Assembly: GCA_036496425.1 (NCBI GenBank)
Contig: DASXLG010000039.1
Location: 1-55,521, forward strand
Length of the DNA stretch: 55,521 bases
Reading direction: 5' to 3'
Source of the DNA: Terriglobia bacterium
GTDB lineage: Bacteria > Acidobacteriota > Terriglobia > 20CM-2-55-15
This document shows, piece by piece, positions 1 to 55,521 of this stretch. Made by a program: the position numbers and the translations under genes. Within the stretch, counting starts at the first letter, position 1. The number at the start of each line of letters is the position of its first letter. The notes below the pieces were generated by a model, which was not told the origin of the DNA, searched no databases, and saw only the letters and a list, made by a program, of their open reading frames with translations.

Positions 1-17
1 TCACACGCCGTGTTGGG

Positions 18-731
18 TTACAGGATGTGACGCCCTCCATCCACATGAATCATTTCACCTGTGATGTAATCGTTTTCAATCAGGAAAACGACCGCATTCA
101 CAATGTCCTGAGGTGAGCCGGGCCGCTTGAGCAAGGTACGTTCGACCGCGGAATTTTTCTGTTCTTCACTGTAGTACTCGGGGAACAGGACCGGACCCGG
201 CGCGATCGCGTTGACTTGAATTTCCGGCGCGTAGGCTTTTGCCAGGCCGCGGTTGACGGCGATCAACGCGGCCTTCGAGACGCTATACGGTAAATATCCC
301 GGCCAGATCACCTCTCCCGCCACATCCGCAATATTGATAATTTTCCCCGCGCCATTCCGGCGCATCAGCTTTGCCGCATGCTGCGCGATAAAGAACGGCG
401 CCCTGGCGTTCGTGTTCATTTGCGCATCCCAGTGATCCGGAGTCGCATCATCCGCGGTGGCGGAAGAAAACACGGATGCGCTGTTGACAAGAATATCGAG
501 CCCGCCGAACACCGCGTCGATGCCGCCGAACATTTTGCCGAGGGCCAGATCGTCCGTCAGTTCCGCCTGGAATATGGCTCCCGATTTTCCGGCCACACTC
601 CGGGCTTCCGCTTCACCCGAGCGATAGTGAACAGCAACCCGGCCGCCCTTGCGTTGTAGTTCAAGCGCAATCTCCCGCCCAATGCGTTTTGCAGAACCTG
701 TGATTAATGCTACCTTGCCTTCTATGTTCAT
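18..731 (-). CDS. SDR family oxidoreductase, pteridine-reductase/FolM-like
   Basis: NAD(P)-dependent short-chain dehydrogenase of 237 residues, usual for classical SDRs. The N-terminus carries TGSAKRIG, a TGxxxRxG nucleotide-binding motif typical of pteridine reductase/FolM-like SDRs. LVNSAS stands at the NNAG position, the catalytic pair is YSVSK, and the protein ends with TGEMIHVDGG. The start was placed at the ATG five residues before the first beta strand; an upstream ATG at 782 would add 17 residues that do not fit the fold. This start shares the CATG at 729-732 with the divergent SDR gene, and I see no Shine-Dalgarno sequence. Substrate is not determined by sequence; reduction of a pterin or a ketone is possible. 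Confidence 0.85.
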   Translation of the reverse strand: MNIEGKVALITGSAKRIGREIALELQRKGGRVAVHYRSGEAEARSVAGKSGAIFQAELTDDLALGKMFGGIDAVFGGLDILVNSASVFSSATADDATPDHWDAQMNTNARAPFFIAQHAAKLMRRNGAGKIINIADVAGEVIWPGYLPYSVSKAALIAVNRGLAKAYAPEIQVNAIAPGPVLFPEYYSEEQKNSAVERTLLKRPGSPQDIVNAVVFLIENDYITGEMIHVDGGRHIL

Positions 732-1467
732 GAATAAGGTTGCCATTATAACCGGCGCGAGCAGAGGAATCGGCCGCGCCATCGCCAGAAAACTCTACGA
801 CGGCGGCGCGAGCGTGGCCCTGTGCGCGCGAACCGGAATCGACGATTTCCCGCAGGATCGCTCCCTGATTGTTCCCATGGACGTGCGGGACCAGAAAAAT
901 GTCGATGCCGGTATTCGCCGCATCGTCGATCGTTTCGGAAAAATCGACATCGTGGTCAACAATGCGGGAATCTCCGCGGTTACTCCGGTTGACGCCGCAG
1001 ATACTGCCCCCTGGCTGGACATCATTCAGACCAATGTGATGGGCAGTTATTTTGTAACACGTGCCGCAACACCCCATATTCCGGATGGCGGCCGCGTCAT
1101 CATGATTTCGTCGGTGCTCGGGAAATTCGGCGTTCCCGGCTACACGGCTTACTGCACCGCCAAAACCGGCCTCATCGGCTTTACGCGCGCGCTCGCCCTG
1201 GAGCTCGCGCCGCGCAAGATCGCTGTGAACGCTCTGTGCCCGGGCTGGACAGACACAGAAATGGCGCGCTCGGGAATGCGCGATATTTCGAAAGATCTCG
1301 GCATCCCGGTCGAACAGTTCTACAAAGAGGCCATGTCCCGCGTCCCGCTGGGCGAAATGGTCGAACCGGCGGAAGTGGCCGATCTGGTTGCATTTTTGGC
1401 CGCCGAAACCGGCGGCAAGATCACCGGCCAGGCCATCAGCATCTGCGGAGGCTCAACCTACGCATAA
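730..1467 (+). CDS. SDR family oxidoreductase (FabG-like)
   Basis: Classical short-chain dehydrogenase of 245 residues. Motifs in order: TGASRGIG near the N-terminus for NAD(P) binding, VNNAGIS, a catalytic serine in MISSVLG, YCTAK as the YxxxK catalytic pair, and PGWTDTEM after it. It likely reduces a 3-oxoacyl thioester or a similar ketone, but substrate cannot be read from sequence. ATG 730 (or 724, adding Met-Phe) is the only start consistent with the fold. It overlaps the start of the minus-strand SDR head to head, with no visible ribosome binding site, so either transcript may be leaderless. It is followed by a palindromic repeat and a convergent methyltransferase gene. Confidence 0.87.
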   Translation: MNKVAIITGASRGIGRAIARKLYDGGASVALCARTGIDDFPQDRSLIVPMDVRDQKNVDAGIRRIVDRFGKIDIVVNNAGISAVTPVDAADTAPWLDIIQTNVMGSYFVTRAATPHIPDGGRVIMISSVLGKFGVPGYTAYCTAKTGLIGFTRALALELAPRKIAVNALCPGWTDTEMARSGMRDISKDLGIPVEQFYKEAMSRVPLGEMVEPAEVADLVAFLAAETGGKITGQAISICGGSTYA

Positions 1468-1480
1468 ACCTGGCCGGGAA

Positions 1481-1563
1481 CCATTGCATCATTGCATCAC
1501 TGCAAGTTTCTTCATTGCATCAACTTGAAGCAATGAAGAAACGTCGAAATGATACAACTTCAA
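1481..1563. repeat. Palindromic dispersed repeat, copy 1
   Basis: An ~80-bp element between two convergent genes. It begins CATTGCATCATTGCATCA (from 1482) and contains the inverted repeat GTTTCTTCATTGC (1506-1518) / GCAATGAAGAAAC (1530-1542), an 11-nt loop between the arms. The same architecture and most of the sequence recur at 4134-4217 in the opposite orientation, and a partial copy lies at 45813. It could act as a bidirectional terminator or be a REP/MITE-like element. Confidence 0.8.
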
Positions 1564-1582
1564 TTACGTTCCCTGCTCTGGC

Positions 1583-2584
1583 CTACTCGGGTACGTCCAA
1601 TAGGGCGAGTGCGTACCACCTGCTGCGTCTGGTCAAAAACATCCAGATCACGCGGAGCGTCGTCGTTAGCGCATAGCGGCGGGGAGGGCCGCCTCGGGTC
1701 GTTCCCAATCTTGTCCCGTCCGCCCGCGTCAAATACCTGCGAGCCGCATCCTGGCCGAAAAAGCTGAGAATTTCCCGGACCTCGAATCCCGTTTCCGCAA
1801 AGAACTCGCGCTCCCTTTCATCAGGGATTCCGAAGATCCAGGGCTCTCCCCAATGCGTGGTGTAGTCGTGCTGCGACAAGTGCCTGAACTTTCCGAGCAT
1901 GTCGATGATCGCCTGCTCGGCAAAATCCATCACCAGAGAGCTCCCGGAAGCTGAATTCTCAACAATCGTCCGCAGCGTCTGGCGCACCGCGCTCTCCGAA
2001 AGGTACATACTGACGCCTTCCCAGATGAAGAAAGTCTTCTCTTCCCGCCGATACCCTGCCTTTGCAAGCACGTCCTGAACCCGGTCGCGGCGGAAGTCGA
2101 TTTCAGCCAGACGGACATTGGACGGCAGCGCGCCGATGGCTCCCTGCAACCTTCGTTTCTTTAATTCCTGAGTGGAACGATAGTCGACTTCGATGACCCG
2201 CTTGTTCGCCAATAGTTTTTCAAATCGATATGCCCGTGTATCGAAACCGGCGCCAAGAATGACGAGCTGGGTTGCACCATTTTCCAGCGCGCGTTGCAAG
2301 TGTTCGTCGATGAAACGCGTCCTTACGAGCAAGAGATTCGACATGCCTGCAACTTCTCTGTTCGCGCGGCCCTTTCGATAGTCTTCGCCGAACGCGCTTG
2401 AAATAGGATGCTCCGCGATTAGGCTCAAGTCTTCCGGCTTAACCAACCGTTCCGCGAGCCAGTCCGGATTTCGAACACTGGGATCCGGCTCGCGCGCACC
2501 GAAGGCGCGCAGCGCCGCCACGACAATCGAAGTGCGGGACGGCTGATCCGGTCCGAATTTGACTGTGGGACTGTTCATCGGCAT
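1583..2584 (-). CDS. SAM-dependent methyltransferase, COG3315/TIGR00027 family
   Basis: Class I methyltransferase of 333 residues related to leucine carboxyl methyltransferases and the polyketide O-methyltransferase group (COG3315). Supporting features are the segment MSNLLLVRTRFIDEHL, the SAM-binding motif VILGAGFDTRAYRF, the acidic EVDYRSTQELK motif that would hold the ribose, and WEGVSMYLSE, all in the family order. Substrate is unknown. The start is at 2584; a second in-frame ATG at 2578 is equally possible, and neither has a clear ribosome binding site. It is divergent from the tannase gene with only 28 bp between starts, so the two may share a promoter region. Confidence 0.87.
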   Translation of the reverse strand: MPMNSPTVKFGPDQPSRTSIVVAALRAFGAREPDPSVRNPDWLAERLVKPEDLSLIAEHPISSAFGEDYRKGRANREVAGMSNLLLVRTRFIDEHLQRALENGATQLVILGAGFDTRAYRFEKLLANKRVIEVDYRSTQELKKRRLQGAIGALPSNVRLAEIDFRRDRVQDVLAKAGYRREEKTFFIWEGVSMYLSESAVRQTLRTIVENSASGSSLVMDFAEQAIIDMLGKFRHLSQHDYTTHWGEPWIFGIPDEREREFFAETGFEVREILSFFGQDAARRYLTRADGTRLGTTRGGPPRRYALTTTLRVIWMFLTRRSRWYALALLDVPE

Positions 2585-2602
2585 AGTGTATGGAATTCAG
2601 TC

Positions 2603-2608
2603 AGGAGG
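2603..2608 (+). promoter_or_regulatory. Shine-Dalgarno site of the tannase gene
   Basis: AGGAGG, four bases before ATG 2613. It decides the start of the tannase gene against the longer open frame from 2559. Confidence 0.75.
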
Positions 2609-2612
2609 CGCC

Positions 2613-4109
2613 ATGATCAGTGCGTTGGCTCTGGGGTTTGCCGCCATACTCGCGCAGCAAAGCTCATGCGACAATTTGAAGACCGTTTCAGTCCCGAACA
2701 CGAAAATCACTTCAGTCGAATTCGTGCCTGCCGGCCCATACCGCACGCAGGGCCGTGGAGGACAACAGCAGAGCGGTCCTCAACTGCCGGCGCATTGCCG
2801 CATCGCCGCAGTGCTTACTCCATCCGCGGACTCGCATATCGAAATGGAATTGTGGCTTCCGGCCGATGGGTGGAACGGGAAATTCCTGGCTGTCGGCAAC
2901 GGTGGATGGGCCGGAAACATAGAGACCGGCGCAATGGCAACGGCTTTGAGCAGAGGTTATGCGACCGCCTCCAACGACACCGGGCACAAAGGCGGCAGCG
3001 CCTCGTTTGCGGTCGGACATCCGGACAAGATTATCGATTTCGGATACCGGTCGATGCATGAAATGACAGTGCAATCCAAGGCTCTCATTCAGGCGTTCTA
3101 CAGCCGTGCGCCGCAGCTCTCCTACTACCAGGGCTGCTCGACGGGCGGGCGGCAGGGATTGATGGAGGCCCAGCGCTATCCCGAAGATTTCGATGCGATC
3201 ATCGCCGGCGCCCCGGTGTATAACCAGGTACACCTCAACACCTCGCAGGTACCGTTGCAGGTCGAGATGCTGAAAGATCCATCCCACCTTGTGCCCCAGG
3301 CAAAGGTTGCGCTGTTTGCGAAGAGCGTGATGGCCGCCTGTGATGGGAAAGACGGAGTCAAAGACGGCATCGTCAGTGACCCGCAATCGTGCAAGTTCGA
3401 CCCTGCTTCCCTGATCTGCAAGGAGGGCGATGGTCCGGACTGTCTGACTGCCGCGCAAGTCGAGTCTGCCAGAAAAGCCTACGCTCCGGTTAAAACCAGG
3501 ACCGGCGAGCTCGTTTATCCCGGACATTCCCCGGGCTTCGAATCGGGCTGGCGGATTCCTGCGCCCGGCGTCGCGCTCAACCCGCTTTTCGGCGACATGC
3601 CGCGATACCTTGCGCGGCAGGATGCAAACTGGGATCTGATGTCGTTCGATCTCGACAAAGACCTCGCGCTTGCGCTTAAGAATGCCGGATTCATTGAATC
3701 GAATGATCCCGACCTCGCGAAATTCAAGGCGCGCGGCGGCAAGCTCCTTCTGTATCACGGCTGGGCAGATCCCGGACCGGCGCCCGAAAATACGATCGAC
3801 TACTACTCCAAGGTCGTACAAAAGACCGGCAAAGCCGATGGTGCTCAGTCTCAGGACTGGATGCGGCTGTTTCTGCTCCCGGGCGTCGGGCATTGCGGCG
3901 GTGGTGTCGGTCCGGACCGCGCCGATTACCTTACCGCGCTCGAACAATGGCGCGAAAAAGGGACGGCGCCGAATCAGATCATCGCGTCCCGCAATCGTGG
4001 CGGGCAAGTGGATATGACGCGGCCGCTGTGTCCATATCCGCAGATCGCAAAGTGGAGTGGATCCGGCAGTACCGACGACGCGAAGAACTTCGTCTGTACT
4101 GCAAAATAG
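2613..4109 (+). CDS. Tannase/feruloyl esterase family hydrolase, secreted
   Basis: Predicted exported alpha/beta hydrolase of 498 residues that would cleave ester bonds of gallate or hydroxycinnamate esters. The family's CS-D-HC arrangement is visible: the nucleophile in GCSTGG with its adjacent Cys, the acid in GWADPG, and the histidine in GVGHCGG with its adjacent Cys, the two cysteines expected to pair. A short hydrophobic leader at residues 1-15 suggests export. ATG 2613 was chosen because AGGAGG lies at 2603-2608; the frame is open upstream to 2559 but overlaps the divergent methyltransferase. It fits use of plant polyphenols. Exact substrate is not predictable. Confidence 0.92.
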   Translation: MISALALGFAAILAQQSSCDNLKTVSVPNTKITSVEFVPAGPYRTQGRGGQQQSGPQLPAHCRIAAVLTPSADSHIEMELWLPADGWNGKFLAVGNGGWAGNIETGAMATALSRGYATASNDTGHKGGSASFAVGHPDKIIDFGYRSMHEMTVQSKALIQAFYSRAPQLSYYQGCSTGGRQGLMEAQRYPEDFDAIIAGAPVYNQVHLNTSQVPLQVEMLKDPSHLVPQAKVALFAKSVMAACDGKDGVKDGIVSDPQSCKFDPASLICKEGDGPDCLTAAQVESARKAYAPVKTRTGELVYPGHSPGFESGWRIPAPGVALNPLFGDMPRYLARQDANWDLMSFDLDKDLALALKNAGFIESNDPDLAKFKARGGKLLLYHGWADPGPAPENTIDYYSKVVQKTGKADGAQSQDWMRLFLLPGVGHCGGGVGPDRADYLTALEQWREKGTAPNQIIASRNRGGQVDMTRPLCPYPQIAKWSGSGSTDDAKNFVCTAK

Positions 4110-4133
4110 GGATTAGCCAAGAGGAGGAAACCC

Positions 4134-4217
4134 TATCTCAAATTGTATCAATTGACGTTTCTTCATTTCTTCAAGTGCAGCAATGAAGAAACGTCAATTG
4201 ATGCAATGATCCAATGT
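4134..4217. repeat. Palindromic dispersed repeat, copy 2
   Basis: Homologous to the element at 1481-1563 but inverted. A perfect 20-bp stem has arms 4148-4167 and 4182-4201 with a 14-nt loop, and it carries the same CTTCATT/AATGAAG core. It is followed by TTGATGCAATGATCCAATG (4198-4216), whose reverse complement occurs exactly at 45813-45831. It lies between the convergent tannase and dehydrogenase genes, so it may also end transcription from both sides. Confidence 0.85.
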
Positions 4218-4232
4218 TGTTAGTTGCCTGGC

Positions 4233-5102
4233 CTACTCCACTCCGTACTCGTACACCCCTTTACCGACTTTTTTGCCGAGCCGCCCGGCCTTGACGTATT
4301 TCACCAGCAACGGACAGGGACGATACTTTTCGCCCAGTGTTTGATGAAGGAACGTCAGGATGTTCAAACGGGTATCGAGCCCAACGAGGTCGATCATTTC
4401 GAACGGTCCCATCGGATGATTGAGACCGAGCTTTAACGCTTTATCGATGTCTCTGGCGCTGGCAATCCCTTCCTGCAACATGTAGAACGCTTCATTCCCG
4501 ATCAGGGCGTTTACACGCGAGGTGACGAATCCGGGCGACTCCTGGACCTCCACCGTTTCCTTACCCATCTGTTTTGAGACGGTCTCGGCGATTTGAAATG
4601 TGCCGTCGCCCGTCTCCAGACCCCGGATGATCTCCACCAGTTTCATTTTGTGAACCGGATTGAAAAAGTGCATCCCGATAAAGCGTTGCGGCCTTTTCGT
4701 CGCCGACGCCATTTCCGTAATGCTCAGCGCAGAGGTATTTGACGCGAAAATCGTATGGTCCGGACAGGTCCGATCGAGACGCCCGAACAGGTCCAGCTTG
4801 AGGTCTATCTTTTCCGGCGCGGCTTCAATCACAAGATCCGCTTCACTCGTGGCGCGTCCCATCTCCCGTTGCAGCTTCAGCCGGCCGAGCGCAGCGCCAG
4901 CATCCGCCGCGGCTACTTTCCCAATCTCCACGCCTTTCTCGAGATCGATTTGAATCCTGGCGTGGGCCCGTTGGAGAAGTTCGTCGGATACATCGTTGAG
5001 GGTTGTCTGAAATCCTCCAACAGCCGCCACATGCGCAATCCCCCGCCCCATAATCCCGGCGCCGACGACGGTGATGTTTCGGATCTCCTTCAGTTCCGTC
5101 AT
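4233..5102 (-). CDS. 3-hydroxyacyl-CoA (3-hydroxybutyryl-CoA) dehydrogenase
   Basis: NAD-dependent L-3-hydroxyacyl-CoA dehydrogenase of 289 residues, the usual length of stand-alone Hbd/PaaH-type enzymes. It has the Rossmann motif VVGAGIMGRGIA, the catalytic-region serine in SNTSALSI, the catalytic histidine in GMHFFNPVHKM, and the NHPMGPFEMIDLVGLD motif of the C-terminal domain. It would oxidise 3-hydroxyacyl-CoA to 3-oxoacyl-CoA in the cytoplasm. The start overlaps the fdhD stop (ATGA), so it is translationally coupled as the last gene of a long minus-strand operon. A hydratase partner is encoded separately at 22848-23615. Confidence 0.93.
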   Translation of the reverse strand: MTELKEIRNITVVGAGIMGRGIAHVAAVGGFQTTLNDVSDELLQRAHARIQIDLEKGVEIGKVAAADAGAALGRLKLQREMGRATSEADLVIEAAPEKIDLKLDLFGRLDRTCPDHTIFASNTSALSITEMASATKRPQRFIGMHFFNPVHKMKLVEIIRGLETGDGTFQIAETVSKQMGKETVEVQESPGFVTSRVNALIGNEAFYMLQEGIASARDIDKALKLGLNHPMGPFEMIDLVGLDTRLNILTFLHQTLGEKYRPCPLLVKYVKAGRLGKKVGKGVYEYGVE

Positions 5103-5911
5103 GCTGATCCTCTTATGCGTTCCGGATTCGAATATATGTTCATCGATCGGCCGCGCAGGAATCCGACCGCTGTCATATTAAAGTCCGCTGCAAGTTCGAC
5201 AGCAAGACTCGACGGTGCTGAAATCGACGCGACAATCGGGACGCCGGCAGCCACGGCCTTCTGCGCGATTTCAAAACCCAGCCGGCCGCTGACCATAAGA
5301 ATCGCGTCGCTCACCTCCAGGCCTTCCGTCAATGCGGCACCGAGCACTTTGTCGACGGCATTGTGACGGCCGATGTCCTCGCGAAGTATTCTGAGCGTCC
5401 CTAACGCGTCGAACAGGCCTGCAGCATGGATTCCGCCGGTTCTTTCGAAATTGGCCTGGGCTTCCCGCAGGCGACCAGGAAGGGAACACAGAACATCTTC
5501 AGAGATGACCACGGTGCTTGAAACCGGCTTACATACCTTCCGAATCGAATCCAGCGTGGCTTTACCACAAAGGCCGCAGCTGGAGTTCGACCACAGCCGG
5601 CGGGATGATTCGAGTTTCCGCCTGCTATCCACAAGCACCACATTGACGATATTCTTCAGATCCGGTTGTTCTTCGTCCGGACAGTAGGCAATTGTCCCGA
5701 TCTCCTCACGCGAGTTGATGATTTGTTCCGTCCAGAGAAATCCAACGGCCAGATCGAAATCGTGTCCGGGCGTTCTCATCGTGACCGATACACTCTCGCC
5801 GTTGACCCGGATTTCGAGCGGCTCTTCCATCACCAGGTCGTCATCGATGCGGCGGGGCTTCCGTTCTTCGATTTTCACGATGGAAACGCGCTTCGTGTCA
5901 CGCACTGTCAC
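5099..5911 (-). CDS. fdhD: Formate dehydrogenase accessory sulfurtransferase FdhD
   Basis: FdhD passes sulfur from a cysteine desulfurase to the molybdenum cofactor of formate dehydrogenases. The 270-residue protein carries the conserved double-cysteine motif in SSCGLCGK, plus GGIHAAGLFD and REDIGRHNAVDK, which are strongly conserved in the family, and ends with the FN(M/I)TAVGFLRG segment. It lies 12 bp after an ABC permease gene and overlaps the dehydrogenase gene by 4 bp. No formate dehydrogenase or molybdopterin gene is visible in the window, so its client enzyme must be elsewhere. Confidence 0.95.
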   Translation of the reverse strand: MTVRDTKRVSIVKIEERKPRRIDDDLVMEEPLEIRVNGESVSVTMRTPGHDFDLAVGFLWTEQIINSREEIGTIAYCPDEEQPDLKNIVNVVLVDSRRKLESSRRLWSNSSCGLCGKATLDSIRKVCKPVSSTVVISEDVLCSLPGRLREAQANFERTGGIHAAGLFDALGTLRILREDIGRHNAVDKVLGAALTEGLEVSDAILMVSGRLGFEIAQKAVAAGVPIVASISAPSSLAVELAADFNMTAVGFLRGRSMNIYSNPERIRGSA

Positions 5912-5923
5912 GATTATATACGG

Positions 5924-6727
5924 TCAGTCGGCGCTGTATGTGATCTGAACCGATCGTACGAACCAACCCGAAACGGCAACCACAAGAACCGCGAAACCAA
6001 GAATCAAAGGCACGCCGATCAGGGGAGACACAGGATCGATGAGGATTGCTAACGGTCCACGATCGACTTTCACGGGCAGAATCGGCAGGAGGTAATACAC
6101 GACGCTCATCCTCTGCAGAATCGGAGGGAGCGCAAAGCTGAGAGATTCCCAGCCCAGCAAAAACAGAATCGGGAGACCGGGATTTTTGAAGAGCAAGCCG
6201 ATCAAGAGAAAGACGGCGCCATAAGCCATCGTGGCCAGAACCGCGACAGCGACATAGCGCGTGAGGTGAAACAGTCCGGGCCCCTCGAAAAAGAATGTAT
6301 TGAAAACCCCGTTCTCCGAATACCGAAGCAGAAGGGATGCAGCGGTGGAACCCGCAAACAGGACCGAAACCAGGACAACCCCGGCAATGTATTTGCCGGC
6401 TGCAATAATTTCACGGCGGACCGGCGTCAAGAGGTACAGATGCAGCGTCTTTTCGAGAATGTCGCCGCGAAACACCTGGGTAAACACAACAGCGCAACTG
6501 ATGAAAACTCCGAACTGCAGGATGAAGAGCTCAAAGAGAAACGAAAAGCTCTGCGTAGCGTCTGCCATGACATCCACGTCCCTCACCCTCATGCGCGACC
6601 GGATGTACATCAGCAGTACCGGCGCCAGAGCCATCACATAGATCCCGATCCAGCGGCGCGCCAGCAGAAACCGGCGCAACTCAAATCGCGCAACTGCCAG
6701 AGTCTGCCGCAACCAGTGGCCGATCAT
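5924..6727 (-). CDS. ABC-2 type transporter permease
   Basis: Integral membrane protein of 267 residues with about six hydrophobic segments (near residues 26-43, 82-104, 115-140, 160-182, 190-205 and 236-258). It resembles the permease of ABC-2 exporters. It has an ATGA overlap with the upstream ATPase gene and so should form its transporter with it. Substrate is unknown; NosY/CcmB-like or antibiotic/lipid exporters are possible. It is the second of two ABC pairs in the same operon. Confidence 0.83.
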
Positions 6728-7677
6728 GACGTCAGTCCTCCTGCGTTTCCGAGCAGGTATTCGTAAACCGAATGGACGTTCTCATCGGCGGGAGCGACCG
6801 CCTCTACCGAAATGTTGTTATCGAGCACAATCCGATTAAAAAGACGGTAGAAGTTGTCGGCGTTCCGTGTCGCAACGAGCAGACCACCCCCATCGGCATG
6901 AATTTTTACCTCCACCACCGAATCCTGCTGAAAGATCAGGGCGGCAACCAGAGACGGATGGTCACATCGGATAAAGATCTGCATGGGATGATCTTCCATC
7001 TCGCTGCGCAGGCTCTGAATATCGCCTTCGGCCATGACATAGCCGCTGCTGAGCATGATAATGCGATCCGAAATCAGATCGACTTCATGCAGGATATGAC
7101 TCGAAATGACGACGTGCATGCCCATATCCGCAAAGCCGCGAAACACTTCGATAACCTCGGCGCGAGCCATCGGATCGAGCCCGTTCAGCGGCTCATCCAG
7201 CACGAGAACCTTGGGATCGTGCGCAATCGCCAGCGCCAATTTGATCCGCTGCCGCATCCCTTTGCTGTATCCCGCAATGCGGCGATGCGCGGCATCCTTC
7301 ATTCCGACCTTATCGATCACCGCGGAAGCGCGCTCCCGGGCCGTGAGGCGGTCATAACCGTGAACCGCCATCAGTGAGGCAATCAGTTCGTATCCGGTCA
7401 CGCCCTTCGGAAAAGAATCGAACTGCGAACAGTACCCGACAATTCCATAGAAGAGCTCCGGCTGGGATGGCTTTATGCCGGTCACCCGAATACTGCCCTT
7501 GGTAGGCTGAAGCAATCCCGTCATCAAATTCATCAGCGTCGTCTTCCCGGCTCCATTCGGGCCGACAAGACTGGTAATGCCCGGCTCGATCGAGACGTTC
7601 ACCCGATTGACGCCAAGGACCTCGCCATAGAACTTCGAAACGTTCTCAAAAATGATCAACCGGTCTTCAGCCGCCAT
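6724..7677 (-). CDS. ABC transporter ATP-binding protein
   Basis: Exporter-type ABC ATPase of 317 residues. Walker A is GPNGAGKTT, the Q-loop region is YCSQFDSFP, the signature is [12 protein letters not shown] (a variant of LSGGQ with SKGM), Walker B is [13 protein letters not shown], and the switch histidine lies in [11 protein letters not shown]-terminal regulatory region of about 90 residues follows. The ATG at 7677 was chosen because the domain begins directly after it and it overlaps the upstream permease stop by one base (TGATG); an open frame reaching 7848 lies inside that permease. It pairs with the following permease. Confidence 0.93.
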
Positions 7678-8579
7678 CAGCGCACGACCTCGCAAGCCCG
7701 AATCTTTTTGATCAGAAGGCCGAGCGCCAGCACGCAAAAGAACAACAATGCGAGCGGACTGACCCAGGCAGGCACGTGAGAATCTGAAAGCCTGCCGCGC
7801 AGCGACGTCAGACCATATGTGGTTTGACCGATGAAGAGCCAGCTCCACAGAGTCTTCATCGTGGCATTCAAGTCAATAACGAGGCCGAACGCCGGATCCA
7901 GGTCCAGGATCGTATTGGCCATCCGGCCGAAAGCTCCGGTGATAAAGAAAATGCCGAACAGCGCAAAGATCGCCGCCGGCCGCATCTTGACCCAGGCTGA
8001 AAGAGCCAGCGCGATCAGAGAGATCGTCACAATCCAGATGAACGAGCCCGCCAGAACACCCGCCGGAATTCTCAAGTTATCCCCCAACCACGAGAGGCCG
8101 GCTTCATTGCTTTGAACGGCAATGAGCAGCAGTCCGGGTACCCAGGTAATCAGCGACGTCAGAATGAGCAGGACAGACAGTTTCCCGATGATGTACTCGC
8201 GTTTCGAAAATGGACGGCTTAAGTAAATCGGCAGCGCATTGTTCGCCAGATCGGGCGCAACCAGACCAGGGCCGACAAATGTGACCAGGAAGAGAGACAA
8301 GTAGGTTTCGGCTGTGAACAGACCGAGGAAAAAGCTCCCATCGATCTTCAGCAACTGAAGAAATCCGAGGTTCAAGCTGCTTAACGCGCCGGAGTTATAT
8401 TTCAGGTAGATGAGTAATAAGGCAACCAGGTGCGGCAGAAAACAAAAGCTGAAGAACGTGATCATCAGTTTCGATTCGAGCACGGTTTGAAACGAATAGC
8501 GAGGCAGGATGGTAAATCGCCACATCTGGTCCGTCAATGGACCTTCGAATCTCTTGTAGTTCCTCTTATAGACGGCCAT
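7677..8579 (-). CDS. ABC-2 type transporter permease
   Basis: Membrane protein of 300 residues. A cytosolic N-terminus with several basic and aromatic residues precedes a first hydrophobic segment near residues 39-59; about six more membrane spans follow. The segment [20 protein letters not shown] is typical of ABC-2 permeases, where it precedes the second pair of spans. It overlaps the upstream ATPase gene by 14 bp and the downstream ATPase start by one base, which indicates tight coupling. Substrate is unknown. Confidence 0.85.
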
Positions 8580-9504
8580 TTGAAGGCTCCGTCAATTCCA
8601 TCGATTTGAGGAAGATGTCCTGCAACGAGTCACGCTTGTAGTCCAGACGCCGGATCTGAATGGCGTGCGCCTCGGCAACTTCATAGAGATTCCGAATTTC
8701 AATGCGCTGCGGCAGGATCATCTTGATGCGATGGGTTCGCGAATCCACCGCGCACTCGCACCCCAGTTGCTCGATAGCTTGCAGAAAGCCCTGGCTCTCA
8801 CCGCGAATTTCAACCTGAAGGAACTTCCGGTTGGTTCGGCGCTGCTCCTCGAGATTGCAGTAATTGACGATACGTCCGTCTTTCATGATCATCACTTCGT
8901 CGCAGCATTCCTCGATATCCCGCAGAAGGTGCGACGAAATGATCAGCTGGACCTCGCCCGTATCGCGAATTTCCCGGATGAGCCGGATCATGCGCAACCT
9001 GCCCGGCGGATCCAATCCGTTGGTAGGCTCATCCAGAATCACCATGTGGGGACCGTGAACAACCGCGACGGCCAGTTTGGCCATCTGTTTCATGCCCAGC
9101 GAAAAGGTGCCCAGCTTGCGGTACCGCGCTTCGCCAAGGCCCACATAGAACAGCGTTTCATGCGCGCGCTCCATCGCGGCTTCAGGAGGCAGCCCGGCGA
9201 GTTCTGCCATCATCCGAATGAAGCGGATGGCGGTCATGCCGGCGATGTAGGAATCCGTTTCCGGCATGTATCCGATCTGGTGCCGCAGTTCCCGGATGTG
9301 CGTACGGACATCGAGATCAAAGATGCGTGCCGTGCCCTCCGAAGGATGATGAAAACCCAGCAGCGTCTGCAGCAGCGTCGTTTTTCCAGCTCCATTCGGA
9401 CCAAGCAGGCCGATGCACCGTCCGGCAAAGGCGCCGCTCAAATCCTTCAGGATCGGGCGGCCGCCGAGCCGTACAGTCAGGCCTTCAAGTTGGATGAACG
9501 ACAT
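8566..9504 (-). CDS. ABC transporter ATP-binding protein
   Basis: ABC ATPase of 312 residues and the first ABC gene of the operon. Walker A is GPNGAGKTT, the signature is [12 protein letters not shown] (again a non-canonical SLGM form, as in its paralogue), Walker B is [13 protein letters not shown], and the switch histidine lies in [13 protein letters not shown]-terminal domain of about 90 residues follows. It starts three bases after the FecR-like gene stop. It likely couples with the permease it overlaps. Confidence 0.93.
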
Positions 9505-9507
9505 TCG

Positions 9508-12012
9508 TTATCTATTTCTGAATCCTGCGAAATCCAGCATGCCTGTCAGCCCGGCAATACTTCCCACATTGGTGCCGAGCGCGCCCTTGCTCGACATCAC
9601 GATTTGATCGGGTTCGCCATAAAAAGCGACCAGCGAAGGAAGTGTATTCGCAGATTTGGTCAATGCCTGAACATTTTGATAAATGAACGCCGATGCATTG
9701 TCCCGTCCGTCCGCCGGAAGCTGGGACCGGAAAGACGCCGAGCGCGCGATGGAATTGCCGTTATCGTGATTCTGAATCGCTTCCAGGAGCATGGCCTGCG
9801 ACGGAGCCACAATCATGTAACCGGACCAATACGTGTAATCGATTTCTACCGGCAGATTTCCGCCCTTGAGGGAATAGAACGTGTACCCGCCCGAGGTGCT
9901 GCTGGATAGCGTCAATACCGGCAACTGGCGGGCGGCGGTGGGGGCGGTGGCGGCCGCTTCGCGATTCATATCATTAATGGTCCATTCGATCGTATTCTGC
10001 AAACGCGCAGCATCATTGACTTCCACTACAATTCGCCAACCCGGCGTTGGCAGCACCGGACCGTCGATGGCGATCAAAAACTCATTTCCCAGGGCCGCCG
10101 CGAGGTCCCGGCGTATATCTACGCGATGTTCCGCCTGATAGTTCTGAAAATCCTGCCAGGTCTGCAAGTTTTTCTGCAGAACCGCGGCGACATCATCGAA
10201 CATCGAAGCGGCGTCCTTGGTGACGGCTCCGGCAACGCCGTACGCCGCAGGTGAAATGAACTCGAGGGCGCCCATCGGCGCAGGTTCGGCAAGCCACGCC
10301 GCAATTCCAGTTCGCGGATGATTGAAGCCGACGGCAGCGCGATACTCTGCCCCACCCGCTCCGCTCTTTTGCTCGACCAGCAACTGGCTCACACCGGAAG
10401 GTGTATCTCCGACCAGCGACTGTAGATCGGCAGCCAGCAGCCAGGTGATGCCATCGTTATACGCCTGCACCAATTTCCCATACAGGGCTGTGGATAGAAA
10501 CGGGTTCGCGGAGGGCTGCGAACGGAATTGCAGGCTGCGCAGAACCTGGCCTGCGTCGGTGGAAGCGATCATGAGCCCGTCGCCCACATAAAAGATGACT
10601 CCGGACGACGACGCCAGCGTCTGAACGTCCGCGGCGCTGCGCGCAACGCGGGCCTGGGCGCTGATCAGTAGTGCAGCCAGCTGGTCCGGATTGGCGGTAT
10701 CGGCCAGTAATACCGGAGCTTCCGTTTTGGAATTCGCCGGAAATGCAAAGACCACTTCAGCGCCAAGAGCGCTGCCGACGGTTGCCAGGCGGTTCACGAT
10801 CTGGTCCAGTATCGGCCCCAAACCCGAAGAATTGCCTTTTTGCTGCCACCAGCCGGCAAGCTCGGGATTCTGGGCAACGCGCTGTTTGAATAGTTCATAG
10901 GATGCGGCCAGGGGTTGTGAAATATTGGGCAGCGAGGCAAAAACCGCCGTATCGCCCGGAACCAGCGGGACAAGATCCGAGGTGTGCCGCGTCTCAATCG
11001 GGCTGGCGTTCTGCGCCGCATCCTGCACCGCATTCAAGAGCGCCGCGTAGGTGCCGACTTCCCGGCTCCAGTTGATTTCCTCCGCCGGCGTGACTGCGCC
11101 CATGGCCGCGCCCGCCGAAAATTGCTGGCCGGGCCGGAGCGACTTCGCCGTCGCACCCTGCTGAACCCGGACCTCTCCTTCGATGACCGTCACGCGCGAT
11201 CCGCGAATTCCGGCAGTCACCTCAAAAACAGTGCCGACAACCGAAACACCGACATCCCTGGTCGCCGCGTATAAGTGGCCGCCGTGTTGTTTGGCAGCCG
11301 TCACGATGACCTTTCCGCGATTCACATTGATGCGAACGCCGTCCCGGGCGCTGTCGAGCCACAATTCCGAGTGCGCGTCCATTTCGATCCGTGAACCATC
11401 GGCAAGGTCGAGTACAGCCCTTGCCCCATCACCCGTACGAACGACCTGAGAGCGCTCGATCCGCTGTCCGGCCGCAACAGGCTGCACCGTTGGACCGGAC
11501 GCCGTGTAGAGACCGCCTTCGGCGGTTTGCACCATCGCGTGAACGTCGATCGGCCAGAACAGGTTGTGTATGGGAGTTATCTGGAATGCGATCAAAACAA
11601 CGGCAGCCATGGCCGCAAGCCCCACGACCCGGACCAGCCAGCGAAAATGGGGGCCTCGTGCGGTCTCGACATCCGAAATCGGGGCATCTCCCCGCTTTTG
11701 CGACTCAGCCAGCGCGCTCCGGCACGACACACACTCGTGAAGATGGTCTTCCATCAGAAGCATTCGAGAAGAGGTCAGGCTGGACGAAACATATCCGGGA
11801 ATTAACGCCTGAAAATCCGCGCAACCGCTAAGACGATGGCTGCCGGCCCCATCCGCCTCCGGGTACGGCACAACTTTCGCGCATTCGGCGCGCAGGTGCT
11901 CGAGAACGCGGCCGGCCGAATCGGCGGCTTGAGCTTCCGGCGCCGTCCTGTCGCGCATCTGGCGGACCGCCGTGTCCAATATAACGTTTGGATTTTTCCG
12001 ATCTTCATGCAT
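9508..12012 (-). CDS. Anti-sigma-type zinc finger / FecR-domain membrane protein with long C-terminal domain
   Basis: Large protein of 834 residues joining parts that are usually separate. An N-terminal zf-HC2 finger has its ligands in HLHECVSC (about residues 90-97), the signature of anti-sigma factors. One membrane span near residues 126-146 is followed by a FecR domain (about 180-300) with the repeated GDGARAVLDLADGS and HLYAATRDVGVSVVGTVFEV type strands. About 500 further residues resemble DUF3352-like exported proteins (GDTAVFASLPN), which I cannot assign firmly. It starts three bases after the ECF sigma gene and is probably its cognate regulator, with the C-terminal part outside the cytoplasm. 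Confidence 0.85.
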   Translation of the reverse strand: MHEDRKNPNVILDTAVRQMRDRTAPEAQAADSAGRVLEHLRAECAKVVPYPEADGAGSHRLSGCADFQALIPGYVSSSLTSSRMLLMEDHLHECVSCRSALAESQKRGDAPISDVETARGPHFRWLVRVVGLAAMAAVVLIAFQITPIHNLFWPIDVHAMVQTAEGGLYTASGPTVQPVAAGQRIERSQVVRTGDGARAVLDLADGSRIEMDAHSELWLDSARDGVRINVNRGKVIVTAAKQHGGHLYAATRDVGVSVVGTVFEVTAGIRGSRVTVIEGEVRVQQGATAKSLRPGQQFSAGAAMGAVTPAEEINWSREVGTYAALLNAVQDAAQNASPIETRHTSDLVPLVPGDTAVFASLPNISQPLAASYELFKQRVAQNPELAGWWQQKGNSSGLGPILDQIVNRLATVGSALGAEVVFAFPANSKTEAPVLLADTANPDQLAALLISAQARVARSAADVQTLASSSGVIFYVGDGLMIASTDAGQVLRSLQFRSQPSANPFLSTALYGKLVQAYNDGITWLLAADLQSLVGDTPSGVSQLLVEQKSGAGGAEYRAAVGFNHPRTGIAAWLAEPAPMGALEFISPAAYGVAGAVTKDAASMFDDVAAVLQKNLQTWQDFQNYQAEHRVDIRRDLAAALGNEFLIAIDGPVLPTPGWRIVVEVNDAARLQNTIEWTINDMNREAAATAPTAARQLPVLTLSSSTSGGYTFYSLKGGNLPVEIDYTYWSGYMIVAPSQAMLLEAIQNHDNGNSIARSASFRSQLPADGRDNASAFIYQNVQALTKSANTLPSLVAFYGEPDQIVMSSKGALGTNVGSIAGLTGMLDFAGFRNR

Positions 12013-12015
12013 GGC

Positions 12016-12537
12016 TTACTCCGTTTTCTTCAGCTGGCCGCGTATCGATTTCTTTAATCGCACGCGCGCCCGAAAAAGCAGGACCGCGACAACGCCTCGC
12101 GTGGTCCCGATCATTTTGGCGATCTCGCCGTTGTCATAGCCTTCAACGTGTTTCAATACGAACATCTCCGCCAGCTTCGGGGATAACCCGGCAAGGGCCG
12201 CTTCGACCATTTCGAGAATTCCCGCATTGTTGTGCCGGCTGTTCTGTCCTGGCGTGTGTTCGTCCGGAAGAACAGTCCGCTTGCGGAGGCGAACGATATC
12301 GAGGGCAATGTTGACGGCCGCCCGGTGCAGATAGCCTTTGGGATTGGCCTCCAGATCCAGAGGTTCGCTGCGCCGCAGCAGCCGCACAAAAAGCGTCTGG
12401 AGAACGTCTTCGGCATCTTCGGCGTTGCCGGTAATCCGGTAAGCGGCGCGATAGATAAGACCGTGGTGTTCGCGGAAGAGTTCCTCGAACCCCTCGGGAA
12501 GCGATCGGGCATTGGTTCGTTTCGCGGCTGCCGTCAT
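12016..12537 (-). CDS. ECF-type RNA polymerase sigma factor
   Basis: Sigma-70 family ECF factor of 173 residues. Region 2 is seen in HHGLIYRAAYRITGNAEDAEDVLQTLFVRLL, quoted here in two adjacent parts: the helix HHGLIYRAAYRITG and the core-binding AEDAEDVLQTLFVRLL. Region 4 contains MFVLKHVEGYDNGEIAKMIG followed by the recognition helix TRGVVAVLLFRARVRLK. GAGGAG lies just before the ATG. It heads the operon of FecR-like regulator, two ABC exporters, fdhD and the dehydrogenase, and it probably controls its own operon. It is divergent from bcp with a 74-bp intergenic region. Confidence 0.93.
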   Translation of the reverse strand: MTAAAKRTNARSLPEGFEELFREHHGLIYRAAYRITGNAEDAEDVLQTLFVRLLRRSEPLDLEANPKGYLHRAAVNIALDIVRLRKRTVLPDEHTPGQNSRHNNAGILEMVEAALAGLSPKLAEMFVLKHVEGYDNGEIAKMIGTTRGVVAVLLFRARVRLKKSIRGQLKKTE

Positions 12538-12611
12538 ATTGCTCCTCGTCTACAAAACGACCGGAAGAAGGGTACTATTAACACATCTGAAGTTTTTTCC
12601 AAGGAGACCTC

Positions 12612-13094
12612 ATGTCGAAAACAGCCAGCGGCGATCTCAAGGCAGGCCAGAAAGCTCCGGATTTTACAGCACTGAATGACAAAGGGGAGAAGGTCAAACT
12701 GTCGGATTTAAAGGGCAAGAAAGTCGTCCTCTATTTCTACCCAAAGGACGATACGCCCGGGTGCACCAAAGAAGCCTGCGCCTTCCGGGACGGCATCGAC
12801 GAGATCAAATCGCACGGGGCTGTCGTGCTGGGTGTGAGCGCGGACTCGGTCGACTCGCACAAGAAATTCAAAAGCAAGTTCGACCTGAATTTCCCGTTAC
12901 TGGCGGATGACGACAAGAAAATGGTCGAAGCCTATGGCGTCTGGAAAGAAAAGTCGATGTATGGGAAGAAATATATGGGCATCGAGCGGACCACCTTCAT
13001 CATCGATGAGAACAGCAAGATCGCGCATATTTTCCCCAAAGTAAAGGTCGACCAGCACTACGACGAGGTGCTCGCAGCGCTGGAAAACAAATAG
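12612..13094 (+). CDS. bcp: Thioredoxin-dependent peroxiredoxin Bcp/PrxQ
   Basis: Atypical two-cysteine peroxiredoxin of 160 residues that reduces hydrogen peroxide and alkyl hydroperoxides using thioredoxin. The peroxidatic Cys51 lies in [18 protein letters not shown], with the second cysteine at position 56, the PrxQ spacing. The family segments [16 protein letters not shown] and [10 protein letters not shown] are present. AAGGAGA lies at a good distance before the ATG. The gene stands alone and is followed by a strong bidirectional hairpin. Confidence 0.95.
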
Positions 13095-13112
13095 CCACAG
13101 AAGCGGCAGCAA

Positions 13113-13168
13113 GCCGCAGATGACGCAGATTTCGCCGAAACATCGGCGTCGTCCGCGTCATCTGCGGC
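13113..13168. terminator. Bidirectional hairpin between bcp and the fibronectin-III gene
   Basis: Two nested stems. The outer arms GCCGCAGATGACGC (13113-13126) and GCGTCATCTGCGGC (13155-13168) are perfectly complementary; the inner arms CGCCGA (13133-13138) and TCGGCG (13143-13148) close on AACA. It lies between convergent stops. No long T-run follows, so it may act as a processing or roadblock structure rather than a classical intrinsic terminator. Confidence 0.65.
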
Positions 13169-13183
13169 CAGGGTCAAACGGAT

Positions 13184-13825
13184 CTAGATCGCGATCCGCG
13201 TGACGGATTCACTCCAGTCGGTATAACCGGCCTTCGTGACGGCACGGGCCTGAAAAGCGTAGGCCGTGCCCGGCGTCAACCCGCTGACCAGCGCCGGCGG
13301 ACGTATCGTACCCACCGGCTGTTCGATCCAGGTGCCGGGCATTCCGCCCGGAGCGGCCGGCGCCCGGCGCAATACATAACTGAGCGCGTTCGCCTGGACC
13401 ATGAGCGTTACCAGCATCTGGCCGCTGTTGGCGCCCGGAACGATCTTCCGGAACGAACCGGACAACGGCGTAGCCGGAACCCGCGTCGAAGAGACCGCGT
13501 TGTATCCGCTCTTCAGAAAAATCGTCATGTCGTCTTTGCAGTTCTCCTCGACGTAGTGTCCGATTTGACGCAACGACTTGCTGACAACTTCCCTTTGATG
13601 TTCCCGTTCGGCAATGGCTTTCCTGCCGCCGTCCAACGCCGCTGAAATGCCGGCCGACAGTGCGTCGGCTTGCGATTTCAGGGTCGCCTGATCGATGGGC
13701 GGATTCGGGTAGTCGCCCTTATCCGTGAATACCCCACCGAGGACCGCGTTTACACGCGCCAGGACATCCTGGGCTGAGGTTTGCTTGAAACCCAGCGAGG
13801 CTTTGATCGGTATTGTCTGTGTCAT
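13184..13825 (-). CDS. Fibronectin type III domain protein, function unknown
   Basis: Protein of 213 residues with a strong AAAGGAGG site before the ATG. Residues 1-110 are mostly helical, with the stretch AISAALDGGRKAIAEREHQR and no signal peptide. Residues 115-213 look like one fibronectin type III fold, seen in SGLTPGTAYAFQARAVTKAG and the closing WSESVTRIAI. Such two-part proteins are known as uncharacterised fibronectin-III proteins. The role could be a surface or phage-like baseplate component, but no neighbour supports either. It is a single-gene unit; the twin palindromes at 13978-14016 lie about 150 bp upstream. Confidence 0.75.
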   Translation of the reverse strand: MTQTIPIKASLGFKQTSAQDVLARVNAVLGGVFTDKGDYPNPPIDQATLKSQADALSAGISAALDGGRKAIAEREHQREVVSKSLRQIGHYVEENCKDDMTIFLKSGYNAVSSTRVPATPLSGSFRKIVPGANSGQMLVTLMVQANALSYVLRRAPAAPGGMPGTWIEQPVGTIRPPALVSGLTPGTAYAFQARAVTKAGYTDWSESVTRIAI

Positions 13826-13977
13826 GGCTTCCTCCTTTCTGCGGGCCGCAGCCCGCGATTAAACTCCGTAACGAACGCGGTCCTATATCGCACGGGCGGT
13901 GCCATTCGATGGTTCGGACGCCATTCCTTACAAATCAACAATTTGCGAATTCGAGCGACGGGGTGGACGATGAAAAA

Positions 13978-14016
13978 CGCAACCTATAGGTTGCGGTGCG
14001 CAACTTACAGGTTGCG
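13978..14016. promoter_or_regulatory. Twin 18-bp operator-like palindromes
   Basis: CGCAACCTATAGGTTGCG (13978-13995) is a perfect 18-bp palindrome. A second copy, CGCAACTTACAGGTTGCG (13999-14016), follows with a start-to-start spacing of 21 bp, two helical turns. This looks like a tandem operator for a dimeric regulator. It lies upstream of the fibronectin-III gene. No regulator gene is adjacent; an ArsR- or PadR-type protein is only a guess. Confidence 0.5.
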
Positions 14017-14070
14017 GACGTCTCATCTGCGCGGGAGATTTCGCTGCTACGCAACAAATGCGGGACTAAC

Positions 14071-14450
14071 ACTGCTAAACGGTTTGCAACACTGCAATCG
14101 CCGAAGCAGCATTGCTGACTCATTTCCAGGCCTGCAATCGAAAGAGCAACGCTGCTCATCCAACTCCAAGGCTGGAATCCAAACAGCAGTACTGCTAATC
14201 CGGCTCCAAGGCTGGAACCGAAACAACAGCACTGCTAATTCAACTCCAAGGCTGGAGTCGAAACAGTAGTGCTACTAAATCGGCTGCAAGGCTGGAGCGG
14301 CAACACCAACACCGCTAATCCGGCTGCAACGCTGGAGCCCAAACAGGAGCGCTGCTAATCCGATTGCGACCCTGGAACCCAGTCAGCAGCACTGCTAAAT
14401 GAACTCCAGAATTGGAATCGCGAGAGCAGCACTGCTGATTATTCAGCGTG
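14071..14450. repeat. 40-bp tandem repeat array with two dyads per unit
   Basis: Nine full units and part of a tenth with an exact 40-bp period (units at 14071, 14111, 14151, 14191, 14231, 14271, 14311, 14351, 14391; partial at 14431). The consensus has an AGCAGCACTGCT dyad at the unit boundary and a CTCCAAGGCTGGAG-type dyad in the middle. Units differ by many substitutions yet never by length. One boundary reads AGTAGTGCTACT, where both stem arms change together. No long open frame in it looks coding. It occupies the gene-free stretch 13826-14547. Confidence 0.85.
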
Positions 14451-14547
14451 CATCCCGCTCAAACCCAATAGTCGAATACGATAACGGCGCCGGGCTCAGC
14501 TCAGCAGAGCCGTTTCCCTGGGCTATACCGGCGGGAACCGGCGTTTC

Positions 14548-14934
14548 TTAAGGGCGGGTGAAGATGGACTTGTACTTGTCCCAGTAGGCGTATCCCAGGT
14601 ATGCCGTCATTACAAAAACGATTCCACCGATCCACAGGAATGAAGGGATCAAACGCGCGTTAACAATAACGATCCCGATCACGTCCGGAGCAAGGAACAA
14701 TGTCGCCAATGCAGGGAAAATACCGAACAGAAGCATGAAGCCGGCAACGATCTCCGTCACCTTGACCATCTGAAAAATGCCGGCCTGCCAGAACAGCTGT
14801 GTGAACGCTACCATTTGCGGCGGCACGCCTTGCGTCGAATTGCCCATCAACAGCCCGCTGACGCCGCTGGCCAGCATGACGAAACCCAGCAGCGTTCGAA
14901 TTGTTGTGACCAGATAACGGTGGCGTAAGCTCAT
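14548..14934 (-). CDS. DoxX-like small membrane protein
   Basis: Protein of 128 residues with four hydrophobic segments (about 12-30, 46-66, 72-92 and 97-115), the size and topology of DoxX/DoxD-like proteins. The segments TIRTLLGFVMLASGVSGL and VKVTEIVAGFMLLFGIFPALA are typical. The function of most DoxX-like proteins is unknown. It is monocistronic, divergent from the carboxypeptidase-like gene across an AT-rich 226-bp region that should hold both promoters. Confidence 0.75.
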   Translation of the reverse strand: MSLRHRYLVTTIRTLLGFVMLASGVSGLLMGNSTQGVPPQMVAFTQLFWQAGIFQMVKVTEIVAGFMLLFGIFPALATLFLAPDVIGIVIVNARLIPSFLWIGGIVFVMTAYLGYAYWDKYKSIFTRP

Positions 14935-15160
14935 GACTCTAAGACTCTACTTCAAAATTAATCTAATTTACCGAAATCACATAAACGAAACCGTGAATAA
15001 TCCTGAATTGCTTGCGGCAGCGATCATGGCAAGTGGCCCACGCGCCATGGGCGAAAAACTCTTGTGTACAGCATTTATCAGACTTATAAGTCGTAGAGAT
15101 TCGTGTTCACAAACATCAATATGCGGTGATGTAGCAGATACGGTGACGGAGGTGAGCCGG

Positions 15161-16009
15161 ATGAGCTTCTGGACATGTGTCATAGCTGTTATGAATTGCA
15201 TTCAGTTGCAGTCAGCATATGCAGAGCCGCAAGCACCCCCGGCACGCCTCCAAGGTACAGTCGTCGATGCCGTTACAGATCAGCCGCTACAGAACCTTAA
15301 TATTCGCCTGCGGGGCACGTTCCTTGAAGCGGTGACTGACTTCGACGGCCGGTTCGTTTTAGGAGGCATTCCTCCCGGCAGCTACATTCTCACCACCGAG
15401 CGCGCGGGATATATGCAGGTCAGAGCCGCCGGCCGTAAATTGCCCGAACGCACCGGGCTACCTCTCATTTTGGAAGATGGTGAATTGCGGCGCGAATCGA
15501 TTCGCCTGTATCCCGCAGCAATCGTATCCGGCCGAATTTTCGATGACATGGGGAGTCCGATTCCAAACGCAGTCGTCGTTCCGTTTCGGCGGAGTTTTGA
15601 TGAAGACGGTCGTCCGGCATTAAAATTCTTGGCCGCCGGAAAACCCGACGACCTGGGCCAGTTCCGCTTCAACACAGTCGAGGCTGGAGAGTACGGTTTC
15701 CGGATCACGCCGCCGTCTTCGAGCCGGCAGGATGCACTGACTCCAAGCCTGACTTTTTCGACCATTTACTATCCAAACGAAGCAGAGCCCAAGCAGGCAG
15801 CAATTATGAGGGTCGAGGCGGGACAGCAACTCCGGCTGGACGATGCATACATTCGCACGATGCGCGGCCACGTTGTACGGTATCACGTGGTTGACGAGAC
15901 CTCGAAAGTGCTGTCCGTTCCGGCAGCCGTATCTCTTCGCCGAGTCGGCGACACGGAAATCATTCATGGCGCCGCAACAGGAGCGAGCGTGCTCGGGGAA
16001 TTCAGCTAG
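15161..16009 (+). CDS. CarboxypepD-regulatory-like exported protein, probably truncated
   Basis: Protein of 282 residues with a signal peptide (cleavage likely after AYA near residue 20) and a carboxypeptidase regulatory-like beta-sandwich beginning LQGTVVDAVTDQPLQN and continuing FDGRFVLGGIPPGSYILTTERAGY. A second, similar region (ASGRIFDDMGSPIPNAVVV in approximate terms, from about residue 125) follows. GGAGG at 15148-15152 supports ATG 15161. Acidobacterial relatives continue through a third sandwich, but here the frame stops at GEFS, where a strand followed by a PGxY motif is expected. The duplicated GGAATTCAG around the stop suggests a truncating rearrangement. Confidence 0.7.
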   Translation: MSFWTCVIAVMNCIQLQSAYAEPQAPPARLQGTVVDAVTDQPLQNLNIRLRGTFLEAVTDFDGRFVLGGIPPGSYILTTERAGYMQVRAAGRKLPERTGLPLILEDGELRRESIRLYPAAIVSGRIFDDMGSPIPNAVVVPFRRSFDEDGRPALKFLAAGKPDDLGQFRFNTVEAGEYGFRITPPSSSRQDALTPSLTFSTIYYPNEAEPKQAAIMRVEAGQQLRLDDAYIRTMRGHVVRYHVVDETSKVLSVPAAVSLRRVGDTEIIHGAATGASVLGEFS

Positions 16010-16048
16010 GAATTGGTAGGAATTCAGACTCTGGAGGTTCTATTCACA

Positions 16049-16171
16049 ATGCCGCAATTGAATCACATTTGTTTCGCGCCGCCGTCAGAAGCCATCCGGA
16101 ATGTAAGAATTTTAAGGCAGGTGGCGCGGACGGAATGGGGCGGAAAAGTCCAAGCCGCAGCCGCGGATTGA
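16049..16171 (+). CDS. Possible 40-codon small ORF
   Basis: A short frame of 40 residues that starts with an ATG 11 bases after GGAGG and is rich in Arg and Ala at the end. I recognise no family. It lies just after the truncated carboxypeptidase-like gene and may be a remnant rather than a gene. Confidence 0.2.
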   Translation: MPQLNHICFAPPSEAIRNVRILRQVARTEWGGKVQAAAAD

Positions 16172-16194
16172 TCCGTACACGATAAGATACGTTT

Positions 16195-16899
16195 ATGCTC
16201 TTCATTCTTTTCCGCGCCGCCAATGCGGTTTTTGCGGTCGTCGTCGCGATTTTGATCTCGACCCGGTTCGGCGAATCGGCCGCCGGAAAACTTCTTACCG
16301 TCGGCATCACCACCGGCGTCGTCGCGCTCTTCGAATGGCTCCTGATCTGGCTTCCCAAACATTCCACGAGAGCCCGGCGGTTCCTGGACCCTCGTTCCCT
16401 CTTCGCCGGCGTTTGGATACAAGACGTCAAGCGTGTCCATGGCAGTGAAGGCGTAAAGCTGGAATTTCCGAATCGCTTCGCCGTATTCACTATCCGCTAT
16501 AGTTCGGAGGCCGATAACTACAAGGTTGAGGGAACCGCCTATACCCCGTCCGGCGAGGAGCACGCCCGATGGGATTCCACGGAGGTCGTTCATTTCGCAA
16601 AGGACGGGCGTTCGATGACCTATGAATGGTCCGGCTCCATCACCGACCCTGCGATCGGAGCTGAAGATCCGCTCCGCAAAGGCTTTGCCTACCTCGAACT
16701 GCCTTCCGATAAGGGAGGCCGAGGCCGCGTGGACCATGTGGCCTTGAACGTCGTTTTGATGTTCAACCTTTCTCGCGTTACATCGGAGTGGTTGGCTGCG
16801 AATCAACTGAGCGAATTCAAGCCCGCGGAACTGTACAGCCCGGAAGATCGCGATCGGTTCGCAAAGGCTTTCGTAAAGAGCTTCGCAATCCAGCAGTAA
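16195..16899 (+). CDS. Membrane-anchored beta-rich protein (2TM plus beta domain), Cap15/S-2TMbeta-like architecture
   Basis: Protein of 234 residues. Two hydrophobic helices (about 2-22 and 33-53) precede a soluble, strand-rich domain that starts LFAGVWIQDV, a G-x-W entry like that of lipocalin-type barrels. Alternating strands follow, as in VEGTAYTPSGE and MTYEWSGSI, then a short helical tail ending FAKAFVKSFAIQQ. This matches the architecture of SMODS-associated 2TM beta-rich effectors (Cap15), but no sequence motif proves it and no CD-NTase lies nearby. There is no clear ribosome binding site. A protein of similar design is encoded at 17419-18129. Confidence 0.6.
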   Translation: MLFILFRAANAVFAVVVAILISTRFGESAAGKLLTVGITTGVVALFEWLLIWLPKHSTRARRFLDPRSLFAGVWIQDVKRVHGSEGVKLEFPNRFAVFTIRYSSEADNYKVEGTAYTPSGEEHARWDSTEVVHFAKDGRSMTYEWSGSITDPAIGAEDPLRKGFAYLELPSDKGGRGRVDHVALNVVLMFNLSRVTSEWLAANQLSEFKPAELYSPEDRDRFAKAFVKSFAIQQ

Positions 16900-17418
16900 G
16901 CCCGGTCCGATGACTCCGCGAAGATCTCGATGCTTCGATGCTTCATCGGCCGAAAAACTCGCGTTTCCGGTCCTGCCGTTACCCTGAACCGATCACGTCC
17001 AAGCGGCGCGGTGTCGTTATTCGACGCGCAGATGCAGGAAGGATAAGTGATGCCTGTCGAATGTCGTCCGCTGTGCAATGGAGTTGTTTCGATAGCCCAT
17101 CTACCCGCCAGCCTGCTTGTAAATTCTCCTGACTCATTCTATCGCGGCGAATGATAGGTACTCTGAGCGGGGTCGCCGTCGTTCCGGCAGAGCGTTTTCC
17201 GCGTAGAAGAGCCATTATGTAAACATAGCCCCCCGCGGCCAGAAAGCCGAAAAGTCACGCGAAACTCGAAATTGCCGCGAGGCCAGGTCACATTTCCATT
17301 CAATAGATTCAGAGCGGGGCGGCTAGGTACCACAGCTATAGATTCTTCGGTTCGCTACGTCGCATCTCCAGTTCCAGTTGGAGGACTGTGAAAGGAGTCA
17401 TAAGTCACAGCTTGTATA
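16900..17418. other. Gene-poor interval between the two beta-rich membrane proteins
   Basis: About 520 bp with no convincing gene. It holds a weak minus-strand small frame (16979-17137) and, near 17380-17405, an A/G-rich segment AAAGGAGTCATAAG about 20 bases before the next start. I see no clear terminator. Confidence 0.5.
16979..17137 (-). CDS. Possible small DUF3606-like ORF or remnant
   Basis: A frame of 52 codons starting MSQENLQAGW. The middle part LSKQLHCTADDIRQAS is loosely similar to the helix-turn region of DUF3606 proteins. The usual INV-E-YE motif is absent and there is no ribosome binding site, so this may be a degenerate remnant or chance. Confidence 0.2.
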   Translation of the reverse strand: MSQENLQAGWRVDGLSKQLHCTADDIRQASLILPASARRITTPRRLDVIGSG

Positions 17419-18129
17419 ATGTCGAAAGTGGCAATTTTCAACATCGCAGTTTTGCCGATTATCATCATCGTTTTCGGCGGCTTCGTGTGCTTTTTCCGCC
17501 CGCCGCGTGCGGTGAGGACCATAAGTTTCGGTGCCTTCGCTGCACTTGCGTTTGTTTACGGATACACGTATTGGACTGATCATTTCGGGCCACTGCTTCC
17601 CGTTGGACAGGATACGGTCGTATCAGAGCTTATTATTGGCGTCATCGCTGGAATTGTCAGCGCGCTATTGGTCTGGGTCTTTACAGTATTCTTTAAAGAC
17701 AGCCTTTTGCCACGGTTTGAACAGCTTGTCTACCGTGGAATCGATATCAGCGGCGAGTGGTTCCTACAACCTGATACGAGACGTGACTCGAAATATGGGG
17801 AACTGGCGCAAAGTCAGGATCTACGGATCGATCAGCACGGGCACAAGTTGAGTGGCACCGCCCACCTGAGTCCAATGAGTGGAAATAAGCTTGAGCCACG
17901 CACTCTCGATCTGACAGCCGAGATTGCCGACCGCCTGGTGTCGGGCACGCTTCATTACAAGGATCATTCTCGAATCGGTCTGATCGCATTCCTCGGTCAG
18001 GTCGAGGGCGATGGCCGAAAAATCAGCGGTCAAATGGTCTTTTTCGATATCGCAGACAGCGAGATAACGGCGGACCCATTCGTTTGGGTAAAGCGATCCG
18101 ACAAAAACTACGGTCTTATAGCTGAATAA
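17419..18129 (+). CDS. Membrane-anchored beta-rich protein (3TM plus lipocalin-like domain)
   Basis: Protein of 236 residues. Three hydrophobic helices (about 5-27, 31-50 and 68-92) precede a soluble domain entered by VYRGIDISGEWFLQ. That domain is built of alternating strands such as LRIDQHGHKLSGTAHL, RLVSGTLHY and GRKISGQMVFFD, the pattern of a small up-and-down barrel. The design resembles Cap15-type effectors (membrane helices plus beta barrel with a GxW entry) and the neighbour at 16195-16899. No nucleotidyltransferase partner is visible. TATAAT overlaps the start codon region, so start and promoter are not well resolved. Confidence 0.6.
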   Translation: MSKVAIFNIAVLPIIIIVFGGFVCFFRPPRAVRTISFGAFAALAFVYGYTYWTDHFGPLLPVGQDTVVSELIIGVIAGIVSALLVWVFTVFFKDSLLPRFEQLVYRGIDISGEWFLQPDTRRDSKYGELAQSQDLRIDQHGHKLSGTAHLSPMSGNKLEPRTLDLTAEIADRLVSGTLHYKDHSRIGLIAFLGQVEGDGRKISGQMVFFDIADSEITADPFVWVKRSDKNYGLIAE

Positions 18130-18304
18130 AACGGATCGCCCAGATTGTCACCATCGTCGAAGTGGCGGCAGGACTTGTTCTCAAGGTGGGATATGCGATT
18201 GGATCTCATCACTACATTTCGATTTCCGTCAAATTCAAGATACTCCGTCGGACAAGGATCCCCGTGCCACGGGCAAAGGAGTTGCATTCTATTACCCAAA
18301 CGTT

Positions 18305-18367
18305 TTGTGGCTCACCGATGAGCGCTAATTCATTTGTAGCTCATTTTTTGGCTTTTGTGAGCCACAA
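18305..18367 (+). terminator. Hairpin with T-run downstream of the beta-rich protein gene
   Basis: Outer arms TTGTGGCTCAC (18305-18315) and GTGAGCCACAA (18357-18367) pair exactly. An inner ATGAGC (18318-18323) / GCTCAT (18339-18344) is followed by TTTTT. It lies 175 bp after the stop and may end that transcript. Confidence 0.45.
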
Positions 18368-18384
18368 CGCTGACATGCTTGACG

Positions 18385-18417
18385 CGGATTAATTTGCCAA
18401 TTCCGCCAATTAATCCG
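18385..18417. repeat. Degenerate inverted repeat of the CCAATTAAT family
   Basis: CGGATTAATT (18385-18394) pairs with AATTAATCCG (18408-18417). The core GCCAATTAAT is shared with the perfect palindrome at 47001-47064, so this may be a decayed relative. Confidence 0.45.
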
Positions 18418-18471
18418 TGGAATCAGCGGAATTTGCGGCTGTTTCCCGCGTTCGGCTGGGGAGTGCCGATC

Positions 18472-18979
18472 ATGAGACCAATTCAGGAGCAGAATTCACA
18501 CGTTCAGCGGGCCTGGAACGCCAATGCGGAGTTCTGGGATGGCTGAAGGAAACGACTTTCTCAATCTGCTGGTGTGGCCGGCTGTAGAAAGGTTGTTGCG
18601 GCCGCGGTCGGGCGAACGCCTGCTGGGTGTGGCATGCGGAAACGGAGTGACCTCACGGCGGCTGGCAAACGCCGGCGCGAGCAATCACTGCTTTTGATTT
18701 CTCAGAAGCGCTGATTCAACTCGCGAAGAAGCGGGGCTGCCAGACCATATCGACTATCGCGTCATCGACGCGACAAATCGCGCAGAGTTGCTTGGACTCG
18801 GAGCTGCTTCTTCGTTCGACGCGGTGCTTTGCAACATGGCGCTCATGGACATGGCGGACATCGATCCGCTGATGAATGCTCTACCCTCACTCCTTCGAAC
18901 CAACGGATCGCTCCAGTCGGTGAAGAATGATAGGTATTCCGCGCTGAAAAAAGATCTCAGGTTGATGCCTTACCCATAA
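18472..18979 (+). pseudogene. Class I SAM-dependent methyltransferase, multiply frameshifted and truncated
   Basis: The methyltransferase can be followed only by changing frame. From ATG 18472, after GGGGAG, the frame reads to VQRAWNANAEFWD and stops. A second frame gives GNDFLNLLVWPAVERLL and the SAM motif GERLLGVACGNGVTSRRLA, then stops near 18690. A third gives AFDFSEALIQLAKKR. A fourth, from about 18738, gives HIDYRVIDATNRAELL and FDAVLCNMALMDMADIDPLM, and diverges after LRTNGSLQSV. Three or more frameshifts and a lost C-terminus make function unlikely. Confidence 0.85.
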
Positions 18980-18998
18980 GCAGCAATAACTGGGTGAT

Positions 18999-19339
18999 AT
19001 GACTACCCAAGACCGAGACCGCTTAACTCTTCTCCAGGGACTCTCGATCTTTTAATACTCCGCACGCTGGTCCTCGGCCCTCAGCATGGCCAAGGTGTCG
19101 CGCGGGCGATTCAGGAGAACTCCGACAATGAATTACTGGTGGAACATGGAGCGCTCTATCCCGCACTGCAACGCCTTGAAGAACGGAAATGGATTGCGGC
19201 GGAGTGGGGAGTCTCAACCGGCGCGGCCCACTTTTACAAATTGACCAAAACCGGCCGCCATCATCTCGCCGAGGAGACTTCGCGCTGGAGACGGTTATCG
19301 TTGGCCATCGGCCGCATTCTTGGACCTGAGAAGGCGTGA
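18999..19339 (+). pseudogene. PadR family transcriptional regulator with a one-base frameshift
   Basis: The N-terminus MTTQDRDRLTLLQG is encoded from ATG 18999. The rest, TLDLLILRTLVLGPQHGQGV through the wing (LYPALQRLEERKWI, FYKLTKTGRHHL) to EKA, lies in another frame. Removing the shift near 19039 restores a full PadR of about 114 residues, so one base is missing. In Acidobacteriota such PadR genes usually precede ADOP/MacB-like permease genes, and a fragment of one follows. Confidence 0.8.
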
Positions 19340-19346
19340 GGCTCTG

Positions 19347-19529
19347 ATGTTCGAAAAGCGGGATCCTGACGACTTTAATTTGAAAAGAAAGAAGGGGCCA
19401 ATCACTTTGTCGTCTCGCGACAATTTTGGACGCTTCGCCTTCAGACGAAGGAAGGTTATTACGCATATTGACGCCGGTGTGCCATCCCGGATCTCCAATT
19501 TCCAACCTCCAATTTCGAATTTCCAATAG
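19347..19529 (+). pseudogene. Truncated start of an ADOP/MacB-like permease
   Basis: The frame opens MFEKRDPDDFN, like the start of PadR-linked permeases (a basic tract followed by DDF), then loses similarity. It ends in short direct repeats of the type CCAATTTCCAA around 19495-19530. Only the context and about ten residues support the identification. Confidence 0.35.
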
Positions 19530-19641
19530 CCAGGAAAGTCGTAGATCCGTCACATCACTGTCACTCTTCTGTTACACACACTTGTTATTCAACGGAGGCG
19601 GGGTTTTTCAGACTCCGCTAATCTAAAAATCAGGAGTTTCA

Positions 19642-21447
19642 ATGGTGCAAAACCGATTCTACATACGCTTGTGTGCGTTGTTCCTCGTTGGAACGTTGGG
19701 CAGCCTGAAGGCTTCCGCCTCCGATATCAAGAAGGTCTTCGTGATTGCCCTGGAGAATCACAACTGGACGCAGCCGGTCAGCAACCCCGGCGGGATCCAG
19801 CCGGTCTTTAACAATCCCATCAACGCGCCGTTCATCTACAGTCTCGTGAATGGGACGGCCACAGCGGTGATTAATGGCGCAACCGTTAACATCAGCCAGC
19901 AGACCTCCTATGCCAAGGCCTACTACAACGCCCTGGCCACTCCAACCGGAAACAATCCTTCGATTCATCCATCGGAGCCCAACTATCTGTGGGCCGAAGC
20001 CGGCACCAACTTCGGCGTTCTTAACGATAACGATCCCTTCGCGAGCAGTGGCGGGACGAATCAGAATACGGTACGGCACTTGAGCGGTTTTCTACAGGTC
20101 GCCGGCAGGACATGGAGATCGTACCAGGAAGACGCGGACCTGCTTACGACCGGCATGACGAATATGCCCGGGATGCTCACCAACACCCCTCTGCCCCGGG
20201 CAAGTTGGACCGTTCCTGCGACCAGCTTCTCCGGAAATTTTGTTTCTGGCTTCAATGCTTATAACGGATCAAGCCAGTACAACTATGCGACCAAACACAA
20301 TCCCATGGCCTACTTCACAGATACGAACGGCGGCCCCAATTTTGGTCCCAGCAACCCGCTGTCCCAGAGCCACGCGCCTTTGCAACAGTTGCAGTTCGAT
20401 CTTGCCAGTAATACGGTGGCCGACTACAACTGGATTACGCCGAACCAGTACAACGACATGCACACGGCGCTCAGCGCCAGCGCACCCATTAAGGGCACGG
20501 AAGTGATTGCAGGGTTCACCGGCGACGGGCTCCAGATCAAGCAGGGCGACGACTTCCTGAAACAGTTGGTTCCCATGATCATGGCATCACAGGCATACAG
20601 GGATCACGGCGTGATTATTATCTGGACGGACGAAACCGAACCCGCAGGCGCAGGCGACACACCGTCCCAGAACGACTTCCAGCACACGCTGGCCGAGATC
20701 GTCATCTCCGCGGACGCTCATGCCAACGTGAACGGCCTCCCCTACGGAAGCCCGGTGGTTTACACGCATTCTTCGGACTTGCTCACCATGCAGGAAATCT
20801 TCGGTGTGGGACCGGCTATCGGCGATGCAGCGAACGCCACCGATCTGTCAGACCTGTTCAATCCGGGCGTCATCTCGGATGACAACGTCAACGTCAAGGG
20901 AAACCTCACTATTTCTGCGGGTCAGTCCATAACCCTCAGTCAAGGCGCGGTCGTGAACGGCAACGTCATGGTGAACGGCGGCACGTTATTCCTGACCAAC
21001 GGCTCGCGTATCGGCGGCAACCTGCAGGTTTCGAGCGGCGATGTTACGGTCACGAACAGCACGGTTGGCGGAAACGCGCAATTCAACGGCGGCTCCTTCT
21101 CGATCGGATCCGGCACCGTCATCCAGGGCAACCTCCAGGCTAATGGCCTGCCGGGTGGCAGCGCAATCCTCAATCTGGTGTGCGGCGCCTCGATCGGCGG
21201 CAACCTGCAGTATCAGAACAACGCCGGCGCGGCCGTGATTGGCGGCCCGACAGTGCTTGCCACGAGTACTTTCGCGAGTTGCCCCGGAAACGTCGTCAAT
21301 GGAAATATGCAGGTCGACAACAACTCCAGCCAGATTCAGGTGTACAACAACAAAGTGAAGAACAACCTGCAATGCCAGCAGAATTCCTCCATCCAAGGCG
21401 GAGGTGATACAGCCAGGAACCAACAGGGGCAGTGCTCGGCGTTCTGA
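19642..21447 (+). CDS. Secreted phosphoesterase (PF04185) with beta-helix C-terminal tail
   Basis: Exported protein of 601 residues with a signal peptide cleaved after KASA near residue 27. The catalytic part (about 30-410) belongs to the phosphoesterase/phospholipase C-acid phosphatase family, with the metal-site motif VIALENHNW and the later IIIWTDETEP; it would hydrolyse phosphate esters outside the cytoplasm. Residues 415-600 are repeats around GGNLQVSSG, GNVMVNGG and GGNAQFNGG, a right-handed beta-helix of the bactofilin/polymer-forming type. AGGAG precedes the ATG. The tail may anchor or multimerise the enzyme; this is inference. Confidence 0.85.
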   Translation: MVQNRFYIRLCALFLVGTLGSLKASASDIKKVFVIALENHNWTQPVSNPGGIQPVFNNPINAPFIYSLVNGTATAVINGATVNISQQTSYAKAYYNALATPTGNNPSIHPSEPNYLWAEAGTNFGVLNDNDPFASSGGTNQNTVRHLSGFLQVAGRTWRSYQEDADLLTTGMTNMPGMLTNTPLPRASWTVPATSFSGNFVSGFNAYNGSSQYNYATKHNPMAYFTDTNGGPNFGPSNPLSQSHAPLQQLQFDLASNTVADYNWITPNQYNDMHTALSASAPIKGTEVIAGFTGDGLQIKQGDDFLKQLVPMIMASQAYRDHGVIIIWTDETEPAGAGDTPSQNDFQHTLAEIVISADAHANVNGLPYGSPVVYTHSSDLLTMQEIFGVGPAIGDAANATDLSDLFNPGVISDDNVNVKGNLTISAGQSITLSQGAVVNGNVMVNGGTLFLTNGSRIGGNLQVSSGDVTVTNSTVGGNAQFNGGSFSIGSGTVIQGNLQANGLPGGSAILNLVCGASIGGNLQYQNNAGAAVIGGPTVLATSTFASCPGNVVNGNMQVDNNSSQIQVYNNKVKNNLQCQQNSSIQGGGDTARNQQGQCSAF

Positions 21448-21474
21448 TTCATTCCTCGTACTGACCTGTTCCCT

Positions 21475-21506
21475 CCGGGTCCGATGCCTTCAGGCATCGG
21501 ACCCGG
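21475..21506. terminator. Bidirectional hairpin between convergent genes
   Basis: Perfect 14-bp stem CCGGGTCCGATGCC (21475-21488) / GGCATCGGACCCGG (21493-21506) with the stable loop TTCA. It touches the stop codon of the minus-strand gene at 21507-21509. It can serve both converging transcripts; no long T-run is present. Confidence 0.7.
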
Positions 21507-22751
21507 TCAGCGTTGACGGGACGCGGGCAGCACCGTCAGTTTTCCGAATTCACCATCGGACTCGCTGTTTGGACCCGCCGTGAAGTAGAGCGAATTCGCA
21601 TCGCCGAGGCTGACGCCATTGCCGAACACCAATCCCCATATCCCGTCGATCTTGATCACATCGCCACGCTCGTCTCTCAGGTTGCCTGTGAAGTTGCCGG
21701 TTTTGGGATCGAAGGCGGCAATGGTTCCGTCACCGAAATTGGACACCAGGAGGTCACCGCCGAATTTGCCGAAGGCGGACGGCGCAATCGCCATGCCCCA
21801 AGGGGAGTTGAGCTTTCCCTGGTCTTTGAAATCCTTCACCAGAGTGCCATCCTCATTATATTCGACGACATGACCGTTGCCCGGGCCGTCCTTCTGTTCC
21901 ATCCCTTCATCTCCGTCGGGATTAAACATGGCGTAAGCCACATACAAATGGCCGGCTATGCCGGCAATGTTGTATACGTGCAGTCCGCCAACGTCTTTAG
22001 GCGTCTGGAAGTGAAAGGACGAGGTGATGTCCCGCCACTGATTATTAAATACCTGGATGGCATTATTCCGGAAATCCGTTGCGAACAGGAGGTTTCCTCC
22101 CGCACGGGTGTAGGCCGGAGTGTTGTAAACATTAACGGTCATCGCCGCGCCGCTGAAAACGCAGTTGGCCTTGTAGGGGTAGTGGCCCGTCTTGGAATAG
22201 TCGATGATCACCGGCGCGCTGGTCATAGAGACTGCGGTACTCAAGCGCCAGGCATTGATGGCGCCATCTTCCGTGACGAAAGCAAATTTAGCCGCCCCGG
22301 ATGTTCCCCCGGAAATGGGTTGGGGCGGGTTGGTGGAATAGTTGAGCGCCGGCCCGGAGACCGGGAATTCGATGGGCTGTCCCGGTATGTCGCTGGCTGC
22401 GTTATAAGCCAGGCCGGTGACGGTCGCAAATCCGTGATCGGTAAACCCAGGCGTATCGAGCGTCACGCTCTTTAAGCCATCCTGATGCAGGGGATTGCCC
22501 TCGACGTCCCCAATGTATTCCACCGAATTACCGGTTTTGGCGTTGTTGATCCAGAAATGGCCGCCCGCGCCCGGCGGACGGACGGCGATCCCCCAGGCAT
22601 TGAGCATCGTCTTGTCCACCATCTTGGGCTTAAGAGCCGGATCGTTGGCAACAAGAATGGTCTGCGCAAACCGGTTGCCCTGCGCTGACGCCGGAATCCC
22701 AATGCTCTGTGCCAGTATCGTAAAGGCAACAACCTTTATTAGCGTTTTCAT
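21507..22751 (-). CDS. TIGR03118 family exported beta-propeller-like protein
   Basis: Protein of 414 residues with a signal peptide (cleavage near IPASAQ, about residue 23). It carries the family's opening VANDPALKPKMVDKTMLNAWGIAV and GGHFWINNAKTGNSVEYIG, here cited as neighbouring segments, and later NSPWGMAIAPSAFGKFGGDLLVSNFGDG. These fit TIGR03118 proteins, thought to fold as NHL-like propellers. No enzymatic role is known. It shares a hairpin terminator with the phosphoesterase gene. Confidence 0.85.
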   Translation of the reverse strand: MKTLIKVVAFTILAQSIGIPASAQGNRFAQTILVANDPALKPKMVDKTMLNAWGIAVRPPGAGGHFWINNAKTGNSVEYIGDVEGNPLHQDGLKSVTLDTPGFTDHGFATVTGLAYNAASDIPGQPIEFPVSGPALNYSTNPPQPISGGTSGAAKFAFVTEDGAINAWRLSTAVSMTSAPVIIDYSKTGHYPYKANCVFSGAAMTVNVYNTPAYTRAGGNLLFATDFRNNAIQVFNNQWRDITSSFHFQTPKDVGGLHVYNIAGIAGHLYVAYAMFNPDGDEGMEQKDGPGNGHVVEYNEDGTLVKDFKDQGKLNSPWGMAIAPSAFGKFGGDLLVSNFGDGTIAAFDPKTGNFTGNLRDERGDVIKIDGIWGLVFGNGVSLGDANSLYFTAGPNSESDGEFGKLTVLPASRQR

Positions 22752-22847
22752 AATGTCGACCTCCGGGAAACAAATGAAAACTGCATTTTCTTAGACGCCG
22801 TATGTATTTTCTATGACAGATGAATGACTTTTCTGTGTAGGTGCGGT

Positions 22848-23615
22848 CTATTTGTTCTTCCACTGGGGAGGCCGCTTCTCAAGGAATGCCGTCATCCCCT
22901 CCGCCATATCTTCTGTCCGGATGAGGTCGCGCACATAAAGCTCGTGCGCGCGGTCCAGCGCGCTTTCGAAATGGCGGCCGGCGCCTTCGCGAAGGGCGCG
23001 TTTCGCTAAGGCAAGAGCAGCAGAGCTCTTCATGAGAAGCTTGTCGACGTAGGAGTCTATGGTTTCGGTCATCCGCTCGCGCGCGACAACCTTATTGACG
23101 AGGCCGAAACGTTCGGCGGCGGCGGCGCCGACGGGTTCGCCGAGCAGGATCATCTCCGAGGCGCGGTGGAACCCGATCGCACCCGGCAAATAGGCGACCG
23201 CAACCGGAGGATAGCAACCCAGTCCGATCTCGGGCTGGCCGATTTGCGCGTTATCCGCCGCGACAATTAGATCGCACATCATCGCCAGTTCGGCTCCGCC
23301 GCCGAGCGTGTGGCCGTGAATCGCGGCGATGCTGATGCAGTCCGATTTACGCATCCGGAGGATGAAATGGTGAAACTTCTCCAGAGCGCTTTCAATCCGG
23401 GCAGGCGCGTGATCGGCAACATCGACGCCGGCCGAGAACCCGCGATCGCCCGCCCCCGAAATAACAGCGACCTGGGCTTTCAAATCCTCGACTTCCGACC
23501 AAGCGGCGTTCAGCTCGTCCAGCATCTGAAGATTGATCACATTCAATGGAGGCCGATCGAGAACGATACTGGCAACGCGCGGCCCGGGATGAAACCGAAT
23601 CGTCGAATATTCCAT
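22848..23615 (-). CDS. Enoyl-CoA hydratase/isomerase family protein
   Basis: Crotonase-fold enzyme of 255 residues. The motif GHTLGGGAELAMMCDLIVAA gives the oxyanion hole and first catalytic glutamate; the second lies in AQIGQPEIGLG. DRPPLNVINLQMLDEL and FSAGVDVADH resemble cyclohexa-1,5-dienecarbonyl-CoA hydratases, which some relatives are named after, but substrate is unproven. It starts one base after the pseudopilin stop, so it is the last gene of the pilus/secretion operon, an unexpected partner. A terminator is not obvious after its stop. Confidence 0.87.
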   Translation of the reverse strand: MEYSTIRFHPGPRVASIVLDRPPLNVINLQMLDELNAAWSEVEDLKAQVAVISGAGDRGFSAGVDVADHAPARIESALEKFHHFILRMRKSDCISIAAIHGHTLGGGAELAMMCDLIVAADNAQIGQPEIGLGCYPPVAVAYLPGAIGFHRASEMILLGEPVGAAAAERFGLVNKVVARERMTETIDSYVDKLLMKSSAALALAKRALREGAGRHFESALDRAHELYVRDLIRTEDMAEGMTAFLEKRPPQWKNK

Positions 23616-23616
23616 G

Positions 23617-24567
23617 CTATTTCGGCTGCTGGCCCGTTCCGAACGAAGAACCTCCCAGCGGGCCGAATGCCGACGACGTTGGCGTCTGGCCGGAGGACTG
23701 CCCGGTAATCGGATTCGGCGCCTGTCCTGGCGTCTGACTTGAAGTCTGAAACGGATTGGTTGATGTTTGCCCGTTTGCGGGAACTCCGCCTTGCGGATTC
23801 AACTGTTGCGGATTGAGCTGGCCCTGTTGTCCGAGAATGGCGACGAATTCCCACTCCCTGTATTTCTGGCGGTTGTTATAGATTTTGAGCGATGGCTTGT
23901 CGGAATCGGAGGCGACTCCGACAATTCCCCGGCTGACCCCGGTCGTCTGGCTCAGAGTGTTTGCTCCCTGAAGGCCTTGCCCCGGTTGCGTATTCGTCGA
24001 TTGGCCCGGCTGCTGTGCGGATTGCTGCCCGAATCCCTGCTGTTGCCCGGCCGGTGCACTGAATCCCGGCGTGGTTGTGGACGAACTGTTGCCGGTTCCA
24101 AACCCGGTTCCAAAGCCTCCGCCGGGTTGCTGCGGGTTCTGCGTCTGGGACTGGAAGGGCTGTTGCCCGATTTGAGTTCCTGTCGAGGTGTTGCCGAACA
24201 GGGGCTGATTATTCATGTTCTGCTGAAGTATCGTGGAGCCGTTCAGACTCCCGTCGGGATTAAGCGTAATCAGCCGGAAATCTTTGCCCGTGATCGGGTC
24301 CTTGTACGCATGCCGCAAAAAACGCAAGCCGTTGGTTGAAAGGAGCTGATCGACGGAGGTCGGATACACTCCCAGCTTGCGCTGATATTTCTGTATGGCG
24401 CGAGTGTATTCACCGCCGCGGAAAATCAATTCTGCTTCCTGTTCCCGCTTCATCTGTGTCTGGTACGCAGGGATCGCCGCAGCGATGAAGATCGACGTGA
24501 TGGTGGCAAACATCACAATTGCGGCAAGCGAAAAACCGGCGTCGCCGCGGTGAGTCTTCTTAGTCAT
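23617..24567 (-). CDS. Type II secretion/type IV pilus pseudopilin with low-complexity tail
   Basis: Pseudopilin of 316 residues with a prepilin-like start: a basic leader ending in G, then FSLAAIVMFATITSIFIAAAIP. The glutamate at position +5 that most pilins have is absent. The helix continues to about residue 60 (YQTQMKREQEAELIFRGGEY) and a short globular part contains GVYPTSVDQLL as in GspG-like proteins. Residues 140-316 are mostly Gln, Gly, Pro, Ser and Thr, probably disordered. It overlaps the preceding gene by 4 bp. It could be a minor tip or base pseudopilin. Confidence 0.8.
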   Translation of the reverse strand: MTKKTHRGDAGFSLAAIVMFATITSIFIAAAIPAYQTQMKREQEAELIFRGGEYTRAIQKYQRKLGVYPTSVDQLLSTNGLRFLRHAYKDPITGKDFRLITLNPDGSLNGSTILQQNMNNQPLFGNTSTGTQIGQQPFQSQTQNPQQPGGGFGTGFGTGNSSSTTTPGFSAPAGQQQGFGQQSAQQPGQSTNTQPGQGLQGANTLSQTTGVSRGIVGVASDSDKPSLKIYNNRQKYREWEFVAILGQQGQLNPQQLNPQGGVPANGQTSTNPFQTSSQTPGQAPNPITGQSSGQTPTSSAFGPLGGSSFGTGQQPK

Positions 24568-25139
24568 TTCGCGAGGGGCAGCGATTGCCGGCGGTTGTAC
24601 GCAAGATCTTCGACATCGACAACCTTGTCCGTAATCGCCAGAATCCGGTAGCGGCCCATCAATACTTCGCCAACCGTAACGTTGTAGTGTCTGGTGTCGT
24701 CGCCAATAACTGCGGTGAACCCGCCGGTCGGCGTATCCAGCGTCAGATAGCCCTGATACTTGAGAGGAATCGGCGGCGGCCCCGGCGGAGCAACCGGCGC
24801 CTGCTGGCGTATCCCGCCAGGAGGCACGCCAAAACCGCCCGGCTGCGAAGACCCGGGCGAAGAGAGCCCCCGCTGCACCGAAGGAGGTGGCGGCGGCTGC
24901 CTGTATTCGAAAATATTCTTCCTTCCGACGTCTGCATCTCCTTCGGACTTATCCAAAAGATTCATACGGATACTGGCGTCGCTCGGCGCCGGGGGATTCG
25001 CCGAGGTCTTTGTTTCCGGCGGCTGCACGGCAGCGGTCGTCGCCGGCTGATTCATCCAGTAACCCATCACGAGAATGAGCCCCAAAACAGCCAGAAGGAC
25101 AACCAGAATGCTGAGTTTCCGCCGATCCTGTTTACTCAT
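24564..25139 (-). CDS. PilP/GspC-like inner membrane protein of the pilus operon
   Basis: Protein of 191 residues with one membrane span near residues 10-28, a long Pro/Gly-rich linker (about 35-125), and a small C-terminal strand-rich domain beginning KYQGYLTLDTPTGG and ending RYRILAITDKVVDVEDLAY. The motif GRKNIFEYRQPPPP is typical of PilP/GspC neighbours. Order after pilM, pilN and pilO fits PilP, which links PilN/PilO to the secretin. It overlaps both neighbours by 4 bp. No secretin gene follows. Confidence 0.7.
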   Translation of the reverse strand: MSKQDRRKLSILVVLLAVLGLILVMGYWMNQPATTAAVQPPETKTSANPPAPSDASIRMNLLDKSEGDADVGRKNIFEYRQPPPPPSVQRGLSSPGSSQPGGFGVPPGGIRQQAPVAPPGPPPIPLKYQGYLTLDTPTGGFTAVIGDDTRHYNVTVGEVLMGRYRILAITDKVVDVEDLAYNRRQSLPLAK

Positions 25140-25693
25140 TGATAGAAGAACGTTTCCAGATTCAATGCCATTACCAGATCCCGGGTCGCGGTCTCCGAAC
25201 CGCCTTGAACGTCGATAGAGTTGATAATGAAAAATGTCTGGGACTCTTCGAGCTCTTTGAGCAGGTTGACGACGTTTTGATAAGGTCCGGTCACCGGTAA
25301 TCTTATTTTAACGGAATACAGTCCATATTGCGGAGCCTGATCGATGGTGTAATCCTGATGCAGATTTTTGACCCCGGTCTTTTGCACGGCCTCTTCCAGG
25401 AGCGGCAAAAGTTCGGACCAACCCGGGGTTCGCGGCAGAAAATGCATTGTGATCAGTTGAGCGCGGTCCTGCGCTGAGGTTTCGAGCTGCTTACTGAGTT
25501 TATCCAGCCGGTCGATCTTTTGCCGGCGGGTTGTCCCCTCGACCCGTGTTTTCTGAATCGAATCCTGCAGCCTGAAATACTCGGAGCGCACCGGACGATA
25601 AAGAATCACATAGAAGAGAATGTTCACGACGGCGATCGTCCCCAGCACCCCGGCGAACAGATAGTGTTGCCGCTGACGGCGATACGTTTTCAT
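25136..25693 (-). CDS. pilO: Type IV pilus assembly protein PilO-like
   Basis: Protein of 185 residues: one membrane span near 14-31, a coiled coil at about 40-75 (RLQDSIQKTRVEGTTRRQKI), and a ferredoxin-like periplasmic domain including YSVKIRLPVTGPYQNVVNLL and LEESQTFFIINSIDVQGG, the pattern of PilO. It would pair with PilN in the inner-membrane alignment complex. It overlaps pilN by 4 bp. Confidence 0.82.
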   Translation of the reverse strand: MKTYRRQRQHYLFAGVLGTIAVVNILFYVILYRPVRSEYFRLQDSIQKTRVEGTTRRQKIDRLDKLSKQLETSAQDRAQLITMHFLPRTPGWSELLPLLEEAVQKTGVKNLHQDYTIDQAPQYGLYSVKIRLPVTGPYQNVVNLLKELEESQTFFIINSIDVQGGSETATRDLVMALNLETFFYQ

Positions 25694-26274
25694 CGGACAT
25701 CCCTCTGCGGGTAGTAGACGGCCGCCAAAGTGATGTCCACATCACTGGAAAGCGAGGGCTCCTTTTTTTCCTCTGCGGAAACAACGACATTTTCGAAAAC
25801 GGGCGACTGCTCCAGGCGTTTTATGAATACAGTGACGTCGGCGACGGTCTTCGCCTTCACCCCAAGATGGAGAATGATCGAGCCATCGCCCCCGATATTC
25901 GGCGTCAGGTTGCTCAAGTGGACGTTATCCGGCACCATCTCCTCGAGAGTCGCGAACAGCCGGGTCCATGAAAAATCTCTGCGCAGGATCAGATGGTTCA
26001 GAAAGCCGATCTCATTCAGCTTTGCCGTCGACTCCGGCGTGTCCAGGCGTGATTCCAGTGCCGACATCTGTTGTTGCAGGGCTGCCGCGTCGACACGCAA
26101 TTCCTGCTCTGTCCCGCGGATCGACCGCGCCCGGCGCGAATAGCGGAGGAACCCGTGCGCCTGCCAGGCGGAAACGACAATAAGAACGACCAGAATCGCC
26201 GCCAGCGCGATATTGGCTGCGCGGTAGGCCGGAAAGGGGCGGTTCGAAAGATTCAGGTCGAATTCGGCGCTCAC
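25690..26274 (-). CDS. pilN: Type IV pilus assembly protein PilN-like
   Basis: Protein of 194 residues starting at GTG 26274, which overlaps the pilM stop (GTGA); a longer frame to 26421 lies inside pilM. The cytoplasmic N-terminus carries FDLNLSNRPFPAYR, the INLLP-like motif that binds PilM. A membrane span lies at about 22-40, then a coiled coil and a periplasmic domain with VHLSNLTPNIGG and VFIKRLEQSPVFENV. It is expected to dimerise with PilO. Confidence 0.85.
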   Translation of the reverse strand: MSAEFDLNLSNRPFPAYRAANIALAAILVVLIVVSAWQAHGFLRYSRRARSIRGTEQELRVDAAALQQQMSALESRLDTPESTAKLNEIGFLNHLILRRDFSWTRLFATLEEMVPDNVHLSNLTPNIGGDGSIILHLGVKAKTVADVTVFIKRLEQSPVFENVVVSAEEKKEPSLSSDVDITLAAVYYPQRDVR

Positions 26275-27140
26275 AGAACGCTCTCCGGCTTGAGATGGAC
26301 CGCGCCGAGCGCCGGCTTGAAAATGTCGTCGACACTCTTTGGCTCCATGCGCTGTGCGGCAAGTTCCAGTTTCTGCTGGATCTCCTCGACGGAGTTCTCC
26401 AAATCCGAGTCGTAACCGCACAGGACGAATTGTTCCAGCGACCGTCCGCCGAGTTTGTCCTGGTAGTACATGATCGTCGGATATACCGCGTCGTACAGCG
26501 GCAGGTCCGTCACGCGGCGATAGAACCGAACCTGCCGGTTCTGAAACACCGTAGTCGTAATGCAGTCCGGCGCGACCTTCACAAACAATGCATCGGTCAC
26601 CGGCGGAACGAACAGGTTAAGGGCCGCCAGCGTGGATGGCAGGACCATGCCTGCGTGAATATCGAGTGAGTCGAACAGTTTCTCGTACTCTTCGACAACC
26701 GAACGGGGCGACACCGCGACCAGCATGTCCACCCCCGATCCGCTGCGACTGGGTCCGACGATTCGATAGGCAACCTGCGCGGTATCGACGTCAAAAGGCA
26801 CCGTCTTTTTGAGCTTCCACCGGATGAAGGCCCGCTGTTCCTCCGGAGTTTTCGAAGGATTCTCTGCCGTGATGAACGAGATTCTTGCCGTCTCATCCGG
26901 AACGACAACGGCAATTTCCGAGCCCTTGAACCCAACCTGCTCCAGCGCCTGCCGCACCTGCGGCCGCGCCGCAGCGATCTGGATGCCGGTGGGCAGTTCC
27001 ATCGTCCACTTGTCCGAAATCTGTGTCCGGCGCGAATTCAAGCCGGCCACGATCAGATGTCTGGACGTCAGTTCGCAAGCCCACAGCGGCACCTGAGGCT
27101 TGAAAATCTCGGTGACGGTTGCCAGAAGACTTTTATCCAA
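26271..27140 (-). CDS. pilM: Type IV pilus assembly protein PilM-like (actin-fold)
   Basis: Cytoplasmic actin-like protein of 289 residues (PilM/GspL-N type). ACELTSRHLIVAGLNSRR is a shortened phosphate-1-like start; later segments are EIAVVVPDETARISFITAEN, KKTVPFDVDTAQVAYRIVG and LVAVSPRSVVEEYE, in PilM order. It binds the N-terminus of PilN and links to the ATPase. It overlaps the gspE/pilB gene by 8 bp. It is shorter than the usual ~350 residues, so part of the nucleotide-binding core may be reduced. Confidence 0.8.
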   Translation of the reverse strand: MDKSLLATVTEIFKPQVPLWACELTSRHLIVAGLNSRRTQISDKWTMELPTGIQIAAARPQVRQALEQVGFKGSEIAVVVPDETARISFITAENPSKTPEEQRAFIRWKLKKTVPFDVDTAQVAYRIVGPSRSGSGVDMLVAVSPRSVVEEYEKLFDSLDIHAGMVLPSTLAALNLFVPPVTDALFVKVAPDCITTTVFQNRQVRFYRRVTDLPLYDAVYPTIMYYQDKLGGRSLEQFVLCGYDSDLENSVEEIQQKLELAAQRMEPKSVDDIFKPALGAVHLKPESVL

Positions 27141-28737
27141 TGAACGTCACCTTATTAATTTCTTTCAGGGTCGTCGTGCCGGAAAATACCTTGTCGAGCG
27201 CGTGATCCCGGAGGAAAGTCATGCCCTCCTCATGTGCGGCACGCTTGATTTCCGAGGTCGGCCTACGCTCGATGATCATTTCGCGGATGCGATCGGAAAG
27301 ATCAAGCAGTTCGTGGATGGCGGTGCGGCCGCGAAAGCCCGTTCCGTTGCACTCGAGGCATCCTTCGCCTTCATAGAAGGTGAAATCGCGATATTCATCG
27401 ACATTCAAACCCGCTTCGATCAAGGCCTGTTCGGGCAACCGAACCGGTTTGCGGCAATTGGCACATATCATCCGGACAAGGCGTTGCGCCAGGATGCAAT
27501 TCAAGGCCGACACGAAGTTGTACGGGTCGACGCCCATATTGAGAAAGCGGCCAAGAACGTCGACGACATTATTGGCGTGGACGGTGGTGAATACCAGGTG
27601 TCCCGTGAGCGCGGACTGAATCGCGATCTGCGCCGTTTCCACATCACGTATCTCACCGACCATGATCTTGTCCGGATCATGGCGGAGAATCGACCGCAGG
27701 CCGCGTGCAAAGGTAAGACCCTTTTTCTCATTGACCGGAATTTGAGTGATACCCCGGATCTGGTATTCGACGGGGTCTTCGATCGTCAGGATCTTGTCTT
27801 CTTCGTTCCTGATTTCCATCAAGGCCGCATACAACGTCGTGGTTTTGCCGCTGCCTGTGGGCCCTGTGACAAGCACCATTCCGTAGGGTTCAAGAATGTA
27901 TTTTCGGAACTTCTTGATGTCGGACTCGGAAAAACCGACAACTTCCAGGCTCAAAGTACGGAACTTTTCGCTCAGGGATTCCTTATCGAGAATACGGATG
28001 ACGGCGTCCTCGCCGTGGATCGACGGCATGATCGAGACACGGAAGTCGATCGAGCGGCCTTTGTATCGCGTTTTGAATCGTCCGTCCTGTGGAACACGGC
28101 GTTCGGAAATATCGAGCTCCGACATGACTTTGATTCGCGAAATGATCGTCGAGTGATGCTCCTTGGCGATCGGCGCCATGGCTTCGTTCAGCGAGCCGTC
28201 AATCCGGTATTTGACGCCGACTTCCGCATCCCGCGTCTCGATGTGAATGTCACTCGCGCGCCGCTCGAGCGCCGTGAAAATGATCGTATCGACGAGGCGA
28301 ATGATCGGGCTCGATTCTCCCTGAGTGATCTTCTCGATCGTGATCGTCTCTTCGCCGCTTTCGTTTTCCCGGATAAGGTCGAGCTTGAAGCCTTCGGTCG
28401 CCTCATCCAGCATGCGCTGTGAAGATTCCGATTTCTTGAGGAGGTCCTGAATTTCGGCCAGCGCCGCAACTTTAATGGTGAGCGGCCGGCCGAGCAGCGC
28501 TGCAACTTCGTCGACAACGACAAGGTCGCTGGGATCGGCCATCGCGACAACCAGAGCGTTTCCCTCGACGCGCAGCGGAACGAAGTTGTAGCGAAACATG
28601 AGATCGGCCTGAATCGAGCGAAACAGCTCGAGATCCAGGTGAGTTCCCTTCAAATCGACGAACTCGTAGCGATAGCGCTCCGCAAGCTGCTTCGCAACCG
28701 ACTGCGCCCGCTCCTTGTTCTCTGCAACTTCTTTCAT
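27133..28737 (-). CDS. GspE/PilB-type secretion/pilus assembly ATPase
   Basis: Hexameric motor ATPase of 534 residues. An N-terminal MshEN-like domain (about 1-150) is followed by the catalytic part with Walker A GPTGSGKTTT near residue 292, the Asp box IHIETRDAEVGVKYRIDG, Walker B KIMVGEIRD, and the His box TGHLVFTTVHANN. Two zinc-binding CxxC pairs (CANC and CLEC) lie near the C-terminus, as in PilB/GspE. The ATG 28737 overlaps the pilC/gspF stop (ATGA). It powers pilin or pseudopilin polymerisation. Whether the system is T4P or T2SS cannot be decided here. Confidence 0.95.
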   Translation of the reverse strand: MKEVAENKERAQSVAKQLAERYRYEFVDLKGTHLDLELFRSIQADLMFRYNFVPLRVEGNALVVAMADPSDLVVVDEVAALLGRPLTIKVAALAEIQDLLKKSESSQRMLDEATEGFKLDLIRENESGEETITIEKITQGESSPIIRLVDTIIFTALERRASDIHIETRDAEVGVKYRIDGSLNEAMAPIAKEHHSTIISRIKVMSELDISERRVPQDGRFKTRYKGRSIDFRVSIMPSIHGEDAVIRILDKESLSEKFRTLSLEVVGFSESDIKKFRKYILEPYGMVLVTGPTGSGKTTTLYAALMEIRNEEDKILTIEDPVEYQIRGITQIPVNEKKGLTFARGLRSILRHDPDKIMVGEIRDVETAQIAIQSALTGHLVFTTVHANNVVDVLGRFLNMGVDPYNFVSALNCILAQRLVRMICANCRKPVRLPEQALIEAGLNVDEYRDFTFYEGEGCLECNGTGFRGRTAIHELLDLSDRIREMIIERRPTSEIKRAAHEEGMTFLRDHALDKVFSGTTTLKEINKVTFIG

Positions 28738-29939
28738 CCCTGTACCGCACTCCCCAGGCTGAATATCGGCATATACAGCGAAATCAATACGAAGGCGATG
28801 AACACGGCGACGCACAAAAGGATCACCGGTTCAACCCAGCTCAACAGCGCCGTCGATCGGATGTTGACGTCCTCGTCATAGAAATCCGCAACGTGGTTCA
28901 ACATGTCCGGCAGCGAGCCGGTCTGCTCTCCGACGCGAATCATTTCCAGCGCCAGGTCCGGGAAGTGTCCCGTACGATCCAGACTTTCAGACAATGCCTG
29001 ACCCTCCCTGACCTGACCGATCGCGTTGCGGATCGAATCGCCGATGACTCGATTTCCGGACGCATCGCGCGCAACCTCCAGCGCGGCAACCAGTGGAATA
29101 CCACCCTGCAGAAGCGTCGCCAGCGTCCGCGACAGCTGCGCCATCGAAAACATCGTCCAGATATGACCGACGATCGGCACCGTCAATTTCAATTCGTCCA
29201 GCCACTGCTGCCCCCGGCGGCTGCCAATCCAGATCTTCAGCGCAATAAGGCCCCCGATGATTAACGGCGCCACCAGAGCGAGGTTACTCCGGATCGCGTC
29301 CGAAAGCCCGATCAGGAACCGGGTTGTAAACGGCAGCGGCGTGTTCAAGTCAGCATACAGTTCGCCAAACTTCGGGATGACGTAGGTCAAAATGACCCCG
29401 ATCATCACTATTGCAAGGACAATCAAAAATGCCGGATAGATCAATGAATTCAGGAACTTTTTGCGAACCGTGGTGATTGTCTTCTGATATTGGACGTAGC
29501 GGTTGATAACTTCGACCAGGTTCCCGCTGCGCTCTCCTGCAAATATCGAGGCAGTATATACGGTGGGAAAGACCTCCTGGGCACGCAGCGCCTCCGACAG
29601 CATAGCGCCCGAAAATACACGCTCCCGTACATCGCTCATGTGCTCTCGCAGCAATGGGTTAGAGATCCGATCCTTAAGCAGATCCAGAGCTTTTATAATC
29701 GGCAAACCGGCGCGGATCAGCGCGACAAACTGCTGGTTGAACATGATGAAATCGTCGGCTTTGATCGTCGGCTGCCGCTTCCGGCGCCGGATGGACACCG
29801 ATAAGCCTCGCGGCCGCACATCAATCGGCAGAAGTCCTTGTTCTTGAAGGTGATGGCGGACTTCTTCCATACTCTGGCCGACCAGAACAGTCTTGACGAT
29901 CTCGCCCGTAGGCTTGGCGTATTTGCAGCTGAATTCCAT
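28734..29939 (-). CDS. PilC/GspF inner-membrane platform protein
   Basis: Protein of 401 residues with two T2SSF domains (about 68-190 and 270-392) and three membrane spans near 166-190, 220-240 and 370-395. Motifs include FNQQFVALIRAGLPIIKALDLL for the first domain and AQLSRTLATLLQGGIPLVAALEVA for the second, cited here as family hallmarks. It forms the platform on which the ATPase acts. It starts 15 bp after lolA and overlaps the ATPase gene by 4 bp. Confidence 0.95.
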   Translation of the reverse strand: MEFSCKYAKPTGEIVKTVLVGQSMEEVRHHLQEQGLLPIDVRPRGLSVSIRRRKRQPTIKADDFIMFNQQFVALIRAGLPIIKALDLLKDRISNPLLREHMSDVRERVFSGAMLSEALRAQEVFPTVYTASIFAGERSGNLVEVINRYVQYQKTITTVRKKFLNSLIYPAFLIVLAIVMIGVILTYVIPKFGELYADLNTPLPFTTRFLIGLSDAIRSNLALVAPLIIGGLIALKIWIGSRRGQQWLDELKLTVPIVGHIWTMFSMAQLSRTLATLLQGGIPLVAALEVARDASGNRVIGDSIRNAIGQVREGQALSESLDRTGHFPDLALEMIRVGEQTGSLPDMLNHVADFYDEDVNIRSTALLSWVEPVILLCVAVFIAFVLISLYMPIFSLGSAVQG

Positions 29940-29954
29940 GAAATGGAGGCAGAA

Positions 29955-30614
29955 CTACTGCCCGATCCCCTGTACGACCTGTACACCGGCAGGTATTTTG
30001 AAATCAAAAAGATCGCTCTTCAGGCCGGTGTTGATCCGGATATTCGAAAAGATGAATTCGGAGGTGGAACCGTCGGTGTGGTCAAGTATGAGCCGTCGAA
30101 TCTGGTAGTTGGCCGGATCCACTTCCATAACCACGTCCTTGATATCGGTTTTGCGCTTGGGGTACATCCGAATGACCTCGGTTCCTTGCAGGAAGGGCTT
30201 CGTCGTAAGCCCTTCAAATTGAGTGAACTCTCCGCTTAGATTCGACCGCCCGACCAGGAACATCAGCGGCATGCGTTCATCAAACGTCTCCTTCACCGCT
30301 TCCTTATTGACCTGATGATCGGCTGGGAAATAGAAATACACCGTTTTTCCATCCGAAACGAACAGTTCCTCTTCCGGACTCTTGTATTCCCATCGCATCT
30401 TCCGCGGCTTCATCAGATATAAATGACCCGAGGCCTGATGGTTTCGGTTCAAAGGATTTTGGTCAATTTGAACAAAATCCGCGTTGAAGTCCTTCATCTG
30501 GGCGAATGTTCGTTCCACACCGTGAACCAGGTCGTAGACCTCATTCAGCCGCTTGGCCTCGTTTGTCCCCTGTGGGTGCAGGAATGTCAGGAACAGGATC
30601 AGGGAGAGATACAT
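29955..30614 (-). CDS. lolA: LolA-like outer-membrane lipoprotein carrier
   Basis: Exported protein of 219 residues with a signal peptide (LILFLTFLHPQ near the start). The LolA fold is indicated by FAQMKDFNADFVQID, then GHLYLMKPRKMRWEY, DGKTVYFYFPADHQV and the family's MEVDPANYQIRRLILDHTDG. It would carry lipoproteins from the inner to the outer membrane. It is the first gene of the pilus/secretion operon, perhaps to deliver the pilotin or secretin lipoproteins; that link is inference. Confidence 0.87.
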   Translation of the reverse strand: MYLSLILFLTFLHPQGTNEAKRLNEVYDLVHGVERTFAQMKDFNADFVQIDQNPLNRNHQASGHLYLMKPRKMRWEYKSPEEELFVSDGKTVYFYFPADHQVNKEAVKETFDERMPLMFLVGRSNLSGEFTQFEGLTTKPFLQGTEVIRMYPKRKTDIKDVVMEVDPANYQIRRLILDHTDGSTSEFIFSNIRINTGLKSDLFDFKIPAGVQVVQGIGQ

Positions 30615-30732
30615 TTCTAAAGGTTAACAAAAAACCGGGGGAATGTTGACCAAGACGCACCCGAAAACGATTATGCAGTCGCGGCCCGGGACTCCATTTC
30701 CGACCATCTATTCACCTGTTGCATGGCACTGA

Positions 30733-30741
30733 TGCTAGAGT
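30733..30741 (+). promoter_or_regulatory. Extended -10 promoter TGCTAGAGT of the first ligase-TPR gene
   Basis: TGCTAGAGT fits an extended -10 (TGnTAnnnT) and ends nine bases before the ATG, so the transcript would be essentially leaderless. The same nine bases lie at 42882-42890 before the paralogous gene. Confidence 0.55.
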
Positions 30742-30750
30742 AGCGCCGCG

Positions 30751-32631
30751 ATGTTGACCTTTTTGGTGGCGGCCCTGGTTGCCGTCAGCGCTCTGGGCAG
30801 CGAGGGGACACAGCCTTTAATCCTTTTGCTCTACCGCTCCCTCCTCTTTGCGATCACCTTCTGGTGCGGCCGTCAGCTTTACCGCAACCGGTCCTTCCCG
30901 GTCTGTCCAAAGTTTCTGGCCGCCGGCTTCGCGGCATGTCTCCTGATGCTCTCGTTCCTGCGAAGTCCTTCGCCGTTTGAAGGGTTCTATTATTGGTACC
31001 AGTTCGTTCTGTTCGCCGCGGCATTCGTGGTGTTTGCCGCCTACAGCAGAAGCCGGCCGGCCGCCTGGAAGATGCGGATCCTCTGGCTGGTGGTTGCAAT
31101 CCAGGCTGCTTATCTGATCGCTGGGCTCGCTTCCCGCACGCGCCCTATCTACGCCGGTTTTGCAAATCCGGACTATCTGGGCTCCTTCCTGCTGGTCGGT
31201 TTTTCCATCTGCCTTTCCATCGCACTATTTCGAACCGAACGACTGCAACGCGCTGTTGGCGCCGCCGGCTGTTGTTTTTTTTATTTTGGAATCATTGAAA
31301 CTTTGTCCCGCGGTGCAACGGTCGCGGCTTTCCTGGTCGTCATCGCGGCTGCCCTCCGCTTTAACCACGGAGCATGGATCTCGAAATTCGCCGGACTTGC
31401 CGTGCTGGGAATCCTGCTGGCGGCCGGAGTGATCTTCAGTCCCTCCCTGGTACAGAAATTCACCGACGTCGGCAGCAGCAACCCCTATAACTACATGCGG
31501 CCGAAAATCTGGGCGCAAACCCTGCGCTTGATCCGGGACCATCCGGTGTTCGGCGTCGGCCTCGGTCAATTCGTGCACGTTTCGAGGAGATATGCTCCCG
31601 CGCTCGAAAGCGAACGTGCCGCCCGGTATGCCCAACGGCCCGGGATCGCCCATTCGGAGTATCTGCAATATGCCGCGGAGACCGGTGTGCCGGCGGCGCT
31701 CCTCCTGCTGAGTCTTGCGGGATATCTGATGTGGCTGGCCATCAAGCGGGCAGAAACCTGCACAGTCGAGTCCCGCGCCATTCAGGAAGCGGCCATCCTG
31801 AGTACCGTCGGTTTAGCCGCGCATGCCCTGTTCGACAACAACTGGGTTGTTCCGGTAATGGCCGCGTGGACGGTGATTTTCGGCCTCGCAGATGTTCTGC
31901 CGGATGCGGATTGGAAGCCGAATCTCAACTGGACAACCAGCGGAAAAGTGGCTTTGGCGATCCTGACTCTGATCATCTATGCGCATTCAACGCTGATACC
32001 CGGCATCGGTCTCCGCTTCAATCAACTCGGATCTCAAGCCTTCGCCGCCAACGATTTGGATAAAGCCGAAGCGGATTACCAGATTGCGGCCGACATCCTT
32101 CCGCTGCACTCCGCACTGTTGGATGATCGCGGAATGCTCTGCCTGGCCCGCTATGAGCAGACCCACGATCGGCGCTGGATCGGCGCGGCGGAGGATTTCT
32201 TTGCCCACTCGGCAGACGCAAATCCCGACTCAAAGGAGCCTTGGAGTCACCTCGAGCGGGCTCTGATTTTGAGCCTGACGGGCAACCCGGATACCGACCG
32301 GCGAATCCATCCTCAGATTGCGCTGATCGACCGCGACATCTTACGCGTCGATCCGTTTGATCCATTTGTCCGCAAGAACCTGGCAGAAGCTCTCTATCGC
32401 GGTGGGCGAAAACAGGAAGCGCAGGAGGAACTCCGGCACGCAATAGAGATCGAACCAAACTATGTGGCGGCGTACCTGACGATGGCGGATTGGGCGAACG
32501 AAGCCGGCAATATCGACGGCGCCGCTCAATATCGGCAAAAAGCAATGGACATCGACACGAAGTATCCCGAGGCCAGAAGAAACGGGCCGTATGAACACCT
32601 GTTGCTGGCGCGCCCGGAGGCGGTCCATTGA
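30751..32631 (+). CDS. O-antigen ligase/PglL-like membrane protein with TPR tail
   Basis: Protein of 626 residues. About eleven membrane spans fill the first 420 residues, with the Wzy_C/ligase loop motifs FGVGLGQFVHVSRRYAP and HSEYLQYAAETGVPAALL, the H-E core of WaaL/PglL-type enzymes. The last 200 residues form TPR-like helical repeats (FAANDLDKAEADYQIAADIL; KQEAQEELRHAIEIEPNYVA). Such enzymes join glycans to lipid A or to proteins including pilins. No ribosome binding site is seen; the promoter at 30733-30741 suggests a leaderless mRNA. Its paralogue is at 42898-44823. Confidence 0.85.
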   Translation: MLTFLVAALVAVSALGSEGTQPLILLLYRSLLFAITFWCGRQLYRNRSFPVCPKFLAAGFAACLLMLSFLRSPSPFEGFYYWYQFVLFAAAFVVFAAYSRSRPAAWKMRILWLVVAIQAAYLIAGLASRTRPIYAGFANPDYLGSFLLVGFSICLSIALFRTERLQRAVGAAGCCFFYFGIIETLSRGATVAAFLVVIAAALRFNHGAWISKFAGLAVLGILLAAGVIFSPSLVQKFTDVGSSNPYNYMRPKIWAQTLRLIRDHPVFGVGLGQFVHVSRRYAPALESERAARYAQRPGIAHSEYLQYAAETGVPAALLLLSLAGYLMWLAIKRAETCTVESRAIQEAAILSTVGLAAHALFDNNWVVPVMAAWTVIFGLADVLPDADWKPNLNWTTSGKVALAILTLIIYAHSTLIPGIGLRFNQLGSQAFAANDLDKAEADYQIAADILPLHSALLDDRGMLCLARYEQTHDRRWIGAAEDFFAHSADANPDSKEPWSHLERALILSLTGNPDTDRRIHPQIALIDRDILRVDPFDPFVRKNLAEALYRGGRKQEAQEELRHAIEIEPNYVAAYLTMADWANEAGNIDGAAQYRQKAMDIDTKYPEARRNGPYEHLLLARPEAVH

Positions 32632-32750
32632 TGAAAGAGTAGCCGGAACGCAAATTCGCACCGTCGATCCACGCGAAGGCTTTGCTTTATAGATTTCGCG
32701 GCGGCACGTAATCGGAATAGGATGGATTAACACAGCTGAAAGAGGGTCCC

Positions 32751-34388
32751 ATGGTTCGACGGAAGGTCGCTAGACTCGAGCGCCGCATTCGCGAGTTGGA
32801 AGAAGAAGCTGCCCGGAAGACCGAAGCCTCGGCACAGGCGATTCGCGAAAGCGAAAAGCGCTTTTTGTTATTCATGGACAATATGCCGGGGCTTGCCTGG
32901 ATCAAGGACATCAAGGGCCGGTATGTCTACGCCAACGAACCTGTCCTTAAAGAGGTGCCCCCATTTCGCGGGGAATGGCTCGGCAAAACCGATGCAGAAC
33001 TATGGCCGCCGGAAGTTGCTAAAGAATATTGCTCGAACGATAAGTTAGTCCTCTCTTCATGCCGGCCTTTGCAGACCGTCGAGCATTTCATCAAGGACGG
33101 CGAGATGCGGCATGTCCTGGCCCACAAGTTCCCGATGATCGACGAAAGCGGTTCGGTCGTCATGATCGGCGGCATGAGCGTGGACCTTACGGAGCGGATA
33201 AAGGCGGAAGAATCGCTGCGAGTTCGTGTAAGACAGCAAGACGCCATCCTTCAATTTAGCCGGCAGGCTTTGGCAGGTGGCGACACGTCTTCACTGCTTC
33301 ACGAAGCGGCTGCGGTTGTGACGAAGACCCTTCGCGTCGACTATTGCAATATTATGGAGTTAACCCACGATGGCACTGGTCTGATCCTTCGTACCAGTAC
33401 AGGCTGGGACCCTGCGCTCGTCAATCAGATAGCCCTTCCTTCAGGTGCCCAATCTGCCGGCGGATATGCGGTCCTTCACAATGAAGCAGTGGCCTTCGAG
33501 GACATTGGCAGTGAAACCCGGTTTTCAGCTACCGCCATTTACCGGCGTTACGGAATCTTCAGCGGCGGCGTGGTTCCCATACCGCTGGTCGATCGCCCCT
33601 TCGGCGTCATCAGCGCCTTGACGACAGTCCGTCGAGTCTTCTCGGAAGAGGATATGCGGTTCCTGCAGTCTCTTGGCAACATTCTGGCAGCGGCTCTACA
33701 ACGGCGTTTCCTCGAAGGGATCGTCATTGAAATCGCCGAGAGAGAACAGCGGCGTATCGGACAGGAACTGCACGATGGGGTCTGTCAAAACCTGGTCAGC
33801 ATTGGATTGTTCGCGAAGAGTTTCCAGACGCGGCTTGCCAGGAGTTCCATACATCAGTCGCGCAAGGCTCGGGAACTGGTGGGCCTGGTCTGTGATGCTG
33901 CGTCGCAGGTGCGCGAAATCGCACGAGGTTTGATTCCCGCCGACCTGGACGGGCAGAATCTCATTGCTGCTCTTCGCGCCCTGGCAGGAAGCATAGAAAA
34001 ACGGACCGGAATCAGCTGCAGATTCCGGCGCGTTGGCCAGGTGGTGATCCCGGAAAATGTAACCGCCTATCATCTGTTCCGTATTGCGCAAGAAGCCGTC
34101 AACAATGCCGTGAAACACAGCCATGGGAAACATATATGGATCGTCATGCGGACCGACGATAACAGAATCGCGCTGTCCGTCCGGGACGACGGCATCGGTC
34201 TTCCGGCCGAGCCTGAACGCTCCAAAGGAGTAGGGCTCCAGACCATGGCGTACCGGGCGAGCCTGATCAATGCCTCGCTATGGAGCGGGAGCGTACGAAC
34301 GGCCGGCTCCAAGGGTGCGAACGTTGTCTGTTCGCTGCCTCGCGAAGCTCGCAGGTCTTCAAACAGCAAATCGGCAGCCGCATCCTGA
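32751..34388 (+). CDS. PAS-GAF sensor histidine kinase (NarL-type partner)
   Basis: Cytoplasmic kinase of 545 residues with no membrane span. An N-terminal coiled coil (1-30) is followed by a PAS domain with FMDNMPGLAWIKDIKGRYVY, a GAF domain from about 165 to 320, then a HisKA_3 dimerisation helix with the phospho-acceptor in RRIGQELHDG near residue 339. The ATPase domain has the N-box IAQEAVNNAVKHS and the G-box DDGIGLP...GVGL. Family partners are NarL/FixJ-type regulators, none of which is adjacent. AGAGGG precedes the start. Confidence 0.92.
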   Translation: MVRRKVARLERRIRELEEEAARKTEASAQAIRESEKRFLLFMDNMPGLAWIKDIKGRYVYANEPVLKEVPPFRGEWLGKTDAELWPPEVAKEYCSNDKLVLSSCRPLQTVEHFIKDGEMRHVLAHKFPMIDESGSVVMIGGMSVDLTERIKAEESLRVRVRQQDAILQFSRQALAGGDTSSLLHEAAAVVTKTLRVDYCNIMELTHDGTGLILRTSTGWDPALVNQIALPSGAQSAGGYAVLHNEAVAFEDIGSETRFSATAIYRRYGIFSGGVVPIPLVDRPFGVISALTTVRRVFSEEDMRFLQSLGNILAAALQRRFLEGIVIEIAEREQRRIGQELHDGVCQNLVSIGLFAKSFQTRLARSSIHQSRKARELVGLVCDAASQVREIARGLIPADLDGQNLIAALRALAGSIEKRTGISCRFRRVGQVVIPENVTAYHLFRIAQEAVNNAVKHSHGKHIWIVMRTDDNRIALSVRDDGIGLPAEPERSKGVGLQTMAYRASLINASLWSGSVRTAGSKGANVVCSLPREARRSSNSKSAAAS

Positions 34389-35109
34389 GCGCTGGCTTTG
34401 CACTGAGCCTGAATAATGTCAGTGGTGAAAAAACGAAGCAGCAGCAGGATACAGAATGCCGAGACCAGAGCCGCTACGAGTACGAGAACCCGCGCAGACC
34501 ATCGCGGCCGGGAAAGCTCCAGGGTTTCGATCGCTTGCTTCGCGATCCTGCGGTCGATCGATTTCGACTGAGCGGCGAGGCCGGCAGTCAGACACCGTTC
34601 GGCGAGGACGTTGATCAATCGGGGCGTCCCGTTCGAGTAACGATGGATAAGCCGAAGGGCTCTGTCGTGAAAAATCGACGCGGGCTGGCCATCTGCAGCA
34701 GCTTTTGCTGATGCGTTTCAAGATTGGAAAGAATCCGGATCTGCTCCAGTGTCGCCACTGGAATGTTCTGCGCCTCATCGATGATCAGGAGTGCCCGGCG
34801 GCCGACCGACACCAGCGATAGGAGAAAGGTGTTCAGGTGCGCAATCAGGTCGTCCTTGGAAATTCTTGGATTCTTGTCCAGTTCCGCCTGGGAAATCACC
34901 GTATGCGGCAGGTTTTCGAGAACAGCCCGGCACAAGGTCGTCTTGCCGGTTCCGATGTCACCGTAGACAACGATGAACCCTTCGCCGCGATGCAGTCCAT
35001 ACCGAAGCAGTTCATATGCACGGATGTGCGATTCGCTCCTGAAAAAAAATCGCGGATCGGGCGTCAGGCTGAAAGGAGGTTCACGAAGGCCGTAGAATTC
35101 TTCGTACAC
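34389..35109 (-). pseudogene. ExeA/GspA-type AAA ATPase with internal deletion
   Basis: The first 135 residues are a good ExeA-like ATPase: FYGLREPPFSLTPDPRFFF, Walker A YGDIGTGKTTL, Walker B RRALLIIDEAQNI and LEQIRILSNLETHQQKLLQ. After this the usual LVGQPEL and sensor region, about 50-55 residues, is missing. The C-terminal part SIFHDRALRLIHR...GTPRLINVLAERCL and a membrane span (VLVLVAALVSAFCILLLL) are encoded in a different frame. Deletion plus frameshift makes a working protein unlikely. Its end abuts the histidine kinase stop. Confidence 0.8.
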
Positions 35110-35181
35110 TCACTGCCGGTCGCGCTGCGATGTGATCATGCCGGTCGAGCCTGCCTCTGACCAGCATTTTATCGCATTCGT

Positions 35182-36696
35182 CTAATTTCCCCGCGTGGGA
35201 AAGCGAATGTCGTAGAACCCGTCCTCGTATCCGGCTCGCCACTCTTTCGGGAACCGCCCTGCAAACCAATTGAAACTTTCGTTCTTCTCGATCAGCAGAT
35301 CGTCGGCCTGGAACGTTGAAAGCGGGATCTGCGAAGGATCGAGAGGACGTTCGTAAAACTCCACGATGCCGACACGCCTGCTTTCGTCGTGAGTCAGGAA
35401 CACAACCACGTCTTTGTCCCTGGAAACAACGCACAGGACGCGCCGGCCTTGACGAGCGAGGCGCTCCGCACCTTCCCCGACACGTGTCGCTGCAGAGTTA
35501 AAATAGATTGAAGCCACCTGCGAGTCGACCGATCCGAAGAAATAGTCATAGTCGCCGGCAAACCAGATCCAGATCAGTAAAACAATCAGGCCGGTTCTGG
35601 CTGCGGGAACCCTTGTCACGAGCGTCCAGAAACCCAAAGACGCAAGCACCAGATAGACCGGAAGCACGATAAAAAGCCGCGTCAGGCTCGGACCCGCAAC
35701 ACCAAGGATCAAAATGGCCGAGATCCACGACACCAGCAGGAACACGAAAGCGGGCTTGACGATCCACCGCTTTGTCTGGATAAGCCCGAGAATCAATGGC
35801 GCAATCAGCACAATGCGAAGGGGACTGTGACCTTGTGCCGTGAGGGCGGCGCTGATGGAATCAAAGAAAAAGCCGGGGCCCGCAATGTCGCGGTAACGAT
35901 CCGGATAGTAAAAAGGCAATAGCGCGGTTGAAGCGACATTCACCAGCTTGTCCCACGCGCTCCCGACCAGCACATAATCGCCCCTTGCCAGGAAGTCCTG
36001 CGGCCGCATCGCCAGAAACAGCAAGTTGGGAATGGATGTGGCGAATGCCGCTGCCGCGATCACCAGGTATTTCCGTCTGAAAGATTCCCTTTTCTCCGGC
36101 TCGCTCAGGCAGCGGACCATGGCATACACGACGAATGCAATCGGCAGCACGCGGCAGGCGGTATATGAATAAACACTCAGGCCGAGAACGGCACCGCAGA
36201 GAATACTTCTCCAGGTTTCTGCCCGCCGTTCCGCTCCATCCAGCAACATAGCAAACAGTGCCAGAAAAAACGGTGCGGCGATGGCCCTCAATCCGCTGCG
36301 GGCATAATGAAAGAGCCAGAGCGAGGAAACGGCTGTCAGAGCCGGAACCCACAGCGGAATCGTTTCGCTGATGCAGGTGGTCAACCGGCAGATGAGATAG
36401 ATAATGGCGAGCGCGAAGAGCCAGCTTGTCAGCTGGATCGCTATGGTCGTCGGACCAAATGCCGACACCATGCCGCCGACCAGATACAAATATAAGGTCT
36501 CCGCAGAATTCCCGATCGAAGAGGTAATGACCTCGAAGTGTCTGCCCTGAACCAGATAGATGCCGCGGAGCGCTTCCTGCGCCGTGTCGCTGAACAGTCC
36601 GTCGGGCATGATATCGCGCCGGACCACAAGGCTTGCAGCATATATCGACAGTATCGTAAGAACTGCGATGCGCGCCGGCCAGCGATCATTCCTCAT
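35182..36696 (-). CDS. GT-C (GT39-like) membrane glycosyltransferase
   Basis: Protein of 504 residues with about eleven membrane spans, an N-terminal loop SDTAQEALRGIYLVQG holding an acidic residue where GT-C enzymes bind metal or the lipid-phosphate donor, and a soluble C-terminal part of about 110 residues. No conserved family motif beyond this is decisive. GT-C enzymes transfer a sugar from a polyprenyl-phosphate donor on the outer side of the membrane. It overlaps the TMTC-like gene upstream by 11 bp, so they are coupled. Confidence 0.65.
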   Translation of the reverse strand: MRNDRWPARIAVLTILSIYAASLVVRRDIMPDGLFSDTAQEALRGIYLVQGRHFEVITSSIGNSAETLYLYLVGGMVSAFGPTTIAIQLTSWLFALAIIYLICRLTTCISETIPLWVPALTAVSSLWLFHYARSGLRAIAAPFFLALFAMLLDGAERRAETWRSILCGAVLGLSVYSYTACRVLPIAFVVYAMVRCLSEPEKRESFRRKYLVIAAAAFATSIPNLLFLAMRPQDFLARGDYVLVGSAWDKLVNVASTALLPFYYPDRYRDIAGPGFFFDSISAALTAQGHSPLRIVLIAPLILGLIQTKRWIVKPAFVFLLVSWISAILILGVAGPSLTRLFIVLPVYLVLASLGFWTLVTRVPAARTGLIVLLIWIWFAGDYDYFFGSVDSQVASIYFNSAATRVGEGAERLARQGRRVLCVVSRDKDVVVFLTHDESRRVGIVEFYERPLDPSQIPLSTFQADDLLIEKNESFNWFAGRFPKEWRAGYEDGFYDIRFPTRGN

Positions 36697-38368
36697 GACG
36701 GAGTTCCCGAAGTTTCGCCTGGATACCCTGGTTTTCCGGGTCTACGATCGCCGCGCGCTGGTAAGCGGCGGCGGCGGACTGTTTCTGGCCCGTCTCCTCG
36801 AGGGTGCGGGCCCAATTGAAGTACAGTGTTGCATCGGGATAGGGTATGGAGTCGATAGCCATGCGATACATGGCTTCAGCCTCTTTCATCTTCCCTTCCA
36901 TCATGTAGCAATCGCCCATGCGGCGGCGGGTATCGGCGTGTCCGGGATCGACCTGAAGCGCCCGTTTCAGCAGGGGCCAAGCCTGATCGCAGTTGTTGTC
37001 GTGGATCCTGGTCAGCGCCAGCGTGCTCAGCAGTTCCGGATAATCCGGGATAATCCGGAGCCCTGCTTCGAGTTGCGTGCCTGCGTCGTCAACCCGCCGT
37101 TCCTTAATCAGAGCGAATCCATAACCCAGTCTCGCCTTGGCGCTGTCCGGAACAACTCGAACCATATTCGCGAAGAAGGTGAAGTCGTTCCGGCGAATAT
37201 AGTCGTGCCCGTTACAAAGAACGATCGCAATCAGCAGGCCGCCGGCAGCCACCAGCTGCCTTTGCCGGGCGTTTGCGATGGCGTTATAGGCGAACGCAAG
37301 CGCAATCGATATGCCGATGAGCGGAAGGTATAAAAACCGTTCCGCCATCAGCACACTGATGGGAACAATCCAGTTCGAGGCCGGCAGAAAAACCACAAAT
37401 GCGAACAGAACGCCGAGGCTGACGATCCGGTTTCGGCGCCGGTACCACAGCGCCCATAGTCCGATCGCAACGATGAGCAGCAGGCCGAGCCAGGCATCCC
37501 AACTCGACGCATGAGCGATTGGAATCGCGTTGTAGTCATAATCCCCCGCAACATTGACCGGAAAGAAAATGAGAATCAGATAATTGATGAAAACGCGACC
37601 GGCGGTCAGAAGTCGTTCAAAATAAGTCAGCCGGCCGGCCATGTATTGCGCTCCGTGAGGAATGCCCAGGGCGCCGAGGACCGAAAAACGCAATAAAAGA
37701 TAGGCTGCGGCAATGGGAACATAGACCAACAGCCGCCATATCGATTTTGTGCGGGAATCGCGATCGAAACCTCCAGCGAGCCACAGGTCGAGCACGAGGA
37801 TTGCGGGCAGAACGATTGCATTTTCTTTCGACAAAAGAGCGAATGCGAACAGAAGCGCCGACCAGACGGGTTTGCCTTTACGAAACAGCAGCCACGCGGC
37901 GAGCAGAAAGCAGGCGGAAAAGAGGTCGCCTCGGCCGACAATGCTGGTCACCGCTTCGGTGTGGACCGGATGAACGATGTAGATCAGCATGGCCGCTACC
38001 GGGATGATGCCGTTGCCTGTAAGGCTCGTGCACAGCAGAAAAACCAGAAACCCATTGACGGCATGGAGCGCCAGATTCGTCAGGCGGAATCCCGGCGCCC
38101 ATCGTTGCCAGATCGCGTAATCGACTGAAAGCGAAAAAACAGTGAACGGCCGGTAAATCCCCTCATACTGCTGCTGCGCCCAGTACGGCGATTTGAGGAA
38201 TTTGACGGGCGTAATGGAACGAATCGCAGGATTAGACGCAACCAGTGGCGCGTCATCGAAGATAAGATCGTTCGGCAATGCATTCAGGTAGCAGATAGCC
38301 ACAATGATCAACGACAAAAAGAAAGCCCTGCGGTTGCTGAGCGTCCCCGCACTTGTCCTGTTGATCAT
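36686..38368 (-). CDS. TMTC-like GT-C glycosyltransferase with TPR repeats
   Basis: Protein of 560 residues. The membrane part (about 1-380) carries TMTC features in order: LNALPNDLIFDDAPLVASN (loop with the acidic pair DD), GIYRPFTVFSLSVDYAIW, FRLTNLALHAVNGFLVFLL and HPVHTEAVTSIVGRGDL. Residues 395-555 are TPR repeats. Animal TMTC proteins are O-mannosyltransferases of extracellular proteins, and bacterial homologues probably use polyprenyl-phosphate sugars. GGAGG in front of ATG 38368 supports this start. The N-terminus overlaps the divergent plus-strand gene by 65 bp. The paralogue at 39836-41512 is almost the same length. Confidence 0.83.
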   Translation of the reverse strand: MINRTSAGTLSNRRAFFLSLIIVAICYLNALPNDLIFDDAPLVASNPAIRSITPVKFLKSPYWAQQQYEGIYRPFTVFSLSVDYAIWQRWAPGFRLTNLALHAVNGFLVFLLCTSLTGNGIIPVAAMLIYIVHPVHTEAVTSIVGRGDLFSACFLLAAWLLFRKGKPVWSALLFAFALLSKENAIVLPAILVLDLWLAGGFDRDSRTKSIWRLLVYVPIAAAYLLLRFSVLGALGIPHGAQYMAGRLTYFERLLTAGRVFINYLILIFFPVNVAGDYDYNAIPIAHASSWDAWLGLLLIVAIGLWALWYRRRNRIVSLGVLFAFVVFLPASNWIVPISVLMAERFLYLPLIGISIALAFAYNAIANARQRQLVAAGGLLIAIVLCNGHDYIRRNDFTFFANMVRVVPDSAKARLGYGFALIKERRVDDAGTQLEAGLRIIPDYPELLSTLALTRIHDNNCDQAWPLLKRALQVDPGHADTRRRMGDCYMMEGKMKEAEAMYRMAIDSIPYPDATLYFNWARTLEETGQKQSAAAAYQRAAIVDPENQGIQAKLRELRHEE

Positions 38369-39839
38369 TGCTTTCTGCCTCCAGGCATTACTTGCCCTTC
38401 CCAGACTGTCTGCCACCAGCGACGAACCCATCCACCTCTCGGCCGGATACAGTTACTGGCAGACGCGCGATTTCAGGTTGAATCCCGAACATCCGCCGCT
38501 GGCAAAATTGATTGCCGCGCTCCCGCTCCTGATCATTCATCCCGCTTTCGACACCAGCCATGACGACTGGAAAGCGCCGGTGCAGGAGATTTTCGGATTT
38601 AACTTTCTCTACAGCAACGACGCCGACCGCCTGCTGTTCTGGAGCCGTACAGCGATGGTGCTGCTGGCGGCGGCCGGCATCATTGTGACGTTCCTGTGGG
38701 CGCGTGATCTGTTCGGCATCCCGGCCGGCCTCTTTGCCGCGGCCATGTACAGCTTCTCCCCGAATCTGCTGGCCCATGGAATGCTCGTCACGACCGATGT
38801 GCCTCTGGCGGTTTTCGCGGTGCTGGCGTTCTATCTTTTCTGGAAAGGCAGTGAAGTCCGTTCGTGGCGTATGGACATAGCCACCGGCCTGGCTTTGGGC
38901 GCTGCCATGGGAAGCAAGTTTTCGGGAGCTTTTCTGCCGGTGCTGATCGTGATTTTCTGTCTCGCGCGCGACCGCCGCACGGCACTGCGGCGGCTTGCCT
39001 TGATCGCGATAGCCTCGCTTGCCGTGATTCAAGCGATCTATCTGTTTTCGGGTTCCCCGCTGCTCTATTTCAGGAATGCTTCTCTGGTAAATGCAAACCA
39101 CGTTCAGCACTACCCGGTTTATCTGTTCGGCCAACTGAAGCCGGGAGGCTGGTGGTACTACTTTCTGGCCGCATTTCTGGTGAAGGCCACAGTGCCGACG
39201 CTGATCGCCATTATTTTCGCGGTGCTGCACCTCGTGTCGAAGCGCTTCGTCTCGAGTTGGGGAGAAATGATACTGCTGGCTGTCATTTGCTTTTATACGG
39301 CATTGATTTCGATGGCTGCCGACCAGATCGGACTGCGCTATTTGATTCCCATATTTCCGTTCGTCTTCATCTGGACAAGCAGGATCGTTCCCTGGATTTT
39401 GTCGATGCGGGGCGGTGCGATAGTCATAGGGGCGTTGCTCGCATGGCAGGTGTTCGCGGCCGTCCGGGCGTTTCCAAACTACATTCCCTATTTCAATGAG
39501 CTCGCAGGAGGTGCTGCGCAAGGGCCGTGGTTGCTGGACGATTCGAATGTGGATTGGGGCCAGGGCGTGAAACAGGCCGCGCAATACGTGCGGGACCATC
39601 ACATAACGAACCTCCGGATGCACACGTTTTCGCCGATCGACAACCCGCAGTACTACGGCCTCCCGCCGGACATTCCATTGCCGGAATCGTTCCGTCTCCT
39701 GGTGGCTCAAAGGCCCGCCCCTGGCGTCTATATCGTCAGCGCGCATTATGTTGCGAGAATGAGAGGCGTAAGCCGCGAGTGGCAGACGTACACGCCGGTT
39801 GACCGCATTGGCGATTCGTTGTGGGTCTATGCATTTTAG
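38304..39839 (+). CDS. GT39-like (PMT_2) membrane glycosyltransferase
   Basis: Protein of 511 residues with about eleven spans. The first periplasmic loop has the family motif ATSDEPIHLSAGYSYW followed by LNPEHPPLAKLIAALP, typical of PMT_2/ArnT-like enzymes that move a sugar from a polyprenyl-phosphate carrier. The C-terminal soluble part contains LLDDSNVDWGQGVKQAAQY. The start at 38304 overlaps the divergent TMTC-like gene by 65 bp; a TTG at 38334 is an alternative. Its stop codon overlaps the next gene's stop by 4 bp, a convergent pair without a terminator. Confidence 0.82.
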   Translation: MINDKKKALRLLSVPALVLLIIAFCLQALLALPRLSATSDEPIHLSAGYSYWQTRDFRLNPEHPPLAKLIAALPLLIIHPAFDTSHDDWKAPVQEIFGFNFLYSNDADRLLFWSRTAMVLLAAAGIIVTFLWARDLFGIPAGLFAAAMYSFSPNLLAHGMLVTTDVPLAVFAVLAFYLFWKGSEVRSWRMDIATGLALGAAMGSKFSGAFLPVLIVIFCLARDRRTALRRLALIAIASLAVIQAIYLFSGSPLLYFRNASLVNANHVQHYPVYLFGQLKPGGWWYYFLAAFLVKATVPTLIAIIFAVLHLVSKRFVSSWGEMILLAVICFYTALISMAADQIGLRYLIPIFPFVFIWTSRIVPWILSMRGGAIVIGALLAWQVFAAVRAFPNYIPYFNELAGGAAQGPWLLDDSNVDWGQGVKQAAQYVRDHHITNLRMHTFSPIDNPQYYGLPPDIPLPESFRLLVAQRPAPGVYIVSAHYVARMRGVSREWQTYTPVDRIGDSLWVYAF

Positions 39840-41512
39840 TTGGCTGCCCCCATCTGGCTCAGCTTCATCTTGATTCCCGGGTCGGTTGGATCAATAAGCG
39901 CAGCCCGCTGGTAAGCCGAAATCGCCGCCGGAATTCTGCCGATCGCTTCGAGCGTATGCCCCCACGAAAACAGCAGCTTCGCATCCGGATGGTCGGAATT
40001 CTGGATTGCCAGGCGGTAGCTGTGCTCCGCCTGTTCCGTTTTGTCTTCCATTGAAAAACAGTCCCCCAGGACCCAGAGGCTTTGCCATTGTCCCGGCTCT
40101 GCCCTGAGAGCTTGCACGAGCAAGGGGCGGACGCGATCGCACCGGCCATCGATGCGGAGTGTCGCGCTTGCCAACCCCGCCAGCAGAGGTGCGCTTCCCG
40201 GCTTGATTTTCAAACCGGCCTCGAATTGCTCTTTCGCCTCCGCTGCTTTGTCCACTCGCATAAGGGCGAAGCCGTATCCCAGGCGGGCCCGGGCATTCTG
40301 AGGAACGAGGCGTACTGCGTTTTCATGAAACGTCAGAGTGTTCCGCCAGACGTAATTGTGTCCTATGCACAGGATGACAGCGATGCCGACGATCCCGGTT
40401 GCGGCGATGTAGCGGACTTCGGCACGCGGAATCGAAGCCCAGCCAATTCCGGCGAGCAGCGCGAATCCGAATGCAGGAGTGTAGAGAAACCGCTCCGCCA
40501 TCAGCAGGGCGATCGGCATGATCCAGTTCGAAACCGGAAGCAGCGTGATAAAGAAAAACAATATTCCCAGGCTGACTGCCGGCTTCGTTTTCGCCAGCCG
40601 GAGGGCCAGGACGATCAGTCCGGCAACCAGAACCAGACCGAGCCATGCATCCCAATCTCTAAAGCCGGCCACAGGAATCGAATTGAAATCGTAGTCGCTC
40701 GGAATCTGCACCGGCATGAACAGCAGCCGGAGATACTGAAGGAAGACGCGGCCGGATGTAATCCAGCGCTGGGACAAAGTGAATTTGCCGTCGAGATACT
40801 GCCCGCTCGTGGGAATTCCCAGGCCGCCCAAAGCGTAAAAACGCAAAGCAAGATACCCCGCGCCGGCTGCAGCCAGGACTGCAAATCGCTTCCATGCCGC
40901 AATGACCTTTTTGACTCCTCCTTCATGTAAGGCCATATCGAGCATTGCGATCGCAGGGAATGTGATGGCGCTCTCTTTCGAGAGCGCTGCCAGGACATAC
41001 GCCAGTGCGGACCAGCCGGTCCGGCCTTTCCGGAATGCGAGCCATGCGGTGAAGAAGAATGCGGCGGCCAGAAGTTCACTTCTTCCGACGATGCTGACCA
41101 CGGCCTCCGTCTGCATTGGATGAATAACGTATACGGCGGCTGAACCCAGCGCCGCTAACGGCGACTCCAGCAAACCATTCACGAGAAGAAACACGAGCCA
41201 GCCGTTGAGGGTGTGAATCATCAGATTCACGAGGCGGAAACCTGGAGCCCATACATGCCAGATCGGATATTCCAACGAGAAAGTAAAGATGGTCAGCGGC
41301 CGGTAAATCCCGGCGTGGGTGAGATCTCCCCAATACGATTGAATCAGCAAATGGAATGGATCGATATGCCGGATGCGCTCGTTGGCTGCGACAATCAGAA
41401 CGTCGTCGAGAATGAAGGCATTGGGGATTGAATTGGCATAGCAAACAGCAACCAGGACGGCGCAGACGACCAGCGCACGTCCTGGTGTGATCCAGCTATT
41501 GGACGGGCGCAC
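39836..41512 (-). CDS. TMTC-like GT-C glycosyltransferase with TPR repeats
   Basis: Protein of 558 residues if started at GTG 41512, which gives an N-terminus matching the paralogue at 36686-38368 (560 residues); an ATG at 41599 would add 29 residues inside the pilin gene. Motifs: IPNAFILDDVLIVAANERI, GIYRPLTIFTFSLEYPIW, FRLVNLMIHTLNGWLVFLL and HPMQTEAVVSIVGRSELL; then TPR repeats from about residue 390, including KAAEAKEQFEAGLKIKPGSA. It overlaps the pilin stop by about 17 bp, so pilin and enzyme are probably translationally coupled. It likely transfers a sugar outside the cytoplasm; acceptor unknown. Confidence 0.82.
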   Translation of the reverse strand: MRPSNSWITPGRALVVCAVLVAVCYANSIPNAFILDDVLIVAANERIRHIDPFHLLIQSYWGDLTHAGIYRPLTIFTFSLEYPIWHVWAPGFRLVNLMIHTLNGWLVFLLVNGLLESPLAALGSAAVYVIHPMQTEAVVSIVGRSELLAAAFFFTAWLAFRKGRTGWSALAYVLAALSKESAITFPAIAMLDMALHEGGVKKVIAAWKRFAVLAAAGAGYLALRFYALGGLGIPTSGQYLDGKFTLSQRWITSGRVFLQYLRLLFMPVQIPSDYDFNSIPVAGFRDWDAWLGLVLVAGLIVLALRLAKTKPAVSLGILFFFITLLPVSNWIMPIALLMAERFLYTPAFGFALLAGIGWASIPRAEVRYIAATGIVGIAVILCIGHNYVWRNTLTFHENAVRLVPQNARARLGYGFALMRVDKAAEAKEQFEAGLKIKPGSAPLLAGLASATLRIDGRCDRVRPLLVQALRAEPGQWQSLWVLGDCFSMEDKTEQAEHSYRLAIQNSDHPDAKLLFSWGHTLEAIGRIPAAISAYQRAALIDPTDPGIKMKLSQMGAAN

Positions 41513-41927
41513 CCGAGTATCCCGTGGGCGCGCGCGAGGGATCCGTCGAGAATCGGACGACGTAGTCGGGGCCACTGTAATAGTCGTAGCGGCCGCCATT
41601 GTAGCCGGCGGCGGTAGCGGTCGCCGTGTAATTCAAATTGTCCGGCGTGACCTGAACATTGAAGATATATCCCGATGTCGGCTGTGAGTACTGCAGATCC
41701 AGCAGGCCGGCCGAGACCAACGACACGATATTGCCGTACTGGCCCTGGCTGTTCGAGAGATATTGAACTTCCGCGGTATTGAGCGTTCTCATATTCGCAA
41801 CCGCATGGGTTTCATTGGCACTCTGCCGCGAACGAAGCAACGATGGGATGGCGATCGTTGCAATGATCAGGATGATCGCAACCACGAGCAGCAGTTCAAG
41901 TAAAGAGAAGCCGTTTCTTTTATTCAT
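41496..41927 (-). CDS. Type IV pilin-like protein (PilA-type)
   Basis: Pilin of 143 residues with a short leader (MNKRNG) cut by prepilin peptidase before FSLLELLLVVAIILIIATIAIP, with the +5 glutamate present, and NMRTLNTAEVQYLS in the amphipathic helix. The globular part is Tyr-, Ala- and Thr-rich (YTATATAAGYNGG) and ends SGAPVQ, without the C-terminal disulfide of many pilins. It shares about half of its length with the pilin at 42178-42627. A sigma-54-like element lies at 41999-42014; no clear ribosome binding site. Confidence 0.9.
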   Translation of the reverse strand: MNKRNGFSLLELLLVVAIILIIATIAIPSLLRSRQSANETHAVANMRTLNTAEVQYLSNSQGQYGNIVSLVSAGLLDLQYSQPTSGYIFNVQVTPDNLNYTATATAAGYNGGRYDYYSGPDYVVRFSTDPSRAPTGYSGAPVQ

Positions 41928-41998
41928 CGTTAATCGTCGGTGAAAACCCGGCCTGTTCGGCCGCTCCCGGCATCTACCTCCCCAAGCGCCCTAACTAT

Positions 41999-42014
41999 GG
42001 CAACTGGGCAACCA
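41999..42014 (-). promoter_or_regulatory. Sigma-54-like -24/-12 element before pilin 1
   Basis: On the minus strand TGGTTGCCCAGTTGCC, with GG and GC separated by exactly ten bases as in sigma-54 promoters; the fourth base differs from consensus. It lies about 70 bp before the pilin ATG at 41927. Confidence 0.5.
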
Positions 42015-42118
42015 TTTCGCAAGCTTATACTTATCAACCACTTATAATGGAGTCGTTATGTCAAGAATGACAAAATACAGTCATTGAACCTGCGCTTTAC
42101 GTCATCCCCCGGAAAAGC

Positions 42119-42154
42119 AAAAACGCGGACCGCCCGAAGGCGATCCGCGTTTTT
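42119..42154 (-). terminator. Rho-independent terminator of the second pilin gene
   Basis: Arms AAAAACGCGGA (42119-42129) and TCCGCGTTTTT (42144-42154) with an inner CGCC/GGCG stem on a CGAA loop. On the minus strand a run of T follows, and the site is 24-59 bp after the pilin stop. Confidence 0.85.
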
Positions 42155-42177
42155 ATCAAGACAGAATCGGAAAACTT

Positions 42178-42627
42178 CTAGCCAACCGGCGCTCCGGACT
42201 GACCCGTCGGGAAACAGTTGCCATTGGGGCCGCCGCAACCGCTCGTAGCAGTGGAGTAGCGGATGACTGCATCCGGCAAACTATAGTAGGCAAACCGGCC
42301 GGCGTTCGCCGATGTCGGCGCTGCCCCAACAGTGTAGTCCGTGCCCGAGGCGGATACGGTGAAGTTGTATCCCGAAACCGAACCCGTGAACCGGGTGTCC
42401 AGAAGACCCTGGGAAACCAGCGATATCACATTACCGTAAGCGCCCTGATTCGACGACAGGTAGGTTACTTCAGCCGTGTTAATGGTTCGAACCTGTGCGA
42501 CGGCCGATGATTCCTGTGCCGCTTGGCGCGACCGCAGCAAACTGGGGATTGCGATGGTCGCAATGATCAGAATGATGGCCACCACGATCAACAATTCCAA
42601 CAACGAAAACCCGCGATTACTCTTCAT
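42178..42627 (-). CDS. Type IV pilin-like protein (PilA-type)
   Basis: Pilin of 149 residues from ATG 42627, preceded by GGAGGG; an upstream in-frame start would lengthen the leader by 11 residues. Leader MKSNRG is followed by FSLLELLIVVAIILIIATIAIP with the +5 glutamate. The next helix ends QVRTINTAEVTYLSSNQGAY, closely like its paralogue. The C-terminal part has a Cys-containing stretch (SGCGGPNGNC) that may form a small disulfide loop. It is followed by a terminator, and a sigma-54-like promoter lies 130 bp upstream. Confidence 0.92.
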   Translation of the reverse strand: MKSNRGFSLLELLIVVAIILIIATIAIPSLLRSRQAAQESSAVAQVRTINTAEVTYLSSNQGAYGNVISLVSQGLLDTRFTGSVSGYNFTVSASGTDYTVGAAPTSANAGRFAYYSLPDAVIRYSTATSGCGGPNGNCFPTGQSGAPVG

Positions 42628-42756
42628 TTGTCTATGCCCTCCGTGTTTAAACAAAATCAATTTTTTCTCCTAGGCCGAAGTCTGTTTCGCCGGTCCGAAA
42701 ACTTGGAACGGGCCACCGAACTCCCAACAGTCCCCACCTGAGGCCGCACACAGTAA

Positions 42757-42772
42757 TGCAAACGGGTAGCCA
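42757..42772 (-). promoter_or_regulatory. Sigma-54 promoter before pilin 2
   Basis: On the minus strand TGGCTACCCGTTTGCA, a full match to TGGC-N7-TTGCA with the fixed GG-N10-GC spacing. Its position predicts an untranslated leader of about 120 bases before ATG 42627. Sigma-54 control of major pilins is known in other phyla. Confidence 0.7.
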
Positions 42773-42881
42773 TCTTGCTGATGAAGCAATATCTATGGTT
42801 TGCGAGAACTTTAAGCCAAAAATATGACAAATTCCGTCAATAAGATTGATTAATAACGTCACTTCCGGAGAATCGCACCAA

Positions 42882-42890
42882 TGCTAGAGT
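42882..42890 (+). promoter_or_regulatory. Extended -10 promoter TGCTAGAGT of the second ligase-TPR gene
   Basis: Identical nine bases to 30733-30741, ending seven bases before ATG 42898; again it predicts a near leaderless transcript. The preceding 230 bp is AT-rich and also holds the divergent pilin promoter. Confidence 0.55.
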
Positions 42891-42897
42891 GTCTGCC

Positions 42898-44823
42898 ATG
42901 CTGAAGCGGCTCGGGATTGAGGACAACCTGCAGTTTGCACTCACGCTTTGCATTCTGACTGTCATTGTCGTCACGACGTTGGGCAACAGCGGCGGCGCCC
43001 CCTGGGCCTTCTTCACATATCGCACTGCGCTGCTCCTGCTCGCCGTTCTGTCGATTGCAGGTTGCCGTCGGGCCGGTGAACGGATTTCTTCATTCTTTCT
43101 GGGAGCCGCCGGACTGCTCCTTGCGCTGATGGTCATCTCGGTCTTACGGATCCAGGGATCGCACTTCGAAGGTTTATATCTCTGGTACAAGTACGTGCTC
43201 TTTGCCTGTGCGTTTCTCGGCCTGGCAAAGTATTCGCGCTACCGATCGCCAATATGGAAGGGATTCCTTCTTGGTGCGATTACCGCCGTCGGACTCGTTT
43301 ACGTGCTGCAGGACCTGATAACGAAGAAATATCCGGTGGCCGGATTTTCGCCCAACAATACCGACTATTTCGGCACTTTTCTCCTGATCGGTCTGGCGGT
43401 TGCATTGGCTGCAGCAGTCTTCGGTCAGGACCTCCGGTGGCGCGCCGCGGCAGGCGTTTCAGGCGCCCTTACACTCTTCGGCATTTTCAAGACGACATCG
43501 CGAGGCGCGACTCTGGCGGCCGCCGTGATGATCGTGATCCTCGCAATTCGCGGACGTAATCGGATCGCGCGGCCCGTCTGGCTGATGCTGGGGCTGCTGT
43601 TTCTGGTAGCTGCCATTGTATCCAGTCCTTACCTCATCCAGAAATTCACCGACCGCGGCGAACACGATCCATATAACTATGCGCGGATCGAGATCTGGCG
43701 CGGAGCTCTTCCGATCATTGCGCACAATCCCATATTTGGGGTCGGCTTTGGCCAATACTTCCACATCTCCAAACGCTACACCTTGCCGATCGACGGCGCC
43801 GTTGCCCGTTATTTGAAACGCGCACAGATGGCGCATAGCGAGTATCTTCAGCACGTTGCTGAACAAGGCATACCTGCCGCGCTGATTTTATTTTCGCTCC
43901 TCGGGTATTTGATTTACCTCGTCTGGAAGCGTGCCGGGAATGCCTGGCCGGAGCAACGAATATTTCACGAGGCGGCTTTATTGACAGCCGCTGGCGTGGG
44001 CCTGCATGCAGCTGTCGATAATTGCTGGACGATTCCGGTAACAGCGTCGGCCTTGATCGTGCTTTCAATGGCCGATCCCCTTCCGCTCGCAAAAAAGGAA
44101 TCGTGGCGAACCTGGACGGCGCGTGAGGTTGCTCTCGCTGCTGTCCTGCTGGGTGCAGCCTACGTCGTTTCGACGCTGATTCCAGGCATGGGGCTGTACT
44201 ACAACGATATGGGCCATCAGGCTTACGACAGGAACGACTATGCGAAGGCCGAACAGTACCATCTCAAGGCCATTCGTATTGCGCCCGACAATCCCCTGTT
44301 TCTGGACAACCTCGGAATGGTTTATCTGCAGGCCTCTATTGACAGAAAAAATCCCGCACTGCTTGTACCTGCCCATACTTATCTCGCGCGCGCAATCTCC
44401 GCATGTCCCCAATCGTTGGAGCCGCATATCCACATGGAGACGCTTTTATTGCGTTCGCTGTCCGGAGATCCCGCGCGCGATTCCGCTCTGTATCGGGAAA
44501 TCATTCAGGTCGACAGCGAGATGTTGACAATCGATCCATACGTACCATTTCCCCGGAAGAATCTGGCCGGCGCCTACTACAACCTGGGCGACTCCGCCGA
44601 AGCCTTCAAGCAGGTCCAATTGGCCATCCATTACGAACCCAACTACGTACCCGGATATCTGCAACTCGCATCCTGGTATGCCGATAGCGGCAATGTCGTT
44701 GCTAACCGCCAATACACCGCGGCGGCGACGACGATCGTCGAGAAGTATCGCAACTTCAAACCGACCGAAATTTACGAAGCCATACTGCTCGGCAGACCGA
44801 CGCTGCCGGGGGATACCAGATAG
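42898..44823 (+). CDS. O-antigen ligase/PglL-like membrane protein with TPR tail
   Basis: Protein of 641 residues, paralogue of the one at 30751-32631. About eleven spans carry the ligase loop with FGVGFGQYFHISKRYTLP and HSEYLQHVAEQGIPAALI; a TPR region of about 210 residues follows (AYDRNDYAKAEQYHLKAIRI). ATG 42898 was chosen; a GTG at 42889 lies inside the -10 element. The next gene starts one base after its stop, so they form an operon. It may polymerise or transfer a glycan to a surface acceptor, possibly the divergently encoded pilins. Confidence 0.85.
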   Translation: MLKRLGIEDNLQFALTLCILTVIVVTTLGNSGGAPWAFFTYRTALLLLAVLSIAGCRRAGERISSFFLGAAGLLLALMVISVLRIQGSHFEGLYLWYKYVLFACAFLGLAKYSRYRSPIWKGFLLGAITAVGLVYVLQDLITKKYPVAGFSPNNTDYFGTFLLIGLAVALAAAVFGQDLRWRAAAGVSGALTLFGIFKTTSRGATLAAAVMIVILAIRGRNRIARPVWLMLGLLFLVAAIVSSPYLIQKFTDRGEHDPYNYARIEIWRGALPIIAHNPIFGVGFGQYFHISKRYTLPIDGAVARYLKRAQMAHSEYLQHVAEQGIPAALILFSLLGYLIYLVWKRAGNAWPEQRIFHEAALLTAAGVGLHAAVDNCWTIPVTASALIVLSMADPLPLAKKESWRTWTAREVALAAVLLGAAYVVSTLIPGMGLYYNDMGHQAYDRNDYAKAEQYHLKAIRIAPDNPLFLDNLGMVYLQASIDRKNPALLVPAHTYLARAISACPQSLEPHIHMETLLLRSLSGDPARDSALYREIIQVDSEMLTIDPYVPFPRKNLAGAYYNLGDSAEAFKQVQLAIHYEPNYVPGYLQLASWYADSGNVVANRQYTAAATTIVEKYRNFKPTEIYEAILLGRPTLPGDTR

Positions 44824-44824
44824 A

Positions 44825-45805
44825 ATGCCTGAAATTCTCATCACCACGTCTCCATTCGGAGAAGGCGACGCCGCTGCACTCGAACTTCTCACAAGGAACA
44901 ACATCTCCTACAAGCTCAATCCGCTTAAACGTCGGTTGAGCGAACAAGAGATTGCAAGTCTGATCGGCTCATACGAAGTGGTTATCGCCGGAACCGAACC
45001 TGTCACGGCGTCCGTTTTGGATCGCGCGCCGCAGTTGAAACTGCTTGCACACACCGGAATCGGCCTCGATAACATCGACCTTGGCGCTGCGCGTGCGAGA
45101 GGCATCGCGGTGACGTACACGCCGTCGGCTCCCTCCCCCGCGGTTGCCGAACTCGTTATCGGGCAAATGATTGCGCTGCTGCGAAAATCGGCATGTGCCG
45201 ATCGCCGGCTGCGGCAAGGCAGCTGGAATCGGATCATTGGCCGGCGTCTGGCGAACATGACGGTCGGAGTGATCGGTGTCGGCCGGGTCGGACGCCTGGT
45301 CGTCCAGCATCTCCAGGGCTTTAAGCCCAGGCGCATTCTGCTCAACGATTTGGCTGTCGACGATGACTATGCAAGGCAAAACGGCTGCGAGTGGGCCGCT
45401 AAGGAAACTATCTTCCGCGCTGCCGACATCATTACGCTTCACATTCCTTTAACTCCGCAGACACGGCGGCTGATCGGCCCGAGCGAACTCCATTCGATGA
45501 AGCCCGGCGCCGTCCTTATTAACACGTCCCGTGGTCCGATCGTGGACGAGGCCGCCCTTACCAATGCCTTACGCGAACGGCCGGATTTCTCCGCCGCAAT
45601 CGACGTGTTCGAAGAGGAGCCCTACAAGGGCGAACTCGCCGGTCTCGAAAACTGCCTGCTCTCGTGCCACATGGGATCCTGCACGGACGATTGCCGGCTC
45701 GAGATGGAAACCCAAGCAGCCAAAGAAGTTATTCGATACTTTCGCGGCGAACCCTTCGCTATGCCGGTGCCCGATTCGGAGTATGCCCTCCAGGCCGAAA
45801 TGTAA
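44825..45805 (+). CDS. D-2-hydroxyacid dehydrogenase, SerA/PGDH-like
   Basis: NAD-dependent dehydrogenase of 326 residues. The Rossmann motif is GVIGVGRVGRLV, the catalytic arginine lies in INTSRGPIVDE, the glutamate in VFEEEP, and the histidine in CHMGSCTDDCR. It would oxidise or reduce a D-2-hydroxyacid such as 3-phosphoglycerate or a sugar-acid intermediate. There is no ACT domain. It begins one base after the ligase-TPR stop, an unusual partner that hints at a role in sugar-acid metabolism for the glycan. Confidence 0.87.
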   Translation: MPEILITTSPFGEGDAAALELLTRNNISYKLNPLKRRLSEQEIASLIGSYEVVIAGTEPVTASVLDRAPQLKLLAHTGIGLDNIDLGAARARGIAVTYTPSAPSPAVAELVIGQMIALLRKSACADRRLRQGSWNRIIGRRLANMTVGVIGVGRVGRLVVQHLQGFKPRRILLNDLAVDDDYARQNGCEWAAKETIFRAADIITLHIPLTPQTRRLIGPSELHSMKPGAVLINTSRGPIVDEAALTNALRERPDFSAAIDVFEEEPYKGELAGLENCLLSCHMGSCTDDCRLEMETQAAKEVIRYFRGEPFAMPVPDSEYALQAEM

Positions 45806-45812
45806 GTGAGAA

Positions 45813-45839
45813 CATTGGATCATTGCATCAATGATGCGA
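45813..45839. repeat. Partial copy of the palindromic dispersed repeat
   Basis: CATTGGATCATTGCATCAA (45813-45831) is the exact reverse complement of 4198-4216. A GCATCA/TGATGC dyad spans 45825-45837. The hairpin half of the element is missing. Confidence 0.65.
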
Positions 45840-45933
45840 TGGTTTCAAAAGAATGAACTGGCGGTTGAGACTCCTGAGTGGGAGCGCGCTTATGATACTC
45901 TCTGGGTGAGTCGAAATCGATCCGAGGTGGTGC

Positions 45934-46971
45934 ATGGCCAAAGTCTTGATTGTGGATGATGACAGGCATGTTGTTCAGCTCACATCCGAAGTGCTCAGGC
46001 TCGGCGGCTGTGAGGTCGCTGCGCGTACCGATCCGCGCGAAGGCATAGTCGCATTCGAATCGTTCCAACCGGAGGTCTGCGTCCTGGATTTTTCGATGCC
46101 GGGAATGACCGGAGGCGACGTGTGCCGGCGGATGAAGGAACTGGATCCTACAGTTGAAGTTGTCTTTCTCACCGGCGAAGCCGATACCGGCCTCGCAGTA
46201 GAAATGATGAAACTGGGCGCACTCGACTATCTGCTCAAGCCTGTGAACATCCCGCAATTGATGACGGCGGTGTCGCGCGCTGCCGAACACCGGCGCCTGG
46301 TGCTGGAAAACATTGCGTACCGGGAACGGCTCGAAACGCTGGTTGTGGAGAGGACCAGGGCGCTCAATGAAACCCTCGACCAGCTCGGCGTGGTCCATGC
46401 CGCGACTCTTCACACGCTCGGGCTGGCGCTCGATTTCCGTGACCAGAGTACCGGCGGGCACTCCGCCCGGGTGGCGCGGCTGACCAAGGGTATTGCGGAA
46501 GAGATCGGCGTCTCGGGTCACGCTCTTCTGCAGATCGAGCAGGGCGCTCTCTTACACGACATCGGCAAGTTGAAAATCCCGGACCGGATTCTGCTGAAAC
46601 CCGGGGCTCTGACCACCGACGAGTGGGCCACCATCAAGTGCCATCCTGAATACGGCCGCGAGTTCCTGGAGCGGATCGATTTTCTCGGCGGCGCCGCCGA
46701 ACTCGTCTATATGCATCATGAAAAATTCGATGGCAACGGCTATCCCCAGGGCCTCCGCGGCGATGCGATTCCGATCGGCGCGCGCTGCTTCGCCATTGTG
46801 GACTCCGTCGATGCCCTCATTTACGAGAGGCCATATCACCGGGCGATCCCGTTCGATCAGGCGGCCGCGGAAATTCGCCGCTGCGCCGGGTCACACTTCG
46901 ATCCCGACCTGATCGATGTCGCGCTCAATCACATTGAGAGCCGGCTTGAGAAGCGCGCAATGTCCGCCTGA
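45934..46971 (+). CDS. Response regulator with HD-GYP domain (cyclic-di-GMP phosphodiesterase)
   Basis: Protein of 345 residues. The receiver (1-120) has the acidic pair in VDDD, the phospho-acceptor Asp in CVLDFSMPG near residue 53, and the lysine in YLLKPV. A linker coiled coil leads to an HD-GYP domain (about 155-340) with HSARVARL, HDIGKLKIPD, and HHEKFDGNGYPQGLRGDAIP, the GYP motif being intact. It would degrade cyclic-di-GMP after phosphorylation. GAGGTGG lies before the ATG. Its kinase is not adjacent; the orphan kinase at 32751 is a candidate only by proximity. Confidence 0.95.
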   Translation: MAKVLIVDDDRHVVQLTSEVLRLGGCEVAARTDPREGIVAFESFQPEVCVLDFSMPGMTGGDVCRRMKELDPTVEVVFLTGEADTGLAVEMMKLGALDYLLKPVNIPQLMTAVSRAAEHRRLVLENIAYRERLETLVVERTRALNETLDQLGVVHAATLHTLGLALDFRDQSTGGHSARVARLTKGIAEEIGVSGHALLQIEQGALLHDIGKLKIPDRILLKPGALTTDEWATIKCHPEYGREFLERIDFLGGAAELVYMHHEKFDGNGYPQGLRGDAIPIGARCFAIVDSVDALIYERPYHRAIPFDQAAAEIRRCAGSHFDPDLIDVALNHIESRLEKRAMSA

Positions 46972-47000
46972 AACACCAGCAGGCCGTCTGCGAACTTGTT

Positions 47001-47064
47001 TTTAGCCGCCAATGAGGCAAATTACGCCAATTAATTGGCGTAATTTGCCTCATTGGCGGCTAAA
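47001..47064. repeat. Perfect 64-bp palindrome
   Basis: Left arm 47001-47032 and right arm 47033-47064 are exact reverse complements with no loop; the centre is CCAATTAATTGG. It lies between the HD-GYP gene and the epimerase-like gene, and would form a 32-bp cruciform or a very strong RNA hairpin. A degenerate relative is at 18385-18417. Confidence 0.95.
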
Positions 47065-47083
47065 CTTCTCTTTCGAAATTGCT

Positions 47084-48067
47084 GTGAATAACTATAACGG
47101 ACACAAGGTCTTGATAACGGGAGGCCTTGGCTTCATTGGAAGCAACCTCGCGATTCGCCTTGTCGAATCCGGTGCGTCGGTCACCCTCCTGGACTCGAGG
47201 CATCCGACGTGCGGTGCGAACTATTTCAATATCGAGCCCATCAAAAACGACGTCGAGGTGATCGAAGGCGACAGTTGCAACCTCGAACTCATGCGTACGC
47301 TGGTTCGAGGTAAGCGCTTTATTTTCAATCTGGCAGGCCACGTCAGTCACATCGAATCGATGCAGCAACCCTTTGAGGACCTGCAAATGAACACGGTCGC
47401 GCCACTCACCGTGCTCGAAGCATGCCGGCAGGAAAACCGCGAGGTGCGCGTCGTCTATTCCGGCACACGACAGGCTTATGGGCGGCCCGAATCCCTTCCA
47501 CTGGTCGAAACGCAGGTTCTGAAGCCGATCGATGTCAATGGTGTCAGCAAGATGGCGGGCGAGTGGTTTCATATGGTGTATCAGCGGGCACATGGGATCG
47601 CGGCCGTGTCGCTGCGTCTGATCAATACATACGGACCGCGGCAGCTGGTAAAACATGCCCGGCAGGGTTTCGTCGGATGGTTCATCAAGCAGGCGATCGA
47701 AGGTGAAGAGATTCAGGTGTTTGGCGACGGCCGGCAAATCCGGAGCTTCAATCACGTGGACGATGTCGTGGACGCCTTATTGATTGCGGGCTTCGACCAA
47801 CGACTGGATGGCGATTATTTCAATCTGGCCGGTGTGCGGCCGATTTCTCTTGAGGAATTCGTCAAGACACTCATCGCGGCAGCGGGCAAAGGCTCGTACC
47901 GCATCGTTCCCTTCCCGTCCGACAAGAAGGCCATCGATATCGGAAGCGTCTACAGCTCCGCCGCGAAATTCAATGCGATCACGGGATGGAAAGCTCGCAC
48001 GGCGATCGAGCAAGGTCTGGGTCACACGCTCGAATACTACCGTCAGCACCGGGAACACTACTGGTGA
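47084..48067 (+). CDS. NAD-dependent epimerase/dehydratase-like protein with Asn at the Tyr site
   Basis: Extended SDR of 327 residues. GGLGFIGSN binds NAD, and RSFNHVDDVVDALL and the C-terminal FNLAG segment fit nucleotide-sugar epimerases/dehydratases. The catalytic YxxxK is replaced by N152-GVS-K156 (in IDVNGVSKMAGEW), and the Ser/Thr site reads YSGTRQAYG. The GTG at 47084 was chosen because the alternative ATG at 47012 lies inside the 64-bp palindrome. It may be a variant subfamily with another base or a non-redox role. Substrate unknown, probably a nucleotide sugar. Confidence 0.8.
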   Translation: MNNYNGHKVLITGGLGFIGSNLAIRLVESGASVTLLDSRHPTCGANYFNIEPIKNDVEVIEGDSCNLELMRTLVRGKRFIFNLAGHVSHIESMQQPFEDLQMNTVAPLTVLEACRQENREVRVVYSGTRQAYGRPESLPLVETQVLKPIDVNGVSKMAGEWFHMVYQRAHGIAAVSLRLINTYGPRQLVKHARQGFVGWFIKQAIEGEEIQVFGDGRQIRSFNHVDDVVDALLIAGFDQRLDGDYFNLAGVRPISLEEFVKTLIAAAGKGSYRIVPFPSDKKAIDIGSVYSSAAKFNAITGWKARTAIEQGLGHTLEYYRQHREHYW

Positions 48068-48086
48068 TCCGGTCCATCCGCTCGAC

Positions 48087-48824
48087 ATGTTTGTGTCCTT
48101 CATGCTTCACTACCGCTCAATGAAGACGCCGAGCAAGTGGCGGGGGCTGCGCCGAAGGTTGCAAGCCGCATGGACAGGAATCACCGATCCCTTCGCCAGA
48201 CTGTCATATTCGCAGGAGGGCGAAGACCTCATCCTGGAACGTATTCTCGAAGGCCGCGACAAAGGGTTTTACATCGACGTGGGTGCGCATCATCCGAAAC
48301 GCTTTTCGAACACGTACCGCTTTTACCTGAAGGGCTGGTCGGGGGTGAACATTGATGCGACGCCCGGATCGATGGAGCCATTCCGAACGGTCCGGCCACG
48401 TGACCGGAACATCGAAGCCGCGATCTCAGCGGATACACGCCCGATCACATTTCATCTTTACAATGATCCGGCCTTGAACTCGGCCCAACCGGCCGAAGTC
48501 CGTAATATCGATCCGGCCAGGCATCGCGTTATCCGGCAGGTCACGGTAACGCCGCGCCCTCTCTCGGAGGTCTTGTCGAGTGTCATTACAAACGGCCAGA
48601 TCATCGATTTTCTGACAGTCGATGTGGAGGGTCTGGACCTTCAGGTTCTGCGCTCGAACGACTGGCAACGGTACCGGCCTGCCCTGGTGCTTGCAGAAGA
48701 GGTACGCCGCGCTGATAGAGAGCATGAAGGCGAAATCACGGAGTTCATGCGGGCGCAGCACTACACTGAATTGTGCCGTACGATGAATACCATCTTTTTC
48801 CGGGATGATCGGGGCCGTCTGTAG
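48087..48824 (+). CDS. FkbM family methyltransferase
   Basis: SAM-dependent methyltransferase of 245 residues. Family hallmarks: SYSQEGEDLILERIL, GFYIDVGAHHPKRFSNTY, NIDATPGSMEPF and FLTVDVEGLDLQVLRSNDW. FkbM-like enzymes methylate hydroxyl groups, often of sugars in polysaccharide clusters. Starts at 48087, 48102 and 48120 are possible; I used the first. It ends one base from the stop of the convergent flippase gene with no terminator between. Confidence 0.85.
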   Translation: MFVSFMLHYRSMKTPSKWRGLRRRLQAAWTGITDPFARLSYSQEGEDLILERILEGRDKGFYIDVGAHHPKRFSNTYRFYLKGWSGVNIDATPGSMEPFRTVRPRDRNIEAAISADTRPITFHLYNDPALNSAQPAEVRNIDPARHRVIRQVTVTPRPLSEVLSSVITNGQIIDFLTVDVEGLDLQVLRSNDWQRYRPALVLAEEVRRADREHEGEITEFMRAQHYTELCRTMNTIFFRDDRGRL

Positions 48825-48825
48825 C

Positions 48826-50178
48826 TCAAAACGAACCACGAAGGCGCCGCAACGATGCAAAGACATCACGCCAGTTCGAATACTTCCATGCATTCCAGGG
48901 CATGAACATCTGAGTAACAATCCGACCCTGATGTACCGTCGGGCCGTAAAAAAAACTCGTGGCATAGCCTCCGACGGCATAAGCCGCCAGTGTTGCCACC
49001 GCCGCGCCGCGGCCACCATATTGTGGTATCAAAGTGAAATTCAGCAGAATATTCAGTACTGCTCCGGCGGCGGTGGACAAGAGCAGGAAGGTATTTAAAT
49101 TCCTTGCGTTGCAGTAAGCGCTCCGGATCAGACCCACGCCGACAAAAACCCCGGCCCACACGCTGATGGCGAGCATCGTCTGCATGCCCTCGTATTCGGC
49201 GCCGTAGAGCGCGGTAGACACCACTCCCGAAAACAAACTCAGCGGCAAGGCGAAGACATACGCCACAAGGACCATGGCGGCATAGAACCGCCGGACGGTC
49301 GAGTCCAGCCGATCCTGAGACACCGCGTTGGCGTCCACCAGCTTCGGGAAAATCGATGTGGATATAGCCACCAAAACGAAATACCAGCCTTCGGAAATGC
49401 GGACAGAGGCGGCATATTTTCCGATTTCCTGCACGCTCGATAAGCTCTTCAACATCACCTGGTCGATGCGCATATAGACCATTACCATCAGCGAGGCAAA
49501 CATCAGCGACCAACTGTCCCTTAACAGCGTCCGCGCAGTGGCGAAACTCCATTGCCATGCCGGGGTGTTCACTGCCTTTGCACGATGCACGATGAGCAAC
49601 ATGCTGGCCGCCAACAGCAACTCCCCGGCGCCGGCAACCGCAAACGCCTTTAAAGGAGCCCGGTAAAAGATCAGCAGCAGCTTCAGCACGGAGATCACCT
49701 GGAAGGCGATGGACCGCGCAACGGTCACGTATTTCGATTGGAGAAGGGCCTGAAAATCGTAGTCAACAACGTCGGCGGCCTGGGCGATGGTTCCGGCCGC
49801 CGTGATCGCCACGAGCACTATCGTCCGGACATCTCCCGGATTGAGGACACCTGCGATCCCAGTCGCGGCCGCAAGAATGACAAAACCGCCGGCCAGCTTC
49901 AGGAGAAAGGCCGTGCCCAGGATTTGTCCCCTTTCGAGGCGCCTTGTGACCAGTTCCCGTACGACAATCCGCTCCAATCCCAGATCCGAAAGCCACGCAA
50001 AAAGCGAAACAAATGCCGCCGCATAGCTGAGCAAACCAAATTGTTCGGGGCCCAGATAGCGCGCCACCCAGATTCCCACGACAAGGCCTATGGCCATCCG
50101 AACGACCTTGTCCGCTATCAACCAGCCAGCGTTCTGCAGGGCGGAGCCGGAAGCCGGCTTGATTTCTTGCGTCGCCAT
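48826..50178 (-). CDS. Polysaccharide flippase (Wzx/MATE-like)
   Basis: Membrane protein of 450 residues with about twelve to fourteen spans, the polysaccharide biosynthesis/Wzx family. The start region NAGWLIADKVVRMAIGLVVG and YLGPEQFGLLSYAAAFVS is characteristic. It would flip undecaprenyl-linked oligosaccharide units across the inner membrane. ATG 50178 was preferred to a longer start at 50190, which lies in a promoter-like repeat (50191-50207). It fits the surrounding glycan cluster. Confidence 0.88.
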   Translation of the reverse strand: MATQEIKPASGSALQNAGWLIADKVVRMAIGLVVGIWVARYLGPEQFGLLSYAAAFVSLFAWLSDLGLERIVVRELVTRRLERGQILGTAFLLKLAGGFVILAAATGIAGVLNPGDVRTIVLVAITAAGTIAQAADVVDYDFQALLQSKYVTVARSIAFQVISVLKLLLIFYRAPLKAFAVAGAGELLLAASMLLIVHRAKAVNTPAWQWSFATARTLLRDSWSLMFASLMVMVYMRIDQVMLKSLSSVQEIGKYAASVRISEGWYFVLVAISTSIFPKLVDANAVSQDRLDSTVRRFYAAMVLVAYVFALPLSLFSGVVSTALYGAEYEGMQTMLAISVWAGVFVGVGLIRSAYCNARNLNTFLLLSTAAGAVLNILLNFTLIPQYGGRGAAVATLAAYAVGGYATSFFYGPTVHQGRIVTQMFMPWNAWKYSNWRDVFASLRRLRGSF

Positions 50179-50190
50179 AAGACAGGGCAC

Positions 50191-50207
50191 TCATTCTATA
50201 ATGCCGT
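50191..50207. promoter_or_regulatory. 17-bp promoter-like element, copy 1
   Basis: TCATTCTATAATGCCGT, identical to 55238-55254. It contains ATTCTATAAT, readable as a -10 box on either strand. It sits just upstream of the flippase start in the 54-bp gap before the GT13-like gene's 3' end. Confidence 0.5.
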
Positions 50208-50232
50208 CGCGGATCGAACGGGAAGATGTTGC

Positions 50233-51150
50233 TCAGGCCAGGAAGGGCTTCAGGAAAGACTTCAGGAATGACTTCAGCCTCCACCTCAGGCGGATGGAAT
50301 TGAACCGGTAAAAGGCACGCACAATTCTCGGGTCAGGCCTGATCTCGCGAGGAAAACGGACCGCTGCGCCGGACAGGCTATTCCCGATTTCGACCGATAA
50401 ACGATCGGTTACTCCGCAATGGACGCCAGTCCCATCAAATCCGATATTCCGGACCCGGGACTGCACAGGGAACACGCAGAACGCGTTATTCTGATAGTGC
50501 GCATAGCACCACCGTATCGCCCACGAATCGATTTTCCCCTGAAACTGCAGGTCGAGCATATTCGCGAGATCGTTCCCGCCACGATTGAACTGCCGGCGCG
50601 CCTGGACATCCGACTTGAAGACCGGATAGTCTTGCACATCCCAATCCACCATGCGCCAGCGATCGCGCCATGTCGCCCACCCCCACGAATTGCAACGGTA
50701 GCTGAAATACGCATCGAATGGGTACGACGGGTCGATCGCAATCGGAAAATTGAATCCGGTGACTGAAAATACGCGGCTCTCCGTTTCATACGCCGCCAGC
50801 GCCTCATTGATGAATGCGAGATAGTCCGGCGCGGTAACGATGTCGTCCTCCAGTACCACAAGACGTTCGTAGCGCTCGAACAGACTGCTGACTCCGGTGA
50901 TAACAGAACGCGCCAGTCCAAGATTCGCAGACCGCTCGACAACATTCACGCTCTTGAAGCCGTCGATCCTGGCGAGCACGCGCCGCACCTCGTCGACATT
51001 CGTGCGCTCGAACTCCGTCCGCGGCGCATCCGAAAAAACGTAGAGTTCAGTCCTCGCGGCCAGGCTGTTGAGCCGCAGAGCCTCCAGGGTCTGGCGAGTG
51101 TGATCGGGGCGTTTGTAGCAAAACAGCACCACTGGCGAAGGTTCCGGCAT
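50233..51150 (-). CDS. GT13/GnT-I-like glycosyltransferase
   Basis: Glycosyltransferase of 305 residues with a GT-A fold. VVLFCYKRPDHTRQTLEAL opens the fold; the metal site is EDD in VVLEDDIVTAPDY, as in GnT-I; YFSYRCNSWGWATW and IDSWAIRWCYAHY follow. It would add a sugar from a nucleotide donor to an outer-glycan or polysaccharide precursor in the cytoplasm. It starts directly after the Nudix gene stop (TGAATG), so they are co-translated. Confidence 0.82.
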   Translation of the reverse strand: MPEPSPVVLFCYKRPDHTRQTLEALRLNSLAARTELYVFSDAPRTEFERTNVDEVRRVLARIDGFKSVNVVERSANLGLARSVITGVSSLFERYERLVVLEDDIVTAPDYLAFINEALAAYETESRVFSVTGFNFPIAIDPSYPFDAYFSYRCNSWGWATWRDRWRMVDWDVQDYPVFKSDVQARRQFNRGGNDLANMLDLQFQGKIDSWAIRWCYAHYQNNAFCVFPVQSRVRNIGFDGTGVHCGVTDRLSVEIGNSLSGAAVRFPREIRPDPRIVRAFYRFNSIRLRWRLKSFLKSFLKPFLA

Positions 51151-51642
51151 TCATCCCTTCCCGTACTGAAATTTCCATAGATTCGATGGTTCGTCGGCAA
51201 AATAACTTTTGGTAAATGGATGAACCTCCGGATCAGAACGCAGATCCATGGCATCTACAAAACGATATGAATTGTGCTGGGCATCGGACAAAGCCAGCTT
51301 ACTGTGAGGAAGGACAACCTCGCTTGCCATCACCACGTAGTGAGTATTGAAACCTGGATCTTCGAAAACATTGCCCTCATAGATATGATCGTAGATCCCC
51401 CGGAATTTCATTTCGCAGAGATCGAGTTCCAGGCCGAGTTCCTCTCTCGAGATCCTGCGAAACGCCTGCTCTGCGGATTCATTCTTGAAAATGCGCCCGC
51501 CAGGCACAAACCAGAAACCGCGCGCCGGAGCGTTCTTCCTTAATCCAAGGAGGATTTTGTTCTCGGGACTCTTCACAATGAGATCCACCGCCAGCAGAGG
51601 CGTATTTCGCACGACCGATTTGAATTCAGCAGGCTCCAGCAT
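51151..51642 (-). CDS. GDP-mannose mannosyl hydrolase-like Nudix protein
   Basis: Nudix-fold enzyme of 163 residues that would release mannose from GDP-mannose. GFWFVPGGRIFKNESAEQAF and ISREELGLEL form the altered Nudix box of this subfamily, preceded by LIVKSPENKILLGLRKNAPA. RGIYDHIYEGN and FNTHYVVMA are further family segments. It may control GDP-mannose level for the neighbouring gmd pathway. It overlaps the GT4 gene by 17 bp. Confidence 0.85.
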   Translation of the reverse strand: MLEPAEFKSVVRNTPLLAVDLIVKSPENKILLGLRKNAPARGFWFVPGGRIFKNESAEQAFRRISREELGLELDLCEMKFRGIYDHIYEGNVFEDPGFNTHYVVMASEVVLPHSKLALSDAQHNSYRFVDAMDLRSDPEVHPFTKSYFADEPSNLWKFQYGKG

Positions 51643-52834
51643 CAGTCACTGCCTCGATCTTTTCGAAAAACGAAAGATAACTTCTGGCCGCATTGTTCCA
51701 TGAATAGTGCTCGATGTTTCGCGAGTTGGTCTCTCTCTGACGCTTGCGGTACGGCTCGTCATTCCAGATTTTGTTCAAAAGCATGGCCAATTCGTCTACG
51801 TCCAACGACTGAAAGAGATTAAGGTCCAGAATCGCACTCATTTCGACATTCGGAGGAGTGCTGGAAGCAATTATCGGCGTTCCCGCCGCGGCCGCTTCAA
51901 GAATACAGAGACTGCTCGATTCATAAAGCACTGAAGTAATCATGAAGCGCGCCGTTCGATACAGGCTTGTCAGATCCGCGAAAGGCACCTTGCCCAGGTA
52001 ACGAACGTAATCCATCTTGCGTTCTTTGATAAAAGCGAAGATCTGTTCCGCTGCCGAGAATATAGCGCCCGTCAGGACCAGAGGGATTTGTAAGCCATGC
52101 GTTGTTTTAAGCTTATCCACCGCTTTTAGGACTGTTATGTGGTTTTTGTGGGGCCAAAGCTGCGCCGGGTAGAAAAGAAAATCGGCCGGCAGGTTATATT
52201 TCTCCCGGACCCGGGCGTCGGCTTCGCGGGGTCCCTGAAAGTCGGACACGTTCACGCCTTCAGGCACCACGAAAATCTGTTCCGGCCGCAATTCGTTAAA
52301 ATGCGTGAGCAGATCCTGCTTGATAAATTCGCTGCTCGCCTGAATATAGTCCACATACTGTGCGCTAAGCGTGAACAGCACATGGCGTGAAATCAGTTCC
52401 TGTTTCGAGAAGAATTCCGGGTAATGGAATTGCTGGATGTCGTGCATCGAAATGACCGTTGTCTTGCGAAGATCGTAAGGAAACAGAACCGTCGTGGGCG
52501 CATAAATGATATCGGAATTTGCGTCCATGATCCGGGCGATTGCGGGAAACATCCAATCGCTCACCCGCCGATAGAGTGCGGGGACATTTGTCATCCGCGC
52601 TGCTTTCCGGATTCCTCTTTTCAGAGTCGACTGATACTCCGGAACCGCGACGATCTTGAAATTCGGCCGCTCCCGGAACCGATCGAACAACGACAGATTC
52701 GTCGGCACGGCATAAATCTGGAACTGGTGCTCCGCGCCGATCGCAGCAAAACCGGAAAGGAGGCCGAATGTGTAGGTGTTGATTCCGCCGCTGTAACCCG
52801 GATCGACGTCCAGGCAGTTAATTCCGATCCGCAT
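51626..52834 (-). CDS. GT4 family glycosyltransferase (GT-B fold)
   Basis: Protein of 402 residues. MRIGINCLDVDPGYSGGINT is the glycine-rich N-terminal loop; the donor site EX7E region lies in SSLCILEAAAAGTPIIAS, and FYPAQLWPHKNHITVLKA is the segment before it. It would use GDP- or UDP-sugars to extend a lipid-linked glycan in the cytoplasm. The start 52834 overlaps the preceding aminotransferase gene by 17 bp; a longer start at 52861 lies inside it. Confidence 0.85.
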   Translation of the reverse strand: MRIGINCLDVDPGYSGGINTYTFGLLSGFAAIGAEHQFQIYAVPTNLSLFDRFRERPNFKIVAVPEYQSTLKRGIRKAARMTNVPALYRRVSDWMFPAIARIMDANSDIIYAPTTVLFPYDLRKTTVISMHDIQQFHYPEFFSKQELISRHVLFTLSAQYVDYIQASSEFIKQDLLTHFNELRPEQIFVVPEGVNVSDFQGPREADARVREKYNLPADFLFYPAQLWPHKNHITVLKAVDKLKTTHGLQIPLVLTGAIFSAAEQIFAFIKERKMDYVRYLGKVPFADLTSLYRTARFMITSVLYESSSLCILEAAAAGTPIIASSTPPNVEMSAILDLNLFQSLDVDELAMLLNKIWNDEPYRKRQRETNSRNIEHYSWNNAARSYLSFFEKIEAVTDAGAC

Positions 52835-53930
52835 AGAAGTCCCGGATCCTGGAAATGACAAATGCCTGATCTTCGTCTGTCAAATTGTAAGACGAGGGCA
52901 GGGAGAGCCCCTGATCATAAATCCGGCCGGCAACGTCGAACGAACCGCGCAAGTCGACTTTGCTCCTGTAACAGGGCTGCAAGTGCAAAGGGTAGAAAAA
53001 CAAACGGGTTTCGATGCCATGTTCGCCGAGATATTTCCGCAAAGCATCGCGATCATCCGTCAGGAACGATGTGAACCAATACACCGGAGCGCACCTGGGG
53101 TCGATAAATGCCGGACGAAACCGCTTCAATCCGGCGAGTTCCTGCACATAGCGATCCCGGATTCCGGCTTTCTTCTCGATGATGCGCGACAGCTTTCCCA
53201 TCTGAGCAACGCCGATCGCGGCCTGCATCTCCGTGAAGGAAAAGTTAAAGCCGATATGCTCGTGGATGAAGACACCCTTTCCATCGCGTCCATGATTCTT
53301 GAGACGGTAACTGAGCTGGCTCAGGCGTTGATCATCCGTCAGGATGACTCCGCCCTCGCCGCACGTAATCGTCTTGTTACCGTAGTAAGAAAGTATACCC
53401 ATGTCGCCGAATGTCCCGACATGACGTCCGTTGAAGCGAACACCCACGCCCTGCGCGGCATCTTCGATAATCCTGAGTCCGCGCTGCGCCGCGAGTTTAC
53501 CCAACGCATCCATGTCTGCCGCCTGTCCGTATAGATGCACGGGCATGATGGCCTTGGTTCTGTTGCTGATGAGGAGTTCAGCTTTTTGAGGGTCCAGACA
53601 AAAGGTGTCTTCTGAAACGTCGCAGAACACGGGAGTGGCGCCGGCCATGATCACTGCATTTGCAGTGGCGATGAACGTCAAATCCGGGACGATCACTTCA
53701 TCACCGGGACCGATTTCAAGGGCCTTGAGGCAGCAATAAAGCGCCATTGTCCCGTTCGTTACGGCAATAGCGTACCTGGCGCCGGTCAGTTGGCGAGTCC
53801 GCTCTTCAAACTCCCGGGTAAGTTCCGCTTCGACAACGAAGGTGGAGGCGACAACACGTTTAAGCTGGATAAGTTCTTCTTCGTCGATCCATGGCTGAAT
53901 TTGCCTGATCGTTTTAGTCCCTGTTGCCAT
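52818..53930 (-). CDS. DegT/DnrJ/EryC1/StrS aminotransferase, perosamine-synthase-like
   Basis: PLP-dependent sugar aminotransferase of 370 residues. The PLP lysine is Lys186 in LSYYGNKTITCGEGG; VTNGTMALYCCLKAL, IVPDLTFIATANAV, MPVHLYGQAADMDAL and IIEDAAQGVGVRFNG are in family order. With GDP-mannose dehydratase close by, a 4-amino-4,6-dideoxy sugar such as GDP-perosamine is a reasonable product but not proven. ATG 53930 was used; a TTG at 53939 overlapping the upstream stop is an alternative. The preceding gene is a His-type relative. Confidence 0.88.
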   Translation of the reverse strand: MATGTKTIRQIQPWIDEEELIQLKRVVASTFVVEAELTREFEERTRQLTGARYAIAVTNGTMALYCCLKALEIGPGDEVIVPDLTFIATANAVIMAGATPVFCDVSEDTFCLDPQKAELLISNRTKAIMPVHLYGQAADMDALGKLAAQRGLRIIEDAAQGVGVRFNGRHVGTFGDMGILSYYGNKTITCGEGGVILTDDQRLSQLSYRLKNHGRDGKGVFIHEHIGFNFSFTEMQAAIGVAQMGKLSRIIEKKAGIRDRYVQELAGLKRFRPAFIDPRCAPVYWFTSFLTDDRDALRKYLGEHGIETRLFFYPLHLQPCYRSKVDLRGSFDVAGRIYDQGLSLPSSYNLTDEDQAFVISRIRDFYADRN

Positions 53931-53935
53931 CCTGC

Positions 53936-55132
53936 TCAACGATTGTGCCTGAAATAATCACCGAAGGCATCAATGACAAAGTCCACTTCCTCTTCCGTCA
54001 TGTAGGGATGACAGCCGAGATAAAAGGAGGAGTGATTGATCCGCCTGGCTACCGGGAAGCGATCTTCCAGATCATCTCCATAGAGCCGCCGGTAAATCGG
54101 CTGGTTGATGAGGGGAAGTAAATCGCGAGTCTCGATATTGAGGCTTTCCAGGTGATTGACGAGCTTTACCTTTGTGTCGTTCCTTACGGTGACGCCGTAA
54201 AGCATGTACGAGTGCGTTCGGTCAGGCGGGCAGGTCGGCAGCTGGATCTCGCCGCTGAACCTGGCCAGCCGGCTGGTGAACTTATCGGCAATCTCCTTGC
54301 GCCGGCGGATGATTTCATCCGCACGGGCGAGTTGTCCGATTCCGATCGCGGCCTCCATCTCCGTGCACCTGAAGGAATGCCCCACCTGAACGAAGGAAAA
54401 ACGCCGCGCCACGATCTTTTCGAGCATGCTTTCAGTAACGTTCTGATCGTCGGTACAACTGATGTAAATCGTGTCGCGGCCGTGATTCATGAGGCTGCGA
54501 ATATCGTCTGCCAGTTCGGGGTTGTTCGTCGTACAAAAACCGCCCACGCCAGTAACCAGAAAGTGAGCCACATACGTAGAGAAAGTTCCGACGTCGCCGA
54601 TGCTGCCGACAAGTTGTCCGTTATACCGGGCAAACATGGTCTCGCAGGAATCCTCGATCACTTTAAGACCATGCTTTTCCGCCAGAGCCATAATCGGCCC
54701 CATCGTTGCGGGAAGGCCCAGCAAATGGACAGGAATGATGGCACGGGTCCGGTTCGTGATTTTCCCTTCAATTTTGTTCGGGTCAATGTTGAAAGTCTCT
54801 GCTTCAACATCGACGAAAACCGGGACCATGTTGTTATGGAGGACGATGTTGCTCGTCGCGACAAATGTGACCGCCGGAACGATAACCTCATCACCGTCGG
54901 ACCACCCGTAACGCACCTTCATGGCCTGCAATGCCAGGTGCAGCGCAGATGTGCCGCTGTTCAAAAAAAGCGCATGCTTGCAGCCATGCCGGGCCGCGAA
55001 ACCTTCCTCAAACGTCTTTGTCATCGGTCCGTAGGTCAAGCGGCCGGAGTCGAGCACCTGGTTGACGAGCTTCTTTTCGCAATCGGTTAACACCAACCCG
55101 CCGACGCCGATCTGGTGAGGGTACTTTTCCAC
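53936..55132 (-). CDS. DegT-family PLP enzyme with His at the lysine site (ColD/E1-like)
   Basis: Protein of 398 residues starting at GTG 55132. It is clearly DegT-family (LFLNSGTSALHLALQAMK, VIVPAVTFVATSNIVLHN, IIPVHLLGLPATMGP, VIEDSCETMFARY). At the PLP-lysine position the sequence is STYVAHFLVTGVGG: aligned with its neighbour's YGNKTITCGEGG, Lys is replaced by His190. His at this site marks the 3-dehydratases ColD (GDP-4-keto-6-deoxymannose) and E1 (CDP-sugars). With gmd next to it, a GDP-3,6-dideoxysugar step is plausible. Confidence 0.83.
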   Translation of the reverse strand: MEKYPHQIGVGGLVLTDCEKKLVNQVLDSGRLTYGPMTKTFEEGFAARHGCKHALFLNSGTSALHLALQAMKVRYGWSDGDEVIVPAVTFVATSNIVLHNNMVPVFVDVEAETFNIDPNKIEGKITNRTRAIIPVHLLGLPATMGPIMALAEKHGLKVIEDSCETMFARYNGQLVGSIGDVGTFSTYVAHFLVTGVGGFCTTNNPELADDIRSLMNHGRDTIYISCTDDQNVTESMLEKIVARRFSFVQVGHSFRCTEMEAAIGIGQLARADEIIRRRKEIADKFTSRLARFSGEIQLPTCPPDRTHSYMLYGVTVRNDTKVKLVNHLESLNIETRDLLPLINQPIYRRLYGDDLEDRFPVARRINHSSFYLGCHPYMTEEEVDFVIDAFGDYFRHNR

Positions 55133-55237
55133 TACTCTTTTCCCGCCTTCAAAATAGCCACTGGCCGTGGGTATTTAACCAGATAGGCGCAAACCGGACC
55201 AAGAAATAATCGCTTCAGCGAAGTTGAAATCGCGGCG

Positions 55238-55254
55238 TCATTCTATAATGCCGT
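55238..55254 (+). promoter_or_regulatory. 17-bp promoter-like element, copy 2, before gmd
   Basis: TCATTCTATAATGCCGT with TATAAT 18 bases before the gmd ATG, identical to 50191-50207. It lies in the divergent region between the His-type DegT gene and gmd. Confidence 0.6.
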
Positions 55255-55266
55255 GTCGAATCAAAT

Positions 55267-55521
55267 ATGAAGAGCGCACTCATCACTGGAATCACGGGGC
55301 AAGACGGCTCATATCTGACGGAGCTGCTTCTCAATAAGGGCTACACGGTTTATGGAATGATCCGGCGGTCCAGCTCCTTCAACACCGAACGCATCGACCA
55401 TATTTATCAGGACCCCCACGACCCGAATCCGAAGCTGCGGCTGGTTTACGGGGACCTGAATGACGCCAGTTCGCTTAACAAGATCATCCGGACCGTGCAG
55501 CCGTCGGAAATCTATCACCTG
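55267..55521 (+). CDS. gmd: GDP-mannose 4,6-dehydratase, 5' part
   Basis: The first 85 codons of GDP-mannose 4,6-dehydratase, cut by the window edge. [19 protein letters not shown] is the NADP-binding start characteristic of Gmd, followed by [19 protein letters not shown] and [15 protein letters not shown]. It makes GDP-4-keto-6-deoxymannose, the substrate needed by the DegT-family enzymes encoded divergently. The start is preceded by a TATAAT-containing element. Confidence 0.95.

Follow-up and report, generated by a model that had tools for sequence, protein, structure and literature searches.

What keeps a tandem repeat in strict register when its units have diverged widely, and to what is it tied? 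This question is raised by an array in the 55,521-bp stretch of acidobacterial DNA analysed here, hereafter the window. A first-pass annotation had described it as a 40-bp repeat with two dyads per unit. The array, its dyads and its exact period are borne out by TRF, by printing the sequence in 20-bp lines and by period scans, in which the control periods of 18, 19, 21 and 22 bp disclosed no array in the window. Its basic period, however, is 20 bp: positions 14061–14440 (no strand assigned) hold about 19 dyad units, each with a NNCANNNNTGNN-type dyad and of the general form NNCA-N4-TGNN, and degenerate units flank them at 14041–14060 and 14441–14460. The 40-bp repeat is a genuine super-period, since two 20-bp unit types, AGCA....TGCT and TCCA....TGGA, take turns; at 14141–14398, TRF reports periods of 40 and 80 bp.

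The array had also been called non-coding, and rightly so. A listed ORF (13781–14269) overlaps its first half, and no single reading frame runs through the whole, since neither 20 nor 40 bp is a multiple of three. A coding explanation was discarded because units of 20, 40 or 41 bp break the frame; some 21-bp arrays of the kind described below could in principle encode heptads. Rfam yielded no match to the window array at the gathering score, and a CRISPR-type division into constant repeats and unique spacers is not seen in it; the units are contiguous 20-bp dyads, and variation falls inside them.

With regard to its surroundings, about 240 bp separate the array from the start codon of an ORF on the reverse strand (13184–13825), the array being on the upstream side. 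The 213-aa product has a predicted helical N-terminal domain, with three predicted helices, and a C-terminal FN3-like domain, and its structural model (pLDDT 91.7) shows a helical bundle followed by FN3. For this ORF, Pfam returned only fn3 and fn3-like models, and NCBIfam nothing; within the gene family to which it belongs, Pfam fn3 matches were obtained for 45 of 54 members. Structure searches identified FN3 for the C-terminus only (Z 12.1, rmsd 2.0 over 86 residues against 1qg3_B), and the helical N-terminus had no significant PDB match. Its best hit, at Z 8.0, was an unrelated helical segment and was taken as uninformative, and a weak PADLOC match of one family member to a type II restriction enzyme (E 0.0023) was treated as chance. 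The family proteins are basic (median pI 9.5), and their genes are under purifying selection (dN/dS 0.2–0.5).

Gene, leader and array form a dispersed homologous unit, delimited by blastn at 13172–14464 on the reverse strand. The window and the copy on contig C68 share 79% identity over 1297 bp, with limits of homology shortly beyond the stop codon on one side and where the array ends on the other. Homology with the copy on C304 covers gene and leader only (13173–14016, 84% over 846 bp), and the window and C304 arrays can no longer be aligned over their full length. The leader, between gene and array, carries paired GCAACCTRTAGGTTGC-type dyads 21 bp apart (13978–14017, no strand assigned), and this dyad occupies the equivalent place in the C68, C115 and C304 copies. 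In one subfamily, GCAACCTRTAGGTTGC dyads were also noticed at L028:8988-9003, L030:8636-8651 and L031:9212-9248, with a 21-bp spacing where two occur, and several other paralogs (e.g., L066, L078 and L079) have a different 2- or 3-unit 20-bp motif near the start codon.

The central result is that such arrays are linked to genes of this family, both in the same genome and in two other classes of the phylum. The first-pass annotation had named chance-level covariation and a lack of related arrays as the outcome that would favour neutral growth of a minisatellite; related arrays do exist: five further arrays of about 380–440 bp each occur in the same genome (contigs C68, C74, C115, C304 and C343), and about 40 analogous ones lie beside paralogous genes. 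When TRF and autocorrelation were applied to the sequence preceding the gene at 63 family loci, and the whole loci were scanned, arrays whose period is a multiple of 20 or 21 bp were found in 42 of the 63, every one of them 5' of the gene, and no array of another period (15 to 63 bp scanned) or downstream of the gene was found in these loci. A plain minisatellite would show no such consistent association with a gene or a position. At z ≥ 5, upstream arrays were present in 34 of 59 paralogs and downstream arrays in 0 of 59, compared with 2 of 126 control kilobases; of these two, one holds a true orphan array. Genome-wide counts rest on sampled regions, among them contigs totalling about 353 kb, with no listed family gene, in which no such array occurred. 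The periods observed were 20, 21, 40, 41, 42, 62 and 63 bp, and the arrays, of about 15–25 dyad sites each, lie about 100–700 bp upstream of the gene. Roughly one third of the family copies have no detectable array. The units differ between copies (GAGAAGATCTTCTC-like, TCTTATAAGA-like or TCGAAGCTTCGA-like, for example), most copies having units of unrelated sequence, and no unit common to arrays of different loci was found.

This genome, which belongs to the soil Acidobacteria with relatives labelled group 5 MAGs, carries the family in about 50 scattered copies. One congener has 25 members and others fewer. Outside the genus, 55 sampled members of the same family and class gave one weak fragment match only, and across the phylum the gene family was detected in only two other genomes of 396. 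When an 11-sequence alignment was used to query a wider collection, matches came from Acidobacteria MAGs only. The linkage is repeated in those two genomes, which represent other classes: arrays accompany all four full-length genes in G310 and, in G433, two of four clearly and two weakly, with periods of 21, 42 or 63 bp. The repeat thus looks like one of dozens of arrays of about 400 bp that stand upstream of one uncharacterised gene family of soil Acidobacteria, as part of a shared gene-plus-array unit rather than as a stray minisatellite.

What persists among these arrays is geometry and dyad symmetry, while the sequence turns over. Among 28 well-defined arrays, which include a few close relatives and are thus not fully independent, 23 are more dyad-symmetric than their column-permuted versions (p ≤ 0.05; Fisher combined 2e-26), and the window array alone exceeds this null at p = 0.035. 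The permutation test was used because counts of exact dyads with 6-bp arms proved too strict; the dyad centre was chosen by maximal symmetry in the permuted arrays too, and the per-position profiles are uncorrected for this choice. A second dyad centre usually lies about half a period from the first. Divergence is faster in the arrays than in the leader, and L103 and L105 have dissimilar arrays (cosine 0.04) in spite of 70% protein identity. Because of this turnover, a search for the window array DNA in 40 relatives gave matches in its own genome only. At a syntenic locus of three species, beside a gene for a sigma-54-type regulator, the array is kept but its core has passed from CAGNNCTG to CTGNNCAG, with both arms changed.

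The covarying stem bases proposed in the first-pass annotation stand in part. Outer arm pairs do change jointly between the alternating unit types of the window family (TA vs AT), and the unit AGTAG TG CTACT at 14265–14276, singled out for changes in both arms, is a real double change but a single event. Of 21 window units, 20 have complementary outer arm pairs, against 10.2 expected after shuffling; the alternation of two unit types accounts for most of this, and a control slid by +3 is equally complementary. Within-unit covariation pooled over the 28 arrays is not above chance (2058 observed vs 2142 expected), numbers to be read with caution since three G310 arrays (L127, L129 and L131) are hard to phase and L131 has halves of opposite orientation; singly, L066 and L114 are mildly positive. 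Better evidence for selected dyads is the recurrence of dyads in arrays of unrelated sequence. This L131 array (G310 contig 80), with a 21-bp period and upstream of a family gene, reverses near its midpoint, where a half begins that is similar to the reverse complement of the preceding one.

Could such a pattern arise without function? An ancestral array might have been co-duplicated with the gene, unequal crossing-over would keep the unit length, and template switching at quasi-palindromes would keep the dyads. The very fast turnover of the arrays agrees with this, as do the absence of pooled covariation, the arrays joined to gene fragments (L068 and L119) and the orphan arrays. We nevertheless judge this scenario unlikely, because upstream arrays have been kept in separate classes, and at one orthologous locus in three species, in spite of the turnover, because only multiples of 20–21 bp occur, within narrow limits of position and length, and because the 353 kb sampled elsewhere contained none.

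Among the three options first offered, namely a structured RNA, a protein-binding array and a minisatellite, the second fits best, and the third leaves the linkage to the gene unexplained. We therefore favour, tentatively and with slightly less than even confidence, a helically phased array of putative double-stranded protein-binding sites that would act on the adjacent gene or locus. The array would be the cis-acting element of a genetic unit present in many copies, each made of one FN3-like family gene and its own upstream array. Sites 20–21 bp apart, i.e., two helical turns, would all face the same side of the DNA, and symmetric, presumably dimeric, protein units could bind them as double-stranded DNA and line this face of the helix. 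The resulting local nucleoprotein complex might control the adjacent gene or organise the locus. Since the arrays share a geometry but no motif, no single sequence-specific factor could serve all of them; each array would have its own cognate factor, or else a single factor would recognise structure or geometry rather than sequence. If sequence is read, separate readers are needed, and the linked basic paralogous protein is the natural and obvious candidate for the cognate reader. We observe the gene linkage, the array geometry, the dyads and the turnover, and infer binding, regulation and the identity of this reader. A bolder version would pair every FN3-like protein with the array that precedes its gene: the protein would recognise those dyads, and the two partners would have diverged together into dozens of mutually distinct specificities while the geometry stayed fixed. 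Such pairing would imply a DNA-binding mode new for helical-bundle/FN3 proteins, and we hold it to be rather doubtful. Several observations weigh against a phased binding array in general: the family protein has no recognised DNA-binding domain, FN3 being usually a protein-interaction fold; about one third of the copies are devoid of a detectable array; some arrays have no family gene; and common descent of all arrays could alone preserve the period.

The same dyads could alternatively act as RNA. Transcription would then take in the array, either within a long leader belonging to the gene or in the antisense direction, and the transcript would fold into a row of small hairpins controlling decay, processing or translation. 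Each strand indeed folds far better than shuffled sequences (mean z about −8), the L114 units resemble long stems when inspected by eye, and G.T mismatches slightly exceed A.C mismatches (153 vs 104, with 138 expected from composition). However, folding is equal on both strands, correction for composition leaves no significant strand asymmetry (p = 0.07 and 0.23), and compensatory changes within units were not found in the pooled arrays. Furthermore, the symmetry of L091, L122 and L082 includes the central positions, which an RNA hairpin would have to leave unpaired as its loop, the fixed spacing of 20–21 bp has no obvious reason in an RNA, and Rfam offers no match. Equal folding of the strands, the lack of a significant strand preference, symmetry through the centre and two-turn spacing favour, but do not prove, a role as double-stranded DNA, and a structured RNA seems to us improbable.

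A few arrays stand apart from an intact gene. On C74, C115 and C343, the family gene is lost or only a fragment, and a ten-unit array of 41-bp period at L028:3934-4363 (G000 contig 68, 27933–28362) has no adjoining family gene. By inspection, the latter begins just past the end of another ORF and has a 15-bp direct repeat, AAATCCTTAGTCGAG, on its flanks. Arrays with a truncated gene or none are regarded as remnants or as independent units. In two congeners (G004:C295 and G001:C652), a peroxiredoxin gene is followed within about 160–220 bp by an enoyl-CoA-hydratase-like gene, with no unit between them; in the window, where the peroxiredoxin gene is the neighbour of the gene-array unit, the same two genes lie 9.8 kb apart (13093–22855), which suggests that the stretch from 13.1 to 22.8 kb, home to that unit, is a variable island. 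Elsewhere in the window, a blastn self-match with the reverse complement disclosed a perfect 64-bp palindrome (47001–47064), and an imperfect palindromic repeat of about 100 bp, possibly a small dispersed element, is present in two copies (1482–1588 and 4111–4238) with inverted and direct matches.

These features also bear on the possibility that gene and array are mobile or gene-converting, the dyads serving as sites of recombination or transposition. It would account for some 50 dispersed copies, for the homology between the window, C68 and C304 copies, which is bounded by the stop codon and, on the other side, by the array or a point short of it, for orphan arrays, including the one between direct repeats, and for the different spacing of the peroxiredoxin gene and its neighbour here and in the two relatives. 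We consider it very unlikely all the same, since the unit holds no transposase, integrase or recombinase, its close copies are too divergent for recent movement (dS 0.2–0.4), one locus is syntenic in three species, the 9.8-kb difference is not a clean unit insertion, no clean empty site was found, and searches for the family protein in phages, plasmids and viral contigs gave nothing.

Whatever its basis, the pattern is one in which dozens of gene copies within a single genome keep the same upstream architecture, with about 20 dyads spaced by 20–21 bp, while the sequence is replaced almost at random. If these arrays are binding platforms, nature would have supplied a collection of mutually orthogonal site arrays, which may have readers to match, and with it a model for the evolution of recognition specificity; if they are neutral, they would show that no function is needed for dyads and a helical spacing to last.

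No description of such units was found in Pfam, NCBIfam, PHROGs, PADLOC, Rfam, PDB or the open-access literature searched, and the gene family, in half of which no domain is recognised, seems to be undescribed together with its arrays. The array was not assigned to iterons, the REP family, the ribbon-helix-helix (RHH) type of parS or sopC, because the defining proteins or shared motifs are missing. Plasmid iterons are direct repeats of about 20 bp, about two helical turns, beside the gene for their binder, and iteron systems comprise Rep initiator proteins and origins, whereas no Rep homolog or origin was recognised here. REP/BIME elements are palindromic repeats of 20–40 bp in many copies, with a GTAG/CGTC tag and RAYT transposases (PMC3733652). 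The present loci share no unit and no GTAG/CGTC-tagged palindrome, and the gene-array unit contains no RAYT gene; moreover, REP elements have one sequence genome-wide and lie mostly downstream of genes, in contrast to the locus-specific upstream sequences described here. The RHH-type parS of pSM19035 consists of contiguous short repeats in mixed orientation, bound by a protein that also binds the promoters of its partners (PMC9499535), but its repeats are 7-bp heptads, and no ribbon-helix-helix fold was found in the present system. The nearest architecture is that of the F plasmid, where sopC comprises twelve 43-bp repeats with inverted-repeat motifs beside the gene for a DNA-binding protein (PMC6238139). 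As in this parS/sopC–ParB/SopB system, tandem units of about 40 bp with inverted repeats adjoin a gene, so that, in architecture, a tandem array of dyads as putative binding sites is shared with ParABS centromeres. However, no ParB-type protein is encoded beside the array according to Pfam (fn3 only) and NCBIfam (nothing), nor does the unit hold a ParA/ParB homolog. The protein is instead a helical bundle with FN3, and the repeats, mostly different from one another, occur in about 50 chromosomal copies with the array upstream of the gene.
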